In this document: positions 1 to 64,000 of the stretch, in pieces
How the letters are laid out: each line of letters starts with the position of its first letter
How positions within the stretch are numbered: the stretch's first letter is position 1
NCBI RefSeq assembly: GCF_022699665.1
Contig: NZ_JALDNB010000012.1
Coordinates: forward strand, 1 to 64,000
Length of the DNA: 64,000 bases
Source: Chryseobacterium aahli
Lineage (GTDB): Bacteria > Bacteroidota > Bacteroidia > Flavobacteriales > Weeksellaceae
Direction: 5' to 3'
The notes under the pieces: model-generated
What the model saw: only the letters and a program-made list of their open reading frames with translations
What the model was told of the DNA's origin: nothing
Database searches by the model: none
Program-made: the position numbers and the translations under genes

Positions 1-394
1 GTACTTGAATAGAACTGTCTGTTGTCGCATCTAAAAGTTTTTGGGATTTAGCACTAAGTGTTTTTCCTTTTACTGCAGTTGCTTTTACTTTTCCGGTTTC
101 ATTGTTCATTGTTAACTTCAATTCTCCGCTTACAGATTTTCGAAGTTCTTTCAAAGTTTCTTGTGATTTATTTCCTTTGATGATTACGTCAGTAACTCCA
201 CGTCCATCAGGGTCAATAAATTTCATAGGATTGTTCACAGCATAATTATAAGTTGACCATCTGCGGTATTTCTCCGCAAGCGGATCGACCACACCCCATC
301 TTCCAATATCGGGCATATAAAATCTTGCACCATAATCATACATTCCGGTCTCTTGCAACTCCTTTCCGTTGTACTTGTATTGATACGAAAAACC
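1..394 (-). CDS. Orphan Rhs C-terminal tip, runs off the left edge
   Basis: The reverse strand is open from about 394 to the window edge and begins directly in the conserved Rhs core ([20 protein letters not shown], then [14 protein letters not shown] and FIDPDGR). There is no upstream Rhs body, no signal peptide and no ATG before the core; an in-frame TAA lies just upstream, inside a hairpin. After DPDGR the tip starts with [20 protein letters not shown], which is clearly related to the start of the tip at 2265-3923 (KDVIIKGSGAQEALNQMQSA). The two tips are therefore members of one toxin family. The catalytic part and any immunity gene lie outside the window. This is probably a silent cassette that is expressed only if recombined onto a full-length gene. 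Confidence 0.75.
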
Positions 395-439
395 TTATTA
401 TCTCCCACACAATACAATCGTGTGGGAGCGAGGGTTTTT
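388..439. terminator. Nested hairpin at a tip-cassette junction
   Basis: A perfect 9-bp stem (CTCCCACAC at 402-410 with GTGTGGGAG at 420-428, loop aatacaatc) sits inside a second, outer pairing (AAAAACC at 388-394 with GGTTTTT at 433-439). It lies between the stop of the immunity gene at 438 and the start of the next orphan core. It could be an intrinsic terminator for the immunity gene. A very similar loop recurs at 1845-1866. Confidence 0.45.
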
Positions 440-974
440 ACAGATTTGTATTAAATGTTTTTGCGCTCCGAATAAATGTTTGAAGATTTTCAGTTTTTAT
501 ATTATAGAGCAGTATTTTGTATTTCCCATTTGTATATAATTTCGATACCCTTCCATTATGTGCTTTATAGAGATGATTTTCGTTATATTTTCTTTTATCC
601 CAATACTCTCCAATATATTTTAAAACTTCATTGTGAGTAATATCTTTTAATTCCCAATTCTTAGACGTCTGTACTTCATTTTTATAAGAAGAGTAAATAT
701 AAAAGATTTGCTTGTCATTATATTCAAAGAAAAAGTTATTACTAGCTATATTCCAATTAACAATATTTTTAGGTAAAGTTATTGAAAAATGAGTTGTATA
801 ATATACATCGTGATCAGCTGAAGTATTAACTTTACTAACATATTTAAGTCTATTCTCATTGCCACTGTAATCAAACACCATAGTATTATTATTTATACTA
901 TTTTCTGGCACATCTACATAAGAAGCACAAGAACTAAGCAACAAAGTCAATAAAGCAAAGATTGAATATTTCAT
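438..974 (-). CDS. Candidate immunity lipoprotein for the JAB-like tip
   Basis: This 178-residue protein has an N-terminal hydrophobic segment and a lipobox (LLLSSCAS), so it is predicted to be a lipoprotein facing the periplasm. It starts two bases after the stop of the tip gene at 977, the usual toxin-immunity arrangement, and is probably translationally coupled to it. I do not recognise the mature part as a named family. It is rich in Tyr, Asn and Lys and has no obvious catalytic motif. The immunity role is inferred from position only. Confidence 0.65.
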   Translation of the reverse strand: MKYSIFALLTLLLSSCASYVDVPENSINNNTMVFDYSGNENRLKYVSKVNTSADHDVYYTTHFSITLPKNIVNWNIASNNFFFEYNDKQIFYIYSSYKNEVQTSKNWELKDITHNEVLKYIGEYWDKRKYNENHLYKAHNGRVSKLYTNGKYKILLYNIKTENLQTFIRSAKTFNTNL

Positions 975-976
975 AA

Positions 977-1822
977 TTATTTATTTACTTTTTCCATGGC
1001 TTTTTTAAACATTGAATAATCTATTGTAATAATAGAACCTCCACTATTATAAAATCCTATTGTAGGGGAGTATGTACTTGGAGGCGGTGTTCCTCCTTTC
1101 TGACTCAAAGGCAATGATCCAACAACTTCTGTCCATCCCAAAACCATAGATGGCTGATTCCCTTGCATATTTTTAGGATCTGTATCATTGTCTGCCCCCA
1201 TTGAAGGTGTTGGCGCTCCGTAAGCAACGACTTTACCATCACTGTCATATTCAAGAGGATGTAGATGTGCATCAGAAGCTACAGTATCACCTTTTTCTTT
1301 TAAGTCTTTTCGAGCTTCGCTCCATTGCTTTGAACCTAATATTCCTGCTTTTTCACTTGTGATCGTTTTTGATGATTTCTTATTTTGTCCAAATAAAAAT
1401 CCTTTTTCAGTTCCTGTTTTATCTGTTTTACCAAAAGTATATATATCGTCAATCTGTTTAATCTGATCATTAGTTATCTGATTAACAATATGACCGCTAT
1501 TAATTGCAGCATCCGTATCAGCTTCCTTTTTACTAGTAGTTAAAACTATTTTCTTATCAGTTTTACCATCTTCGACATGTTTTGTGAGCTGCCCTTTTAA
1601 ATTATAATAGTCGGTAAGAGGACTTCTTCCATCAGGATCAATATATCTGATCGGGTTATCAAATGCATAATTATAAGGAGACCATCTTCTCATTTTCTCT
1701 GCCAACGGATCTACAACCCCCCATCTACCAATATCCGGCATATAAAATCTTGCTCCGTAGTCATACATTCCCGTCACTTGAAGTTCCTTTCCGTTGTACT
1801 TATACTGATAAAAACCTCGCAA
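977..1822 (-). CDS. Orphan Rhs tip with JAB-like toxin domain
   Basis: Translation opens directly in the Rhs core ([41 protein letters not shown]) and then runs into a tip of about 210 residues. The tip contains AHLHP followed about 19 residues later by PSMGAD, which fits the HxH...SxxD layout of JAMM/JAB metalloproteins and resembles the JAB-like Rhs toxins (Toxin-JAB1). The only upstream start is a TTG inside a hairpin; the first ATG is in the core. There is no signal peptide or Rhs shell, so it is probably a silent cassette. The immunity gene at 438 follows after two bases. Confidence 0.7.
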
Positions 1823-1866
1823 AATACGAGGTTTTTATCATCTGCCCCACGATACAATCGTGCGGG
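1811..1866. terminator. Double hairpin at a tip-cassette junction
   Basis: The first stem is perfect: AAAACCTCG (1811-1819) pairs with CGAGGTTTT (1827-1835). The second is imperfect: CCCCACGAT (1845-1853) pairs with the ATCGTG...GGG segment ending at 1866. It lies between the immunity gene that ends at 1873 and the orphan core that starts near 1813, the same position as the hairpin at 388-439. A terminator is the simplest reading. Confidence 0.45.
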
Positions 1867-1872
1867 ATTAAT

Positions 1873-2262
1873 TTATTTCCATGTATAAAGACCACAAGTA
1901 TTATTTGAATATTCAAAATAATCTATGCCAGAAAAACTATTCCATGTTTCTTTACCTTCAACTTCAAAAACCAATTTCTTTTCGTTATAATTATTCTGAA
2001 TCATCCGAGATAATTCAAAATTATAACTATGATTAAGCATGATTAATTTACTATTTTTAGGATGTTTGCATTTAGTTTTCTGAGAAATAAATACACCTTT
2101 TTTATTATTCTTGTATTCGAAATTAATCATATACCATGATTGAGTAGAATCAATATTGGTAACTTTTCCTATAATTTCTTCTGAATGAGTTTGTCCTTTT
2201 GACTTACAACATATTATTGTAAATAACAGGCAAAATAATATTATATAGCTGTAGCTTTTCAT
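1873..2262 (-). CDS. Candidate immunity lipoprotein
   Basis: This is a 129-residue protein with a hydrophobic leader and a cysteine pair (FTIICCKSKG) that fits a lipoprotein signal. It begins two bases after the stop of the Rhs fragment at 2265, so it is the presumed antidote to that tip. The mature region has no family I recognise; it contains a short central stretch of Lys/Asn and aromatic residues. The export signal suggests that the matching toxin acts outside the cytoplasm. Confidence 0.6.
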   Translation of the reverse strand: MKSYSYIILFCLLFTIICCKSKGQTHSEEIIGKVTNIDSTQSWYMINFEYKNNKKGVFISQKTKCKHPKNSKLIMLNHSYNFELSRMIQNNYNEKKLVFEVEGKETWNSFSGIDYFEYSNNTCGLYTWK

Positions 2263-2264
2263 TA

Positions 2265-3923
2265 TTACTTACGTTTTAAAGTTTTATAATTTCCAATTTC
2301 CTTAACGGCTTTAGTATTTACATTTTGAATTCTATAAGAATCAGTATATTCAATATACTTACTAGAACCAGCACTATAATTTGGAGATTTTATTGAAGTC
2401 CAATTTGGATTTGGATCGATGTTTCTTGGATCAAGCCTATTCGCTTCTTTATGTGAATAATTATAACCTTTACTGTTATTTTCCTCAGAAGTGGCTGCTG
2501 GAGCATTTGGAAAACATTCTGCCATAACAATTGCCTCTAGTGTTTCATGTAAAATTCCATAACCTGTTTTAGATCCATAATAAGCCTGATCAAGATTCCC
2601 CAACATTTCTGGATTGACTACATTTGTTGCAGTCGTTATTCCTGTCGAGGGATCTGTTTTAGACCCTCTGGATGCTCCACCTACATATTTACTATTATCT
2701 TCATCAATACGCATATCAGAATCAGTTTCAATTTTAGCAACAATAGCTGTGTTAGTAGTTGCGTCTAATAACTTACTTGCTCCTTCAGATAAAGTAACTC
2801 CCTCCACAGCGGTTGCAGTAACTTTACCTTTTTTGTCCATAGATAGTGTTAATTGCCCATCTACTGCTGATTGCATTTGATTCAATGCTTCTTGTGCCCC
2901 ACTTCCTTTTATGATAACATCTTTTGTTTCTCTTCCATCAGGATCGATAAAACGTATAGGATTGTTGAAAGCATAATTATAAGGACTATGACGGGTCATC
3001 TTCTCCGCCAACGGATCCACAACACCCCATCTTCCAATATCCGGCATATAAAATCTTGCCCCATAATCATACATTCCGGTCTCTTGGAGTTCCTTTCCGT
3101 TGTACTTATACTGATAACTTGGGTTTCCAGCTAAAGCATTGTATCCTTCGTGCTTCAACCCAAAAGGATAATAGTTATTTTCTTCAAGAACTTCTATGCT
3201 GCTGCCATTGCTCTGGTAGCTTAATCTCACATTTCCCAAGTGGTCACTATAATTGTAAATATACTTATTTTTTTCAAAATCAAAATAACCTTCGGCAGTG
3301 GGTGAAAATTTTAAAGAAACGGTTGCATTTGGGTTTGCAAAAGTCGCATTTCCTTCATACTGAAAACTATCAAGATATTCTGTCGTTTTAATGGCAAGAT
3401 AGAGATTGATCCCATCTTTATAACTATATTGCTTTCTTAACTTTATACCATCTGCACGATATATGTATACGCTATTCACAAATCTTGCTCCACCTCTGCT
3501 TGGTATTGATTGATTAAATTTAATATATTTAGGAAGATTTAAAAAGTTATAATCAATTTGCAAAATTCCTTTATCTAAATGATTAATCATGTTCCCATTG
3601 AGATCATAATTAATTGTGTTTCCTGACGTATCAGGATATCCGAAGTAATTGGTTGAGGTATCTGTAACGCTACTGAGTCTATTACTTTGATTATTATTTT
3701 CATATGCATAAGTAAGATTATCAATCTGCATTGCTGAACCTGTAGTAGTATTTTTTGAGTTTCGGTAGAGATGTTTGATATTTCCATTAAAATCATATTC
3801 AATAGATTCTCCAAAATGATTATCCTGTGGTACTGTTCCAAAAGGTTCGGAATAATAACCAAAAACCAATCTGTTTAAACTATCATAGTAATAAGAATAT
3901 CTCCGGTGCATCTGCTGTTGCAA
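2265..3923 (-). pseudogene. 5'-truncated Rhs gene with HExxE-type tip
   Basis: The 552 residues start in the middle of the YD-repeat shell ([20 protein letters not shown]), pass through a complete Rhs core and end in a tip of about 220 residues. The N-terminal two thirds found in the full-length genes at 7642 and 12488, including the signal peptide, are missing. The tip opens with KDVIIKGSGAQ and shares its family with the partial tip at 1-394. It contains a helix with HETLE, then YSHKEAN about 30 residues later, which could be a divergent zinc site, but I cannot assign a family. The 5' end is fused to the broken tip at 3883. It is probably not exported as it stands. Confidence 0.65.
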
Positions 3924-4482
3924 CGTATGCGGTTAATGGTTTTCCGAACCCATTATCTTCTTTTTTACCGTTCTTATAAGCAATGTTTTTTGCTAAAACA
4001 ATATCTCTTTTACTAAATTTATTTGTACTACTATATTCTTTTCCTCCATCCATTATTTGCATATCTATTTCTCCTCCATGTGTATGTCCGTCAGCAACAA
4101 TTTCACCTAGTTTTGATGCTTCAGCAATATCTTCTGGTTTATATTCTTTTGTCATGCCGGGTGAACCAACTTCTGGTACAGTATAACTATAAAAAGTTTC
4201 TCCGTTTGCATCTGTGGATTTGTAAAAAAATGTAGAAAGTTCTAAATTATAATTAATGGAAAGACCATTATACAGTTTTCCAAAATCACGTGCTGCATCT
4301 CTTAAGGTTTTGAAAGGATCTTTAGGATCCATCACCTGCATTCCATCCGGATCAATGAAACGGATAGGATTATTTACAGCATAAGCATACGTAGAATGTC
4401 TTCTGTACTTCTCCGCCAACGGATCTATTACGCCCCATCTACCGATATCCGGCATATAAAATCTTGCACCATAATCATACAT
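3883..4482 (-). pseudogene. Orphan DUF4329-like Rhs tip, 3'-truncated
   Basis: The frame opens in the Rhs core (open back to about 4530, first ATG at MYDYGA) and continues into a tip that starts [15 protein letters not shown]. The tip has the DUF4329 pattern: [12 protein letters not shown] followed by NKFSKRDI, that is HTH plus SxxD as in JAB-like metalloproteins. The frame reads to [10 protein letters not shown] and then enters sequence that, in another frame, is YD-repeat shell of the neighbouring Rhs fragment ([11 protein letters not shown]). The last strand of the domain and its immunity gene have therefore been lost in a recombination. It has no signal peptide and is very likely non-functional. 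Confidence 0.65.
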
Positions 4483-4562
4483 TCCGGTCTCTTGAAGTTC
4501 TTTACCGTTGTACTTATATTGATAAGCATTCTACCTTTACACTTTACGAGATTACTTAAATA

Positions 4563-5069
4563 TTATTCTGTAAGATTTAAATTTTCACATATTGGAAAAA
4601 GAATAGGATAAAATTGGTTTTGATTATTTTTAAAATAACTTTTTTCTTCAGAATTTTTTGTTCTGTTATCATATTCCTTTAATGTTGTAAAGCCAAAATA
4701 AAAATACGTGATATTTTTTGGAAGTTTAAAAATTGTATATTTATTCTTTAAAGTAGATATGCGAGATAATTCTGCACAACTTCCTAATAATTTTTTTTTC
4801 TCATTTGGAAAAACACCTTGAAACAAAGTATTATCATTAAATAAAAACATTTTTCCTTCTAAAATTAATTTGTCGATATTAATATTGCTGGAAATATTCT
4901 TTTCTGAAGTAAGAAACAATTCATAACTTCCTTTTACTGCAACAACTACAGCATTATCAATTTTCACTTTGTCCTGAACTAAATAAAATGTTTTTATCTC
5001 TTGAGACTTAATCAATAAAATATTACATATAAGTAGAAAGAAACTAATTGGCAGCCTTAACCTTACCAT
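4563..5069 (-). CDS. Candidate immunity protein for the metzincin tip
   Basis: I choose the ATG at 5069 because it places a clean signal peptide (MVRLRLPISFFLLICNILLI, then KSQ) at the N-terminus; an upstream ATG at 5084 adds five residues. The mature protein is about 145 residues, without a lipobox, so it is periplasmic or anchored by the leader. It overlaps the 3' end of the Rhs gene at 5044 by 26 bp, which suggests coupled translation. No family is recognised. The role as antidote to the zinc-protease tip comes from position. Confidence 0.6.
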   Translation of the reverse strand: MVRLRLPISFFLLICNILLIKSQEIKTFYLVQDKVKIDNAVVVAVKGSYELFLTSEKNISSNINIDKLILEGKMFLFNDNTLFQGVFPNEKKKLLGSCAELSRISTLKNKYTIFKLPKNITYFYFGFTTLKEYDNRTKNSEEKSYFKNNQNQFYPILFPICENLNLTE

Positions 5070-6861
5070 TTCTAAATTTCTCATAATCTTGATCTGTTTT
5101 TAAGTTATTATTCCGTATATGTATTGTAGCTTTAGGTTGAGTTGAATTTGAATTATTAGGATTATCAGGACTACCTCCAATAGCATCTAAAATTTCTTTT
5201 ACATGATTTGAAGTAACCTCAGTAGAGTCTGAATTCCCCATTATATCTTCATATTTATGACTTACACCTAATGTATGACCGACTTCATGACCTCCTGTGC
5301 CCGTTGAAGGGTCTGATTCAGAATCTTTTACCCTTACGTATTTACTTAATCCTGCTACTCCCTTTATTCCTTCATTAAAACTGTCGTCTGGTGCCGTTCT
5401 ATAAGAGTTACCCTCGCCAGATGAATCATTCCAAACAGAACTTTCAACAACTTGCTTGACTGTTTGACCTTTTTCGGGAGTTACTTCAGATGTTTTTAAT
5501 TGAAAGTTTATTTTCAAGGAAATTTTGTTTCCATTAGCATCTTTATATGAATAATTATATTTACCACTTTTATCATTCCAAAGTTGTATAGCTCCATTTG
5601 CTGATTTCATATCACCTTTGACAGCGTAATATGTAGCTTTTATCGTAATAGTACCTGCTTTTAAGTCTACATAAACCCCATAATCTCTACCATCATAATC
5701 AACAAATATTGCAGGGTTATTTCCAACATAAGTATATGGAGACATTCTTGTATATTTCTCTGCCAATGGATCAACCACACCCCATCTACCAATATCCGGC
5801 ATATAGAACCTTGCGCCATAATCATACATTCCGGTCTCTTGGAGTTCTTTTCCGTTGTACTTATATTGATATGCATTATTAAAACTATAAAACATCATAT
5901 TCATATGCATCATTCCAAAGGGATAGTAGTCGGTGACCTCTTCTATATCCCCCATTATTATTCCCGGCATACACGGTTGGTCAGGAGGTGAATTATCACA
6001 ATTCTTAATACCGTCTCCTTTAACGATTCCATCACCATCAGAATCACTATAGTTCAATCTTACGTTACCTAGGTGATCTGTATAATTATAATAGTATCTA
6101 GCTCTTAATGCATCGTAAAAGCCTTCTGATGTTGGAATAACGCTTAACTTCATTCCATTATTTGCTACATTTCCATACGGATCTACCCAATATCTATATT
6201 GAAACCCATCTAAATAATTCGTTTCTAAAGTACCAAAGAGCTTCTTCACTTTAACTCCGTCTGCACGGTAAGTATAATTGGTTACCTGTCCGTTCTGAGT
6301 AATCTGCTTGGGTAAATTTAAATAATTATATTGTATTGACGAAATACCCTTGTCTACAAATGAGGTCATATTTCCATTTAGGTCGTATCCTATATCTGTA
6401 GGTGTAGCTTTATAAGGATAGCCATATGCTGTGGTAACGGCATCAGTTATTTTCTGCAAACGGTTGCTTTTATTATTGTTTTCGTACTGATAGGAAAGAT
6501 TATCAATGAGCATAGCGGTAGTTCCGAATCTATGAGCGGTCCTCTTCATAGTCTTTATATTCCCGTTGAGATCATAGGTAACTTTCTCGTAATATTCTCT
6601 TAGTGAAGGATTGGTTTCGTCTTGATAAAATCCTGCTGACAGTCTGTTTAGACCATCATACACGTATCCATATCTTTTTAGAGGATCATTTTCATTACCA
6701 ATTCTCCAATCCACTTCTGCAATATTCCCATTGTATCTTGGAAGAACTTGTAAAGCTGTATCAGATGTATCTGGAGTTTGCAGACCTTCCACCTGATTAT
6801 ATTTGATTTTATAACCAAATAAGTCAGCCCCAAGATTATTGGGATCGTTGATGTGCGTCAT
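5044..6861 (-). pseudogene. 5'-truncated Rhs gene with metzincin-like tip
   Basis: The 605 residues begin at the segment [20 protein letters not shown], which corresponds to about residue 580 of the full-length paralogue at 7642. Upstream, homology stops abruptly at about 6882, where an IS1-family remnant is joined. The Rhs core carries DYDGR in place of the usual DPDGR. The tip (about residues 390-605) contains HEVGHTLGVSH, a textbook HExxHxxGxxH metzincin zinc site near residue 525, followed by YEDIMG as a candidate Met-turn. The catalytic part looks intact, but signal peptide, DUF6443 region and start are gone. It may be a reservoir cassette. Confidence 0.75.
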
Positions 6862-6882
6862 CCAACCTCTGATATTGTATTG

Positions 6883-7089
6883 GTAATTTTGTTTTCCTAA
6901 ATTTTATAAACTTACTGTTTTCACCAACACATCTGAAACACCTATAGAAAGTAGACTGCATTTGAATAGTTAAATTTCTTTCAAAAATAAAAAGAGTAAC
7001 AATTTAGTTACTCTTTTTAATGGTTTTTATTAATTATTTTTTTCTAAACATCGATTAATAAAGGAAACCAACACTTCTGATACATTACC
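6883..7089 (-). mobile_element. IS1-family remnant (transposase N-terminus and one end)
   Basis: This stretch is close to 11761-11964 of the larger element in the island: same terminal sequence ending ...gatacattacc, same internal hairpin, and a decayed start of the transposase (MQSTFYRCFRCVGE, with one zinc-ribbon cysteine lost). It is joined at about 6882 directly to the middle of an Rhs gene, so the rest of the transposase and the first half of that Rhs gene have been deleted together. Confidence 0.8.
6989..7018. terminator. Hairpin inside the IS remnant
   Basis: GAGTAAC (6994-7000) pairs with GTTACTC (7007-7013), flanked by A and T runs on the two sides, so it can act as an intrinsic terminator in either direction. 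The same hairpin occurs in the larger IS copy at 11864-11893. Confidence 0.6.
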
Positions 7090-7109
7090 TCGATTTTTAT
7101 ACAAGAAAA

Positions 7110-7640
7110 TTACTTGCAATTTAAATCGTTTTTCATTTCTCTGGGCATTGCAATAGATGTAGTTTCTTTTTTATAAATCAACAAATTATCTTTGCAGAAG
7201 TAATAACTCGTACCTTTTTTTTTGTCATCAGTTAGATATCCCATATCCTCAGTAAAAGCTTTTACAGAGTCAATAACTTTATATTCAGACAGTTTTTTTA
7301 TAATATTTGGATCTCTGCCTTTCTCATCATCATACCAGCAAAACAATCTGCCTTTATACTCAATATATTGATCCTTAATCCTACCTTCAGGAGAGCCATT
7401 AACAACATATATTTTATTAATATTGCCAATAATGCTTACTCCCACAATTCCAGAATTATACTCTTTAGAATAAAGATTGAAAACTTTATCTTTTTTCACC
7501 AAATAAGATGTATTATAAAAATCTATTATTGCATTTTTGATAGCAATTTCATTATTGCCATTTTGAGATAATTCTTTTTTCCAAGTCGAGCAACTTGAAA
7601 TCATTAAACTAAAGAAAATTAGTAAACTGTATTTTTTCAT
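7110..7640 (-). CDS. Candidate immunity lipoprotein for the JAMM-like tip
   Basis: With the ATG at 7640 the protein is 176 residues and starts MKKYSLLIFFSLMISSCSTW, a clear lipoprotein signal with Cys17 as lipidation site; a start at 7661 would spoil the leader. It begins one base after the stop of the Rhs gene at 7642. The mature part is Lys/Tyr-rich with two Trp-Tyr rich segments and no family I can name. Antidote function is inferred from position. The IS remnant with its terminator-like hairpin lies immediately downstream. Confidence 0.65.
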   Translation of the reverse strand: MKKYSLLIFFSLMISSCSTWKKELSQNGNNEIAIKNAIIDFYNTSYLVKKDKVFNLYSKEYNSGIVGVSIIGNINKIYVVNGSPEGRIKDQYIEYKGRLFCWYDDEKGRDPNIIKKLSEYKVIDSVKAFTEDMGYLTDDKKKGTSYYFCKDNLLIYKKETTSIAMPREMKNDLNCK

Positions 7641-7641
7641 T

Positions 7642-10600
7642 TTAATAATTTGTATAATCAATTCGTTGTACTTTATTGGAATTAGCTTCTCTTGTTAGAA
7701 TTAAAAATTTATAAAACTCTTTTCTATAATTAGATTTAGTTTCAAGGTCTTGACGAGATGGGTTTTCTATATCTGTTCTACTGTATCCTATTGTTGGATG
7801 AGTATGAAAACTGGTATTCTGGAAATATCCGTCAAACATTGGAGCTCCAATTCTACACCAATATAATGAGCTAACAGAACTACCATTCGTATTATTTTTA
7901 TATTTTTCTAAATAAACCTTACTAATTGCTCCATTTTCACTAGCATCTTTTGAAAGATATGCACCAGCTAATTCTACACCGACATAATCAGAGAGTGCAA
8001 CGACAAAATCTTCTGCTTGTTCTAAAGTGGCTTGATTTTTTCCGCCAACATCAATAATTTGATCGTTTTCTTTAAAATTTTGACCATTTTTCAAAATCCC
8101 TTTTGCAATATTGTCAACTTCAACTTTTGCTTCCCCTTTTTTATTAATTTTCACAATTCTGTCAGGTCGGTCATTCGTTTCTCCTACTTGTCTTACTTCT
8201 CCTGTTTTTTTATTAAATGTAAAATCGGTTAAAGGCATACTATTCCTATAATTCATAAACGCCTGTTGAGCAGCAGATCCCGTAAGAGGTGCTCTTCCGT
8301 CCGGATCAATGAAACGAATAGGATTATTAAAAGCATAATTATAAGGACTGTGACGAGTCATCTTTTCTGCTAATGGGTCTATTGTTCCCCAACGAATTAC
8401 ATCCGGCATATAAAATCTGGCACCGTAATCATACATTCCGGTCTCTTGCAATTCTTTGCCATTATATTTCATCTTAAAAGCGTTTCTACTGTTTGCCTGT
8501 GCAATATGATCGAAAAGCATCCCAAAAGGATAGTAGGTATTGTTGGCAACAATCTCTCCGGGAATAAAATAGTCAATACAATTTCCGTCATAACATTCCT
8601 TGATTCTCTCATCCCTGCCTTTTATGCTACCATTATGATCAGAATCTGCATAACTTATTCTCACATTTCCTAAGTGATCAACATAATTGTACACGTACAA
8701 ATTCAGCAAAGCATCATAATAACCTTCAGATGTCGGAAGAAATCTCAACTTCATTGCTGCAACAGATGTCAATCCCGATTCGTCTTCCCCAGGCTGAGTG
8801 TATTTGTACTGGAAACCATCCAGATAATTAGTTTCTACAGTTCCATAGAGCTTCTTCATTTTTACTCCGTCTGCACGGTAAGTATAATTTGTTACCTGTC
8901 CGTTCTGAGTAATCTGCTTGGGTAAATTTAAATAATTATATTGAATTGATGAAATACCTTTATCATTAAAAGTCGTTGTATTGCCGTTTTCGTCATACCC
9001 AATATCTGACGGAATGTTTATGTAAGGATAACCCAAAGAAGTTTGGTTGCTTTCCGTAATACTTTTCAGTCTGTTGCTTAGGTTATTGTTTTGATACTCA
9101 TAAGAAAGCTCATCAATTACCAAAGCTGTAGCACCCATTCTTTGAGCAGATCTTTTCATGCTCATGATGTTTCCATTGAGGTCGTATGTTGCTTTCTCGT
9201 AATATTCTCTTAGTGAAGGATTGGTTTCGTCTTGATAAAATCCTGCCGACAAACGGTTCAGATTATCGTAAACATACCCATATCTTTTCAGTGGCTCATT
9301 TTCCTGTGTAGAAGTCTTCCAGTCGATTTCTGCAATATTACCATTAAAACGAGGTTTTACCTGCAATGCAGTATCTGAAGTGTCTGGAATTACTAAACCT
9401 TCCACCTGATTGTATTTAATTTTATAACCAAATAAGTCAGTCCCAAGATTATTAGGATCATTGATCTGCGTCATCCAACCTTTGATATTGTATTGGTAAT
9501 CAACCGTCTGAAGACCGTTTCCTACAATCTTACCGCCTACTTTCTTTGTTTTAAGCTGGGACAGCTCATTATATTCATTCTGAGCCAGAATTTCTTCCGT
9601 ATTGTTGTCTATCTTGTGTTTATGAACTTTTAACCTGTTTTGATGGTCGTAGGTAAAAGTTTCGGTAATCACTTTTTCGGTGTCGTTGGCTAATCTTTTA
9701 TGATACGTTTTGGTCTGCAAAACTGTTCCTGCAAAATCAAGTTCAGATTCGGTTTTGGTGTAGCCTCCAAGATGATTGATGGCGTAACTTCCGACAGTTC
9801 TTCCTTTGGTATCGTAGTAGGAGTAGCTTTTCGTCCAGTTATCATCTTCAATATTCTTTACCAAAGTCATTACCGGAAGGCTCTTGGTGCTTTTCCCCAA
9901 TGTCGCTGCATTATCCGTTAAGATCGTTTTCCCGTAGATCGTGGAAGGAAAAGAAGGATTGAAGCTGTATGCAGGATAACTGTCATAGTAATTGACACTC
10001 AGGATTTTCATGCTTCCTGTAGGAAATGCATTTTTGGTGTAAAACACGTCCATCCCGTTCAGGTTAAATGATGTTTCACTTCTCACCTCATTGTTCCCCG
10101 GATTAGCCGTCATGTTGTTTATAGCGGTCTGCATTGCCGTTCTGGTCGCTGTATTGGAAAAGAAACCGGTATAGACCACTCTTCCAAATGAGTCATATTT
10201 GGTAAACATCCAACCTTTGGCGGCAAAATTATTTGTGGTTGTTCTCAGATTCGCATCCTGAGTCAGCACCAAACGATCCTGTTTATCATACACCATATAT
10301 TCCCATCCTTTTCCGGGAAGTTTCTTTTCTGCCAATCTGCTGTCTCCATCATATCGGTATTGATAACAGAGATTATCCAGAGCAGTCTGGTTTACAGCTC
10401 CCACTGATGCTAAAGGGGGAATTACATAAGCTAACTGATTAAATTCATTGTAAACATAGTAAGTATCAACATTATTGCCTCCGTCATTTTTCCTCACCAG
10501 TAAAGTCTGGCCTTCTCCATTTTTAAACTCGATGGTTTTGTTGCCGTCTTCATCAATTACTGTATTTTTAAATAATTTATTAGCCTCGTAATTAACAGTC

Positions 10601-11151
10601 TGGCTGAGGACAGAATGGGTAGCTCCATTCACCGATGTAGTCGTTGTGGTATATTTTTTAACGGCATCTGCAACGCTGTTGGCATCATACTCAAACTTTA
10701 CGGGTTTGTCGTTCCATGCATTTCCTACCTGCTTTTGTTCGAAAACTCTGTTTAAGGGCGAGCTTTCGAGAAGCTTTTCAGCATATATTTTCTCTGAGCC
10801 ATAGATTGCAGGCTGTATTGCATTGGCAAGCGGATCGGGAACAATCGCCCCATTCATCGTTCCGGATTGAGGAACGGGAAGATAATCTTTTACCTGTCTT
10901 CCGTATTGATCGTACTCTATGTGGGAGACAACATCTTTTCCTTGTGGTGAGGCTTTTACACTGACCACTTGTTTCGGTCTTCCGAGACCGTCCAGATACT
11001 GAACGGTTTGTATTTGTTTTGCTGTGGAGCTTGATGTAGTTACAGGTTCAAGGTAAACCCTTGTCTGTATATAATTTTCTGTATTCGTTGCCTGTGCATG
11101 GGATAAACCTGCTACAAACAACATACTGATGGGGATAATAAGTTTTTTCAT
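7642..11151 (-). CDS. Full-length DUF6443/Rhs protein with JAMM-like tip
   Basis: The protein has 1169 residues. A Sec signal peptide ([21 protein letters not shown]) is followed by the DUF6443 region, a long YD-repeat shell, and the Rhs core ([16 protein letters not shown] ... RFIDPDGR, near residue 950). The remaining 215 residues are a tip containing SFHTHPTIGY and PSRQDLE, the HxH...SxxD zinc layout of JAMM/JAB proteins. The first 650 residues or so are nearly the same as in 12488-15913, while the tips are unrelated, as expected for polymorphic Rhs toxins. The shell should cage the tip, and a tip cut off after the core would be released. How it crosses the outer membrane is unknown; it has no T9SS tail. 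The immunity gene follows at 7640. Confidence 0.85.
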   Translation of the reverse strand: MKKLIIPISMLFVAGLSHAQATNTENYIQTRVYLEPVTTSSSTAKQIQTVQYLDGLGRPKQVVSVKASPQGKDVVSHIEYDQYGRQVKDYLPVPQSGTMNGAIVPDPLANAIQPAIYGSEKIYAEKLLESSPLNRVFEQKQVGNAWNDKPVKFEYDANSVADAVKKYTTTTTSVNGATHSVLSQTVNYEANKLFKNTVIDEDGNKTIEFKNGEGQTLLVRKNDGGNNVDTYYVYNEFNQLAYVIPPLASVGAVNQTALDNLCYQYRYDGDSRLAEKKLPGKGWEYMVYDKQDRLVLTQDANLRTTTNNFAAKGWMFTKYDSFGRVVYTGFFSNTATRTAMQTAINNMTANPGNNEVRSETSFNLNGMDVFYTKNAFPTGSMKILSVNYYDSYPAYSFNPSFPSTIYGKTILTDNAATLGKSTKSLPVMTLVKNIEDDNWTKSYSYYDTKGRTVGSYAINHLGGYTKTESELDFAGTVLQTKTYHKRLANDTEKVITETFTYDHQNRLKVHKHKIDNNTEEILAQNEYNELSQLKTKKVGGKIVGNGLQTVDYQYNIKGWMTQINDPNNLGTDLFGYKIKYNQVEGLVIPDTSDTALQVKPRFNGNIAEIDWKTSTQENEPLKRYGYVYDNLNRLSAGFYQDETNPSLREYYEKATYDLNGNIMSMKRSAQRMGATALVIDELSYEYQNNNLSNRLKSITESNQTSLGYPYINIPSDIGYDENGNTTTFNDKGISSIQYNYLNLPKQITQNGQVTNYTYRADGVKMKKLYGTVETNYLDGFQYKYTQPGEDESGLTSVAAMKLRFLPTSEGYYDALLNLYVYNYVDHLGNVRISYADSDHNGSIKGRDERIKECYDGNCIDYFIPGEIVANNTYYPFGMLFDHIAQANSRNAFKMKYNGKELQETGMYDYGARFYMPDVIRWGTIDPLAEKMTRHSPYNYAFNNPIRFIDPDGRAPLTGSAAQQAFMNYRNSMPLTDFTFNKKTGEVRQVGETNDRPDRIVKINKKGEAKVEVDNIAKGILKNGQNFKENDQIIDVGGKNQATLEQAEDFVVALSDYVGVELAGAYLSKDASENGAISKVYLEKYKNNTNGSSVSSLYWCRIGAPMFDGYFQNTSFHTHPTIGYSRTDIENPSRQDLETKSNYRKEFYKFLILTREANSNKVQRIDYTNY
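8296..8480 (-). repeat. Rhs core repeat (one of seven copies)
   Basis: About 180 bp encoding [20 protein letters not shown], then D(I/V)GRWG, DPLAEK and [11 protein letters not shown]. The other copies lie at about 180-390, 1630-1815, 2935-3120, 4345-4525, 5685-5880 and 13130-13315, all on the same strand. Sequence on the tip side of each copy is unrelated or only family-related between copies, which marks the core as the exchange point between tips. Confidence 0.85.
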
Positions 11152-11158
11152 TGTGTTT

Positions 11159-11836
11159 TTATGACCAAAAATATATTTTCAGAATAGCATTAAGCATCAA
11201 AACATTTTTACTAAAACAGATTGTCTTTCTGTTCAGTCTTTTTAAATGTGTTCTGATACTCAGGTTTTTTCTTTCAATAGAATTAGTTCCAAATCTTTTG
11301 GTCTGATGAATTTCTTTTGGAATTAAGTATTGATAATTTCTGAGTTTATCGGTATGAATTTTTTCAGGATTTGAATGGAGTAAAGTCTTGATAACCACAT
11401 TTAAAGTTTCATTGGATCTTTTTCCTAAATTAAAACATATTACATTTTTGCTGTCTTTTTCTAAGGCATAAACAAGCCATATTATTTGTTTTTTATTTCC
11501 GATGTATGTTCTTAATTCGTCAACCTCATATGTTTTGTTAGAATTACCTGAAGGTGGTCGTATGCAATCCGAAATATTAATTATCCTTTTGAGAAGAGTA
11601 GTAGTTGATATTCTTAAAAATCTCGCAATGCTTCTTATTCCCATCCCTTCTTTCGTTAAACGAATGATTTTTATATCAATATTTTTTCTGTATGCTTGGT
11701 AAGAATACTTTAAAACGCTGGTTTTTCTGCATGAGGTACATTGAAATCTTTGTTTACCGTTTTTTGTTTTTCCAAACTTTATAAACTTATTTTTTTCACC
11801 AACACATCTGGAACACATATAGAAAGTAGACTGCAT
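11159..11836 (-). CDS. IS1-family transposase
   Basis: I take the ATG at 11836 (MQSTFYMCSRCVGEK), giving 225 residues; the frame is open to 11926, but that extension crosses a terminator-like hairpin. Order: zinc ribbon (CSRC ... CTSC), helix-turn-helix (IRSIARFLRISTTTLLKR), then the DDE catalytic core with YEVDELRTYIG, IHTDKLRNYQ and NSIERKNLSIRTHLKRLNRK. The family moves IS1 elements by a DDE reaction. It is a single uninterrupted frame, unlike the frameshifted InsAB' of enteric IS1. The coding region ends right against the Rhs upstream sequence, so the element may lack its distal end. Confidence 0.85.
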   Translation of the reverse strand: MQSTFYMCSRCVGEKNKFIKFGKTKNGKQRFQCTSCRKTSVLKYSYQAYRKNIDIKIIRLTKEGMGIRSIARFLRISTTTLLKRIINISDCIRPPSGNSNKTYEVDELRTYIGNKKQIIWLVYALEKDSKNVICFNLGKRSNETLNVVIKTLLHSNPEKIHTDKLRNYQYLIPKEIHQTKRFGTNSIERKNLSIRTHLKRLNRKTICFSKNVLMLNAILKIYFWS

Positions 11837-11964
11837 TTGAGAGAGTAAATTTCTTTCAAAAATAAAAAGAGTAACTAAATTGTTACTCTTTTTTAAGGTT
11901 TTTAAGAGTGATATTTTCTTAAACATCCATCAATAAAGGAAACCAACACTTCTGATACATTACC
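11162..11964 (-). mobile_element. IS1-family element, left end apparently missing
   Basis: The right boundary is at 11964, with the terminal sequence reading GGTAATGTATCAG inward, plausible for an IS1-family inverted repeat and shared with the remnant that ends at 7089. On the left, the transposase stop codon runs straight into the same 15 bases that precede the Rhs gene at 15913, with no matching inverted repeat. The element is therefore probably no longer able to move, and may mark a recombination scar between two Rhs units. Confidence 0.65.
11864..11893. terminator. Hairpin upstream of the transposase
   Basis: AAAAAGAGTAAC (11864-11875) pairs with GTTACTCTTTTT (11882-11893), a strong bidirectional terminator candidate just upstream of the transposase ATG at 11836. 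It would stop transcription arriving from the Rhs-immunity genes upstream, and so isolate the second Rhs gene. Confidence 0.65.
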
Positions 11965-11970
11965 AGGGGT

Positions 11971-12525
11971 TTATGGGTAGGAGTTATATTTATAGTCTTT
12001 AAGAACTAAAATCCCAAAATATTTCCATTCAAATTCATCTTGAAAATTAATCTTTAAAATTAAATCTTCTTTTGTTTTTGAAAGAACTTCAATAGAATTG
12101 ATAATTCTATGATGTGAAGGATATCCTCCAAATGGAGATTTTGCAATAAAGACGTCTTCGCTTTGTCGTTGTAAACTAAACTCATCAAATATTCCTAACT
12201 TAATATTTTTTTGGATATCGAAATTATCAGGTTGTAAACTAATCATTTTTTGAAAAGCTCTAATTGTATCATTATATTTATACAAAACTTCTTTGTCTGA
12301 ATCATACTTCAAATATTCATATTTCATTTTTGATGTATCCTCTCTAAACCGATCAAAGATTCCAATATTAACTTTTTCATTATTTACTATTGCTGATTTA
12401 TAGGTTACAACAATTGGTTTGTAGATTTCTAAAATCTGTCCTTCAGCCATATTTGATAAAAATATTATTGCTAAAAAAACTATATTTTTAATTACTTCCA
12501 ATCTTATTATCTTTTCTTTTATCAT
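11971..12525 (-). CDS. Candidate immunity protein of the first Rhs gene
   Basis: This frame gives 184 residues and overlaps the Rhs stop at 12488 by 38 bp. A TTG nine codons in would shorten the overlap and place the hydrophobic stretch ([15 protein letters not shown], then MAEGQ) at the extreme N-terminus as a signal peptide. The mature part is a mixed alpha/beta-like sequence with no family I know. Position directly behind the toxin gene, and the export signal shared with the other four immunity candidates, support the role. The IS1 element begins seven bases after its stop. Confidence 0.6.
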
Positions 12526-15500
12526 TTTCTCTTAAGTTTATAAGTTGCTTTTTGATTATTTCTGCAGGAGAGCCGGGGGTTCGTTTTCCTTCGAGTTTAA
12601 AGTAGGTTGACCCATAATTTATATGGTCTTCTTCGGCACTCGCATCAAGACGATCCTCTATATGAGCTTTTATTTCATGATAAACTGCTTCTGCCAAATC
12701 ATAATTGTCATATTTTACAGAATTAGATTCTCCATCAACATCAACTGTTGTATTATAACCTTCATTATTACCATCTTTTTTAAAGAAATTTTCATTTAAA
12801 GATATTAAATGTATTTTTTTTCCATTGGATTGAGATACATCTAAATCATTGAATTCAGCAGAATTTTTAAACGTAGGATTATCTTTAGAAATGATCACTT
12901 TATTAGTACTTAATTTTACAAATCCTTTTGATTTTGCATCACTAATCGTTTCGGCAACAGTCTGAGAATTAACACCAAAATCTTTCGAATTAATATATAT
13001 ATCATCGGTCTTACTGTTACCGTACTTATCCCATAACTTTTTTCCTTCCGGAGTCTTATACATTGTTTCTTTAGATGCTTTAAAAGCTCCATTAGCAGTT
13101 AGTATAAATATGTCTGTTGCCTGCCTTCCATCCGGATCAATAAACCTAATTGGATTATTAAAAGCATAATTATATGGCGACCATCTTCTCATCTTCTCCG
13201 CCAACGGATCAACAACACCCCATCTTCCAATATCGGGCATATAAAATCTTGCGCCGTAATCATACATCCCAGACTCCTGAAGTTCCTTGCCGTTGTACTT
13301 ATACTGATAACTAAGATTTCCGGCAAGAGGATTATACCCTTCATGCTTCAACCCAAAAGGGTAATAGTTGTTTTCTTCAAGAACTTCTATGCTGCTGCCA
13401 TTACTTTGGTAGCTTAATCTTGTATTTCCTAAATGATCAGTATAGTTGTAAATATACTTATTTTTTACAAAATCAAAATAACCTTCTGAGGTGGCCATAA
13501 AGTTTAATTGAAAATTGTAGGAAGGTATTCCTGATAAAGGAGTGTAATCATATTCATACTGAAAACCATCAAGGTAATCAGTTGTTTTTGTTGCCATTTG
13601 AAGATTTGTACTATCCTTATAATCATGTACTTTTCGAAGTTTGGTTCCATCTGCACGGTATATATGTGTTGTATTTACATATCTGTCTCCTTTTCTGCTG
13701 GGAATAAAATCATTAAACTTAATATAGTTCGATAAATTTAGATAATTATAATTTATCTGCAGGATTCCTTTATCTTCATGAGCAGTCATATTGCCGTTAA
13801 GGTCATACGGTATGGTGATACCTGAAGTATCAGGATAGCCATTGTATTGACCTGATAGATCCGTCACACTATTTAATCTGTTCCCTATATAATTATAATC
13901 AAGATTGTCAATCGTCATTGTCGTGGCACTTCCGGGTAATATTCCTTCCGACCTTTTAAGGGTTTTAATATTTCCGTTCAGATCATATGTCATTTTTTCG
14001 AAATATTCCTTAGCTGCAGGATTTATTTCATTCTGATAAAACCCTGCCTTTAGTCTGTTTAAACCATCATAAACATATCCATAGCGTCTTAGATTGTCAT
14101 TAGGATTTGTGGCAGTCTTCCAGTCTACCTCTGCAATATTCCCGTTGAATTTCGGAAGCACTTTTAATGTTCCGTCTAAAGCATCGGGAGTTTCTAAGCC
14201 TTCTCTTTCATTATATTTTATTTTATAACCAAAAAGATCGCTTCCCAGATTATTGGGATCGTTGATGTGCGTCATCCAACCTCTGATATTGTATTGGTAA
14301 TCGACAGTCTGAAGACCGTTTCCTACAATTTTCCCTCCCACTTTCTTTGTTTTAAGCTGGGACAGCTCATTATATTCATTCTGAGCCAGAATTTCTTCCA
14401 TATTGTTGTCGATTTTATGCTTGTGCGTCAGCAGTCGGTTTTGGTGGTCGTAAGAAAAAGTTTCGGTAATCACTTTTTCGGTATCGGTGGCTAATCTTTT
14501 ATGATACGTTTTGGTCTGCAAAACTGCTCCTGCAAAATCCAGCTCAGATTCGGTTTTGGTGTAGCCTCCGAGATGATTGATGGCGTAACTTCCGACGGGT
14601 CTTCCTTTGGTATCGTAGTAGGAGTAGCTTTTCGTCCAGTTATCATCTTCTATGTTCTTTACCAAAGTCATTACCGGAAGGCTCTTGGTACTTTTTCCCA
14701 GTGTGGCGGCATTATCGGTTAAGATCGTTTTCCCGTAAATTGTTGAAGGAAAAGCAGGATTGAAGCTGTAAGAAGGGTAGGTGTCATAATAGTTAACAGA
14801 CAACACAGTCTCGATATTAGCAAAATAACCGTTGCTGTAATAAATCTGCATTCCGTTTTTCGTAAAACCGGATGCATGCCTTGATTCGGTAATCACCAAA
14901 TTTCCTGCCTGATTCTGCATACTTTCTCTGATTCCTCCAGCAATGATTCCGGTATAAATTACTCTTCCAAACTGATCGTATTTTGTAATGAGCCATTTAC
15001 CCTGTTGATTTAAGTTGGCATCCTGTGTTAAAACAAGCCGGTCTGCTTTATCATACACCATATATTCCCATCCTTTTCCGGGAAGTTTTTTTTCTACCAA
15101 TCTGCTATCACCGTCATATTTGTATTGGTAGCAGAGATTGTTTAAGGTAGTTGTATCTACAGAGTGGGCAGCAACTGCTAAAGGCGGAATGACGTAAGCG
15201 AGCTGGTTGTAATCATTATAGATATAGAACGTATCGGCACTCGTTGTTGCGTCCAGCATTATTCTTACAAGCAAGATTTGACCCTGACCGTTCTTGAACT
15301 CAATGGTCTTGTTTCCGTCTTCGTCAGTCACCGTGGTTTTGTACAACTGGTTGGCTGCATAATTTCCGGATATGCTGATTGATGATTCAAAAGTTGAATA
15401 ATTAAATGCAGCGGTATATTTTCTTACTTCTCCGTCTGCATTGGCACTGTATTCAAACTTTACGGGTTTGTCGTTCCATGCATTTCCGACGTGCTTCTGT

Positions 15501-15913
15501 TCGAAAACTCTGTTTAAGGGCGAGCTTTCGAAAAGCTTTTCAGAATATATTTTCTCTGAGCCATAGATTGCAGGCTGTGTTGCATTGGCAAGCGGATCGG
15601 GAATAATTCCGCCATTCATCGTTCCGGATTGAGGAACGGGAAGATAATCTTTTACCTGCCTTCCGTATTGATCGTACTCTATGTGGGAGACAACATCTTT
15701 TCCTTGTGGTGAAGCTTTTACACTGACCACCTGCTTCGGTCTTCCCAAACCGTCCAAATACTGAACGGTCTGTATTTGTTTTGCTGTGGAACTACTTGTG
15801 CTAACAGGTTCAAGGTAAACTCTTATCTGTATATAATTTTCTGTATTCGTTGCCTGTGCATGGGATAAACCCACTACAAACAACATACTGATGGGGATAA
15901 TAAGTTTTTTCAT
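12488..15913 (-). CDS. Full-length DUF6443/Rhs protein with HExxxH-type tip
   Basis: The protein has 1141 residues: signal peptide ([21 protein letters not shown]), DUF6443 region, YD-repeat shell, and Rhs core ending RFIDPDGR near residue 928, then a tip of about 213 residues. The tip has [14 protein letters not shown], an HExxxH helix, with DHINYGS about 10 residues later. This suggests a divergent metallopeptidase, but the spacing is not the classical HExxH, so I leave the family open. The gene starts seven bases after 15921-19391 and is probably in one operon with it, making it the most likely expressed Rhs toxin of the island. Confidence 0.85.
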
Positions 15914-15920
15914 TGTGTTT

Positions 15921-18900
15921 TTATGGTTTGTAGTTGTACGTGTTTTCCTTTAATATCTTTCCTTCTTCATCAATAACTTTTTCCAGTCTGCCGGCAGAAT
16001 CATATTTGTAGATTTCTCTAATTCCTGATGGTGGCGTAAGGGTCGTCACCCCAATCAAAGGATCATACGTAATGGTTGCCATCTGGAAACTTTTAAAGTT
16101 GACATCATTTCTAAGGGCATCCAAAGCAGCAATCAGACTGCTCTCGGTTGCAGGATTTGCAGCATCAGAGTTGGATGCATTAATGATGGCAGTAATCAGA
16201 GAATTGTTTTTGATGTTGTCATACAATGCACCTTCTATTTTAGCAATGGGCTGCGTTTTATGATACCCCCAAATGATCGAAGTGGGTTTGCCATCCTTTG
16301 TCGTGTATTGCAATACATTCCCCTTATCATCATATTGATCGTAGATCAATTCGGTTTTCAGAGGATTATTGGCTTGAGATTCTTTTATCAATTTTGGTAA
16401 ATACGATACATTATCAGACCAGGTGTTAGAATAATCTATTTCTTTGGTATTGAGCAGAATATCATTTTTGAATGTTTCTATTTTTTTGATCTCAGAAATA
16501 CGGTTTTGAGAATAACCCGAGTTGTTCCCGATGTCATAGTAGAACTTTTTTTTGATGTTACTTCCATCACTCGTGGTAACCCCATGTTGGGCTATCTTCT
16601 TATTGGTGTTATTATATTCAAAAGTTTCATTTTGCTCCATCATTTTTTGAGTAGCCCCTTCATAAAAATAATTTCTGGTAGTTTTATTGGTGAGTTTTGC
16701 CCAACCGTATGCGGATATTAACGGATAAAAATCGATATCATTAACAGGAGAAGTTCCTAATAAATGAGATTTAGAAAAAGAGTCACAAGAAAAAGAATTA
16801 CCACATTCCAAAATTTCAGTTTGTGCCATCTGCTGTGCTGCAAGATATCCCTGAAAACTATGGTTGGGTTTCAATCTTCCCTGAAACAGCATTCCGTCTG
16901 GCCTATTGAATCTGTACCCATATGTTTTTTCATAATTTTCAAACGAATAGGTATTGAGAGTTTCATTAAGCAGTCTGCCAGACTCATTTTTTATTCTTTC
17001 TTCTAACAAAAGTCCTCTTTTGTAATCAATGTTTTTAGAAGGCAAATAGGGTTTGGTATATGTAATTAATTCTGTTTCAGGATAATCAATAGGAGATGAG
17101 AAAACCTGTTCTGTAGATCCTAATCCGGTTTCTATGATTCTGACGTTTTTATATCCTACACTGCTTCCCTGTGTAAATACCTGTTCCTGGTTTGATATAA
17201 CAAATTTTGATAAGTACTGGTAATCTTGACTATTAATTTGATATGAAGAATAGGGAGGTAATTCGCACTTTGTTCCTAATTGTTTTACAAATCTATATTC
17301 TTCGAACTTTGGCTTTCCAAAAACAAGAGATCCACTGCTTTTAAAACGATCAGAATGGAGATTGTAATGATATATTTTTTCTTTATTTGGGTTGATATTT
17401 TGATTAGGTACCTCATAGTAATCTTGAGGTATCTCACCATTAAAATATCCAATTTTTTTAATTCTGTTTCCACCTCCATACAGAAATTTATTATTTTGAT
17501 TGAAACTGTGATAGTTTACGGTCATATTATCCGTATCAGTATAATTTAACTCAAAATTAAGTCTTGTAAGTACATATTGAGTATTGGGCTCCAGAATAAA
17601 TTCTTTACAGCAATTAGCTTCGGGCAGTATACAATGTATCGACCCGATAGGTATATTTTGTCCATTTACAATTTTAGAAATATGGAATGTTCTTGTCCAA
17701 TTAGAATTATTATCCAAAACAATACTTGGATACACTATTATTTTTCTCTTTTCAGTTGAGATAGGTATACTATGTGTGCTTGAACTATTCGTAAAATAGT
17801 AGGGTACAGTTTCTATAAAAGTACTGTTGTCAGGATTCTCGGCAAAATCATTAATAGGCTCATTACCTGTAAAAGAATACTGATTTGTTTCAAAAAGAAA
17901 GACTGCAGATCCTCTGGTAGGATATTTAATCCTTTGTAATACATCATAAGTACTTACATGAGGTGATGCCTCCCTCATGTAAGTGATATCTTGTGCATTA
18001 CAATTATCCGAATTAAAGGTGTTAAAATAGCCCCAGAAATCTCTGCCAAATACAGAAGGATTACCGGAAGAGCTGCTTCTTTTATAGTAAAATTCATGTT
18101 TTTCTGTGCCGCTTTGATTAGGATAACTCTTAACAATTGACTTCAAAAACATTCTTTTGACAATAATTTGATTATAATCATAATCTAATGTAAACTTTGA
18201 TACAAGAGATTGGTTGATGTTTTTTAATTTGATCTCCTTTAAGAATGGAGTACTTGCGTTTGTAGAGTAGTCATCTCGACCCGTGAGGTATGTAAAATCA
18301 ATGATTGCTTTGTCAGCTATAGTGATCGTTTTAATTTTTTTTGTTGTAACAATATTATTATTGCTTACTGTTGATTCCATAGGTGGAATTTCATTCCAGC
18401 AGTTAGCATATTTCATTGCATTCATGCCAGCATCGTCATATTCATTTCGGGTTTTATTGTATTGCAGATTATTTTCTTTAAAAACTGTGTCATCGTATGA
18501 AATGTCAAAAACCGTTTTATTATTAGAATCAATCACTTTAGTTAGATGAAATGAACTTCTAAAGGCTTTGTCATCACTATGTGTATTGGAACTCACGTAA
18601 TTATTGTTTTGAATCGTTAGATGCAACCCGTCTGATGATTTTGCAGTAGTTTCATAAACATCAAAAATGTACTTGTATCCTTTTTCATCAAATATTGTAA
18701 AACCTGTCGGTGTATAGGGCTGATTATAGTACGTTTCAAAATTAGTCTGAATATGTAAACGGTAATCATTCAGAGGCTCAACAATTAATTGGTTATCTAT
18801 CCTTTTCAAATAAAAACTACCGGTATTACCCATAAAATTAAATTGCCAAAGATCATGTTCTGTATCATACTTTCCGTTTTCTACAGTTTCCCAGTAATAT

Positions 18901-19391
18901 TCGTTAGCAATATTTGGATTGTTTTGTTCAAAATTTACCGGATTTTGAATCCATTGGTAATAGATATTATTATGATTGTTAACAGTTGTATGATACATTC
19001 CAACTTTACCACTTTGATTTGTTCCCGCCATGACCAATTCTTCATCGGGTAACCCTCTCACAGTCCTGGATACAGTTCCTCCCGCAAAAACACTCCATCC
19101 CAATCCCACATCTCCGGCAACATTATCAGCTTTCACATTTCCTGGATGATATTTTAATGAAATATCTAGTTCGATATCTTTTGAATGTGTAGAAAGTTTG
19201 TATAAAGGGATGCTGATATCAGGAGTTCCTGTATAACCACTCACGGGTATTTCCTCAAATTTCATCAGTGAACTTACAGAAGGAGATGGCGGTACTATTT
19301 TAGGTAATTCATTAGATATTTCCGGATTTGCAGATTGCGCAAAAACCAGATAAAAACTATTTAATAATAATATGATGCATAATTTTCTCAT
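15921..19391 (-). CDS. Large core-less Rhs/YD-repeat protein
   Basis: This protein has 1156 residues and a Sec signal peptide ([20 protein letters not shown]). The N-terminal part carries the pattern [20 protein letters not shown] and [20 protein letters not shown], the SpvB/Rhs-like opening of many Bacteroidota YD proteins. YD-type repeats appear near the C-terminus ([40 protein letters not shown]). There is no Rhs core (no GMYDYGA or DPDGR) and no toxin tip. It lies 3 bp after the propeller gene and 7 bp before the toxin Rhs gene. By analogy with two-part Tc toxins (TcB with TcC) it may form part of the cage for the following protein; this is inference. Confidence 0.75.
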
Positions 19392-19394
19392 AAT

Positions 19395-20936
19395 CTATTT
19401 TTTAATCAATTTAGCATTTGCTGTTTTATTCGTATCCGTTTTTATCGTCACCAGATACGCTCCCTGAATCAGATTCTGAGTATTAATCTTAGTCACTTTA
19501 TTCTTGGTTTTCAGGCTTTGAAGCTGTCTTCCCCCCATATCATATAACGTAATATCAGCTTCCTTAAAATCAAAACCGATCTCCGCATAACAATAATCAG
19601 AGACAGGATTCGGATAAATCTTAATATCCAGTTTTTCAATCAGCTGATCCAACTGCTTATCTCCAAGCTTCACAATCTTCCAGTTCTCTTTTCCTAATTC
19701 CTCAGCACTTGTTCCTGCCAGAATGATAGAACCGTCTCTGTTTAATTTAATATCAGATAACCTTTCCTCCTTTTTTCTTGATTCACCTTTCACATGCTTT
19801 CTCCACTGTTCATTACCATCCTGATTCAAATAAAGCATCCAAAATGTTTCATCATCTGCTTCTATTCTTCCTTCCGCCTGCGTGTAACCACCCAATAAAA
19901 TCCCTTTTGAGTTCTTATCGTCTCCTGTTTTTACCACATTCATGCCCATCAGAACATCTCTGTTCTTAAAGTTGTAAGACTTTTGCCACAACTCTTCACC
20001 TCTATCGTTCAATGAGATCAACCATATATCAGTACCTTCTTCAATGCTCACAGATTTATTTCCCGATCTTTCAGATCTCGATTCTCCGCCAACAATAAAT
20101 CCTGTAGAAGTCATCGCCAGAGTTCTTAAATGATCATCTCCTTTACCACCGAAGTTTTTTTCCCATTCTACTTTTCCGTCTTTGCTCAGCTTCACCACCC
20201 AAAAATCACCTTCACCGAAATTTTCTGTTTTTTTTGATCCACCTGCATTACTTCTTGAATAAATTCCGAGCAATGCTCCTCCGTCAACTGTAGGAATCAT
20301 TTTTTCTACCTCGTCTAATCCTCTTCCGCCTAAAATGATTTGTGAAAGTTCTTTCCCGTTTTTATCAATTCTTGAGATAAAAACATCTTTCGATCCGTAA
20401 CCTTTCGGTGCATTCTGCACATTTCCTGCAACAAAAAATCCAAAATCTGTAGTCTGAATAACCGCCCTGGCTTCTTCATCCTGAGAAGTCCCCAAAGTTT
20501 TCTGCCATAGCTCATCACCAAATTCATTGATTCTGATCAACCATAAATCTGAGCCTCCTTTAGCATCCTCTTTTTTGTCTAACCCTTTTCCGGAGTAAGA
20601 AGTCCCGGCCAACAGAAAACCACCTTCCTGAGTAGCGACCGTTGCAGAAAGAAAATCATGGTTCTGTCCGGAGAAATATTTTTCCCAGACTTCTTCACCT
20701 TGTTGGTTGAGTTTTATCAAGTGGAAATCGTAACCGTTATTTTGTTTGTTTTCGGAAGTGATTTTTTTCGATTGAATAGAGCTTCCTGTAATGAGGTATT
20801 GCTGATCGATTGTTGTGGTGACCTGCGAAAGAAAATCCTGAGTAGAAGATTTAATGTCTTTCTGCCATACCACATCCTGAGCATACCATACTGCGGCAGT
20901 GCATAGTAGAGCTGCACTCATGTAGATTTTTTTCAT
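19395..20936 (-). CDS. T9SS-sorted beta-propeller-like protein
   Basis: The 513 residues start with a signal peptide (MKKIYMSAALLCTAAVWYAQ). Six to seven repeats of about 50 residues follow, each with the pattern DxWLIRIN..GDELWQKTLG..DDEARA...GGFLLAG, typical of WD/PQQ-like propellers. The C-terminus is a type IX sorting domain (IKIYPNPVSDY ... LIQGAYLVTIKTD), so the protein should be exported to the cell surface. It is the first gene of the Rhs operon, 3 bp before the next gene. A weak promoter-like box (rev. TATCTTAG at 20968-20975) lies about 30 bp upstream. It could be a surface anchor or partner for the Rhs proteins. Confidence 0.8.
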   Translation of the reverse strand: MKKIYMSAALLCTAAVWYAQDVVWQKDIKSSTQDFLSQVTTTIDQQYLITGSSIQSKKITSENKQNNGYDFHLIKLNQQGEEVWEKYFSGQNHDFLSATVATQEGGFLLAGTSYSGKGLDKKEDAKGGSDLWLIRINEFGDELWQKTLGTSQDEEARAVIQTTDFGFFVAGNVQNAPKGYGSKDVFISRIDKNGKELSQIILGGRGLDEVEKMIPTVDGGALLGIYSRSNAGGSKKTENFGEGDFWVVKLSKDGKVEWEKNFGGKGDDHLRTLAMTSTGFIVGGESRSERSGNKSVSIEEGTDIWLISLNDRGEELWQKSYNFKNRDVLMGMNVVKTGDDKNSKGILLGGYTQAEGRIEADDETFWMLYLNQDGNEQWRKHVKGESRKKEERLSDIKLNRDGSIILAGTSAEELGKENWKIVKLGDKQLDQLIEKLDIKIYPNPVSDYCYAEIGFDFKEADITLYDMGGRQLQSLKTKNKVTKINTQNLIQGAYLVTIKTDTNKTANAKLIKK

Positions 20937-21147
20937 GATTTATGTTTTTATTTTAAGTTATTTTTTGCTAAGATAAAAATATTTTGAACTCCTGCTATAA
21001 GGGAAACCTTAAAAGAAGTAAATATTGATTATAATTTAATTTCTGATGTTTTTCATATCATTTATTGTTTTTAAATTCTTTATGGCAAATATCAACATCT
21101 AATGCGACAGAAGGTGACGTATTATTTTAATTGAATATTGATATCAT

Positions 21148-21179
21148 AAAAAAACCTTCCAATTCATTGGAAGGTTTTA
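21148..21179. terminator. Terminator between the nuo and Rhs operons
   Basis: AAAACCTTCCAA pairs with TTGGAAGGTTTT around the loop TTCA, with an A run on the left and T-rich sequence on the right. It lies 24 bp beyond the nuoN stop (21203) and about 210 bp before the Rhs operon start. It should end the nuo transcript. Confidence 0.85.
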
Positions 21180-21202
21180 TAGTATATAATGTAAATCTTA
21201 TT

Positions 21203-22588
21203 TTATAATCCGAATTGTTTTGCAAACAAATCAGGGAAAACCCCCAAAGCAACCAACGATACGATAATCGCTACTGCAACGATATTATATGTAATCGTTA
21301 CTTTTTCTGAAGTTTTGAAAGTGGTTTCTTTAAAGAAGAACATCGCAATAATCAGTCTTAAATAATAAGCAATAGAAATCGCCGAACCTAAAACCGCTAC
21401 GATTACTAAGAACGTATTGTCATCTTTTGTCAACGCCTGAGCAAACAATGAGAATTTACCCATAAACCCTGCCGTCAACGGAATTCCCGCCATTGATAAT
21501 AAAGAGATGGTTGCAACAACAGCCAGTAAAGGTTCTGTTTTTGCCAATCCTTTGAAAGCTCCGAAAGAAGTTTCTCTTTTCACTTTTTCTACCCAGATCA
21601 GACACATAAAAACTCCAACGGTAGAAAGAGAGTAGGCGAATAAGTAGAATGCTAAAGTATATGTAGAAAGCGCATTCATGCCGAAGAAAACCAAACCGAT
21701 ATATCCTGCATGAGAAACTGACGAGTATGCCAACATTCTTTTTGCATTGGTTTGTGCAAGTCCCATTACATTGGCAAGAACCAAAGTGATGATTAAGAAA
21801 ACACCAAGAATATTAATCCATTCAGCGGTAACGCCAGAGAATCCTATCGTCATTAATCTGAACAGTGCAAAGAATCCTGAGATTTTCACCACACTTGCCA
21901 TAAAAGCCGTAATCAATGAAGGCGAACCAGCGTAAACATCAGGGCTCCACATGTGGAACGGTGCCAAAGCTACTTTGAATGACATTGCACAAAGCATTAG
22001 GATAACTCCTAAAATCAACATAATATTTTTAGGATTCGTGATCGTAAATTCCTGAATTCTATATAAATCGAAAGTTCCTGTACTTCCGTAGATAAATGCA
22101 ATACCAAACAATAGGAAACCTGTTGCAAATGCACCCATCAGGAAATATTTAATAGAAGCTTCGTTTGATCTTAAATCTGTTTTGTTCGCTCCCGCCATTA
22201 CGTACAACGGAATAGAAAGGATCTCAACGCCTAAGAACAAAGTCACTAAGTTTTGGAAACCGAAAAGGATGATTCCGCCACAAAGAGCAAACAACATTAA
22301 TGCATACAATTCTGACTGGTGGCTTCTGTGATTGCTGAATGCAAAACCTCCCAGAAAGAACAAGAGTAAAGTCGTTACAATAGAAATCTTTGTGAATAAA
22401 GCAGCATTTGCGCTGAATTCATACATGTGTCTGTACTGCTCAAAGAATGAAGCTTCCGGTAAGAAACTCACATACAAGGCAATGATTAATCCAAAAATCC
22501 CAATGTATCTTGCGAATTTTCCATGCTCAAAAACTCCCGAAAATAACGCAGCAACTGCAGTTAGGAAAACAATAATTAAAACACTCAT
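21203..22588 (-). CDS. nuoN: NADH-quinone oxidoreductase subunit N
   Basis: This is an antiporter-like membrane subunit of complex I, 461 residues, with about 14 membrane segments. Family marks include SFKVALAPFHMWSPDVYAGS and the broken-helix region with AYSSVSHAGYIGL. It lies in the inner membrane proton-pumping arm with NuoL and NuoM. It is the last gene of the nuo operon; the terminator at 21148 follows. Length agrees with the family. Confidence 0.95.
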   Translation of the reverse strand: MSVLIIVFLTAVAALFSGVFEHGKFARYIGIFGLIIALYVSFLPEASFFEQYRHMYEFSANAALFTKISIVTTLLLFFLGGFAFSNHRSHQSELYALMLFALCGGIILFGFQNLVTLFLGVEILSIPLYVMAGANKTDLRSNEASIKYFLMGAFATGFLLFGIAFIYGSTGTFDLYRIQEFTITNPKNIMLILGVILMLCAMSFKVALAPFHMWSPDVYAGSPSLITAFMASVVKISGFFALFRLMTIGFSGVTAEWINILGVFLIITLVLANVMGLAQTNAKRMLAYSSVSHAGYIGLVFFGMNALSTYTLAFYLFAYSLSTVGVFMCLIWVEKVKRETSFGAFKGLAKTEPLLAVVATISLLSMAGIPLTAGFMGKFSLFAQALTKDDNTFLVIVAVLGSAISIAYYLRLIIAMFFFKETTFKTSEKVTITYNIVAVAIIVSLVALGVFPDLFAKQFGL

Positions 22589-22610
22589 AATTTATATTTG
22601 AGATGAGAAG

Positions 22611-22701
22611 GTTTAAAGTTTTTAGTTTAAAGTTTTCAGTTCAATGTTGAACTTTTTACCCGGCTCTTTTTACTTTTTACCTCTTAATTCTTTAATCTTT
22701 T
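22611..22701. repeat. Heptanucleotide-periodic spacer, nuoM-nuoN
   Basis: Thirteen consecutive 7-mers stay in register: GTTTAAA, GTTTTTA, GTTTAAA, GTTTTCA, GTTCAAT, GTTGAAC, then TTTTTAC, CCGGCTC, TTTTTAC, TTTTTAC and three more. The first half has GTT leading each unit, the second half has the complementary TAC-type ending, so the spacer is an inverted repeat of heptads. Non-coding. Confidence 0.8.
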
Positions 22702-22713
22702 ACTATTTAAATT

Positions 22714-24207
22714 TTAGTTAATCATTGAAGTATAAATAAACTTCAGTGAACTACTTACCATATCAATGACCGGCTGAGGAAAAACTCCCAATACAATTAC
22801 AAATACTGCAATACTTGCCAATACCGAAAATTCTACTGCTGATAAATCTTTTGCTGTGCTTAAGACTGCATCGTCTCCCTGTCCGAACATTGCTTTTCCG
22901 TAGAATCTTAAAAGATACACTGCACAAAGAATAACGGTAAGACCGGCAATTACTGAAGCCAGTACATTAAAGTCGAAGATCGATTTAATCAAAATAAATT
23001 CTCCGATGAAACCATTCGTCAATGGAACGCCCATTGAACCTAATATGATAATCAAAAACAAAACGGCAAACTTCGGAGCGACTTTCGCCAAACCTCCCAT
23101 CTGTCTGATGTCTCTTGATTTAAATCTTTTGTATAAAATATCAGCACAGAAGAATAAACCAGCCACGTTAATACCGTGAGCAAATGTCTGTACCAAAGCT
23201 CCTTCCGCTCCTTCAATCGTAAATGTTCCTCTTAAAGTAAGCACTGCTGATGAGAAAATACCTGCCACCATCAATCCAACGTGAGAGAAAGAAGAATAAG
23301 CAATGATTCTCTTCATATCAGTCTGGATAATCGCAATCAATGCTCCGTGAACAATTCCTACAATCGCTAAAATAATTACAATCTGTCCGGAAATTCCGAA
23401 GATTGCGGTTGGCGTAATTGGAAGAAGATAACGAAGTACACCATAGATTGCCATTTTAAGCATAATCCCTGATAACAACATCGATCCCTGAGTAGGAGAG
23501 TAGGTATAAGTATCCGGCTGCCAAGTGTGGAAAGGGAAAACCGGAAGTTTTACTGCAAATGCAAAGAAAATAAACCAGAAAACAATGATTTGCTGAGTCT
23601 CGCCAAGGTCTGCATTATACAGATCTGTTAAAGCAAATGATGCTGAATGTGTGTAAACGTAGATTAAACCTGCCAGCATAAACAAAGATCCTACGAAAGT
23701 ATACACGAAGAATTTTGTTGTGAACTCCAGTCTTTTGTTTTCCTGACCCCAAAGTGCGGCGATAAACCAGATCGGAATCAAAGTTACTTCCCAGAAAATG
23801 TAGAACAACAATCCGTCTAAAGCGGTGAAAACACCAACCAATCCGAACTGCATCAGCAAAATCAGACCGTAGAAAGAATTTTTATAGCTTACATTTTCGT
23901 TAAAAGATGATAAAATAATGATCGGCATCAAAATATTGGTCAGCAATAAAAGAAGCAAGCTCATTCCGTCAATTCCGAAATGAAGATTACTTTTTATAAA
24001 TTGTGACCAAGGATAGTTGATCTCGTACTGCAATACGCTGTCTACGGTTGGATTAAAATCAAAATCCGAAACAACGTAAAATGTAAGCAGCATTTGAATC
24101 AAAGCAATTCCTAATGCCAGGTATTTGCTGGAAGTATTCTTCCATGCAAAGACCAATCCCGAACCTACTAGAGGTAAAAGTAATAATGTTAATAGTAAAT
24201 AAGACAT
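22714..24207 (-). CDS. nuoM: NADH-quinone oxidoreductase subunit M
   Basis: This is a 497-residue antiporter-like membrane subunit of complex I. It shows the conserved Glu in FYIFWEVTLIPIWFIAALWG, the KLPVFPFHTWQPDTYTYSP segment and the IAYSSFSHVGLMV broken-helix region. It shares its end base with the start of nuoL's stop codon region (24207), so the two genes overlap by one base and are tightly coupled. Proton-translocating role in the membrane arm. Confidence 0.95.
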   Translation of the reverse strand: MSYLLLTLLLLPLVGSGLVFAWKNTSSKYLALGIALIQMLLTFYVVSDFDFNPTVDSVLQYEINYPWSQFIKSNLHFGIDGMSLLLLLLTNILMPIIILSSFNENVSYKNSFYGLILLMQFGLVGVFTALDGLLFYIFWEVTLIPIWFIAALWGQENKRLEFTTKFFVYTFVGSLFMLAGLIYVYTHSASFALTDLYNADLGETQQIIVFWFIFFAFAVKLPVFPFHTWQPDTYTYSPTQGSMLLSGIMLKMAIYGVLRYLLPITPTAIFGISGQIVIILAIVGIVHGALIAIIQTDMKRIIAYSSFSHVGLMVAGIFSSAVLTLRGTFTIEGAEGALVQTFAHGINVAGLFFCADILYKRFKSRDIRQMGGLAKVAPKFAVLFLIIILGSMGVPLTNGFIGEFILIKSIFDFNVLASVIAGLTVILCAVYLLRFYGKAMFGQGDDAVLSTAKDLSAVEFSVLASIAVFVIVLGVFPQPVIDMVSSSLKFIYTSMIN

Positions 24208-26120
24208 TATTGTAATATAAAGTTAACAATCAGTATAATTCCCACAGCTAAAGACATGATCAGAATGTAGTTTTCTACATTTCCGTTCTGTATACGCTTC
24301 ATCGATCTTCCGCTGTCTTCAGCGCCTTCTCCGATGTAGTCTACAAAACGATCCAACACGCCTTTGTCAAACATTTTTCCGCCACGTCCCAGTCCTTCAA
24401 CAGTTTTTACAATTAATGCATTGTAAAGCTCGTCAACGTACAGTTTCTTAGCAGAAAGTTTTTCCCATCCTGTATAATCGTCTTCAGCGATAGCTCTTTT
24501 TTTCTTATTTACATAAGTATTTTTCACGATAAACCAAACTGCAAAAAACATTGCAACAGTTGCTCCTAAAAGAATAAATTCAGTGCTTTCTGCTACGCCT
24601 GTAAGGGTAGTTTCCATTTGCTTAAAGCTTTCCGGTGTCAATACTGGTTTCAGCCATTCCATTAATTTAGCATAATGACCGTGACCGATAAAGTGAGGAA
24701 GGTTAATGAAACCTCCAACCACTGAAAGGATTGCCAAAACGATTAACGGTAAAGTCATACTTGTAGGACTTTCGTGTAAATGATGTTTCTGTTCGTCCGT
24801 ACCTCTGAAATCTCCGTGGAAAGTCAGGTAATACAGTCTGAACATATATGTTGCAGTAACAGCTGCTAAGATAAATAACATCACCCAGTAAATTGGGTTT
24901 TTAGCATAAGCTGCTACTAAAATTTCGTCTTTTGAAATCATCCCTGATAATAAAGGGAATCCCGAGATGGCTAAAGTTCCGATCAGAAAAGTTGCGTGGG
25001 TAATTGGAATGTATTTTTTCAAACCTCCCATGAAACGCATATCCTGTTCGTTGCTCATTGCGTGGATTACAGAACCTGCACCCAAGAATAACAAAGCTTT
25101 AAAGAAAGCGTGTGTCATTACATGGAACATTGCTGTTGTATAAGCTCCCAAACCTAAAGCGATGAACATGAAACCAAGCTGTGAAACTGTAGAATATGCC
25201 AATACTTTTTTGATGTCGTTTTGACGAAGTGCATAGAAACCTGCCAATGCTGCAGTTAAGAATCCGATTAATAAAATTCCGTCTTGTACGGTGGGCGCTA
25301 AAGTAAATAAGAAGTTTGATCTTACTACCAAATAAATACCTGCCGTTACCATCGTCGCCGCATGAATTAATGCAGAAACCGGAGTCGGACCGGCCATAGC
25401 ATCGGGTAACCATGTATATAAAGGAACCTGAGCAGATTTTCCTGTAGCACCGATAAATAAACTCGCTGTGATAAATATGATGATCGTTCCATCTAATTCA
25501 AATTTCCCTGCGTTTTGAGCGACCGTTAAATAATCAACAGCGTTTGTCTGAGAAGCAATCATAAAGATTCCAATCAACAAAGCAAGGTCACCAATTCGGT
25601 TCATGATGAAAGCTTTTCTTGCTGCTTTCCCATATTCTTCGTTCGTGTACCAGAAACCAATCAGTAAATAAGAACACAAACCTACACCTTCCCATCCGAT
25701 GAATAAGATTAAGTAGTTGCTTCCCATTACCAAAAGTAACATTGAGAAGATAAACAGATTTAAATAAGTAAAAAACTTATAGAAACCTTTATCATGACTC
25801 ATATATCCGATAGAGTAGAGGTGAATCAAAGATCCGATTCCTGTGATAATCATGACCATCATTAATGACAGCTGATCGATCTGGAAACCGAAGTTGATTT
25901 GAATTCCGTTGACTCTGAACCATTCAAAAGCTCTTACGATTACGGGCTGGTTTTCAGAATTGAAATTCATGAAAATGCTTACTGCAATACAGAACGGAAT
26001 AAAAACCATTGCTGTAGCCAGAGAACCAACCACTATTTTTGGAAGATTTTTTCCGAATAAACCGTTAATAAGAAAACCTAAAAGTGGTAAAAGTATTATT
26101 GCATAGACTAAATTCTCCAT
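24207..26120 (-). CDS. nuoL: NADH-quinone oxidoreductase subunit L
   Basis: This is the largest antiporter-like subunit, 637 residues, at the far end of the membrane arm. Visible signatures are FIGWEGVGLCSYLLIGFWY, SAQVPLYTWLPDAMAGPTPV with SALIHAATMVTAGIYLV, and LAYSTVSQLGFMF. The C-terminal part after residue 480 should supply the lateral helix. It follows nuoK by three bases. Length is normal for the family. Confidence 0.95.
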   Translation of the reverse strand: MENLVYAIILLPLLGFLINGLFGKNLPKIVVGSLATAMVFIPFCIAVSIFMNFNSENQPVIVRAFEWFRVNGIQINFGFQIDQLSLMMVMIITGIGSLIHLYSIGYMSHDKGFYKFFTYLNLFIFSMLLLVMGSNYLILFIGWEGVGLCSYLLIGFWYTNEEYGKAARKAFIMNRIGDLALLIGIFMIASQTNAVDYLTVAQNAGKFELDGTIIIFITASLFIGATGKSAQVPLYTWLPDAMAGPTPVSALIHAATMVTAGIYLVVRSNFLFTLAPTVQDGILLIGFLTAALAGFYALRQNDIKKVLAYSTVSQLGFMFIALGLGAYTTAMFHVMTHAFFKALLFLGAGSVIHAMSNEQDMRFMGGLKKYIPITHATFLIGTLAISGFPLLSGMISKDEILVAAYAKNPIYWVMLFILAAVTATYMFRLYYLTFHGDFRGTDEQKHHLHESPTSMTLPLIVLAILSVVGGFINLPHFIGHGHYAKLMEWLKPVLTPESFKQMETTLTGVAESTEFILLGATVAMFFAVWFIVKNTYVNKKKRAIAEDDYTGWEKLSAKKLYVDELYNALIVKTVEGLGRGGKMFDKGVLDRFVDYIGEGAEDSGRSMKRIQNGNVENYILIMSLAVGIILIVNFILQ

Positions 26121-26123
26121 TCT

Positions 26124-26453
26124 TTATCCTCTTAATTTATTAAATATACTTACATCCACAGAACGGGTATTTCTATAGAGCATCGCAATAATTGCCAAAC
26201 CTACAGCAACTTCTGCAGCAGCAACCACCATAATGAAGAAAACTAAAAGTTGTCCGTCACTGTTACCGTTGTACGCCGAAAATGCAGCTAACAAAAGGTT
26301 TACAGAATTAAGCATAAGCTCCACACAACCCAAAATTACAATTGCATTTTTTCTCAGCAATACTCCCAAAACCCCAAGACAGAACAATACTGACGAAAGG
26401 ATAATGAAATATTCCAGAGGGACGCTTTGCATAAAAGTATTTACTTCTCCCAT
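26124..26453 (-). CDS. nuoK: NADH-quinone oxidoreductase subunit K
   Basis: A small three-helix membrane subunit, 109 residues. It has the conserved helix-buried acidic residue in ILGCVELMLNSVNLLLAAFS and a second one in VVAAAEVAVGLAI, which belong to the proton path at the quinone-site end of the membrane arm. It is separated by three bases from both neighbours (nuoJ at 26457 and nuoL at 26120). Confidence 0.95.
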   Translation of the reverse strand: MGEVNTFMQSVPLEYFIILSSVLFCLGVLGVLLRKNAIVILGCVELMLNSVNLLLAAFSAYNGNSDGQLLVFFIMVVAAAEVAVGLAIIAMLYRNTRSVDVSIFNKLRG

Positions 26454-26456
26454 AAT

Positions 26457-26954
26457 TTATAAATCTTTTTTACCGATTAATACCGCACCTACAATCCCTG
26501 CTAAAATCAGGATGGAAGCAAGCTCAAACGGCAAAACATATTCGTTGAATAAAAGTCTTCCCAGATTCTTCGTAAGACCAACACCTTTGTCTACGTTTTC
26601 TACGACCAAATGTTTCTCCTGAACTCCTCTGAAAACACCTAAAACCCCAATTAACAAAAGACCTGCAGTAAAAACTCCAACAAACTTTAAAGTATTGTTC
26701 TTCTTACTTTCGTCTTCTTTATTAAGGTTAAGCATCATCAGTATATAAAGGAATAAAACCATGATCGCACCTGCGTAAACGATGATCTGTATGATAGCCA
26801 AAAACTGAGCATTCAGAAGAATGTACATTCCGGCAATTGAAAACATTGTAACAATTAATGACAGAATAGCGTAGAGAGGATTTCTCGCAAATACGAAGTA
26901 AACCGCACTTGACACTGCTAAAAACGCCACCAAGAAAAATAAAAACTGATCCAT
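26457..26954 (-). CDS. nuoJ: NADH-quinone oxidoreductase subunit J
   Basis: This is a 165-residue membrane subunit with five hydrophobic helices. The family segment LAIIQIIVYAGAIMVLFLYI, which includes the pi-bulge helix near the quinone channel, is present. Its ATG overlaps the stop of nuoI at 26954 by one base, and nuoK follows after three bases. Confidence 0.95.
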   Translation of the reverse strand: MDQFLFFLVAFLAVSSAVYFVFARNPLYAILSLIVTMFSIAGMYILLNAQFLAIIQIIVYAGAIMVLFLYILMMLNLNKEDESKKNNTLKFVGVFTAGLLLIGVLGVFRGVQEKHLVVENVDKGVGLTKNLGRLLFNEYVLPFELASILILAGIVGAVLIGKKDL

Positions 26955-27511
26955 TATTTTACCGCATTTTTTTGTTTCTCGGACTGTCTTTCTGTGATGT
27001 CAATCCTTTCATTAATTTTTTCAACCAATTTATCTTTTCCATAAATGAAAGAACCTCTGTTGGTTTCTACATCCACCAAACGGTCAGTCAAATAAATTGC
27101 AGATTTCGGACAAGCTTCTTCACACATTCCGCAGAAAATACATCTCAACATATTGATTTCATATACTGATGCATATTTTTCTTCTCTGTAAAGATCTTTT
27201 TCTTCTCTTGTTCTTTCTGAAGCCGTCATTGTAATTGCTTCGGCAGGACATGCCACCGCACACAAACCACAAGCTGTACATCTTTCTCTGCCTTCTTCAT
27301 CTCTTTTCAGAACGTGCTGACCTCTCCAGATATCTGCTCTCGGTTTTTGTACTTCCGGATAAGAATAAACATTCGGAGCACGTTTTACAACGGTTCTCAC
27401 AGCATGCTTAAAAGTAATCCCCATTCCCTTGAAAATCGCCGGAAGGTAGATTTTCTCAGAAAAGGTCATTTCTTTATTCGAAACAACTTTTGATCTGTTT
27501 GTAAGTTTCAT
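26954..27511 (-). CDS. nuoI: NADH-quinone oxidoreductase subunit I
   Basis: This peripheral-arm subunit carries clusters N6a and N6b. Two 4Fe-4S motifs are visible: CTACGLCAVACPAEAI and CIFCGMCEEACPKSAI. It has 185 residues, with a typical N-terminal amphipathic helix that sits on the membrane (FKGMGITFKHAVRTVVKR). It lies between nuoH and nuoJ. Confidence 0.95.
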   Translation of the reverse strand: MKLTNRSKVVSNKEMTFSEKIYLPAIFKGMGITFKHAVRTVVKRAPNVYSYPEVQKPRADIWRGQHVLKRDEEGRERCTACGLCAVACPAEAITMTASERTREEKDLYREEKYASVYEINMLRCIFCGMCEEACPKSAIYLTDRLVDVETNRGSFIYGKDKLVEKINERIDITERQSEKQKNAVK

Positions 27512-27519
27512 TTATTTAT

Positions 27520-27568
27520 AGATGTTAGATGTTAGACTTTAGATTTTAGACCAATCTTGTCTGTTATC
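27520..27568. repeat. Heptanucleotide-periodic spacer, nuoH-nuoI
   Basis: Units in register: AGATGTT, AGATGTT, AGACTTT, AGATTTT, AGACCAA, TCTTGTC, TGTTATC. AGA-type units give way to TCT-type units, the same half-and-half inversion as in the other nuo spacers. Non-coding. Confidence 0.7.
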
Positions 27569-27589
27569 TTAATTTATATTCAATTTTAT

Positions 27590-28651
27590 TTAATTTCCAA
27601 AAGCTAAAATTACAGCTCCAGTAATCATCAGGTTAACCAATGCCAATGGAATTAATGTTTTCCATCCTAAGTGCATCAATTGGTCGTATCTGAATCTTGG
27701 AAGCGTCCATCTGATCCACATAAAGATCAAAATTCCGACTATAGTTTTCGTTAAAAATGCTACAATACTTAAAATTCCCGCTGCATTTTCTCCCCAGTTC
27801 TGAGTGACCCACTCAATTCCAGGATAATTGTAACCTCCGAAGAAAAGAACTACGATAAATGCATTTGAAATGAACATGTTTACATATTCACCAAACATAT
27901 ATAATCCTAACTTCATTGAAGAATATTCTGTTGAATATCCTGTAACCAATTCAGATTCACATTCTGGTAAATCGAAAGGGTGACGGTTGGTTTCTGCCAA
28001 AGCCGATACAAAGAAAATTAAAAATGCTAAAGGTTGGTAAAGTATATTCCAATTTAATCCGTCTATCTCAAAAAGACCCCAGATTTTCCCTGAAGTCTGA
28101 GTTTCAGTAATTACTTTTAAATCTAAACTTCCTGACATCATGATGATAGAAAGTAACGCAAGACCCATCGCCAATTCGTAAGAAATCATCTGCGAAGAAG
28201 CACGGATTGCACCCAGTAATGAATACTTATTGTTGGAAGCCCAGCCTCCGATCATAATTCCGTAAACTCCGATAGAAGCCATACCGATAATGAATAGTAC
28301 ACCTACATCAATATTAGCAACCTGTAGATCGAAAGATTCACCACCAATATTCAAAGTTTTACCCCAAGGAATCACCGCTCCGGTAATCAATGAAATAAAC
28401 ATCACCAATGCAGGTCCCAATACAAAAAGGAATCTTTCTGCATTTTGAGGGGTAAAATCTTCTTTAAAGAAAAATTTCCCACCATCTGCAAGAGGCTGCA
28501 GCAAACCGAATGGTCCAGATCTGTTAGGTCCGATTCTGTCCTGCATGATTGCCGCCACTTTTCTTTCTGCCCAGGTAGAGTAGGCCGCTATCGTTAATGA
28601 TAACAGGAAAAGTGCCAGTACAAGTATTAATTTAAATGTAAGTAAATCCAT
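27590..28651 (-). CDS. nuoH: NADH-quinone oxidoreductase subunit H
   Basis: This is the membrane subunit that forms much of the quinone cavity; 353 residues and about eight helices. Signatures are WAERKVAAIMQDRIGPNRSG near residue 28 and ETNRHPFDLPECESELVTGY with the acidic residues of the E-channel. It lies between nuoG and nuoI with heptad-repeat spacers on both sides. Confidence 0.95.
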   Translation of the reverse strand: MDLLTFKLILVLALFLLSLTIAAYSTWAERKVAAIMQDRIGPNRSGPFGLLQPLADGGKFFFKEDFTPQNAERFLFVLGPALVMFISLITGAVIPWGKTLNIGGESFDLQVANIDVGVLFIIGMASIGVYGIMIGGWASNNKYSLLGAIRASSQMISYELAMGLALLSIIMMSGSLDLKVITETQTSGKIWGLFEIDGLNWNILYQPLAFLIFFVSALAETNRHPFDLPECESELVTGYSTEYSSMKLGLYMFGEYVNMFISNAFIVVLFFGGYNYPGIEWVTQNWGENAAGILSIVAFLTKTIVGILIFMWIRWTLPRFRYDQLMHLGWKTLIPLALVNLMITGAVILAFGN

Positions 28652-28660
28652 TTTTTATTT

Positions 28661-28737
28661 TAGAAATTAGAAATTAGAAGTTAGAAATTAGAGGCTAGAT
28701 TAAATCTGCTATCTAATGTCTGAAATCTGATGTCTTT
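28661..28737. repeat. Heptanucleotide-periodic spacer, nuoG-nuoH
   Basis: Eleven 7-mers in register: TAGAAAT, TAGAAAT, TAGAAGT, TAGAAAT, TAGAGGC, TAGATTA, then AATCTGC, TATCTAA, TGTCTGA, AATCTGA, TGTCTTT. The first six carry AGA and the last five carry TCT, so the halves can pair as a hairpin. Non-coding. Confidence 0.85.
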
Positions 28738-28741
28738 AAAA

Positions 28742-29740
28742 TTATTTTTCGTCTTTTTCGCTGATTTCTTTCGCCATCGGATTGTCTAAAACTCTCAATT
28801 CGTCTTTAGGTTTCTCGTAATGGTTCAATGAAATAACTGAATGTCTGTCAATATGTCTCGGACCTTCAATGTTCCAGTCGGATAAATTTTTTCTTTCAAA
28901 ACGACAAGTGTCACAGATAAATTCTTCAACTTCTCCCCACTGATCTTTTCTTGCAGTAACTCTTACAATCTCGTCACCTTTCATGTAAACAGTAGCTTTC
29001 CCTGAACATTTATCACATTTACAAGAAGCGTTCATTGGCTTTGTAAACCAAACTCTGCTTGCAAAACGTGCTGTTCTGTCAGTTAAAGCTCCTACCGGAC
29101 AAACGTCGATGACGTTTCCGATAAAGTCATTATCTAAGGCTTTATTTAAATAAGTAGAAATTTCAGCATGATCTCCTCTGAACAAAATTCCGTGCTCACG
29201 CTCACCAGTCAATTGATTCGCCGCTAGAACGCATCTTGCACATAAGATGCAACGGTTCATATTCAACTTAATGTGTGGACCTAAGTCGTCAGCTTCGTAT
29301 GTATTTCTCTTAAATTCAGTTCTGGTTTCAAGATTTCCGTGCTCGTAACCTAAATCCTGAAGATGACATTCTCCAGCCTGATCACAAACCGGACAATCTA
29401 ATGGGTGATTCACCAACAAAAATTCAGTAACGGCTTTACGACCTTCCTGTGCTTTATCAGAAGAAAGGTTTTTCACTTCCATTCCGTCCATCACATTCGT
29501 TCTGCAGCTTGCTACCAATTTAGGCATCGGACGCGGGTCTGCTTCCGAACCTTTAGAAACCTCTACCAAACATGTTCTACATCTTCCTCCACTGGCTTCC
29601 AATTTGCTGTAATAGCACATTGCTGGTGGTACAGATTTTCCACCGATTTGTCTTGCTGCTTCCAAAATAGAAGTTCCAGGCAAAACTTCAGCAGTCTGTC
29701 CGTCTATCGTTATTTTAAATTTCTTAACCTCTTCGCTCAT
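28742..29740 (-). CDS. nuoG: NADH-quinone oxidoreductase subunit G, short form
   Basis: This protein has 332 residues, against about 900 in Escherichia coli. It keeps the N-terminal ferredoxin domain (MCYYSKLEASGGRCRTCLVE, then SCRTNV), the His/Cys motif for N5 (HPLDCPVCDQAGECHLQDLG) and the 4Fe-4S pair (CILCARCVLAANQ and DVCPVGAL). After these it has only a start of the molybdopterin-type domain (CKCDKCSGKATVYMKGDEI) and ends soon after HIDRHSVISLNHY. The electron path to the membrane arm is kept, and the catalytically idle C-terminal domain is missing. Confidence 0.9.
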   Translation of the reverse strand: MSEEVKKFKITIDGQTAEVLPGTSILEAARQIGGKSVPPAMCYYSKLEASGGRCRTCLVEVSKGSEADPRPMPKLVASCRTNVMDGMEVKNLSSDKAQEGRKAVTEFLLVNHPLDCPVCDQAGECHLQDLGYEHGNLETRTEFKRNTYEADDLGPHIKLNMNRCILCARCVLAANQLTGEREHGILFRGDHAEISTYLNKALDNDFIGNVIDVCPVGALTDRTARFASRVWFTKPMNASCKCDKCSGKATVYMKGDEIVRVTARKDQWGEVEEFICDTCRFERKNLSDWNIEGPRHIDRHSVISLNHYEKPKDELRVLDNPMAKEISEKDEK

Positions 29741-29796
29741 ATTCTTTCGCTTTATAATGCGCTAAGCAATAGTTCTATTTATTAATTAAAATCAAA

Positions 29797-30663
29797 TTAC
29801 TTTGACTTTTTTGCTGTATTAAAAGTATATCCGATTCCAAAATTAACTTGTGCAAAAGTGAAATCCTGACTTGCTTTATCTGAAAATCCGCTTAATCTTG
29901 TTTTAACATCCGGAAGATTAATGTAGCCATATTTTACTTCTACTCTTGCTACAATGTGTCTCCACAAAATAAAATTAAGGTTGGTTCTTGCATCTAATCC
30001 GAAACCTGCTACATGAAATCTGTCGCTTCTTTCGTAACCAAATAATTTAGCATTGGTCTTCGGAAATAAAACTCCTGCACCTGCACCATAACCCCAATTG
30101 ATATCAAAATTCTTCGTATGTAATAGATTTTTATATTTTTCTAAACCGAAGTTGATATAATTCAAACCATCGGTATGCTCATACGTTAAAAACTGCTCAT
30201 CAGATAAATCAATCTGACCATTTTTTACCATTTTAGCAAATTCAGGGTTGTCTATACGTCCTGAAAAATCTACCGTCTGATCTTGATCCATCACATATTT
30301 CATGTGGTCTAATCCTCCTACAATTGCCAAATTATCTTTAATAAAATAGGCGATTCTTACATTCGTCTGAGGAATTGTAATTCTTCCCGGATTAAAATAA
30401 GTTCCCCAATCAAACTTTGTCTGTCTGTCGTGAGCAACCACATTATTCAACTGAAAATCATACCCATCTCCTTTAAATCTAATATCAGATTTGCTGTATT
30501 TAGCAAAATTCCAACCCCAAAATAAAAGAACGCTCCCTTTTTTGAAAGTTTTGTTATTATTTACCCTAATTCCATCTCCAAGTTCTACACTTTTTTGATC
30601 ATTATGTTCTTGTCCAAAAACAAAATTCGACATCAATAATCCAACAACAATTAACTTCTTCAA
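29797..30663 (-). CDS. Predicted outer-membrane beta-barrel protein in the nuo operon
   Basis: The 288 residues start with a signal peptide (MKKLIVVGLLMSNFVFGQ). The rest has alternating polar and hydrophobic strands such as NVRIAYFIKDNLAIVGGLDH and IVARVEVKYGYINL, and ends with a barrel-type strand (FAQVNFGIGYTFNT). It is thus likely a small outer-membrane barrel, of a family I cannot name. It lies 14 bp after nuoF and 56 bp before nuoG in the same direction, so it is probably co-transcribed with complex I. It has no known role in that enzyme. Confidence 0.65.
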   Translation of the reverse strand: MKKLIVVGLLMSNFVFGQEHNDQKSVELGDGIRVNNNKTFKKGSVLLFWGWNFAKYSKSDIRFKGDGYDFQLNNVVAHDRQTKFDWGTYFNPGRITIPQTNVRIAYFIKDNLAIVGGLDHMKYVMDQDQTVDFSGRIDNPEFAKMVKNGQIDLSDEQFLTYEHTDGLNYINFGLEKYKNLLHTKNFDINWGYGAGAGVLFPKTNAKLFGYERSDRFHVAGFGLDARTNLNFILWRHIVARVEVKYGYINLPDVKTRLSGFSDKASQDFTFAQVNFGIGYTFNTAKKSK

Positions 30664-30677
30664 AATTTCAATCTCTA

Positions 30678-32033
30678 TTAATTACTTGCTGCAACTGGAA
30701 TCGGGTCTGCATAATTGGCTAAACCGTAATTCTGAGTTTGACTTAATTCAGGATTTTTCACATGCCACTCAAATTCATCTCTGAAATGACGAATCGCTGC
30801 TGCTACAGGCCATGCTGCTGCATCACCCAATGGACAAATGGTGTTTCCTTCGATTTTTCTCTGGATATCCCAAAGCAAATCGATGTCTTCCATTTTTCCT
30901 TCTCCTTTTTCTATTTTCTTTAAAATCTTGTGCATCCATCCCGTTCCTTCGCGGCAAGGAGTACACTGTCCGCAACTTTCGTGATGATAAAATCTCGCCA
31001 AAGTCATGGTATGTTCTACAACACACTGGTCTTCATCCAAAACAATAAAACCTCCAGAACCCATCATCGTTCCGGTAGCAAAACCACCGTCAGCAAGAGA
31101 TTCATAGTTCATATATCTTGGTTCACCGTTTACGGTTTTCAATAATAAGTTTGCCGGAACAATCGGAACTGAACTTCCTCCTGGAATACAAGCTTTAAGC
31201 TTTTTCCCATTTGGAATTCCGCCACAATATTCGTCAGAGTAAATGAATTCTTCAACCGTAATGGTCATGTCGATTTCGTAAACTCCGGGCTTATTGATAT
31301 TTCCGCAAGCAGAAATTAATTTTGTACCTGTAGATCTTCCAACACCTATTTTAGCATATTCTGCTCCTGTAATATCAATAATCGGAACGATTGCTGCGAT
31401 AGATTCAACGTTGTTTACAACCGTCGGTCTTTCCCAAAGTCCTTTTACAGCCGGGAAAGGTGGTTTTAATCTTGGGTTTCCTCTTTTTCCTTCAAGAGAT
31501 TCAAGTAAAGCCGTTTCTTCACCACAGATATAAGCTCCGCCACCTCTCTGAACATAAATTTCACAATCGAAACCTGTTCCTAAGATGTTTTTACCTAAAA
31601 ATCCTGCAGCTTTAGCTTCTTCAATTGCCTCTTCCAAAATATCAGGAATCCATGAATATTCTCCACGGATGTAGATATAAGAAACATTTGAACCTAAAGT
31701 GTAGGACGAAATCAACATTCCCTCAATCAAAAGATGAGGAAGAAATTCCATTAAATATCTGTCTTTGAAGGTTCCCGGTTCAGATTCATCTGCATTGACT
31801 ACCAAGTGTCTTGGTACACCTTCCGGTTTTGCCAGAAAGCTCCACTTCATTCCCGTAGGAAAACCTGCACCACCACGACCACGAAGACCTGAAACTTTTA
31901 CTTCTTCAAGAATTTCTTCGGGTGTCATTTTCAAGGCTTTTTCTGCTGCAGTGTAACCTCCCTGTTTACGGTAAGTTTCATAATAGCGGATGCCTTCGAT
32001 GTGTGCGTCTTTAAGTAAAAGTTTTTTACTCAT
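30678..32033 (-). CDS. nuoF: NADH-quinone oxidoreductase subunit F
   Basis: This subunit oxidises NADH and holds FMN and cluster N3. It has 451 residues. Visible are the FMN/NADH-binding glycine-rich segments SGLRGRGGAGFPTGMKWSF and RGGGAYICGEETALLESLEG, and the 4Fe-4S motif ESCGQCTPCREGT with a later Cys in TICPLGDAA. It lies between nuoE and the barrel-protein gene. Confidence 0.95.
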   Translation of the reverse strand: MSKKLLLKDAHIEGIRYYETYRKQGGYTAAEKALKMTPEEILEEVKVSGLRGRGGAGFPTGMKWSFLAKPEGVPRHLVVNADESEPGTFKDRYLMEFLPHLLIEGMLISSYTLGSNVSYIYIRGEYSWIPDILEEAIEEAKAAGFLGKNILGTGFDCEIYVQRGGGAYICGEETALLESLEGKRGNPRLKPPFPAVKGLWERPTVVNNVESIAAIVPIIDITGAEYAKIGVGRSTGTKLISACGNINKPGVYEIDMTITVEEFIYSDEYCGGIPNGKKLKACIPGGSSVPIVPANLLLKTVNGEPRYMNYESLADGGFATGTMMGSGGFIVLDEDQCVVEHTMTLARFYHHESCGQCTPCREGTGWMHKILKKIEKGEGKMEDIDLLWDIQRKIEGNTICPLGDAAAWPVAAAIRHFRDEFEWHVKNPELSQTQNYGLANYADPIPVAASN

Positions 32034-32045
32034 TTTAATATGCTT

Positions 32046-32080
32046 ATTGCAATTGGCTTTTGGCTTCTTGCATTTAATTG
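32046..32080. repeat. Short heptad repeat, nuoE-nuoF spacer
   Basis: Five units in register: ATTGCAA, TTGGCTT, TTGGCTT, CTTGCAT, TTAATTG. This is the shortest and weakest of the nuo heptad spacers. Confidence 0.55.
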
Positions 32081-32098
32081 TTAAAAATGAAATTTATA

Positions 32099-32608
32099 TT
32101 AGCCCAAATCAACTTGTCCTTCTCTGCAAAGATCAATGATTTCGTCAACTTTTTCTATGGTTAAATTTTCGTGATAGAACTTTCCTAACTGCAACATTGG
32201 AGCATATCCACAAGCACCCAAACATTCAGCTGGCTTTAATGTAAACATGCCGTCTGCGGTAGTTTCGCCGTCTTTAATGTTCAGCTTTGTTCTGATGTGG
32301 TCTAGTATTTTTTCGCTTCCACAAACCATACAAGGTCCGGTTCTGCATACTTCTAAAACATATTTACCCACCGGTTTCATATTGAACATGGTATAGAAAG
32401 TTGCCACTTCATACACTTCAATCGGCTTAATACTCAATAATTCAGCAACATAATCCATTACAGGAACGTCTAACCATCCTCCAAATTCTTTCTGTGCAAT
32501 ATGCAACACAGGAAGAAGAGCCGATTTTTGTTTTCCTTCAGGATATCTAGCGATAATTTTATCTACCTGCTGTAAACTTTCCGGTTTAAAAGCTATTGTT
32601 TCGCTCAT
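32099..32608 (-). CDS. nuoE: NADH-quinone oxidoreductase subunit E
   Basis: A 2Fe-2S (N1a) subunit of the NADH dehydrogenase module, 169 residues. Ligand cysteines are seen in VCRTGPCMVCGSE and in ECLGACGYAPM, and the family segment VYEVATFYTMFNMKPVGKY precedes them. It pairs with NuoF, encoded directly downstream. Confidence 0.95.
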   Translation of the reverse strand: MSETIAFKPESLQQVDKIIARYPEGKQKSALLPVLHIAQKEFGGWLDVPVMDYVAELLSIKPIEVYEVATFYTMFNMKPVGKYVLEVCRTGPCMVCGSEKILDHIRTKLNIKDGETTADGMFTLKPAECLGACGYAPMLQLGKFYHENLTIEKVDEIIDLCREGQVDLG

Positions 32609-32617
32609 TTCTTATCT

Positions 32618-32708
32618 AAGATTTCAGATGCCAGATTTCAGACATCAGATTTTAAATTTATATATAAAGCGAAGAGTCTAACATCTTAAGTCTGATGTCT
32701 GACGTCTT
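32618..32708. repeat. Heptanucleotide-periodic spacer, nuoD-nuoE
   Basis: Thirteen 7-mers in register, from AAGATTT, CAGATGC, CAGATTT, CAGACAT, CAGATTT to ACATCTT, AAGTCTG, ATGTCTG, ACGTCTT. It contains a perfect 11-bp inverted repeat, CAGACATCAGA (32639-32649) with TCTGATGTCTG (32691-32701). Non-coding. Confidence 0.85.
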
Positions 32709-32712
32709 CTTT

Positions 32713-33936
32713 TTATGCGTCTAATTCTCCCGCAATGATATTCATACTACACATCGTAACGATGGCGTCTGAAATAACAGAACCTGTAATCATCTCAGGA
32801 TAAGCCTGATAATAAATGAAACAAGGTCTTCTGAAGTGCAATCTGTAAGGTGTTCTACCACCGTCGCTCACTAAATAGAATCCTAATTCTCCGTTTCCGC
32901 CTTCTACTGCGTGGTAAACTTCTCCTTTCGGAACATCAGTTTCTCCCATTACAATTTTGAAGTGATAGATCAAAGCTTCCATTTTCTGATAAACATCCGC
33001 CTTTTCAGGAAGATAGAAATCAGGAACATCTGCGTGGAAAGGTCCTTCAGGAAGATTATCGTAAGCCTGGTTGATTATTTTTAATGATTCCCAAATCTCT
33101 TGTTGACGAACCATAAAACGGTCATACGTATCACCTGCAGTTCCTACAGGAATGATAAAGTCAAAATCTTCGTAAGAAGAATATGGTTCTGCAACTCTTA
33201 CATCATAATCAACACCTGCTGCACGTAAGTTCGGACCTGTAAAACCATAGCTTAAAGCTCTTTCAGCAGAAATTGCTCCTGCACCAATGGTTCTGTCCAT
33301 GAAAATTCTATTTCTTTCTAACAACTGACCGAATTCAGCAAATCTAGCCGGAAAGGTTTTTAAGAAATCTTTCAACAACTCATGGAATTTTGGAGTGAAA
33401 TCTCTTTCAAAACCTCCGATTCTGCCCATATTGGTCGTCATTCTTGCACCGCAAATCTGCTCGTACATATCATAAATACGTTCTCTTTCTATGAACATAT
33501 AAGTCAATCCTGTAATTGCACCTGCATCCATTCCGGTTACCCCGTTACAAATCAAGTGATCACCGATTCTTGCCAATTCCATCAAAATAACACGCATATA
33601 ATCTACACGCTTTGGAACTTTGATACCGATTAGCTTTTCAACCGTCATGTGCCATCCTAAGTTATTGATAGGAGCTGAACAATAGTTCATACGGTCAGTA
33701 AGGGTAGTGATTTGAGAATAGTTTCTTCTTTCAGAAATTTTCTCAAAAGCTCTGTGAATATAACCAACCGTTTGCTCAGCATGAAGAATTCTCTCTCCAT
33801 CCATTGTCAACACGTTCTGGAAAATTCCGTGTGTTGCAGGGTGTGTAGGACCAAGATTCAGGGTATAAAGCTGCCCGTCAATCTGTTCTTTACTTTCGTG
33901 TTGGTTAAGTATATTAGATAATGAGTTATCTTTCAT
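32713..33936 (-). CDS. nuoD: NADH-quinone oxidoreductase subunit D
   Basis: This 49-kDa-type subunit lines the quinone site; it is related to the large subunit of NiFe hydrogenases. I choose the ATG at 33936 (MKDNSLSNILNQ), 407 residues, because the longer frame to 33981 reads through the heptad-repeat spacer. Signatures: NLGPTHPATHGIFQNVLTMD near the N-terminus, GWHMTVEKLIGI, and the C-terminal SVISDAIVTMCSMNIIAGEL with ELDA. nuoC is a separate gene, not fused. Confidence 0.95.
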   Translation of the reverse strand: MKDNSLSNILNQHESKEQIDGQLYTLNLGPTHPATHGIFQNVLTMDGERILHAEQTVGYIHRAFEKISERRNYSQITTLTDRMNYCSAPINNLGWHMTVEKLIGIKVPKRVDYMRVILMELARIGDHLICNGVTGMDAGAITGLTYMFIERERIYDMYEQICGARMTTNMGRIGGFERDFTPKFHELLKDFLKTFPARFAEFGQLLERNRIFMDRTIGAGAISAERALSYGFTGPNLRAAGVDYDVRVAEPYSSYEDFDFIIPVGTAGDTYDRFMVRQQEIWESLKIINQAYDNLPEGPFHADVPDFYLPEKADVYQKMEALIYHFKIVMGETDVPKGEVYHAVEGGNGELGFYLVSDGGRTPYRLHFRRPCFIYYQAYPEMITGSVISDAIVTMCSMNIIAGELDA

Positions 33937-33941
33937 AATAT

Positions 33942-33997
33942 ATAATTGATAATTGATAGGAGATAATTGATCATACATCAATCATCATTAATCATTT
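33942..33997. repeat. Heptanucleotide-periodic spacer, nuoC-nuoD
   Basis: Eight units in register: ATAATTG, ATAATTG, ATAGGAG, ATAATTG, ATCATAC, ATCAATC, ATCATTA, ATCATTT. ATTG-type units change to their complement (CAAT-type), so the array is again an inverted repeat. It decides the nuoD start, because reading it as protein gives filler. Confidence 0.8.
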
Positions 33998-34005
33998 ATA
34001 TTTTT

Positions 34006-34500
34006 TTATCTTCCGAACATTGCATCATCCTTGTCGGTTCTTGTACCGTCTTCAAGGCGATATTCCTTCAACATAGGGTGGTATCCAAGATCTTCCATAT
34101 TTAAAATTGGTCTTAAATCCGGATGTCCTTTAAATTTAATTCCGTAGAAATCAAAAGTTTCTCTTTCCATCCAGTTAGCTCCAGCATATAATTCAGTCAA
34201 AGAATCTACCTCAATGTTTTCTCTTGACATGAAAATCTTCAAACGCAATCTGAAGTTGGTCATCATGTTTTGTAAATGATACACTACACCAATTTCTTTT
34301 TCAGGAAATTCTGGGTAATGGATTCCACAAACGTCTGTAAGGAAATTGATTTCCAATGAAGAGTCTTTCAAATAATGAATGACTTTTTTAATGTCTTCCT
34401 TTTTAATTTCAATTGTCAGCATTCCGTAAGGTTCTGAACTTGAAATTACAGTTTCCGGAAATTCTCTCGTAATTGCTTCTAATACAAATTCGTTCGTCAT
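34006..34500 (-). CDS. nuoC: NADH-quinone oxidoreductase subunit C
   Basis: The 30-kDa-type subunit of the peripheral arm, 164 residues, which contacts NuoD and NuoB. The family signature is ERETFDFYGIKFKGHPDLRP, followed by ILNMEDLGYHPMLKEYRLED. It starts five bases after the nuoB stop. Confidence 0.95.
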   Translation of the reverse strand: MTNEFVLEAITREFPETVISSSEPYGMLTIEIKKEDIKKVIHYLKDSSLEINFLTDVCGIHYPEFPEKEIGVVYHLQNMMTNFRLRLKIFMSRENIEVDSLTELYAGANWMERETFDFYGIKFKGHPDLRPILNMEDLGYHPMLKEYRLEDGTRTDKDDAMFGR

Positions 34501-34505
34501 TTCTC

Positions 34506-35066
34506 TTAGTTGCTAATGTTATAAGAGTCTAGTAAATGCTGATATTCCGGCGTATCTCTTCTTCTGATGCTTTCGCTTTCTGCCAAAGCCTGAACCTGCA
34601 TTACGCCTTCAATAATCTGCTCCGGTCTTGGCGGGCATCCTGGAACATAAACGTCTACCGGAATAATTTTATCAATTCCCTGTAAAACAGAATAACTGTC
34701 AAAAATGCCACCACTTGACGCACATGCTCCAACAGCTACAACCCATTTTGGCTCAGCCATTTGAGTGTAAACTTCTTTTAAAACAGGTCCTAATTTTTTA
34801 GAGATAGTTCCGCAAACCATCAGCATATCTGCCTGTCTTGGTGAGAAAGAGTTTCTTTCCATACCAAATCTTGAAGCATCATATGTAGGGTTTAGCGTCG
34901 CCATAAATTCGATACCACAACAAGAAGTTGCAAAAGGTAGAGGCCAAAGTGAAAACTTTCTAGCCATACCGATTACACTACTCAGTTTTGTTGCAAAAAA
35001 ACCTTCTCCTTCAAATCCTTCGGGAGCTGGTGCATCTGTTCTTATAATTGGTTTTTGATCTGACAT
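34506..35066 (-). CDS. nuoB: NADH-quinone oxidoreductase subunit B
   Basis: This subunit binds cluster N2, the last electron carrier before quinone. It has 186 residues. The tandem ligand pair FATSCCGIEFMA is present, with the further Cys in VAVGACASSGGIFDSYSVLQ and VYVPGCPPRPEQI. It lies between nuoA and nuoC. Confidence 0.95.
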   Translation of the reverse strand: MSDQKPIIRTDAPAPEGFEGEGFFATKLSSVIGMARKFSLWPLPFATSCCGIEFMATLNPTYDASRFGMERNSFSPRQADMLMVCGTISKKLGPVLKEVYTQMAEPKWVVAVGACASSGGIFDSYSVLQGIDKIIPVDVYVPGCPPRPEQIIEGVMQVQALAESESIRRRDTPEYQHLLDSYNISN

Positions 35067-35168
35067 TTTGTTGATTTTAATATTCTAATTTAGATTCCAA
35101 ATTACGGTTAATGTTAACCTTAGTTCGATTGTGTTTATCTAAATCTCTTATTTAAAATGATGATGAAT

Positions 35169-35540
35169 TTATTTATCCCAGTCTAGCGCACCACGTTTCC
35201 AAACATAGAAAAATGCAAGGAAGAAAATGGCTACGAACATTAGTACTGCAAAAAAACCTTCAACTCCAAACTCTCTGAAGTTGACAGCATACGGATAAAA
35301 GAATACGATTTCGATATCAAACAATACGAAAAGTACTGCCGTTAAGAAATATTTAATGGAGAATGGAGTTCTTGCATTCCCTTCAACAGGAATACCACAT
35401 TCCCAGCTTGAGTTCTTTACAGAATTCCCTTTTTTCTGCTGTGGACCCAAAAAATGAGCGCCTAATAAAGAAATGGCAACAAAACCAATGGCTACACCGG
35501 CTTGTATGAGTATTGGAATATAACTTTCAGGTAAATTCAT
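35169..35540 (-). CDS. nuoA: NADH-quinone oxidoreductase subunit A
   Basis: The first gene of the nuo operon encodes a three-helix membrane subunit, 123 residues. Typical segments are SSWECGIPVEGNARTPFSIK and the helix-plus-acidic stretch AVLFVLFDIEIVFFYPYAV. The 102-bp gap to nuoB contains a small palindrome (ggttaa-tg-ttaacc) but no gene that I can see. Confidence 0.93.
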   Translation of the reverse strand: MNLPESYIPILIQAGVAIGFVAISLLGAHFLGPQQKKGNSVKNSSWECGIPVEGNARTPFSIKYFLTAVLFVLFDIEIVFFYPYAVNFREFGVEGFFAVLMFVAIFFLAFFYVWKRGALDWDK

Positions 35541-35563
35541 TTTTACATTATTATCTCAAGTTG

Positions 35564-35571
35564 CAAATTTA
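35564..35571 (-). promoter_or_regulatory. -7 box of the nuo operon promoter
   Basis: On the minus strand the sequence reads TAAATTTG, a perfect match to the Bacteroidota -7 consensus TAnnTTTG, 23 bp before the nuoA ATG. I see no clean TTG at the -33 position. Confidence 0.55.
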
Positions 35572-35661
35572 GGCAATAAACAATAAAGCATGAAATTAAT
35601 CAACTTAAAAGTCTGATGAAAATAGGAAAAACCGATAATTTAGAATCAATAAAAATAGCAG

Positions 35662-35838
35662 TTACTTCTTCAGTTTTTTGAGGAGAGAGAACGCCATAAA
35701 TGAAATGTAACCAAAAAGCACACTCGCATATAAAATGTTGATGATGGTATTTGTGCGGTCATCTTCAGACTGTAAAAAGAGATTGTAAGAGACGAAACCG
35801 GCAATTAAAATTGCGAAAACGATGAGATGTATTTTCAT
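35662..35838 (-). CDS. Small two-helix membrane protein
   Basis: This frame encodes 58 residues: MKIHLIVFAILIAGFVSYNL, a short charged loop (QSEDDRTN), a second hydrophobic helix (TIINILYASVLFGYISFMAF) and a basic tail (LLKKLKK). The two helices, charged turn and positive C-terminus look like a real small inner-membrane protein. It starts one base after the stop of the upstream acetyltransferase-like gene (35840), so it is probably its operon partner. No family is recognised. Confidence 0.6.
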   Translation of the reverse strand: MKIHLIVFAILIAGFVSYNLFLQSEDDRTNTIINILYASVLFGYISFMAFSLLKKLKK

Positions 35839-35839
35839 A

Positions 35840-36964
35840 TCAGAATTTTAAAGAATAGGTTCTTCTTCTTTTATGATTAACTGGGTTGTAATCTTGCCAA
35901 AGTACCTGCACGCTTTTGTTTTCTTCTAGTTCTGGGTTGGTTTCGGCGAAATCGATCCCCATGTTATTGAAACGAACAAAGATTTCTTTAAAAATAATTG
36001 CCGTCACACCACGCCTTTGATACTCCGGATGAATTCCGATCAGATAAAAATTGGCTCTGTCGTTTTTCTTTTGAGCTTGCATAAAATGCCACCAGCCAAA
36101 TGGTAGAAGTTTTCCTTTAGCTTTCTGTAATGCTTTAGAATACGAAGGCATCGTCACTGCAAAAGAAACCAGTTCATCATGTTCATCAACAACACAAATC
36201 ACATAGTTTTTAGCAATCATCGGGAAGAACTTTTCTTTGTAAGTCTTAATTTGTTCTTCGGAAATAGGAGTGTAGGTTGAAAGATGTTTGTAGGTTTCAT
36301 CAAGCAACTTAAACATAGGTTTTACGTACGGTAAAATTTCTTCTTTGCTTTGGAAATCTAGAACTCTTAATTTATATTTTTCAGCAATCAGTTTGCTGAA
36401 TTTCTCTACTTTCGGAGGGAGAATTTTAGGGAAATTCATCTCAAATTCTACCCATTCTTTTTCTTTTACAAGTCCAAGATTTTCGATATGCTGAGGGTAA
36501 TATTCATGATTGTAAATTCCGATCATCGTGGCAATTTTTTCAAACCCGAACGTCAGCATTCCTGCTTTGTCAAGATTTGTGAAACCCATCGGCCCTTCAA
36601 TATTGTCGATCTGATGCGACTTGGCATAGTTGATCACGGTATCTATCAATGCTTTTGAAACTTCTTTATCATCAATAAAATCAATCCATCCGAAACGAAC
36701 TTTTCTGATACCAAGTTCTTTTTCTTCTTTATGATTGATGATTACGGCAATTCTTCCAACTATTTTCTTGTCTTTCCATGCCAAAAACTGCTTTGCTTCA
36801 GAATACTGCAAGGCAGGATTTTCCTGAGAATTCCACACGTTCAACTCGTCTTTCACAAAAGAAGGAACATAATATGGGTTGTTTTTGTACAAATCCATCG
36901 GGAATTTTACAAATTGTTTTAATTCGTTAGGTGTTTTTACTTCAAGAATTGAAACTTCTGACAT
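35840..36964 (-). CDS. GNAT-like N-acetyltransferase family protein
   Basis: A 374-residue cytoplasmic protein. The C-terminal half has a GNAT-type acetyl-CoA fold mark (FYLIGIHPEYQRRGVTAIIF, with the QRRGV loop), and the N-terminal half reads like a second, degenerate GNAT domain (AWKDKKIVGRIAVIINHKEE, IEGPMGFTNLDKAGML). This double-domain family is widespread in Bacteroidota; the substrate is unknown. A good promoter -7 box lies 25 bp upstream. Confidence 0.75.
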   Translation of the reverse strand: MSEVSILEVKTPNELKQFVKFPMDLYKNNPYYVPSFVKDELNVWNSQENPALQYSEAKQFLAWKDKKIVGRIAVIINHKEEKELGIRKVRFGWIDFIDDKEVSKALIDTVINYAKSHQIDNIEGPMGFTNLDKAGMLTFGFEKIATMIGIYNHEYYPQHIENLGLVKEKEWVEFEMNFPKILPPKVEKFSKLIAEKYKLRVLDFQSKEEILPYVKPMFKLLDETYKHLSTYTPISEEQIKTYKEKFFPMIAKNYVICVVDEHDELVSFAVTMPSYSKALQKAKGKLLPFGWWHFMQAQKKNDRANFYLIGIHPEYQRRGVTAIIFKEIFVRFNNMGIDFAETNPELEENKSVQVLWQDYNPVNHKRRRTYSLKF

Positions 36965-36988
36965 AGTATTTTGGGGTAATTTCTACCA

Positions 36989-36996
36989 CAAATATA
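36989..36996 (-). promoter_or_regulatory. -7 box upstream of the GNAT-like gene
   Basis: The minus strand reads TATATTTG, a perfect TAnnTTTG, 25 bp upstream of the ATG at 36964. The region also separates this gene from the divergent peptidase gene at 37072. Confidence 0.5.
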
Positions 36997-37071
36997 ATTA
37001 ATAATTGTTAATACTTTGGCACAATTATTACATCTCATAATAGAATTATTATATTTTAAATATCAGAAAAA

Positions 37072-37761
37072 ATGACAGGTTATTATCTTATTATAGGAAT
37101 CTCAATGCTCCTAAGCTGGCTGGTTTCCTCAAGATTGAAATCTAAATTCGAGTATTACTCAAACGTACATCTTAGAAATGGACTTTCAGGAAAAGAAGTG
37201 GCAGAAAAAATGTTGAGAGATAACGGAATCAACGATGTTCAGGTAATATCGGTTCCGGGGCAACTCACAGATCATTATAATCCAGCAGACAAAACAGTGA
37301 ATCTTTCAGAAGGTGTTTATATGCAGAGAAATGCAGCGGCAGCGGCGGTTGCGGCTCATGAATGTGGTCATGCAGTACAACACGCAGTTGGTTATTCGAT
37401 GTTGCAGTTGAGATCCAAATTAGTTCCGGTAGTAAGTATCAGTTCTAATTTAATGCAATTTGTTTTGATGGGAGGTATCGTTGTAATGGCGATGAGCGGA
37501 AACAAAATAGTACTTCTGATTGGAGTCATTATGTTTGCATTGACAACACTTTTTGCATTCGTAACACTTCCGGTGGAATATGATGCAAGTAACAGAGCGA
37601 TGAAATGGCTGAAAGATACAGGGACAGTAACTGCTGAAGAATTTGTTGGAGTGAAAGACAGTCTGACCTGGGCGGCAAGAACCTACTTGGTAGCAGCTCT
37701 TGGATCATTGGCGCAGCTTCTGTATTTCGCTTCTTTACTAATGGGCGGCAGAAGAGATTAA
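37072..37761 (+). CDS. YugP-type zinc metallopeptidase
   Basis: The 229-residue membrane protein has an N-terminal helix (YYLIIGISMLLSWLVSS), the zinc motif AAHECGHAVQHAVGYS (HExxH-like HECGH) near residue 100, and two further helices (LMQFVLMGGIVVMAM, IVLLIGVIMFALTTLFAFVT). The ending EYDASNRAMKWL is typical of the family (Zn_peptidase_2, YugP). The substrate is not known. It is one of the few plus-strand genes. Its stop is three bases from the stop of the convergent YigZ-type gene. Confidence 0.9.
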   Translation: MTGYYLIIGISMLLSWLVSSRLKSKFEYYSNVHLRNGLSGKEVAEKMLRDNGINDVQVISVPGQLTDHYNPADKTVNLSEGVYMQRNAAAAAVAAHECGHAVQHAVGYSMLQLRSKLVPVVSISSNLMQFVLMGGIVVMAMSGNKIVLLIGVIMFALTTLFAFVTLPVEYDASNRAMKWLKDTGTVTAEEFVGVKDSLTWAARTYLVAALGSLAQLLYFASLLMGGRRD

Positions 37762-37764
37762 AAT

Positions 37765-38370
37765 TTAGTCTTTAAAATCAAAAGAAATATGTTGCATCTC
37801 AGAAAGTTTTTCTGAGATGTTTTCTTTTTGCGCTGTTTTTAAAGTAGCGGTAAGAATACAGTTTTCATCAGCATCAAAATTCAAAACTTTTGCGTCAAAC
37901 TTTGAAAGTAAAGTGAAAATTACATTTTGCTGATTGAAGTTAAACTGAATTTCAATCTCGATTTCTAATTCTTTAGTGATGATTTTAGCTTCTTCTAAAG
38001 TGATTTTAGCAGATTCTTTATACGCTTTTACCAAGCCTGAAACTCCCAGTTTTGTACCACCATAATAACGCACGCTGATGACCAAAATATTGGTGATTTC
38101 ATTTGCTAAAAGTTGATTGTAAATGGGTAGGCCTGCACTTCCAGAGGGTTCTCCATCATCATTTGCGCGATAATTTTCTCCATTCAAACCCATTCGGAAA
38201 GCATAACAATGATGAGTCGCTTTTGGATGTTCTGATTTTACTTTTTCTAAAGCATTTTTAAGTTCAGTTTCATTATTTACCGGAAAAGCAAAACCTATAA
38301 ATTTGCTTCCCTTTTCTTTGAGAAGTATGTTTTCAATAGGTTTATCAATGGTTTTATATTCGTGTATCAT
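37765..38370 (-). CDS. YigZ/IMPACT family protein
   Basis: A 201-residue protein of the UPF0029/IMPACT family. It has KEKGSKFIGFAFPV, HHCYAFRMGLNGENYRANDD and GEPSGSAGLPIYNQL, which are the family marks, and a C-terminal DUF1949-like ferredoxin fold domain. The family is linked with translation control in eukaryotes and has no settled bacterial role. The 3' end of the gene carries the terminator hairpin of the opposite gene. Confidence 0.9.
   Translation of the reverse strand: MIHEYKTIDKPIENILLKEKGSKFIGFAFPVNNETELKNALEKVKSEHPKATHHCYAFRMGLNGENYRANDDGEPSGSAGLPIYNQLLANEITNILVISVRYYGGTKLGVSGLVKAYKESAKITLEEAKIITKELEIEIEIQFNFNQQNVIFTLLSKFDAKVLNFDADENCILTATLKTAQKENISEKLSEMQHISFDFKD
37795..37830 (+). 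terminator. Terminator of the YugP-type gene, inside the convergent gene
   Basis: CATCTCAGAAA (37795-37805) pairs perfectly with TTTCTGAGATG (37809-37819) around a 3-base loop, followed by TTTTCTTTTT. It lies 34 bp beyond the plus-strand stop, within the last codons of the opposing gene. Confidence 0.8.
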
Positions 38371-38382
38371 TTCCTTAAAATT

Positions 38383-39408
38383 CTAATTTGAATTTTCATG
38401 AAATTCCATAAGATTATCTCTGAATTGTTTAATTTCAAAAGGTTCATGCTGAAATCTTGGTGCTTTAGTTCCGTTTTCAATTTGGAGATTTTCATTTTTA
38501 ATAACAATGGTTTCATCCCACAAATTAGCATCTATAAATTGTTGTAAAACTAAATTTCCACCTTCAACAATTACTGATTGAATCTGTAATTCATATAATT
38601 TTTTAATCAACTTTTCAATGAATCCTTCTCTCTCTGTTTTGATAAATCTAATATTTCCTTCATCGGAATTTTTTATAGAATTAAATACCAAAGTTTCCGC
38701 TTCATTGTTATAAATGTGATAATCACTCGGAACTTTTAAATCAATATCAATCAAGATTCTTATAGGATTTCTTCCCGTCATCTCTCTTGTGGTAAGGCTC
38801 GGATTATCGCGCAAAGCAGTCATTGTTCCAATCAAAATGGCATGTTCGTTATTTCTTAATTCATGCACATATTGTTTCGTTAAAGAATTGCTGATCTGTG
38901 TGGGTTTAAAATCTTTATCTATAAATCCGTTTCCTGATTGTGCCCATTTTAGAACGATAAAAGGACGCTTTTTCTCATGATAGGCGAAGAATCTTTTATT
39001 TAAATCAATACATTCTTTTTCCAAAACTCCGGATAGCACTTCGATCCCTGCATCCTGAATAATTTTTTTCCCTTTTCCGTTCACTTTATCATGAGAATCC
39101 ATTGCGCCGATAACGACTTTTTTAAATCCTAATTCCACGATTTTTAAAGCACATGGCGGTGTTTTTCCAAAGTGAGCACAAGGCTCCAGTGAAACATAGA
39201 TGGTAGATTCTGGGATTAGGCTTTTGTCATCAACAGAATTGATGGCGTTGATTTCCGCATGGTTTTCTCCTGCTTTATGATGGTAACCCTCACCAATAAT
39301 CTTTCCGTTGTGAACAATCACGCTCCCTACCAAAGGATTTGGATAGGTGTCTCCCGTAGCTTTTTTAGCTAGCTCGATGCATCTTTTTATATAAAATTCG
39401 TCTTGCAT
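38383..39408 (-). CDS. ribD: Riboflavin biosynthesis protein RibD
   Basis: This is a bifunctional deaminase and reductase, steps two and three of riboflavin synthesis. I choose the ATG at 39408 (MQDEFYIKRCIELAKKATGD), 341 residues, because the seven codons upstream are not family-like. The N-terminal deaminase has the zinc motifs GENHAEINAI and EPCAHFGKTPPC. The C-terminal reductase has RPFIVLKWAQSGNGFI and SVIVEGGNLVLQQFI. Operon neighbour is the YigZ-type gene 12 bp downstream. Confidence 0.93.
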   Translation of the reverse strand: MQDEFYIKRCIELAKKATGDTYPNPLVGSVIVHNGKIIGEGYHHKAGENHAEINAINSVDDKSLIPESTIYVSLEPCAHFGKTPPCALKIVELGFKKVVIGAMDSHDKVNGKGKKIIQDAGIEVLSGVLEKECIDLNKRFFAYHEKKRPFIVLKWAQSGNGFIDKDFKPTQISNSLTKQYVHELRNNEHAILIGTMTALRDNPSLTTREMTGRNPIRILIDIDLKVPSDYHIYNNEAETLVFNSIKNSDEGNIRFIKTEREGFIEKLIKKLYELQIQSVIVEGGNLVLQQFIDANLWDETIVIKNENLQIENGTKAPRFQHEPFEIKQFRDNLMEFHENSN

Positions 39409-39467
39409 GATATGAAAAAGCGAAGACAAATTTCTTTGCTTCGCCTGTGTAAATTGTATTAAATATT

Positions 39468-41273
39468 TTAATCTCCAGAAATGATATTGTGCAGATTCTG
39501 CTTCAAAGTTTCTAGGTGACCTTTTTTATTGTCAATCGTATTATATGTTTCTGTAAGCATCGGGTTTTCTCTCGATGGTTTTTTGAAGAACGATAAATTA
39601 TTTTCCAGTTTTACGATTTCAGCTTCAAGATCAGAAATCTGGCTCTTAATTTTTCTCGCTTTGTCTGTCAATTGGTTTTCAGATAAACCTTCTTCTTTCA
39701 GCTCCAATTCATTGATTTTATTCAGCTTTAATTTTTCTCTTAAAGTCTTATTAAATTCAGAGTTGATGCCGATTTTATCTCTAGGAACTTTTCCGATGTT
39801 GTTCCACGCAGTTTTAATATTTTCAATTTTCTCGATGCTTCCTTCTTCGTCAGAAATGGTTTTAAGCTCTTCAAGAATTTCTTTTTTCTGCTTATAATTT
39901 TCTTTCCAGTTGTCAGTAGAAGCACTGCTTTTTTCTCTGTAATTATTAAAAAATGTGTTACAAGCCTCACGAAATTCGTCCCAGATTTTATTGGTCATAC
40001 TTTTTGGTACGTGACCGATTTTTTTCCAGTCTTCCTGAAGTTTTTTGAAAAGAGCAACCGCAATATCCCAATCTTCAGAAAGCATATTGTCTTTTGCAGT
40101 CTGAATCAATTTCAGTTTTTCATCTAGATTATCCTGTTGAGAGCCTTTTAATGACTTATAGTAATTGTTTTTTGTAGTATTAAAACTTCTCAAAGTAGAT
40201 TTAAAATCATTCCAATTGTTGTTGGATAATTTTCTAGGAACACTTCCTGTTTTTAGAAATTCTGAACGAAGCTCTTCCACTCTTTTGATAGAGTTCTGCC
40301 AATAATTATGGTTTGGAGTGTCTTTCGGCTCAGATAATTTTTTGATCTCAGCAATGATTTCGTTTTTCTTCTCGAAATTGGCATTTTGCTCAGTTTCAAT
40401 CGCTGCAGAAAGTTCAGATTTTCTTTCGTGAATTTTGTTTGAAATTTCTTTAAACTCGTCCCAGGTTTTCTCACGGAATTCTTCAGCTACCGGCTCTGCT
40501 TCTTCTTTCCAAAGCTTGTGAAGATACTGTAATTCGTTTAAGGCTTTTTGTACAACCGGCTCATTTTCCAACTCTTTTGCACGGGCAATAATGTGTTGTC
40601 TTTTTTCAAGATTGTGGCTGTATTCCTGTTCAAGAAATTCTTTATTAAGATCCAACATCTGATAAAACTGATTCAAATGATGGAAATAATTATTGTTGAG
40701 AATTTTAAATTCAGATTTTGCAACCTGTCCGGCTTTTGACCACTCTTCTTTAATCTCACGAATCGATTTGAAAAGATTGACTCCAGGCTCAGAATTGGTG
40801 TACAAATTTTTCAATCTGTCAATTAAGCTTTGACGGTGATCAAGATTTTTTTTCTGTTCTTCTTCCTGACCTTTTTGAAAAGCATCGTGCTTTTCTTTGT
40901 AAATATGAATCAGTGCAGAAAGTTTAGACTGTGCAGGGTGCTCATAACTGAAGTTTTCAGGTGCATTTCCGGCGTCTGCATGTTCGTGCTTTTTGTCTTC
41001 AATCTCATCGTGAATGGCGTGATTTGCTATTTCTTTCAATGCATTAAACTGTCTGAAATTTTCTCCTGCAGTTGTAGAATTGATGATTTTTTCCATTTCT
41101 TTCAAGGCATCAGCCAGAGAAATATCTGCATCTACATGTTCTTCTGTATGTTCAGCTTCTTCTTCGTGGGGCGTTTCTTCAGAAGAAACTGTAATTTCAG
41201 ATGTTTCCTGTTGAGTTTCCTCGGTAGAAATTTTATTTTCTTCGTTTTCAGAAAGGTTGTTTTCTGTAGTCAT
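39468..41273 (-). CDS. DUF349 repeat protein
   Basis: The 601-residue cytoplasmic protein has an acidic N-terminus rich in Glu/Ser/Thr (about residues 1-60), then several DUF349 helical repeats of about 70 residues each. The repeats show the pattern W..aG.vpk....W..F......F (for example EDWKKIGHVPKSMTNKIWDE and NNIGKVPRDKIGINSEFNKT), and a coiled coil closes the protein (KIKSQISDLEAEIVKLENNL). Function is unknown; the family is near universal in Bacteroidota. Confidence 0.9.
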   Translation of the reverse strand: MTTENNLSENEENKISTEETQQETSEITVSSEETPHEEEAEHTEEHVDADISLADALKEMEKIINSTTAGENFRQFNALKEIANHAIHDEIEDKKHEHADAGNAPENFSYEHPAQSKLSALIHIYKEKHDAFQKGQEEEQKKNLDHRQSLIDRLKNLYTNSEPGVNLFKSIREIKEEWSKAGQVAKSEFKILNNNYFHHLNQFYQMLDLNKEFLEQEYSHNLEKRQHIIARAKELENEPVVQKALNELQYLHKLWKEEAEPVAEEFREKTWDEFKEISNKIHERKSELSAAIETEQNANFEKKNEIIAEIKKLSEPKDTPNHNYWQNSIKRVEELRSEFLKTGSVPRKLSNNNWNDFKSTLRSFNTTKNNYYKSLKGSQQDNLDEKLKLIQTAKDNMLSEDWDIAVALFKKLQEDWKKIGHVPKSMTNKIWDEFREACNTFFNNYREKSSASTDNWKENYKQKKEILEELKTISDEEGSIEKIENIKTAWNNIGKVPRDKIGINSEFNKTLREKLKLNKINELELKEEGLSENQLTDKARKIKSQISDLEAEIVKLENNLSFFKKPSRENPMLTETYNTIDNKKGHLETLKQNLHNIISGD

Positions 41274-41343
41274 AGCAAATCTTTTATGTGAGTGGCGTTA
41301 TTTCTCTATATGTAGTAAAAGCCTAATAAAGTACTAATTTATG

Positions 41344-42081
41344 TTATTTTTTTTTATTATTCCAAATTTCCCAGGCTTTTTCTGCTTGTTGCTCAAGCAT
41401 GTAATATCCGTTCACCGTTTTTGCTTCATTTTCAGCAGATTTAATGATGAATTTTGAGTAATTCGGATTGTAAATTAAGTCAATCACCAAGTGATCTTTT
41501 GAAAGTCCGTCAAAAGGAAAATCCAAACAGTCATCTGTATTTGGGAATGTTCCGACAGGTGTACATTGGACGATGATTTTATGATTTTCTACGGTTTTTT
41601 TATCTAAATTTTCAAAATTTAAATCTGAATTTCTCGAAACTATTTTTGATGAAATTCCATTTTTAGTTAAAACATATTGAATTGCTTTTGCAGCGCCGCC
41701 ATTTCCTAAAATCAAAGCCGAATTTTGATGTGCTTTTCTGTGAATTTTTAATGTTTTTTCAAAACCAAATGCATCGGTATTGTAACCTGTTTTTTTACCG
41801 TCATGAATCAAAACACAGTTCACGGCACCAATTTCTCGGGCTTCATCACTTAAATCATCCAGATAATCAATAATTTTTTCTTTGTAAGGAATTGTGACGT
41901 TGAAGCCTAAAAGCTCAGAATCTTTAAATAAATTTTCGACCTCATCAATTTCCTGAAGGTCAAAAATCTGATATGAAAAATGAGTGAGCATCTGCTTTTG
42001 AAATTTTTCTTCAAAAAAATTCTTAGAAAAAGAATACGAAATGTTTCTCCCGATGAGACCTAGTTTTTTATTGGAATCCAT
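41344..42081 (-). CDS. aroE: Shikimate dehydrogenase
   Basis: AroE reduces 3-dehydroshikimate to shikimate with NADPH in aromatic amino-acid synthesis. This copy is 245 residues, slightly shorter than usual. Visible are the substrate site (KLGLIGRNISYSFSKNFFEE), the catalytic-Lys segment FNVTIPYKEKIIDYLD and the nucleotide loop ILGNGGAAKAIQYVL. It sits between the DUF349 and endonuclease genes, all on the minus strand. Confidence 0.92.
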   Translation of the reverse strand: MDSNKKLGLIGRNISYSFSKNFFEEKFQKQMLTHFSYQIFDLQEIDEVENLFKDSELLGFNVTIPYKEKIIDYLDDLSDEAREIGAVNCVLIHDGKKTGYNTDAFGFEKTLKIHRKAHQNSALILGNGGAAKAIQYVLTKNGISSKIVSRNSDLNFENLDKKTVENHKIIVQCTPVGTFPNTDDCLDFPFDGLSKDHLVIDLIYNPNYSKFIIKSAENEAKTVNGYYMLEQQAEKAWEIWNNKKK

Positions 42082-42092
42082 AATTCAAAAAT

Positions 42093-42122
42093 AAAAAAAA
42101 GACCGAAAAAATCGGTCTTTTA
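42093..42122. terminator. Terminator after the endonuclease gene
   Basis: AAAAGACCGA and TCGGTCTTTT pair around a short A loop, 22 bp beyond the stop at 42144. It separates the T9SS endonuclease from aroE. Confidence 0.85.
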
Positions 42123-42143
42123 GTTGAATAATATTTAGTTTAA

Positions 42144-43955
42144 TTAATCTACGATGAATTTTGAAGTACTGTTGTCTGTTTTCAGGATATAAACTCCTTT
42201 GGTAATTCCGTGAAGATTGATTTTGTTTGAATTTTTAAAAGGATTTTCAATCGACTTGATTACTTTTCCTGATAAATCATAAATTTCAGCTTTTACAATT
42301 TTGTTTAAGTTTTCACCTTTTACAAAAAGCTCATTGTTTTTTACCGGGTTAGGGTAGATGCTGAAAGATTTTTCTTTTGTTGTTTCAGAAGTTGATAGTG
42401 CGCTAAAACATGTCCAGGTAAGATCGTCTAACGCAACTCTATTGCCATTATTACTGCTAGGCGGGTTAACTATTTTAATCACAACATTTCCTGAGATATT
42501 GATATTATTAATTGTGGCAATTGTCATGCTTTTATCTGCTGTATAAGGAATTGTCCCTACAAGGTTGCCATTTATTAAAACATTGAGTGTACCAGCAGTA
42601 CTTCCGTATTTTAATTGTGTTTTTATTTGCAAGTTTTGAATTCCACCAGAAAGAGTAGTGCTTGTGAGTTCGCTATCTCTAAGTGTTATAGCCTTACCAT
42701 TAATTACTTCATCTACTCTAGAATCAGTTGATGTCCATGTGATGCCGTTGTTAGTCCAAGTTCTGGTAGCATAAGCAGGATTTGTAGAGGTCGGAATGTT
42801 TGTAAAGTCTTCTGTTCCACAGCTGCTGCCTCCAGGTTGTCCTGCTAATGTAGTTTCATTTGCAATATTGCTTTGAGGAGATGGGTTTCCTGCTGCATCT
42901 TTAGCAATTACATAGAAATTGTAAGCGGTTAAAGGAGTCAGCCCCTGAACAGTTGCTGTTGTTCCTGATACTGTAGCTTTATATACAGAATTTGCATAAA
43001 TATCATATCCGGAAACTCCTATATTGTCTGTTGAAGCTGTCCAGCTCAATGCAACAGTGTTTGATGTCGGATTATTTGCAACTAAATTAGTTGGAGCGGT
43101 CGGAGCTTGTGTGTCAATAACAGGAGTTCCCCAGACAGCAGTTACGTATGATGGGTTGTCGATGTAAGGGTTTCTGTTACCCTGAAAAATGTATGATGCG
43201 TTGTTTCTTGCAATTTCTGTAGGAGATACAGGATCCATGGCATGCCATGCTAAAAGTTGATTAAGTTCCCAAGTCTGTAAGCCAGGATAGGCGGAACCTC
43301 CCAACATATTTCCGGAAGAGAACCCGGAAAGCTGAGTTTCGTATCTTGTTACAAAATAAAAAATCATTCTTGCTACATCACCTTTGAATGCATCGATAGG
43401 CTCGAATACAGTTCCTGCGTATCCGGGTGATACTGAATTTCCCAGTTTAGATCCGTTTTGTGATGTTATAGAAGGAGTATTGTTAACTTTTCCGAATGGA
43501 TAACTCGATCTTATACCATTTACTTTACCGTCTGTGGCTCTGATGAAGTGAATATCAGAAACCATTGGAGAATTTTCATTGAATAAACTTTGTGGTACGA
43601 TATGTTCTCTGTTGTAGCAGTCACCTTCAATATTATAATTACCGCATTGATCTGGTGATCCGTAGGTGAAAGTATAAGGATCTGTTCCGTTCGGGTTTTC
43701 AGAATAAATGTCTAAAATAGTATTGTCATTTTCAAGCCCGGGAATTCCTGAAATATTATCACGATCGGTAGTGGCGTAGCCTGTCCATAATCCACCATAG
43801 CCTTTATCCTGATGTCCATTTGTAATGATTAAACTCAGTTGGGTTTTCAGGGCTGCTCCCGTACCAATAGCATTGTCATAATATCCAGTCGGAATTTGTG
43901 CAAAAGTATTGACAAAAAGAATACTTAATACAAAAGAAAATAGAATTCGCTTCAT
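42144..43955 (-). CDS. Secreted endonuclease I with FN3 and T9SS sorting domain
   Basis: 603 residues. Order: signal peptide (1-19), endonuclease I domain (about 20-275) with GDCYNREHIVPQSLFNENSP and DIHFIRATDGKVNGIRSSYP as the catalytic His/Asn region, a fibronectin type III domain (about 285-370, APTAPTNLVANNPTSNTVAL), a beta-sandwich region (375-515), and a type IX sorting tail (IYPNPVKNNELFVKGENLNK ... GVYILKTD). It should be exported to the surface or medium and cut DNA or RNA, probably for nutrition or biofilm turnover. Confidence 0.9.
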   Translation of the reverse strand: MKRILFSFVLSILFVNTFAQIPTGYYDNAIGTGAALKTQLSLIITNGHQDKGYGGLWTGYATTDRDNISGIPGLENDNTILDIYSENPNGTDPYTFTYGSPDQCGNYNIEGDCYNREHIVPQSLFNENSPMVSDIHFIRATDGKVNGIRSSYPFGKVNNTPSITSQNGSKLGNSVSPGYAGTVFEPIDAFKGDVARMIFYFVTRYETQLSGFSSGNMLGGSAYPGLQTWELNQLLAWHAMDPVSPTEIARNNASYIFQGNRNPYIDNPSYVTAVWGTPVIDTQAPTAPTNLVANNPTSNTVALSWTASTDNIGVSGYDIYANSVYKATVSGTTATVQGLTPLTAYNFYVIAKDAAGNPSPQSNIANETTLAGQPGGSSCGTEDFTNIPTSTNPAYATRTWTNNGITWTSTDSRVDEVINGKAITLRDSELTSTTLSGGIQNLQIKTQLKYGSTAGTLNVLINGNLVGTIPYTADKSMTIATINNINISGNVVIKIVNPPSSNNGNRVALDDLTWTCFSALSTSETTKEKSFSIYPNPVKNNELFVKGENLNKIVKAEIYDLSGKVIKSIENPFKNSNKINLHGITKGVYILKTDNSTSKFIVD

Positions 43956-43974
43956 TTTTTTTTAAATTGGAAGG

Positions 43975-43982
43975 CAAATCTA
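43975..43982 (-). promoter_or_regulatory. -7 box of the endonuclease gene
   Basis: The minus strand reads TAGATTTG, a perfect TAnnTTTG match 20 bp upstream of the ATG at 43955. No clear TTG at -33. Confidence 0.5.
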
Positions 43983-44005
43983 CGAAAAATATTAACCGTA
44001 ATATG

Positions 44006-45211
44006 TTAATTTTTAGTAATGTAATCTTTACTTATTTTTGAGAAAAACCAAGAAATAGAAATTCCGAATATTGAAGCGGTTGCAGCAACTATTAAATAAT
44101 TTTCTGTCACAATTTTCACAGGGAAAGGTAAGGTTTCAACAGCTTTGAAAAACTCAGTTTTCAATTGAAAAAAACATAGTGCTGTTCCCAAAAGTAAGCC
44201 TGAAATAACACCTAAGACAACAATTAAAATTCCCGTGTAGAAATATGTTTTCCTTAAATGACTTAAAGGAAATCCTAAAGAAATTAATGATTTTGCCTGT
44301 TGCTTTTTGTCGAGTTGTAAGATAATAATTGCTCCGGCCAGATTGAATGTTGTAATAAAAATGACCAAAGCGAATATTAAATAAATGAAAAGTTTTTCTG
44401 TATTTATCATCTTCCAGAAAGCAGCGTTCTCTTCCTGTTTAGTTTTAATTTCGACTCCTTTGCCGATTGATGAAAGTAAATCCTTTTTTACCTGATTAAT
44501 TTTGTCAGGATTTTTAAGTTTAATTACAATTTGGTAAGCCGAGTTTTTTGGAAGATCAAGAAGTTCTTCAGATAGCTCAATCGGTGCAATGATATAATTG
44601 TTTAATTGATCATTTCCCGGAAAAATACCGGTAACCAGAATATTCTTTTTGTTGTAAATATCTTCTTCTTTATTGATAATTCCGGTTCCGGATTTTGGCA
44701 TAAAAACCGTAGCGAAATTATTCAAAGTATCAACAGGAATCGAAAGTCGCATTTCGAGACCGTGTTCCATAATAACTTCATTGGAATATTGAAAGCTGGG
44801 ATATTTACCAAAAAAAATGGTAGTGTCAATCGGGTTTACTTTAATATAAGAAGAATCTACACCTCGTAAATACCCAATGTCACCTTTTCCGTTATAATTG
44901 AGATAAACTTTTTCCTCAATCACACGGGAGAAATTCAGAATTTCTGTATTCTTTTTTAAAATACCTTTAATCTTATCAAAATCTTTTATGGTTTTCCCCG
45001 ATGTACTTTTAATCGTTAAATCGGCATGAAGATTTGAAATCAAATTCTGATTAAATACCTCTAAGCCTGAAAATACAGAGATAATGACAAACATTGCTGC
45101 AACGGCAACCGTCATAGCACCCACCGCCAGCCACGTAATAAATGTGACTGCCGTACTTCCTTTTTTAGATAAAAGGTAGCGTGAAGCTATGTAAAATGCA
45201 ATGTTTTTCAA
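44006..45211 (-). CDS. LolC/LolE-type ABC transporter permease
   Basis: The 401-residue inner-membrane protein starts with a helix (TFITWLAVGAMTVAVAAMFV), has a large periplasmic MacB-like domain (about 50-260) and ends with three helices of the FtsX fold (LIFALVIFITTFNLAGAIII and later). This matches LolC/E permeases, which release lipoproteins from the inner membrane. The ATPase partner is not in the window. It lies six bases after rbfA. Confidence 0.85.
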   Translation of the reverse strand: MKNIAFYIASRYLLSKKGSTAVTFITWLAVGAMTVAVAAMFVIISVFSGLEVFNQNLISNLHADLTIKSTSGKTIKDFDKIKGILKKNTEILNFSRVIEEKVYLNYNGKGDIGYLRGVDSSYIKVNPIDTTIFFGKYPSFQYSNEVIMEHGLEMRLSIPVDTLNNFATVFMPKSGTGIINKEEDIYNKKNILVTGIFPGNDQLNNYIIAPIELSEELLDLPKNSAYQIVIKLKNPDKINQVKKDLLSSIGKGVEIKTKQEENAAFWKMINTEKLFIYLIFALVIFITTFNLAGAIIILQLDKKQQAKSLISLGFPLSHLRKTYFYTGILIVVLGVISGLLLGTALCFFQLKTEFFKAVETLPFPVKIVTENYLIVAATASIFGISISWFFSKISKDYITKN

Positions 45212-45217
45212 GATGGT

Positions 45218-45577
45218 TTACAATACAGGATTGTCGCCTTCGCCTCTCAGTTCTTTTTCTATTTTTTCTACATCATCAAGAGCGGTATCCAGATAAAAGC
45301 TGAGCTGAGGAATTACACGAACCTGCTTAGCCATTTTCTGACCAAGGAAATTTCTGTACTGTGCTTTGTTAGTCTCAATTTCTTTCATGATTGAAGCTCT
45401 GAATTCCTGCGGGAAAATGCTTAAATAAATTTTTGCAACCCCCAAATCCGGAGAAATTTTGACATCAGAAACCGAAACTAAAAAACTTTGTTTGCTTTCT
45501 GCTGACTGTTTGCGGAACAATTCTGCGAAATCTTCCTGTATAATTTGTGCTACTTTTCTTTGTCTGTTACTTTCCAT
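45218..45577 (-). CDS. rbfA: Ribosome-binding factor A
   Basis: RbfA helps mature the 30S subunit, including the 5' end of 16S rRNA. 119 residues, with the KH-like fold marks MESNRQRKVAQIIQEDFAEL and VRVIPQLSFYLDTALDDVEK. The sequence extends slightly beyond with GEGDNPVL. It forms an operon with the downstream permease gene. Confidence 0.93.
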   Translation of the reverse strand: MESNRQRKVAQIIQEDFAELFRKQSAESKQSFLVSVSDVKISPDLGVAKIYLSIFPQEFRASIMKEIETNKAQYRNFLGQKMAKQVRVIPQLSFYLDTALDDVEKIEKELRGEGDNPVL

Positions 45578-45585
45578 AAGTTCTG

Positions 45586-45593
45586 CAAATTTA
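45586..45593 (-). promoter_or_regulatory. -7 box of the rbfA promoter
   Basis: The minus strand reads TAAATTTG, a perfect TAnnTTTG, only 9 bp before the rbfA ATG. If used, the transcript would be nearly leaderless. Confidence 0.45.
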
Positions 45594-45751
45594 CTATTTT
45601 TGTTTGAATTGCTTATTTGAAAATAAACGAAACCATCAAATTTTCGATTAATTAAGCGAAAACGGTCTTGAAATCATCTTCAGCTCAATTTTCTGTAAGT
45701 GAAAACTGATGATATGATGATTTCAGTAGACTTTAAAACAATATAAAATTT

Positions 45752-46150
45752 ATGAAATTAGAACATATCGGTATTGCGGTAAAAACTTTAGGTTTTTCTG
45801 ACGAGCTTTTTGAAAAGCTTTTAGGAAAAAAATCATATAAAAATGAAACGGTGGAAAGGGAAGGAGTGACCACCTCTTTTTATCAAATCGGTGAAAGTAA
45901 AATAGAGTTGCTTGAAGCTACCAATCCTGAAAGTCCGATTTCTAAATTCATCGAAAAAAAAGGCGAGGGGATTCATCATTTGGCATTTGGAGTAGAAAAC
46001 ATCATTGAAGAAGTGGAAAGATTAAAAAAAGAAGGTTTTCAATTTATCTCCGAAGAACCTAAAGAAGGTGCTGATAACAAATTAGTTGTCTTCCTTCATC
46101 CAAAATCTACGAACGGAGTCTTGGTAGAACTTTGCCAAGAAAAACCATAA
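45752..46150 (+). CDS. mce: Methylmalonyl-CoA epimerase
   Basis: This 132-residue glyoxalase-fold enzyme interconverts the (R) and (S) forms of methylmalonyl-CoA. Metal and fold marks are MKLEHIGIAVKTL, SKIELLEATNPESPISKFIE, GEGIHHLAFGVENI and a final NGVLVELCQ. It is read on the plus strand, divergent from rbfA, and the tRNA gene follows 62 bp downstream. Confidence 0.93.
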   Translation: MKLEHIGIAVKTLGFSDELFEKLLGKKSYKNETVEREGVTTSFYQIGESKIELLEATNPESPISKFIEKKGEGIHHLAFGVENIIEEVERLKKEGFQFISEEPKEGADNKLVVFLHPKSTNGVLVELCQEKP

Positions 46151-46156
46151 AAAATT

Positions 46157-46185
46157 TTGTAGTGAAAGAAATTTTACTATTTTTG
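46157..46185 (+). promoter_or_regulatory. Promoter of the CAU-tRNA gene
   Basis: TTG at 46157-46159 and TATTTTTG at 46178-46185 are separated by 18 bp, a full match to the Bacteroidota primary sigma promoter (TTG, about 19 bp, TAnnTTTG). The tRNA begins 28 bp after the -7 box. Confidence 0.75.
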
Positions 46186-46212
46186 CAAACACAAAATTTA
46201 ACCAAATTTTGA

Positions 46213-46286
46213 GGTCCTATAGCTCAGTTGGTTAGAGCACCTGACTCATAATCAGGTGGTCCCTGGTTCGAGCCCAGGTGGGACCA
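46213..46286 (+). tRNA. tRNA with CAU anticodon (Ile2 or elongator Met)
   Basis: The 74-nt cloverleaf is complete: acceptor GGTCCTA with TGGGACC, D arm GCTC/GAGC, anticodon stem CCTGA/TCAGG with loop CTCATAA (anticodon CAU), variable loop TGGTC, T stem CCTGG/CCAGG with loop TTCGAGC, and discriminator A. The CCA end is not encoded in full. The C4-G69 and C5-G68 pairs resemble tRNA-Ile2, whose C34 is changed to lysidine by TilS, more than elongator tRNA-Met, but the identity stays uncertain. Confidence 0.92.
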
Positions 46287-46290
46287 CATT

Positions 46291-46326
46291 AAAAAAAGCA
46301 CTTACATTGTCGTAAGTGCTTTTTTA
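46291..46326. terminator. Terminator after the tRNA
   Basis: AGCACTTAC (46297-46305) pairs with GTAAGTGCT (46312-46320), with A7 before and T6 after. It can stop both the tRNA transcript and the convergent serine-hydrolase transcript. Confidence 0.85.
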
Positions 46327-46371
46327 TTTTAATTTAGATAAGTATGATTTTATTTTACAATGTATTGATTT

Positions 46372-47847
46372 TCAATATTTTTCATGAGATTTATTTCCTT
46401 TATTAATGATTTTAATTGTATTAGTCATGCTGTCTCTAGATAATTTCACAGAACTTACCTTCCCATCACTAAATTCAAATTTCAGTAGACTTGGATAATC
46501 GATAATTTTGAATGATCCATTTTTTAAATACACCAATTCATTTTCATTTTTTCCTTTAAAGTGTTCAAGAATCGCAGATTCCACATATAGGCGATTATTT
46601 TTTTCTACTATTTTGGTTTCCATTTTTTGTCCGTAAAGGAAATCGTCGTAAGTTCCGATGAGCTTTTCTTTTAAGATTGAAGGTATTTCCTGCGTTTCTT
46701 CGTTATGGAAATTTCCTTTCCAATTCATCAATTTCAGAATTGTTCTTTGTGTTTGTCCCATCACTGGAAAACGATTCGGTTTTTCGCCATTGGCAAGAAA
46801 GGCAAATCCGTTTCCGTCTTTCATAGTTCCCATAACGTTTCCGCCAACTCCGGTGTTTGAGCCGTTACAGGCAAACCAATCATAATTGTTGTAAGCGAAG
46901 GATTTTTGCCAACCATAACTCCATCCGCCAACAGCATTTTTGAGAGCAGAAACTTCGGTCATTTTTTTTGCTACATCGTGGGAAACCACTTTGTTATTTT
47001 TATTGCGTAAAGCATTTTGAATCTCAATAGCAATTTTGGCTAGTTCTGTCGGAGTTGACCATAATCCTGACGGACCAACTTGTGGAGTAACGGGTAAACC
47101 GGTTTTAATTACTTTTCCGTCTTTATCGTGAACCATAGCAATATTCGTCAGAAATCCTTTTTCATTCGGCTGAATCATGGTTGTGTGTTTTAAACCAAGT
47201 GGAGCAAAAATATATTCTTTTGCTAATTCAGCAATCGTTGTATTGAATTTATCTTCCAGAGCCATTTGGATAATTGTGTAACCGCCACCACTGTATTGCC
47301 AATTGGTTCCCGGCTCAAAAAGGAATTCGATTTCTTTATCATATCTCGGGATTTTACCCATTAAACTTTCTTCTAATGTTGGGATTTTTTCACCTTCATA
47401 ATGGTCCTCAAAACCGTCTTGAGACGTTCCTGCAGTATGATTCAGAAATTGTCTCCAGGTCGGAGCTTGGTTTTCCGTAAACTTACTTTTTGGCAAATGC
47501 CATCTTTTTAGAGATTTGTCAATCGGCTCATTGAGATTAATTAAGCCTTTTTCTTCCAGGATAAAACAAAGAAGTGCCGTAATTGGTTTTGAGATAGATG
47601 CTGTGGAAAAAGCAGTGTTCTCATCAATCTTTTCAGGCGAATTTGCTGATTTTACACCGAATTGTTTGGAATAAACAATCTTATAATTTTCAAAAACAAC
47701 TACGCTGAATCCCGGAAGTTTGTATTTTTCTAATTGTTCATCGATTTTTAAACTGTCGGTAAGAAAGCTGTAGTCTTTTTTCTGAGCAAAAACCTGAAAG
47801 CTTGTAAAGAATAATAGAAAAAGACTGATGTAAGAAATTGTTTTCAT
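46372..47847 (-). CDS. Beta-lactamase-fold serine hydrolase
   Basis: The 491 residues start with a signal peptide (MKTISYISLFLLFFTSFQVF, then AQ). The class C beta-lactamase-like domain (about 30-380) has the SxxK motif as S84-I-S-K87 and the Tyr motif in NWQYSGGGYT, and an HTAGTSQDG loop. A C-terminal domain of about 100 residues follows, often seen in such D-aminopeptidase or esterase-like proteins. The substrate cannot be told. It is paired with the related gene at 47878. Confidence 0.85.
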   Translation of the reverse strand: MKTISYISLFLLFFTSFQVFAQKKDYSFLTDSLKIDEQLEKYKLPGFSVVVFENYKIVYSKQFGVKSANSPEKIDENTAFSTASISKPITALLCFILEEKGLINLNEPIDKSLKRWHLPKSKFTENQAPTWRQFLNHTAGTSQDGFEDHYEGEKIPTLEESLMGKIPRYDKEIEFLFEPGTNWQYSGGGYTIIQMALEDKFNTTIAELAKEYIFAPLGLKHTTMIQPNEKGFLTNIAMVHDKDGKVIKTGLPVTPQVGPSGLWSTPTELAKIAIEIQNALRNKNNKVVSHDVAKKMTEVSALKNAVGGWSYGWQKSFAYNNYDWFACNGSNTGVGGNVMGTMKDGNGFAFLANGEKPNRFPVMGQTQRTILKLMNWKGNFHNEETQEIPSILKEKLIGTYDDFLYGQKMETKIVEKNNRLYVESAILEHFKGKNENELVYLKNGSFKIIDYPSLLKFEFSDGKVSSVKLSRDSMTNTIKIINKGNKSHEKY

Positions 47848-47877
47848 TGTATCGTTATTTAAGGTTTTGATAAAAAT

Positions 47878-48933
47878 TTATTTCAAGATATTTCTATAGA
47901 TGACGTTCAGCAGATTCTGTCTCATTTTGAAGTCTTGTTTGGTTAAAAGAATGATGATTCCCCAATTTTTAGCTCTGTTGTAGCAGATGATGGAGGATTG
48001 TCCCAACGAATCTCCGGTTTTTAGATAAATGGTGTCTCCGTCAGTTGTATTGATGTTGAATCCCAATCCCAATTCCCGTTTCTCATCTTTGAAGTAAATT
48101 TTTTCGCTTATCAATCCTGCGTTGGATATTGTATTGCCTTTGTCTAAAAGGGTTTTCAGATATTTCACCATATCAGAGGCGTTGGATTTTATTAGTCCAG
48201 CTGGTGCAGTTACATTCCAGTTGAAAAATTCCTGAATGCCACCTTTTGGATTATAGCCTGTTGTTTTATTTTTCACATCGAAATTTTTCGTCAATGTGCG
48301 GTTCATTTTTGTAGGAATCAATATTTTTTCTCGGATGATTTCATCATAAGTTTTGCCATATATTTTTTCCAAAATCTGTCCCTGTAAAGTAAAGCTGGTA
48401 TTAGAATATCGGAATTTTCCATAATCAATCAAGTCTTTGCAATCATTAATTATTTTGGCTAATGATTGTTCTGTAACGCTATCCATTGGCTGTTGTGGAT
48501 TGTTTTCCAATAATTTCACAAAATCGTAATCAGGCAAACCAGATTGATGTGAAGCCAAATCTGAAATTCTGATTTTATTCTGTAGATTCTTCTGTAAAAT
48601 ATATTGTTTTGGCAGATAACTATCGATATAATCATCAAGTTTTAATTTATTTTCAAGAGAAGCTTGTGCAATCATATTTCCGGTTAAGATTTTGGTAATA
48701 GAAGCAATTTCGAAGATGGAATTTTTATCAATATCCATCTTGCTTTCCTTACTCAGTTTTCCGTAAGAAGTGTAGAATTCTTTATTGTTATGGATGAATC
48801 CAACACTGATTCCAACGTCCGGATTTTTAGTGTAATTATCTTGGATGATAGAATCAATCTTTTTGGAAAAGTCTTGTCCGAAAGAAACTTGGCTGATGAA
48901 TAACAGCGTTGCGAAGATTTTAATTGTTTTCAT
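47878..48933 (-). CDS. Beta-lactamase-fold serine hydrolase, shorter paralogue
   Basis: 351 residues with a signal peptide (MKTIKIFATLLFISQVSFGQ). The S78-I-T-K81 motif, RYSNTSF as the Tyr-Ser-Asn motif and the HQSGLPDYD loop are all present, so the active site looks intact. It lacks the C-terminal extra domain of the downstream paralogue. The 25 bases around its start are the same as those of that gene, which suggests tandem duplication of the leader. It is likely transcribed with it. Confidence 0.85.
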   Translation of the reverse strand: MKTIKIFATLLFISQVSFGQDFSKKIDSIIQDNYTKNPDVGISVGFIHNNKEFYTSYGKLSKESKMDIDKNSIFEIASITKILTGNMIAQASLENKLKLDDYIDSYLPKQYILQKNLQNKIRISDLASHQSGLPDYDFVKLLENNPQQPMDSVTEQSLAKIINDCKDLIDYGKFRYSNTSFTLQGQILEKIYGKTYDEIIREKILIPTKMNRTLTKNFDVKNKTTGYNPKGGIQEFFNWNVTAPAGLIKSNASDMVKYLKTLLDKGNTISNAGLISEKIYFKDEKRELGLGFNINTTDGDTIYLKTGDSLGQSSIICYNRAKNWGIIILLTKQDFKMRQNLLNVIYRNILK

Positions 48934-49072
48934 TGTATCGTTATTTATGAGTTAATCAATATTTCGATACAAAGATGTGGAAGTGCGAAATCCTGTGCGA
49001 CCGAGTAAAGGTATTCGTCCAGATTTCGTGAAAAGAATTGGTAGGAATGATTAAATCGAGAAGTACGAGTAA

Positions 49073-50206
49073 TTACAACGATTTGTCTTGCAGTGATTTG
49101 CGATATTCGGTTGGTGTGTTTCCCGTGTGTTTTTTAAAGGCCGTATTGAAAGAAGATTTCGAATTAAAACCTACTTCATAAAGAATTTCAAGAATCGTAA
49201 CCTTAGATTTTGATGGATCTTTCAGAATTTCCATTGCATTTTCGATCCGGTAAGTATTCACAAAATCATAAAAATGTTGTCCCAGCTGATGATTAATCAA
49301 AACAGATAATTCCCGAACCGGAACATTCATTTCTTTAGAAATGTCCTGAATCGTCAAAGCCGGATTCAAAAATGGCTTTTCATCAATCATATATTTTTTC
49401 AGTTTTAGGAGATCCTCATTCAACGTTTCTGGCTCGATCTTTTTCTCCTCCAAAATCAAGTCGGAAACGAGTTTCAATTTCGAATCAATATTTCTGAAAA
49501 GTCGGGGATTATTCAGCGCTTTGTACAGATACCAGCAAATGATAAAAAGTTGCGACACCAAAATCCCGATTTTGATCCAATCGGAAACGTATGGATAATC
49601 GGAAAATTTGAAAATATTTTTAAGAATGACAACCAGATAAAAAACCGTCAAAACACTTGTGAACTGAAATAGCCAATGGTAAGAACTAAGACTTTCTCCC
49701 GAATTATTTTCCAGATAAAGTTTCTTCGCCTTTCTCAACAGCAGAAAAACAGCCGTAAAATATACCACAACCTGAAGATGAAATAGCCAATGAGTGAATT
49801 GCAACTCCACCATATTCTGACGGTTGACAATAAAATCAAGCTTCGAAGCCAAATCCACCGAATAAAAACGAGGCACCAAAGCAAGATTCGCAATCAAAAA
49901 CGGAAGTAAATGAACAAGATATTTTGGTTTCCACTTAAAATCGGAATAACAAACCGACAAAACATACAGATAAAAAGCAGGAATCTGTAAAAAAGCCAAC
50001 AAAGTTCGAAACATTCCAAGATTCGATGGACCGTCAGTTATTTGGCTGATTAAAGGTTCGCTAATATCAATCGAAGTGATAATGAGGAAAAAGGCAAAAA
50101 GTTGATTACTGATTTTGTGCTCAGCCTTAACAGTCAATAGAAAAAATGCCAGGAAAAACGAAATGAACAGCGAGATGATTGTTACAATGCATAATAAATT
50201 ATCCAT
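49073..50206 (-). CDS. AraC-family regulator with membrane sensor domain
   Basis: The 377-residue protein has about seven hydrophobic helices in residues 1-220 (for example MDNLLCIVTIISLFISFFLA and YLVHLLPFLIANLALVPRF). A linker follows, then a C-terminal AraC double helix-turn-helix (MNVPVRELSVLINHQLGQHF and ILEILYEVGFNSKSSFNTAF). It is probably an inner-membrane sensor and DNA-binding regulator. It lies upstream of the two serine hydrolases, with a 139-bp gap, and may control them; that is inference. Confidence 0.88.
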   Translation of the reverse strand: MDNLLCIVTIISLFISFFLAFFLLTVKAEHKISNQLFAFFLIITSIDISEPLISQITDGPSNLGMFRTLLAFLQIPAFYLYVLSVCYSDFKWKPKYLVHLLPFLIANLALVPRFYSVDLASKLDFIVNRQNMVELQFTHWLFHLQVVVYFTAVFLLLRKAKKLYLENNSGESLSSYHWLFQFTSVLTVFYLVVILKNIFKFSDYPYVSDWIKIGILVSQLFIICWYLYKALNNPRLFRNIDSKLKLVSDLILEEKKIEPETLNEDLLKLKKYMIDEKPFLNPALTIQDISKEMNVPVRELSVLINHQLGQHFYDFVNTYRIENAMEILKDPSKSKVTILEILYEVGFNSKSSFNTAFKKHTGNTPTEYRKSLQDKSL

Positions 50207-50371
50207 TTACGCTGTTTTGTTGAGGTTGTAGATTTTGTTTTTGTAAATATAGATGAAATACAATTTTCTACCAATTTCAAAATTCAGAAAAGATTGAAAA
50301 TATAAATCACAACTTATAAATAGTTAAACTGCATAAGAATTTTAAAACTTGCTTTCATTTGTTTAAAAAAA

Positions 50372-50402
50372 AATCTCCAAAATCTAAAGACTTTGGAGAT
50401 TA
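50372..50402. terminator. Terminator after the secreted 161-residue protein
   Basis: AATCTCCAAA pairs with TTTGGAGATT around a 10-base loop, with an A run before it. It lies 39 bp past the stop at 50442, between that gene and the AraC-type gene. Confidence 0.75.
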
Positions 50403-50441
50403 TATCGAACCGTTTAAATTTAATCTTGATTTTAAAAAGTT

Positions 50442-50927
50442 TTATTTACCAGGCTTTAAAGAAAAATTATCTACATAAACTGCTTGATGTATACCATTCA
50501 GCAAAACTTTCAGTCCCAAGTTTGAATCTTTTTTTAAAGAAATATCATACGCTTTTTTTCCGCCCTCAATTTTTGAAGATTTAGCTATTGAAACATATGA
50601 TTTTGCATCAGCAACGTTGTTGATAGAGAATAATTCTAATGCAGTTTCTCCACCATTGTCTGAAATATCAAGAGTCAATGTATATTTTCCGGCTTTAATT
50701 TTTGGAGTCACCAGATACATGTTTTCTCCGGGATTGGTCATCGAATAAAATACAATTTTTTTATCACTTGCGTAAAGCATTGCTTTTCCTTGTTGAGCAG
50801 TCCAGCATTTGTTGATGTCTTTCCATGCATCAAAATTTTCTGTAAGGGTAGATACGGTTTTACATTGTGCGTTTGCTGTTGCAAATCCTCCTAAAGCTAC
50901 TATTCCTGCAAATACGATTTTTCTCAT
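50442..50927 (-). CDS. Secreted protein with beta-sandwich-like fold
   Basis: With the ATG at 50927 the protein has 161 residues and a classical signal peptide (MRKIVFAGIVALGGFATANA). The mature part (TENFDAWKDINKCWTAQQGK, ENMYLVTPKIKAGKYTLTLD, and a final VYVDNFSLKPGK) resembles the jelly-roll, cleaved-adhesin type domains common in Bacteroidota secreted proteins. There is no T9SS tail. Function unknown. Confidence 0.7.
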   Translation of the reverse strand: MRKIVFAGIVALGGFATANAQCKTVSTLTENFDAWKDINKCWTAQQGKAMLYASDKKIVFYSMTNPGENMYLVTPKIKAGKYTLTLDISDNGGETALELFSINNVADAKSYVSIAKSSKIEGGKKAYDISLKKDSNLGLKVLLNGIHQAVYVDNFSLKPGK

Positions 50928-51106
50928 TATAATCATTTATCTATTGTGAGGTAAAAATACTTAAAAAAGGCTATATCAGAAAGGTATTGCTTGATGATTT
51001 ATGTTAACTCAGACTTTCGAAAGTTTTAAATATTTTTTTTAAATTAAAGCTTTTGAATAATTTATGATAAAAGAGTTTTCATCATTTCCAACCTTTCTCC
51101 TAATCA

Positions 51107-51133
51107 TTGCATCAATATATATAATTACATTTG
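51107..51133 (+). promoter_or_regulatory. Promoter of the VIT-domain gene
   Basis: TTG (51107-51109) and TACATTTG (51126-51133) with a 16-bp gap fit the Bacteroidota consensus apart from a slightly short spacer. The ATG at 51156 follows after 22 bp. Confidence 0.6.
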
Positions 51134-51155
51134 TTAAACTTCAAACGCAGTTGAT

Positions 51156-54100
51156 ATGAAAAATTTATGGCTTTTACTTTTAGTATGGTTTCCAATGGTT
51201 TGCTGGGCTCAGATTCCGGTGATAGAAACGCCGGATGGAAAAGGTGGTTTCGGGAAGAATAATCAGGTTGTTCTTCAGAAACTCAATATTGAAACCAAAA
51301 TTACGGGTAGTATTTCAACCAATACCGTAACGATGGTTTTTAGAAATAATTCTAACCGATTGATTGAAGGTAGATTGACTTTTCCACTTCCGGAAGGCGT
51401 AAATGTTAGCGGCTATGCAATTGATATCAATGGGAAATTGCGAAATGCGGTTCCCGTAGAAAAAGAAAAAGCAAAAGAGGTTTTTGAAACCATTCAAAAA
51501 AGAAATGTCGACCCCGGAATATTAGAAAAAGTGGAAGGTAATAATTTCAGAACAAGAATTTATCCTATCAACGCCAATGGTGGCGAGAGAACGGTTCAGA
51601 TTTCTTACAATTATGAATTAAAAAAATTGGCTGACCACTATCAATTCTTTTTGCCGCTGAATTTTGATCATCCTATTCCTGAGTTTACATTGAAAACAAT
51701 AGTTTTTCAGACTCAAATGACTCCAAAATTAGAAGAAAAACCTGACGGAAGTTTTCAGTTTGTAAAAAATGGAAATGTCTGGATTGCCGAAACGCATAAA
51801 ACCAATTATAGACCGACTCAAAATCTGAAAATTAATTTTCCGAAGAATAATGAAGATGAAAATGTTTTGATTCAGAAAGCATCTGATCATTCATCATATT
51901 TTTTAGCAAACATTGCCATCAATTCTAATGAAAGATCTAAAAAATTATTTACAAAAACGGCTATCGTTTGGGATAATTCTTTGAGTGGTTCTAAGAGAAA
52001 TCACATGAAAGAATTTGCTTTGTTGGATGAATATTTTAAAATCAATAAAAATGTTTCGGTCAACATCTATTTCATTAACAATACTTTTGAGGAAGGGAAA
52101 AGTTTTAAAATTAATGAAGGAAATTGGACTGAATTAAAAACTTATTTATCCCAAATTACTTACGACGGCGGAACAGATTTTAGTCAATTGAAACCGATAA
52201 AAGAAGATGAAATCTTATTTTTCACAGACGGAATGTCATCTTTCGGAAATCTGAATCTACCTTGGACAATACCTGTCTATACGATTGCCGCATCAAATAA
52301 AGTGAATTTTAATCAGTTGAAATTCATCAGTACAAAAACCGGAGGAGAATTTTTAAATTTAAATGAAAACGATCCTGAAAAAGAGATTCGTAAAATATTG
52401 TATCAGTCATTGAAGTTCTTAGGTGTTGAGAGTAACGATTCTTTGTCAGAAGTTTATCCTGCTTTATCACAAAGCATTGCTCAGGATTTTGTGTTGACGG
52501 GTATTTTAAAAGGAAACCAGTCCACTGTAAAAGCTCTGTTCGGATATGGAAATGAAGTAACAGAAACCAAAACAATACATTTAAATACAGAAAAGCAATC
52601 AGTAAAAGATTGGGAAATCTCAAAGTTTTGGGCACAAAAAAAACTGAACGAACTGGAAATTTTTGAGCAAAAAAACAAAGACGAAATCAAAAATATCAGC
52701 AGACAGTTTGGGTTGGTAAGCAACAATATGAGTCTGATGGTTTTGGAAGATGTCAATGATTATGTACGATACAAAATTTCTCCACCGGCTGAATTGCAGT
52801 CAGAATACAACAAAATTGTAAAAAATAATAGGGAAGAGCGTGAGGAACGAGTGCAGGATTTGATGTCTGATGCCGAAGAAATGGCAGAAAATCTTAAAGT
52901 ATGGTGGAATACGGACTTTAGTGCTCAGCAAAAATCTTATCCAAAACCTGATGAAGCGCCAATACAACATGGTAGAAGTGACTCAGATTTAGATGGTGCT
53001 GCAGATGAAATGATTGAAATTGTTCAAAATGTAGTTCCTGAGCCAGTAAGGGCACCAAAAGTTGAAAATGCTCCACCAGCATCATCAATGGCAACGAGAG
53101 AAGTTCAGGCTTCCCAAGTAGTAGTAGCAAGAGGTTTGGCAAGTGCAGAAAAAAGTATACCTACAGTTCAAGCGCTTCAAGGGCGGGTTGCGGGTGTTCA
53201 GGTTTCGGTGCGGGGTGTACAATCAATTTCCAAGGAAGTACAAATTGAGGAAGTGGTAAACAGCGGACGGATTATTGCGGTCGATGTAAAATCTGATGCA
53301 AAATATATGAAGTTTTTTGAATCTCTAAAAAAGCCTGCAGATATTTATCAAACCTATTTAAAATATAGAAAAGACTATCAGGAAACACCACAATATTATT
53401 TTGATATTGCCCAATTGATGTTTAAAAATAATGATAAAAAATTAGGCTTAAGAGTTTTGAGTTCTATTGCAGATCTTGATATTGAAAATGAAGAGTTGTA
53501 CAAATTGCTCGCTTACAAACTAAAGCAGGCAGAAGTATTTGATAAGCAACTTTGGATTACCCAAAAGGTTTTAGAATGGCGACCTTTCGACCCGCAAAGT
53601 TACCGTGATTATGCATTGGCATTAGAAGACAATAAACAGTATCAGTCGGCTCTAGATAATTTATACAAAGTGCTCACTCAATCTTATACTCAGGAGTTAG
53701 CAAACAGAGATGATGGTATTGAGGAGGTTGTTTTAATGGAAATGAATCAGTTAATTTCAAATCATAAAAATCAACTGGATTTCACGAAAATTAATCCCAA
53801 AATTGTGGCAGATTTACCGGTTAATATCCGCGTTGTTATCAATTGGAACAAAGATAATACAGATATTGATCTTTGGGTGACAGATCCTAATGGCGAACGC
53901 TGCATGTACTCTAATAGCAAAACAAAAATCGGAGGAAGATTAAGTAATGATTTTACCAGCGGCTTCGGTCCTGAACAGTTTTTACTAAAAAAAGCAGTGA
54001 AAGGAAAGTATAAAATTGAAACTAATTTCTTTGGTGAAAATCAAGTGAGCGTTTCCGGTCCCACGGCGATTATGGCAGAAATTTTCATCAATTATGCTAC

Positions 54101-54197
54101 CGGCAAACAAGAAAGAAAAATTGTGGTTTTCCAGAATAAAACCGAAACAGATCGAGGCGATAAAGAAGGGGTTTTGATTGGAGAATTTGAGTTTTAA
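51156..54197 (+). CDS. VIT/VWA/DUF2135 protein with a TonB-plug-like insert
   Basis: 1013 residues. Order: signal peptide (1-18), VIT domain (about 25-160; FPLPEGVNVSGYAIDINGKL, then the E/K-rich turn VEKEKAKEVFETIQKRNVDP), a VWA-like region (270-420, with TAIVWDNSLSGSKRN and DEILFFTDGMSSFG), a linker, TPR-like helices (about 760-860) and a C-terminal DUF2135 domain (VVINWNKDNTDIDLWVTDPN). Around residues 650-700 it contains IPTVQALQGRVAGVQVSVRG, which is the signature of SusC-type receptor plugs, with REVQASQVVVARG before it. The protein is probably envelope-bound. Function unknown. Confidence 0.8.
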   Translation: MKNLWLLLLVWFPMVCWAQIPVIETPDGKGGFGKNNQVVLQKLNIETKITGSISTNTVTMVFRNNSNRLIEGRLTFPLPEGVNVSGYAIDINGKLRNAVPVEKEKAKEVFETIQKRNVDPGILEKVEGNNFRTRIYPINANGGERTVQISYNYELKKLADHYQFFLPLNFDHPIPEFTLKTIVFQTQMTPKLEEKPDGSFQFVKNGNVWIAETHKTNYRPTQNLKINFPKNNEDENVLIQKASDHSSYFLANIAINSNERSKKLFTKTAIVWDNSLSGSKRNHMKEFALLDEYFKINKNVSVNIYFINNTFEEGKSFKINEGNWTELKTYLSQITYDGGTDFSQLKPIKEDEILFFTDGMSSFGNLNLPWTIPVYTIAASNKVNFNQLKFISTKTGGEFLNLNENDPEKEIRKILYQSLKFLGVESNDSLSEVYPALSQSIAQDFVLTGILKGNQSTVKALFGYGNEVTETKTIHLNTEKQSVKDWEISKFWAQKKLNELEIFEQKNKDEIKNISRQFGLVSNNMSLMVLEDVNDYVRYKISPPAELQSEYNKIVKNNREEREERVQDLMSDAEEMAENLKVWWNTDFSAQQKSYPKPDEAPIQHGRSDSDLDGAADEMIEIVQNVVPEPVRAPKVENAPPASSMATREVQASQVVVARGLASAEKSIPTVQALQGRVAGVQVSVRGVQSISKEVQIEEVVNSGRIIAVDVKSDAKYMKFFESLKKPADIYQTYLKYRKDYQETPQYYFDIAQLMFKNNDKKLGLRVLSSIADLDIENEELYKLLAYKLKQAEVFDKQLWITQKVLEWRPFDPQSYRDYALALEDNKQYQSALDNLYKVLTQSYTQELANRDDGIEEVVLMEMNQLISNHKNQLDFTKINPKIVADLPVNIRVVINWNKDNTDIDLWVTDPNGERCMYSNSKTKIGGRLSNDFTSGFGPEQFLLKKAVKGKYKIETNFFGENQVSVSGPTAIMAEIFINYATGKQERKIVVFQNKTETDRGDKEGVLIGEFEF

Positions 54198-54213
54198 ACT
54201 GAAATAAATTTAG

Positions 54214-54248
54214 ATATAACACTCTCAGAAATGGGAGTGTTATGTTTT
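54214..54248 (+). terminator. Terminator of the VIT-domain gene
   Basis: ATAACACTC pairs with GAGTGTTAT around a short loop, followed by GTTTTG, about 20 bp after the stop at 54197. Confidence 0.75.
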
Positions 54249-54319
54249 GATAATTGTATTAAACTTGAGGTTTTTTATCACCGCAGGAAATCATGAGATT
54301 CTGTTTCTTGTCAATTGAC

Positions 54320-54712
54320 TTACGCAGCCCTTCCCGGATTAGAATTTTTTATGCATACCAAGCAGTACAAATCCTTTCTCCAAACCCGGTTCACTTTATA
54401 ATTTAATACTGCATTTATTTCCTGAACGATATTTATATTTTGGTCTGCAATAGATTTTTCAGTGTCAGATTTTGTTTCTGGAGCTTTTTTATGATCCGGA
54501 CTTTTTATTTTCTTATCATCTGTAAGATTTTCTTCTTTCTTTTCTGATAGTAAAGTAGAATCTGAATTATATGATCGAGATTTTTCATTATTAACATTCA
54601 AAATAGTATCTGTTTTAACCTTTTCTTTTTGACTTGAAGAATCTGGTTCTTTAATTTGAGCTGAAAAGATGGCGAAACAGAAGATGAACAAAAGGTTTAA
54701 ATATGATTTCAT
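54320..54712 (-). CDS. Small secreted Lys/Ser-rich protein
   Basis: With the ATG at 54712 the protein has 130 residues and a signal peptide (MKSYLNLLFIFCFAIFSAQ). The mature part is low-complexity, rich in Lys, Ser and Asp (for example KEKVKTDTILNVNNEKSRSY), with a more ordered end that has two Cys (KDLYCLVCIKNSNPG). No family recognised. The upstream ATG at 54733 would put seven extra residues before the leader. Confidence 0.5.
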   Translation of the reverse strand: MKSYLNLLFIFCFAIFSAQIKEPDSSSQKEKVKTDTILNVNNEKSRSYNSDSTLLSEKKEENLTDDKKIKSPDHKKAPETKSDTEKSIADQNINIVQEINAVLNYKVNRVWRKDLYCLVCIKNSNPGRAA

Positions 54713-54777
54713 AATTTGATAATTGAGTCCCAATTTAGTGAAAATTTGAATATTTTTTTATTTCTTCTTTAAACTTT

Positions 54778-55011
54778 TTAAAACTGGTGAAATTCGGAAG
54801 AACCATCTAGCGTTTCGGTGATCAAACTGTTTCCGTTGATTAGATAAAGTATGGGATAAACGTTAATGTCGAATTGTCTTTCAATTTTTTTTCAATCGGC
54901 AATTACAAGGGATTTCACTTATTTATTAATGAAATATCTCTTGACATTCGCTGTTGAATCTGAACCAAAAATATTGATGGCTTAAAATGACGAGGCTTTC
55001 ATATTTTTCGT
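54778..55011 (-). pseudogene. Decayed thioredoxin (TlpA-type) domain
   Basis: Beyond the stop at 55012 the same reading frame still encodes a thioredoxin-fold pattern: AINIFGSDSTANVKRYF, then VKSLVIAD, then KKIERQFDINVYPILYLING and a final GSSEFHQF before TAA at 54778. It is broken by at least three in-frame stops (TAA, TAA, TGA). LNEKYESLVIL is seen in a second frame, which indicates one frameshift as well. The WCxxC active site has gone. It looks like the lost 3' half of the gene at 55012. Confidence 0.65.
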
Positions 55012-55695
55012 TTAAGGTTGCAAAGCATCTTGTCTTTCAAAATATTTTAAAGAATAATTTTTCGGAAGAAGCACCTTGAGATTAGTTGTTTTGTCATAGA
55101 AAATATAATTGCTAAATAAGTACGTCATAGTTTCTCCGGATTTTCCCTCTACGAAACTTTTTCTTTCAAATTTGGTCAGGTTGAAATTTCCCGAAATGTA
55201 AATATGAAGCTCAACCCTTACTTGTTTTCCATCATCATCATTAATGCTCTCAACGTTTGAATAATGGGTGTTAATTTTTCCGTCGATTTGCGTCTCATCG
55301 ATAAAAGTCCATTTCTTTTTGAGTAAAGTTGTAGGCCCGAATTGTCTCAATCTGGAAGAAGAAATAGCAGCGTTTTGATTGTCTTTATTTTCGTATTCAT
55401 AGATGGTTTTTTCAGTGTGATTGACGTGATAATACAAACCATTTTTATAAAACTCTTCTGAACTTTCGTTCTTGCTATAGAATTCGAAATCTTTATTTTG
55501 AGGTTTGTAAATGGTATACAAAGCATTGGTAACAGACATTGCATATGTTTCAGGATTTGAATATGATGCAGTTTCTTTATAGCTTATTACATTGGCCTGA
55601 AAATATTTCCGTTTGGCTTTTTCGAGATCAGGAACTTGAGCTTGTAAATGATTTGTACAACTACATAAAAGAAAAGTAAAGAAGAATTTTAGCAT
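55012..55695 (-). pseudogene. N-terminal half of a TlpA-like redoxin protein
   Basis: 227 residues with a signal peptide (MLKFFFTFLLCSCTNHLQAQ, also lipobox-like at FLLCSC). The mature part is rich in beta strands (YTIYKPQNKDFEFYSKNESS, KVLLPKNYSLKYF) and resembles the N-terminal region that precedes a thioredoxin domain in many Bacteroidota TlpA proteins. The thioredoxin half follows as a decayed remnant, so the present product is truncated. It could still fold, but the redox function is gone. Confidence 0.6.
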
Positions 55696-55731
55696 TTTGT
55701 ATGATGTCAGTCGAAATTTTTGACTTACATT

Positions 55732-56220
55732 TTATTTAATCTGTTTTAAATTTTCACCGTAAAGCCCGGTCAATAAACTGTTTCCTTCCTTGTCAACTTT
55801 CACGGCTCCGTATTTTGCTTTCTCGTATTTTTCGCCTTGCCCTTCCTGAAAAAAGAAAGATTCTGCACCAATGTTGATGTTCCAATTATCGGACGAGGTG
55901 TAATTAATCAAATATTCACCATCCTTTAAAGGAGTTTTATTTTTCTGAAACCGCTGCCTCTGTGCAATACCATTTTTATCTAATGTTACCACGCAATATC
56001 CTCGTTTGGGAAGCATTTCAGAATTTAAATCTTGCGATATGCTGTATCTCAGACTCATGTAATCACCCTGCATCAAAGAACGCGGATCAACGGGAGCTAA
56101 TGATAGTAAAATTAATTTCCCATCTTTTAAAAGCTCTTCTTTTTTTGAAACAGAAAAATTAAAATACACCAAAAGAATCAAAAGGTTCAGAATAATAATC
56201 AACCATTTATATTTTTTCAT
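55732..56220 (-). CDS. GDYXXLXY protein
   Basis: A 162-residue protein with one N-terminal membrane helix (WLIIILNLLILLVYFNFSV) and the name-giving motif in SLMQGDYMSLRYSIS. The family is almost always encoded next to DUF4401 and DUF2157 membrane proteins, as here: it overlaps the DUF4401 gene by 14 bp. Role unknown; the three products probably form one membrane complex. Confidence 0.9.
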   Translation of the reverse strand: MKKYKWLIIILNLLILLVYFNFSVSKKEELLKDGKLILLSLAPVDPRSLMQGDYMSLRYSISQDLNSEMLPKRGYCVVTLDKNGIAQRQRFQKNKTPLKDGEYLINYTSSDNWNINIGAESFFFQEGQGEKYEKAKYGAVKVDKEGNSLLTGLYGENLKQIK

Positions 56221-57280
56221 CTGATTTAAGTTTTTTGTGAGTTAAAAAGTACAGTCCTAAAAATAAAATTCCCGAACAAAACATAACGATCGATTTTGTA
56301 AGCAAAGTGTAATGAAGATCGTAATAATATTGAGATACAAAATAAATGAAAGCAACAATTCCGATGATCAGACTCGTTTTGTAATTGACCAGAAAACTTA
56401 AAAGTATAATCAGTAGAGCTCCTGAAATTGCCGGAGAAAAAAGGGTTGGCAGCAAAATAAAGATTGAAAGTAAATAAATCGCCCATTTTTCTTTACTTTT
56501 TTTAATGCTTAGTAAATCAAAAAGATGAGAAATTACATAGAGAATCGCTGCAATAATGCTGACAGAAGACATCCAGATGTACTCCGGAGAAAGTTCTGCG
56601 ATGTCCATTTTTCCTATAATAATTAATCCCGCCAAAAAAGAAAATACCAATGCTATTCGTACCGGATTATAAAGTTTTGAAACTGTCTTATTGTTCTTTA
56701 TCAGTTGAGCTTCTTTTAAATAGACAAAACTGACCAAAAATGCCATCACGGAAAGATAGACATGAATAAGATCACCATAGTCATTCGAAATTAAAAGCGT
56801 TAAAAATGCTCCGCTGATAATCAAAACCGAAACAAACGAAATAATGTAAGCCTGAACAAGTGATAATGTGCATGCTGCAACAAGAATGAAAGCCAAACTA
56901 ATTGCGTTTTCGTCTAATTCATTATGAGATAAACCCATTCCTAAAAGTATATACCCAATGATATAGGCCGAAATACTTACGGTGTCAACAATGGTACTGT
57001 CAATACTTTTATTGATGAAAACTCCGGAAATAATAAGCAAAACTCCAACAATCAATAAGCCGATCTGAGAATCATACAAACCTGCAATAAAAAGGAAGCC
57101 GATAAAAAAACAACTTGCCAATAGTCCTCCAAAAATAGAAAGAATTTTTACAGCCAAAGATTGGTCGCTATTTGTCTTTTCGTAAGCTGAAGCAATTTCT
57201 TCTTCGTTAAATTGTATTGCTCGTTCCTGTTGGCCATTAATAAAACTGATGAGCTCCTGTATTTCTTCTTTAGTTTTCAT
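56207..57280 (-). CDS. DUF4401 membrane protein
   Basis: 357 residues, with about ten membrane helices after a cytoplasmic N-terminus (TKEEIQELISFINGQQERAI). It is the middle gene of a DUF2157-DUF4401-GDYXXLXY operon and overlaps both neighbours (11 bp and 14 bp), which points to coupled translation. Function unknown. Confidence 0.88.
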   Translation of the reverse strand: MKTKEEIQELISFINGQQERAIQFNEEEIASAYEKTNSDQSLAVKILSIFGGLLASCFFIGFLFIAGLYDSQIGLLIVGVLLIISGVFINKSIDSTIVDTVSISAYIIGYILLGMGLSHNELDENAISLAFILVAACTLSLVQAYIISFVSVLIISGAFLTLLISNDYGDLIHVYLSVMAFLVSFVYLKEAQLIKNNKTVSKLYNPVRIALVFSFLAGLIIIGKMDIAELSPEYIWMSSVSIIAAILYVISHLFDLLSIKKSKEKWAIYLLSIFILLPTLFSPAISGALLIILLSFLVNYKTSLIIGIVAFIYFVSQYYYDLHYTLLTKSIVMFCSGILFLGLYFLTHKKLKSDEKI

Positions 57281-58226
57281 TTTTCCATTTTTTTTGAAGA
57301 TGAATAAGATTAATGACCACCATTGTTACGCTTCCGATGACGAAAAAAGTAGCAAAGAAAAACATGCTTCCGTCATCAGAAAATTTAAATAACAAAGAGG
57401 TAATCATAATGATCATGCTGAACGGAATAACCGACAGATAAAAACCACTCTTGGATTTCAATCCATGCCAGATTCCGAGAGGATAAAGGATTAAAACGAT
57501 ACATAAAAACAAAGCGGAAAAAGTTTTAAAATCATCAAAAATAACGATTGTCATTCCTATCGTAGCGCAAACAGCGATTGCCAATGCTAAAATGTGTGTA
57601 AACCATAGAGGAATTTTTAGTTTTTGCTTAGGTTTTTGAATGATGCAACTGCTAGTTAAAATTGCTGAATTGAAAGCCAAAAGCAAAGTGGCAATTAGAA
57701 TTTCATCCCAATCTTTAGCGACCTGTTGTGTGTAGAGAATAAAAGTTGTGTTAACCAAAACAAGAAAAAGCATCCACAATGGCGCAAAATTACTGATGAA
57801 AACCCATAAAGCGACGAAAAGAGTCCATGCTAAAAAGAAATCGTAGGCGTTGGCTCCGGTTTGGTAAATCTGTCCGAAGACCGCAAACAAAACTCCTACC
57901 AGAACCGAAGCCCCTGTGAGAATAATATTCCGGATATTTTCATTGATTTTCGGAATTAATGCAACAATGGTAGTTGTGACCAAAAGTACTTCCACAATGC
58001 CGAGTTTGAAAAATTTGTTCAGGTCTGCCCAGTTATAGGCAAAAAAGAATATAATTCCGGCGGTGGCAAAACCAATTCCGAGGGTAATAAAGAAAAGCCG
58101 CAGAAATTTTTTCCACATTTCCTTATCATTATATTCATGATTTTTCAGAAGCCGATTGAGTTCCTGCTCCGTCATGTCGCTGTGACGGCTGAGGATGTGG
58201 ATGTCTTCTCTTGTTATGTTTTTCAT
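57270..58226 (-). CDS. DUF2157 membrane protein
   Basis: 318 residues. The N-terminal cytoplasmic segment (about 1-40, ITREDIHILSRHSDMTEQEL) is followed by about ten membrane helices, as in the DUF2157 family. It is the first gene of the three-gene membrane operon. Function unknown. Confidence 0.88.
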   Translation of the reverse strand: MKNITREDIHILSRHSDMTEQELNRLLKNHEYNDKEMWKKFLRLFFITLGIGFATAGIIFFFAYNWADLNKFFKLGIVEVLLVTTTIVALIPKINENIRNIILTGASVLVGVLFAVFGQIYQTGANAYDFFLAWTLFVALWVFISNFAPLWMLFLVLVNTTFILYTQQVAKDWDEILIATLLLAFNSAILTSSCIIQKPKQKLKIPLWFTHILALAIAVCATIGMTIVIFDDFKTFSALFLCIVLILYPLGIWHGLKSKSGFYLSVIPFSMIIMITSLLFKFSDDGSMFFFATFFVIGSVTMVVINLIHLQKKWKNEN

Positions 58227-58258
58227 TCGATTGTTTTTAGATCTTTCCCTTTCCCAAA

Positions 58259-59128
58259 CTATTTTTTAACCTCGTAATGACCTTTTGCTGAATTCCATGA
58301 AAGTTTGTTTTGATTCTCTTTCCAAAACTTCATCCACCATTCCGCATTTTTTGATTCATCAAAATTTTTATCACCAAAAAGCATTGCCAGATAAGAAAAT
58401 GTATAAGTGTCTGGATTGCAGTATATAGCAGGATTTCCTTTTTCTTTTGGCATTTCATCTAATTTATAGATTCTTTTCAGGCAGCTTCTTGTAATCTGAT
58501 CTTTTTGAGCATTAGGTTGTAGTGAAATGATTAATGCCTTCACAGCCGGTAAACTGCTTATTTCAGGAATTTTAGAATTCTCAAGCTTTATCGGTTTAAA
58601 TTCTTCAACTGGTTTGTTATTTAAATAATCCTGCCATTTACTTTTGAGTTCCTCAAGTTCTTTTTTGCTGGAATCAATGGTGACGAATCCAAAGTTCTTT
58701 TTAGTAAGACTCTGCAAAATCTGATTTGCTCTTCCAGCGACGGTAAACAGGTCGTTTTGAAATTCCAATCCTTTTCCTTCAAAAATAATGTCGCCGTTTG
58801 AAATTCTATCCCAGATAATTAACCGGCTTGTTCCTTTAAGTTTTGTTTCTGAATTATTGGTGAGTTGAAGAGCTATAGATTTTTGATATTCTGTGTTACT
58901 GAGGTGGTGATTCACAGATGCATTTAAAGTCAAAAAAACTTCGCTCCAATATTCATCATGCAAATTTTTTTCAAGAAGCTGAGATGATGAAAGTTTTTGT
59001 GCTTCATCGTACATTTCTTTAGTGTAATTCTCAATATTTTGCTGACTCCAAGAAGTTAATAATCTTTGCGAAAAAGATAGATTGAAAGACAGCAAAAGAA
59101 GGATATACAGAGTTTTTCTTTTCATCAT
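58259..59128 (-). CDS. Secreted protein of unknown function
   Basis: 289 residues with a signal peptide (MMKRKTLYILLLLSFNLSFS, then Q). The sequence is rich in charged residues, with helical stretches (NYTKEMYDEAQKLSSSQLLE). It has no family I recognise. Its 3' end is 33 bp before the DUF2157 start, so it may be in the same transcript, as the first gene of the group. Confidence 0.6.
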   Translation of the reverse strand: MMKRKTLYILLLLSFNLSFSQRLLTSWSQQNIENYTKEMYDEAQKLSSSQLLEKNLHDEYWSEVFLTLNASVNHHLSNTEYQKSIALQLTNNSETKLKGTSRLIIWDRISNGDIIFEGKGLEFQNDLFTVAGRANQILQSLTKKNFGFVTIDSSKKELEELKSKWQDYLNNKPVEEFKPIKLENSKIPEISSLPAVKALIISLQPNAQKDQITRSCLKRIYKLDEMPKEKGNPAIYCNPDTYTFSYLAMLFGDKNFDESKNAEWWMKFWKENQNKLSWNSAKGHYEVKK

Positions 59129-59194
59129 GGTTAGATTTATTTTATAGTTTATTAAATATACAAATTGTCAGGTTTAGTCAGACTTTAATTTCTA

Positions 59195-59491
59195 CTATTC
59201 AAACTTTTCTTCCACATTATAAAGAACTTCACAATCGCAAAAACCACCGTTTTGTTTTAGCCAGTTTTCAACTTCTTCGATATTCGTAATATGATTCGTT
59301 TCTAAAAACTGCTTTGACATTTTTAAACTGTCATCACAATCATTCTCTTCAAGTTTTTCATCCAGAAAATCAAATAGACTTTGAAAGATTTTATGCGAAA
59401 TGGGAAGGCTTTTTTCAAATTCAATTTGCGCTTTTTCTTGTAATTCTTTTTGGATTTGTTTACGTCTTTCTTTTTCGTTTTTGTCAGGCAT
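59195..59491 (-). CDS. DUF2695 protein
   Basis: A 98-residue cytoplasmic protein with a basic, Lys/Glu-rich helix at the start (MPDKNEKERRKQIQKELQEK) and the DUF2695 C-terminus (VENWLKQNGGFCDCEVLYNV). The family is small and of unknown function. It lies five bases after the stop of the lipoprotein gene at 59497. Confidence 0.8.
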   Translation of the reverse strand: MPDKNEKERRKQIQKELQEKAQIEFEKSLPISHKIFQSLFDFLDEKLEENDCDDSLKMSKQFLETNHITNIEEVENWLKQNGGFCDCEVLYNVEEKFE

Positions 59492-59496
59492 TTTAA

Positions 59497-60219
59497 TTAA
59501 AGATCTTTAAAAGTTGTTTTTAATCTGTAGTTGGTTTGTTCATACAAATAAATACCTTTTATTGGGATAGCAAAGTTATTTTCAACTTTATAAAACTGTG
59601 ATGGATAATGTATTTTTACACCATCTTTACTTAAATGTGAAATGTCAAATCTCTCGTTTATGAAGTTTATGTTAAAGCCTTTAATATTTTGAATTCCAAA
59701 TTGAGAATCATCATTTCCATTGAATTTAGGATAGCTAAAATAATTTCCTTTTTTGTCTTTGTAAACATTATCATACTGATATTTTTGATGAAAATAGTGA
59801 CCTCCATCTTTACTTTTAGATAAATATAGAATAACAGTATCTCTTTCTGCAAATCCCGGAGTTCCATAATGATCATAGGCAACAAATTCTACCGTATCGG
59901 TTTCAAGATAATTGAACATTTTTTTTACCACTTTGTATTTGCATTTAAAAGCTCTGTCCATTACATAACTTCTCTTTAATACTTTAAGAGTGTCTCCTGT
60001 TTCTTCATCAATTTCATATTCTCCCGTAGGAAAATCTTCTTGATTTTCATTAGGATCAAATTCTGTAACAGATATTTTCTTCCCTACAAAAGCATAGAGA
60101 TTAATGTTTTTATTTGCTCCGCCGTGTCTGATGCTTTTTGAAGTAACAAGGTAGGCAGATTCACAAGCTGTTAAGATAAATGAAAGTGAAATTAAAAATA
60201 GAAATGATTTTATTTTCAT
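59497..60219 (-). CDS. Predicted lipoprotein of unknown function
   Basis: 240 residues with a lipobox (LSFILTACESAY) after a short hydrophobic leader. The mature part is a run of beta-like segments (VEFVAYDHYGTPGFAERDTV, GIYLYEQTNYRLKTTF). No family recognised. It is close to the genes on both sides (5 bp and 17 bp), so an operon is likely. Confidence 0.65.
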   Translation of the reverse strand: MKIKSFLFLISLSFILTACESAYLVTSKSIRHGGANKNINLYAFVGKKISVTEFDPNENQEDFPTGEYEIDEETGDTLKVLKRSYVMDRAFKCKYKVVKKMFNYLETDTVEFVAYDHYGTPGFAERDTVILYLSKSKDGGHYFHQKYQYDNVYKDKKGNYFSYPKFNGNDDSQFGIQNIKGFNINFINERFDISHLSKDGVKIHYPSQFYKVENNFAIPIKGIYLYEQTNYRLKTTFKDL

Positions 60220-60235
60220 AAACTTAAAATGAATT

Positions 60236-60547
60236 TCATCCTCTTATCTGACTTAAAAGATACAAACTTATCCAAACAACAAAATAGTATAAAATGAGAT
60301 TGGTGATCAGATAAATTTTCTCAACATCGATTGTCTTTTTTCGGTTGATGGTTTTTATGCTCCCAAAAATCAAAAAAATTAAAGAAAAAAGAACCGTGAA
60401 AATCGAAAGAAGAAAAACCGAATTCAATATTTTTTCATAATACAGCCATTCAAAATTTTAATTTTGAAAATAATAATGCTGAATTCCAAAAATAATAATG
60501 GAGATGAGTAGAATCAGCTGATATTGATAAACCTTTTCTAATTTCAT
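60236..60547 (-). pseudogene. Small membrane protein broken by an in-frame stop
   Basis: One reading frame of 103 codons runs from ATG at 60547 to TGA-type end at 60236 but contains a TAA at 60458. The first part reads MKLEKVYQYQLILLISIIIF ... HYYFQN; after the stop the same frame continues with NFEWLYYEKILNSVFLLSIF and two more hydrophobic helices. The ATG overlaps the stop of the gene at 60544 (ATGA), a usual coupled start, which supports a single original gene. It is either a true nonsense mutation or a sequence error. Confidence 0.6.
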
Positions 60548-60948
60548 CTCATTTTAGTTTTATAGATTATAGAATCGTAATTGACAACAACCTTTAAAGA
60601 ATCAAAATACTTTTTATGCTCAAAACTTGAGTTGAAATCTTTCACGTAGTTTTCAATGTTTTTCAAATCTGGAAAAGAGTCATTTTCTGTATTTAGCATT
60701 AACTCAAAATTTTCAAGTTTCGTGATTTTTTTATGCTTTAAATCCCTGAAATACCAAAGTGTATCAGTTACATCACCAATTTCTATTTGATATTTGTATT
60801 TTTTATTTAAATCATAAAGCAAACTGTTGGTTTTTCGGGAAGCTTCATAATGAGGAACTCTTCGCATTCCCCAGGTGAAAGGATTTAAATAAAATAGCAT
60901 GGGTAGAAGAACCAGAATAATGATAACTGTAGTTGTTGCTTTTTTCAT
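60544..60948 (-). CDS. Small membrane-anchored protein of unknown function
   Basis: 134 residues: an N-terminal anchor helix (TTTVIIILVLLPMLFYLNPF) and a soluble part of about 105 residues rich in Lys and aromatic residues (YKYQIEIGDVTDTLWYFRDL). No family recognised. It shares an ATGA overlap with the broken gene downstream. Confidence 0.6.
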   Translation of the reverse strand: MKKATTTVIIILVLLPMLFYLNPFTWGMRRVPHYEASRKTNSLLYDLNKKYKYQIEIGDVTDTLWYFRDLKHKKITKLENFELMLNTENDSFPDLKNIENYVKDFNSSFEHKKYFDSLKVVVNYDSIIYKTKMR

Positions 60949-61019
60949 GAGATCATTAGTGTTGAATAAATTTTTTCATTTATGTCGTGTATTTCATATT
61001 ATATCATTGAAAGATAGCA

Positions 61020-61569
61020 CTATTCAAATTTACTTTCAATTTGAATTATTTCAGGATGTTTGATGGAATAAATAATTTTGTATTGATCTCCCTTTTTGAA
61101 ATAATTTTTATAATTGAAAATCCCTTTTTCGTAAGTTTTATTTTCAGATGTTTTTATATTTAAAAATGGCCCAAATTTTCCAGCCGCCTCTTGTATGTCT
61201 GCTTTCAAGATTTATTACTTCTGCAATGGTTTTATCAGTTGGCTCATTATGTAAAATGTTTTGAATTCGGTTATCAGCTAATTTTCCTGAAATGATTACT
61301 GATGCGAATAAGCCGATCACTGCAAAACTTATTATTGCAATGTTTTTAAAAGTTTTTCTAATCCATATTAGTTTGTGTGAAGTAAATTTTGGTTTTTGAT
61401 CAGTATAATATTTTCCAAAAATTGTGAATGTAATAATCATCCAACCGGAAAAAAAGGTTAAGTAACTTATTATTTCCAAAAAATTATTATCCTTAAAACC
61501 GAAAAAGAAAATTATTAAAAATCCTACTATAATCAAAAGTATTCCCCAAATAAGAGCTTTATTTTTCAA
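61020..61569 (-). pseudogene. DUF3592-like membrane protein split by a frameshift
   Basis: The first frame (61569 to 61144) has 141 residues: four hydrophobic helices (NKALIWGILLIIVGFLIIFF and later) and then a soluble stretch (DKTIAEVINLESRHTRGGWK, AIFKYKNI, stop). The second frame (to 61020) continues with KTSENKTYEKGIFNYKNYFK and KGDQYKIIYSIKHPEIIQIE. Removal of one T from the T5 run at 61151-61155 joins them to AIFKYKTSENKTYEKG, a sensible single protein of about 180 residues. The layout (helices, then a beta domain ending in HPEI) is like DUF3592 proteins. Confidence 0.65.
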
Positions 61570-61626
61570 ATCAAATATTTTATTGTTTAACTCTAAAAGT
61601 TTTTAAATCAAAAATTAGCAAATCTT

Positions 61627-64000
61627 TCACCCCAAAATAATCCTCTCATCAACCTCCTCCAGCAATCCTTTCCCAATCAAATCCTCCACACAAAACTTCA
61701 CCACCGCATCGATTTGAGAACCTACTTTCGCAAATCCAAAAATCTTACAAACCGCACGGATTAATTCCTCTTTATTCAGACTCAAACTCGAATGCATTAA
61801 TTCCATCATCGCCACCGAAATTTCTTCAGGTGCAATCTCATCAATCAGCCTTTTTTCTGCGGAATTATCTCTATAAAAATCAAGATTTTGAAGATTTGAA
61901 TTTTCGCTCCAGTAAAATTTCTGATAACTTTCTGTTGTTTGAATATTCGGAATTGAATTCAAAGTTTCCAACAGATAGGTGTTTAGTTTTCCACCGGCTC
62001 GCGACGTGTTCCAAAGCTTGAGAATCTTCCTGAACAAAGCATTCTGGCTGATCGGCGATTCTGTATCAATGATGGTTTTGATCTGACTTAAAAGAACCTG
62101 TCTGTTTTCAAAATGATAAATCGATTCTGAGTTAGCATTGATTTCCGGACTTAAATTTGCTGCAACATGCGGAATCATCTTCGAAGGTTTTTCCACTTCC
62201 GAAACTTCGCTCAGATAGACTTTTTCAGAAGTTTTCAGTTCGATGATTTCTTCCTTTTTTTCTTTGACCTGAGTTTTGATTTTTTCCAGTTCATCCTGAA
62301 TTTTCTCAACGATTTTTTCTTTATTTTTAATCCAGTCCAGCGTCCAGATTCTGAAAACATTCCATCCCAGACCCTTCAGAACATTAGGAACAAGCAGTTC
62401 GCGGTCATTGGTCGTGTGAATGTTAAAATAATTCTCACTGTCCATCAAAATCGCAAGAAGATACTCGCTTTCGTTTTCAGGATCGATGATTCCGATGTCG
62501 ATTTTATATTCTGAAGTTCCGATGTTGGTTTTAATTTTCAAACCGTTTTCTTCAAGCGTTTTCGCAATTGAATTCACCATCAGTTTCTGCTGATTGACTG
62601 TTGGGTTTGAATTTTGATACACCAAACCTTTTTCAGAAAAATTCAGGAAGTTTTTCAATCCCAAAACGCCTTCCGAACTCGTTCTGTTCATGTCGATCTG
62701 GTCGCCTTTTAACGAAGAAAATACTTTCATTTCGTAGCGTGCTCTCGTCACGGCAACATTTAATCGTCGCCAGCCTCCATCACGGTTGAGCGGACCGAAA
62801 TTCATCGATACTTTTCCGTCTTCATCAGGTCCGTAGCCAATTGAAAAAAGAATAATATCTCTTTCGTCACCCTGAACATTTTCAAGATTTTTAATGAAAA
62901 TTGGTTCTTCAGAGTTGATGACAAACTCTTCCAGATGCGGATTTTCCTGAAATAAATTTTGCAGTAAATCTTCAATCAGGCTTTGCTGGGTTTGGCTGAA
63001 AGTCACCACACCAATCGATTTTTTATTCTGATTTTCGAGATGAATTCTGATGTATTCAATAATCGCTTCTGCCTCATTTTTATTGGTTCTCGTTTTTCCT
63101 TTGTCGTAAAATCCGTCAATAAATTCAAACGTCACTTTTCTGTTTAAATCGTCCGGAGAAGGGAAGGTAAGAAGTTTATTATCATAAAAATGAGCGTTGG
63201 AGAACGAAATCAAGCTTTCATGCTTGCTTCGGTAATGTCTTAAGAGATAATTAGAAGGAATAGAAAGCGCCAGACAGTCATCCAGAATACTTTCCAGATC
63301 TTCAAGCTCAAAATTTTCTTCATCCACTTTTTGGGAAGCAAAGAAACTTGTCGGCGGCATCTGTTTCGGGTCGCCTACAATAATCGCCTGTTTTGCCCTC
63401 GCCAAAGCACTTACCGCTTCAGAAGTAGGCAACTGTGAAGCCTCATCAAAAATCACTAAATCAAAATGCTCTTCATTCACATCAAAATATTGTGCCACCG
63501 AAATCGGACTCATCAGCATACACGGTTTCAGCCTCGGAATTAAAGTTGGAATCTGGTCAAACAGTTTTCTGATGGATAAACCCCGACCTTTATTTCGGAT
63601 TGCTTTCTGTAAAATCCCTATTTCTGAGCTCTGAACGGCTTCCTGAGAAAAATTCGGAATACGATCGCTGAGCTTCATCGTCAGCTGGTTTTTCGTCAGT
63701 TCGGTAAATTCTTTGTGCAGATTTTTATACCGCTGAATCTGCGATTCGTAAATATTGGCATCAAAACCGTTCAAAGTTCCCGAACTGTAAATGGTTTTAA
63801 TGAATAAATTCAAGTGAATGATTTTTTCAAATTCTAGCTCCAAAGATTCCGTATCGAGCCAGCCTTTTTCAAGAAAATTAATGAACCAGTTTAAATTTAA
63901 ATCCTGTGCTTTTTCTTTTAGAGCATTAAAATTAATCCAGTCTTCTAACTGATGAATATTCTGTACAACCGTCTTCAAATTGGCATCGCTAGGAATTTCA
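61627..64000 (-). CDS. DUF4011/DUF3320-type superfamily 1 helicase-nuclease, 5' end missing
   Basis: The frame is open to the window edge; the visible C-terminal part is about 790 residues. Seen in order: helicase Walker B (LVIFDEASQLPTSEA, near 175), GDPKQMPPTSFF, then the second RecA-like domain with RDIILFSIGYGPDEDGK and RRLNVAVTRARYEMKVFSSL (near 407). Next is an MTES_1575/Vsr-like nuclease domain (about 480-560, YKIDIGIIDPENESEYLLAI, MDSENYF, VLKGLGWNVFRIWTLDW), then a Lys/Glu-rich linker and a DUF3320 end (RAVCKIFGFAKVGSQIDAVV). Walker A lies outside. Such proteins are often linked to defence, but no partner genes are seen here. Confidence 0.85.
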   Translation of the reverse strand, partial: EIPSDANLKTVVQNIHQLEDWINFNALKEKAQDLNLNWFINFLEKGWLDTESLELEFEKIIHLNLFIKTIYSSGTLNGFDANIYESQIQRYKNLHKEFTELTKNQLTMKLSDRIPNFSQEAVQSSEIGILQKAIRNKGRGLSIRKLFDQIPTLIPRLKPCMLMSPISVAQYFDVNEEHFDLVIFDEASQLPTSEAVSALARAKQAIIVGDPKQMPPTSFFASQKVDEENFELEDLESILDDCLALSIPSNYLLRHYRSKHESLISFSNAHFYDNKLLTFPSPDDLNRKVTFEFIDGFYDKGKTRTNKNEAEAIIEYIRIHLENQNKKSIGVVTFSQTQQSLIEDLLQNLFQENPHLEEFVINSEEPIFIKNLENVQGDERDIILFSIGYGPDEDGKVSMNFGPLNRDGGWRRLNVAVTRARYEMKVFSSLKGDQIDMNRTSSEGVLGLKNFLNFSEKGLVYQNSNPTVNQQKLMVNSIAKTLEENGLKIKTNIGTSEYKIDIGIIDPENESEYLLAILMDSENYFNIHTTNDRELLVPNVLKGLGWNVFRIWTLDWIKNKEKIVEKIQDELEKIKTQVKEKKEEIIELKTSEKVYLSEVSEVEKPSKMIPHVAANLSPEINANSESIYHFENRQVLLSQIKTIIDTESPISQNALFRKILKLWNTSRAGGKLNTYLLETLNSIPNIQTTESYQKFYWSENSNLQNLDFYRDNSAEKRLIDEIAPEEISVAMMELMHSSLSLNKEELIRAVCKIFGFAKVGSQIDAVVKFCVEDLIGKGLLEEVDERIILG

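Follow-up and report, generated by a model that had tools for sequence, protein, structure and literature searches.

The linker of an ITIH-like protein from Chryseobacterium aahli carries short phrases that imitate connector regions of the cell's own envelope proteins, and phrases of the same kind recur at the bait of most ~2000-aa A2Ms of the order. As a sequence pattern this mimicry is well supported; as a mechanism it is moderately so. Judging from the sequences, we lean towards the view that the linker is a cleavable protease-trap bait built from phrases that imitate the bacterium's own envelope connectors.

An ITIH-like protein with a disordered linker

The protein is encoded in the window, by which we mean the whole 64,000-nucleotide stretch analysed, and has the following parts outside the linker.

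51156..54197, + strand: ITIH-like VIT/VWA/TPR/DUF2135 gene, 1013 aa (ORF, Pfam, fold match)
N-terminus of the VIT/VWA/DUF2135 protein: signal peptide (by eye)
51273..51608, + strand: VIT domain, residues 40-151 (Pfam PF08487, E 6.4e-25)
51969..51986, + strand: WDxSxS (MIDAS-type) motif of the VWA domain, residues 272-277
53526..53681, + strand: TPR-like helical repeats, best stretch at residues 791-842 (PF13371, E 0.00092, under the curated cut-off)
53826..54146, + strand: YfaP/DUF2135-type C-terminal domain, residues 891-997 (PF09906, E 3.5e-7)

Two marks of ITIH-like VIT-VWA proteins, a VIT domain and a VWA fold with DxSxS, are present. Pfam found the VIT domain PF08487 in 44 of 44 orthologues, and the WDxSxS motif is kept in 110 of 111 VIT homologues. 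Structure comparison of the predicted model gave ITIH1 (6fpy) as the best match to the VWA fold (E 5.8e-23); with Pfam, VWA went undetected in the window protein and VWA_2 appeared in just 2 of the 44 orthologues. The model also places helices at 716-873. Pfam matched neither MG2, A2M nor TED, so the protein does not belong to the A2Ms. Its DUF2135 domain shares 37% identity over 110 aa with E. coli YfaP (E 8e-21), whose gene is separated by one other, yfaQ, from yfaS; the latter, a type II A2M gene, is a pseudogene in MG1655. By sequence, the domain is homologous to a protein encoded in an A2M operon of E. coli.

The closest named orthologues are Chryseobacterium proteins of at most 74% identity. 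Distribution of the gene is patchy: the full-length form occurs in 9 of 36 same-genus genomes, the window's own included, and a shorter-linker form in 3, and a VIT gene was detected at E<=1e-20 in 19 of 148 family genomes. A conserved operon partner was sought and rejected, common neighbours among the best 25 groups being confined to close relatives, chiefly Pedobacter.

Envelope phrases in the window linker

Structure prediction gave pLDDT <50 across residues 600-702, with neither helices nor strands, and residues 571-686 of a Pedobacter orthologue likewise fell below 50. The linker and the segments discussed below lie as follows.

52953..53261, + strand: bait-like linker, residues 600-702, predicted disordered, hypervariable
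53013..53075, + strand: TonB-linker phrase IEIVQNVVPEPVRAPKVENAP, residues 620-640 (53 bits)
53097-53135, + strand: peptide REVQASQVVVARG, residues 648-660, quoted in the initial annotation
53157-53216, + strand: peptide IPTVQALQGRVAGVQVSVRG, residues 668-687, quoted in the initial annotation
53160..53210, + strand: SusC plug-start phrase PTVQALQGRVAGVQVSV, residues 669-685 (26.4 bits)
53220-53258, + strand: peptide QSISKEVQIEEVV, residues 689-701, quoted in the initial annotation
53244..53258, + strand: IEEVV, perhaps a degenerate Ton-box core, residues 697-701 (no significant score here)

The initial annotation had read three peptides as the signature of a SusC plug inside a VIT protein. All three are present in the + strand ORF where it had put them, and the plug-type segment is borne out: against a 17-column plug-start profile derived from 12 of this genome's SusC receptors, the score of PTVQALQGRVAGVQVSV was reached by 0 of 300 linker shuffles and exceeded that of all 715 control windows taken from VIT proteins outside the linker (maximum 8.0). 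Of the three quoted pieces it is the plug start that holds. 'QVVVARG' found no support, and 'QIEEVV' amounts to a five-residue resemblance because no Ton-box match stands out in this linker (best score -1.9 bits, elsewhere than IEEVV, p 0.62). A stronger match than the plug phrase had been overlooked: upstream of it, IEIVQNVVPEPVRAPKVENAP scored its 53 bits against a profile of 15 genus TonBs and resembles the proline-rich linker of the genome's own TonB, and the own-genome search returned that TonB together with an A2M of the same genome. The stretch 'DSDLDG' bears a weak likeness to the start of TSP3; no VIT linker scored above threshold for TSP3.

The segment had also been described as an exapted or shuffled piece of plug, of which the shuffled look survives and a folded plug does not. 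The predicted disorder leaves no plug fold. Pfam Plug (PF07715) gave no match in the window at E<=10, a level at which HMMER's filters lose most matches, and at E<=0.01 it was missing from all 44 orthologues. The host architecture is that of a VIT/VWA/TPR/DUF2135 protein lacking a receptor beta-barrel, which places it outside the TonB plug family. A hidden plug domain was thus ruled out. A Pfam LmeA match over residues 642-701 fell short of its cut-off (12.2 bits against 27.3) and gave no further lead.

Phrases recur and vary across VIT orthologues

We collected 111 VIT linkers, 92 of them distinct. Homologues share the segment in kind: by the criterion of p<0.01 against shuffles, a plug start was found in 66 and a Ton box in 54 of the 92, and 63 and 51, respectively, scored above all 715 control windows. 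In the combined counts, which required p<0.01 against shuffled copies of each bait plus a score >8 and used profiles of the Ton box, the plug start, two TonB phrases, GldN and TSP3, 73 of 92 linkers had a scored phrase. The remaining 19 include all six from Flavobacterium (50-58 aa) and both from Tannerella MAGs. In most cases the VIT linkers had been filled again with Ton-box or plug phrases of SusC, whose order varied; in those of Niabella and in several A2Ms the plug start precedes the Ton box. The Ton-box phrase is strong in many orthologue linkers and often near-perfect, as in EIEEVVMVGYGTQRKT (40.6 bits); no significant Ton box was found in 38 of 92, the window's linker among them.

The phrases also appear to follow the dialect of their lineage. 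Ton boxes of Pedobacter VIT linkers resembled Pedobacter SusC in 18 of 18 cases, and those of the window's family resembled the SusCs of the window's genome in 32 of 34; the p-value of this comparison is merely indicative because 14 of 30 Pedobacter SusC loci were used (the pattern missed the rest, and one looks mis-anchored) and the linkers are related by descent. Of the 14 SusCs taken from the window's own genome, one had its Ton-box block anchored wrongly and 2 yielded no plug block.

By eye, a VIT protein of another family (L014) and two A2Ms (L319 and L321) appear to carry a different type of TonB-receptor plug (YYVDGVK..., GGVPAQYGD...), which suggests independent captures.

Phrases of this kind at the bait of most ~2000-aa A2Ms of the order

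When the window linker was searched against 59 genomes at E<=1e-3, the only other matches were 31 TonB-sized and 7 A2M-sized frames. Fifteen of the TonBs were inspected, the genome's own included; the 7 large frames, of about 1970-2004 aa, were all inspected and have the same A2M landmark. For the 1979-aa A2M of the window's genome (L035), Pfam confirmed MG2, PF00207 and bMG10, with PF00207 from 1210. The A2M phrases fall within about 130 aa before VRxNLNETAFF, where the PF00207 match starts. In E. coli ECAM the PF00207 match begins at 976, and a disordered bait is described at 923-942 (PMC4498604). By sequence position, the phrase slot of the ~2000-aa A2Ms corresponds to the bait region of ECAM.

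Phrases of the same kind, together with OmpA TSP3 and GldN phrases, were found in 62 of 74 distinct baits from ~2000-aa A2Ms of the order (31 of 38 in chosen genomes and 31 of 36 in the order sample). These counts leave out full plugs, which the profiles miss: the 12 unexplained baits include L130, L131, L133, L171, L314, L318 and L354, each with a plug stretch by eye. A set of 30 A2M loci from genomes picked mainly for their VIT protein gave a scored phrase in 25; among the others, inspection by eye showed a plug stretch in L130, L131 and L133, a TonB-like phrase in L156 and nothing in L157. Classes of A2M were assigned by simple pattern rules. In the order sample, the ECAM-like class had a phrase in 1 of 33 frames, that one (L356) being a misfiled ~2000-aa type; the remaining 32 measure 1828-1921 aa except one of 1496. 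A mixed remainder group of 17, mostly ~1500 aa, had a phrase in 11. In other orders of the class, 2 of 27 baits carried a phrase, both weak, among best-scoring matches and not a random draw (the best-scoring 30 loci from 110 genomes, of which 28 gave a bait).

The thioester motif [GE]CxEQ was missing in all nine ~2000-aa A2Ms inspected in full, and GCFEQ was present in all six ~1500-aa A2Ms so inspected; L065, an A2M locus of another order, has ECSEQ.

Imitation falls mostly on periplasmic connectors

The VIT linker, two A2M baits and the linker of a YfbK-like protein were searched against the window's own genome; the matches were TonB, A2M/VIT, SusC or TSP3-like frames, plus a weak 101-aa frame. 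The TSP3 phrase of an A2M matched five other frames of the genome, of which two were checked by Pfam: one is an OmpA-family protein with TSP3 and the other has TSP3 repeats only. A further phrase was traced to a segment of GldN (Pfam GldN, E 5.1e-57), and was scored in five VIT linkers and seven A2M baits. SusC genes are numerous: 14 exceed the cut-off in the window's genome, and three Pedobacter genomes each gave 49 scored matches.

We then compared whole source proteins with 182 baits and linkers, using a 38-point threshold set by hand. TonB matched only at 83-171, GldN only at 128-166 and OmpA only in its TSP3 stretch at 222-347. Three SusCs matched mainly in the Ton box and plug, at about 32-205, and elsewhere in at most 4 of 182. 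A GldM fragment matched 0 of 182. Shuffled baits gave 0-3 matches in 182, and the ECAM-like A2M class gave 0 in 32. The imitated parts of TonB, SusC, OmpA and GldN are flexible or connector regions that face the periplasm.

A hypervariable linker, replaced at least once

Identity between the window linker and those of 21 congeners is 0.21-0.35, against 0.69-0.78 in the flanks. Between two orthologues (L084 and L086) flank dS is 0.16 and linker dN 0.67, and the central linkers are almost wholly different with sharp borders; the VIT linker has been replaced en bloc at least once. In the pair L084 and L085 the linkers differ less (dS 0.13) than do the flanks (0.79), and an exchange is merely suggested because the sliding profile is less clear. 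Linker dN/dS was 0.11-0.77 in 35 and >1 in five of the 40 pairs listed from 94 non-independent close pairs.

Codon usage speaks to how the phrases arose. Identical residues used the same codon in 9 of 16 cases between TonB and the VIT linker (7.1 expected from codon usage), in 12 of 17 between TonB and A2M (7.8 expected), in 10 of 14 between the VIT linker and A2M (6.4 expected) and in 1-5 of 6-9 between the plug start and SusCs. Agreement over 15 TonBs and two A2Ms, the latter being 2 of the 8 A2M loci tried, was 0.51, compared with 0.70 among the TonBs. Recent copying of SusC or TonB DNA was ruled out by this low agreement, since far higher values would be expected. An older copy preserved as amino acids would fit the sequences, because agreement in the TonB-A2M and VIT-A2M comparisons lies somewhat above chance.

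A proposed protease bait and its alternatives

What the phrases have in common is that they are flexible, periplasm-exposed self sequence at a bait-like position. On our preferred explanation, the window protein would be periplasmic and ITIH-like, with VIT and VWA, and the disordered linker after its VWA-containing module would serve as the bait of a protease. Its phrases would present the proline-rich linker of TonB and the plug start of SusC, and elsewhere the SusC Ton box, OmpA TSP3 and GldN, so that a protease reaching the periplasm and cutting such connectors would also cut the bait. The cut protein might then hold the protease, much as ITIH4 and type II A2Ms do, and A2Ms in the same genomes would bear the same kind of bait.

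We read the linker in this way because the sequence findings meet what is known of trapping by A2Ms, ITIH4 and MagD and the link through YfaP. A2Ms trap proteases upon bait cleavage, even without a thioester, in the account given for MagD (PMC5764988); swapping the bait of an A2M is described as re-aiming capture (PMC9918453); and ITIH4, once cut, forms non-covalent complexes with proteases according to a review (PMC10855846). The VIT protein is no A2M, and its linker is called a bait by analogy. We infer protease cleavage, trapping, selection for self-mimicry and benefit.

The window protein shares with ITIH1 (6fpy) and ITIH4 the fold, the VIT plus VWA arrangement and the WDxSxS motif, and by analogy a putative cut site in the flexible stretch that follows the VWA module. 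Unlike them it is bacterial, adds TPR and DUF2135 and has a linker of self-envelope phrases, with inhibition predicted. The phrase-bearing A2Ms place a bait before PF00207, as do bacterial A2Ms of type I (ECAM, with thioester) and type II (MagD, with none), but fill it with TonB, SusC, OmpA and GldN phrases or a whole plug. SusC/RagA receptors are the likely source of the plug-start and Ton-box phrases, in agreement with the lineage dialect (not independent by descent); the VIT protein differs in having neither barrel nor folded plug and in phrases that are reordered and mixed with non-SusC ones. Integrated decoys of plant immune receptors offer a further parallel, in that a defence protein bears an imitation of an attacked self component; here, by contrast, the imitations are short peptides in the presumed cleavable bait of presumed bacterial protease traps.

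Several findings count against the bait explanation: 19 of 92 VIT linkers have no scored phrase, most A2M baits of other orders of the class lack one, codon agreement is in part above chance, linker dN/dS exceeds 1 in five of the 40 listed close pairs, and the whole plug domain in some A2Ms resembles a grafted domain rather than a peptide bait. The strongest rival is decayed plug grafts and recombination filler in a slot that tolerates any flexible sequence, with SusC/TonB-like drift lacking function, which we hold to be fairly unlikely. The very fast evolution of the linker, the numerous SusC genes, codon agreement that partly exceeds chance and the occurrence of a whole plug at the bait of some A2Ms, with phrases alone in relatives, would all suit it. 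Yet the phrase order is often inverted, with the plug start ahead of the Ton box, and a decayed plug domain is disfavoured because decay would not invert it. TonB, OmpA and GldN phrases cannot be relics of a plug, the phrases persist as amino acids despite low codon agreement, most listed close pairs have linker dN/dS below 1, and phrases are absent from the order's ECAM-like A2Ms.

The near-perfect Ton box of many linkers raises another explanation, in which TonB binds the linker and pulls, positions or recharges the VIT or A2M protein with inner-membrane energy. In SusC the Ton box is a working TonB ligand, required in Bt1763 for growth on levan as reported in PMC7782687, and some members may have a functioning Ton box; in the window linker none is evident. 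Against this explanation, which we judge improbable, stand the linkers that have no significant Ton box, the window's included, and the presence in such slots of TonB-linker, TSP3 and GldN phrases, which have no known role as TonB ligands. The initial annotation had proposed instead that the segment binds a receptor or competes for it, that is, a spare plug segment docking on SusC barrels or competing with the receptor's plug. This would agree with the 1507-aa A2M, which has a full plug at its bait, and with the gene row described below, in which that A2M is accompanied by a plug-bearing VWA protein and a plug-unmatched SusC-like protein. The VIT proteins, however, have short phrases only, with no plug fold and no Pfam Plug, and the idea leaves the non-SusC phrases unexplained: a TonB-linker look-alike sits in the same linker, and OmpA and GldN phrases in the A2M bait slot would not compete for a SusC barrel, which disfavours receptor competition. 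For the VIT protein, a plug that docks on a receptor is unlikely, and we rate this reading as very improbable; in the A2Ms with a full plug such docking may occur.

Returning to the protease bait, a wider claim is conceivable and more tentative: that exchangeable bait cassettes of vulnerable own envelope connectors form a bacterial immune principle in periplasmic traps. The traps would be thioester-less A2Ms, plug-bearing A2Ms, ITIH-like VIT/VWA proteins and YfbK-like VWA proteins, and proteases from competitors, predators or hosts would betray their presence when they attack a mimic of TonB, SusC, OmpA or GldN. A portfolio of traps with differing baits may be maintained in some genomes, among them the window's. 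The usual picture of a bait region is a generic stretch sensitive to proteases, and a literature search of partial coverage found no report of A2M or VIT proteins with TonB or plug phrases. If the claim is true, the targets that a cell expects proteases to hit could be read off its baits, and a protease that cleaves connectors of TonB or GldN should cleave the trap as well. Bacterial VIT/VWA/DUF2135 proteins would gain a role, and there would be an explanation for the 'TonB plug' domains of some A2M and VWA proteins, which look like misassembled receptors in annotation.

A2M and plug-bearing genes elsewhere in the genome

The window's genome has three A2Ms: one with SusC and TonB phrases, another beside it with a TSP3 phrase, and one of 1507 aa with a full plug (Pfam Plug at 690-783, PF00207 at 844-932). 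The first two (L035 and L159; contig C19, about 79-92 kb) are adjacent ~2000-aa A2Ms with differing baits, and neighbouring A2Ms also occur in other genomes (L039/L165, L166, L167).

On contig C12 (L158:2601-13019, about 382.6-393.0 kb) lies a row comprising a sigma-factor-like ORF (by eye), a YfbK-like VWA protein, a SusC-like protein and an A2M. The VWA protein carries TonB-like and TSP3-like phrases plus a full Plug; the 921-aa SusC-like protein matches profile positions 269-981 only, its plug region being unmatched; and the A2M is the 1507-aa protein, which has a thioester and a full Plug at the bait. In this row plugs are possibly supplied in trans. On contig C10 (L123:1207-3267, about 350-353 kb), two frames of ~810 aa are matched by the SusC profile; the inspected portion of one has a plug-like ILQWLQGRVAGLTI stretch and by eye is not receptor-like.
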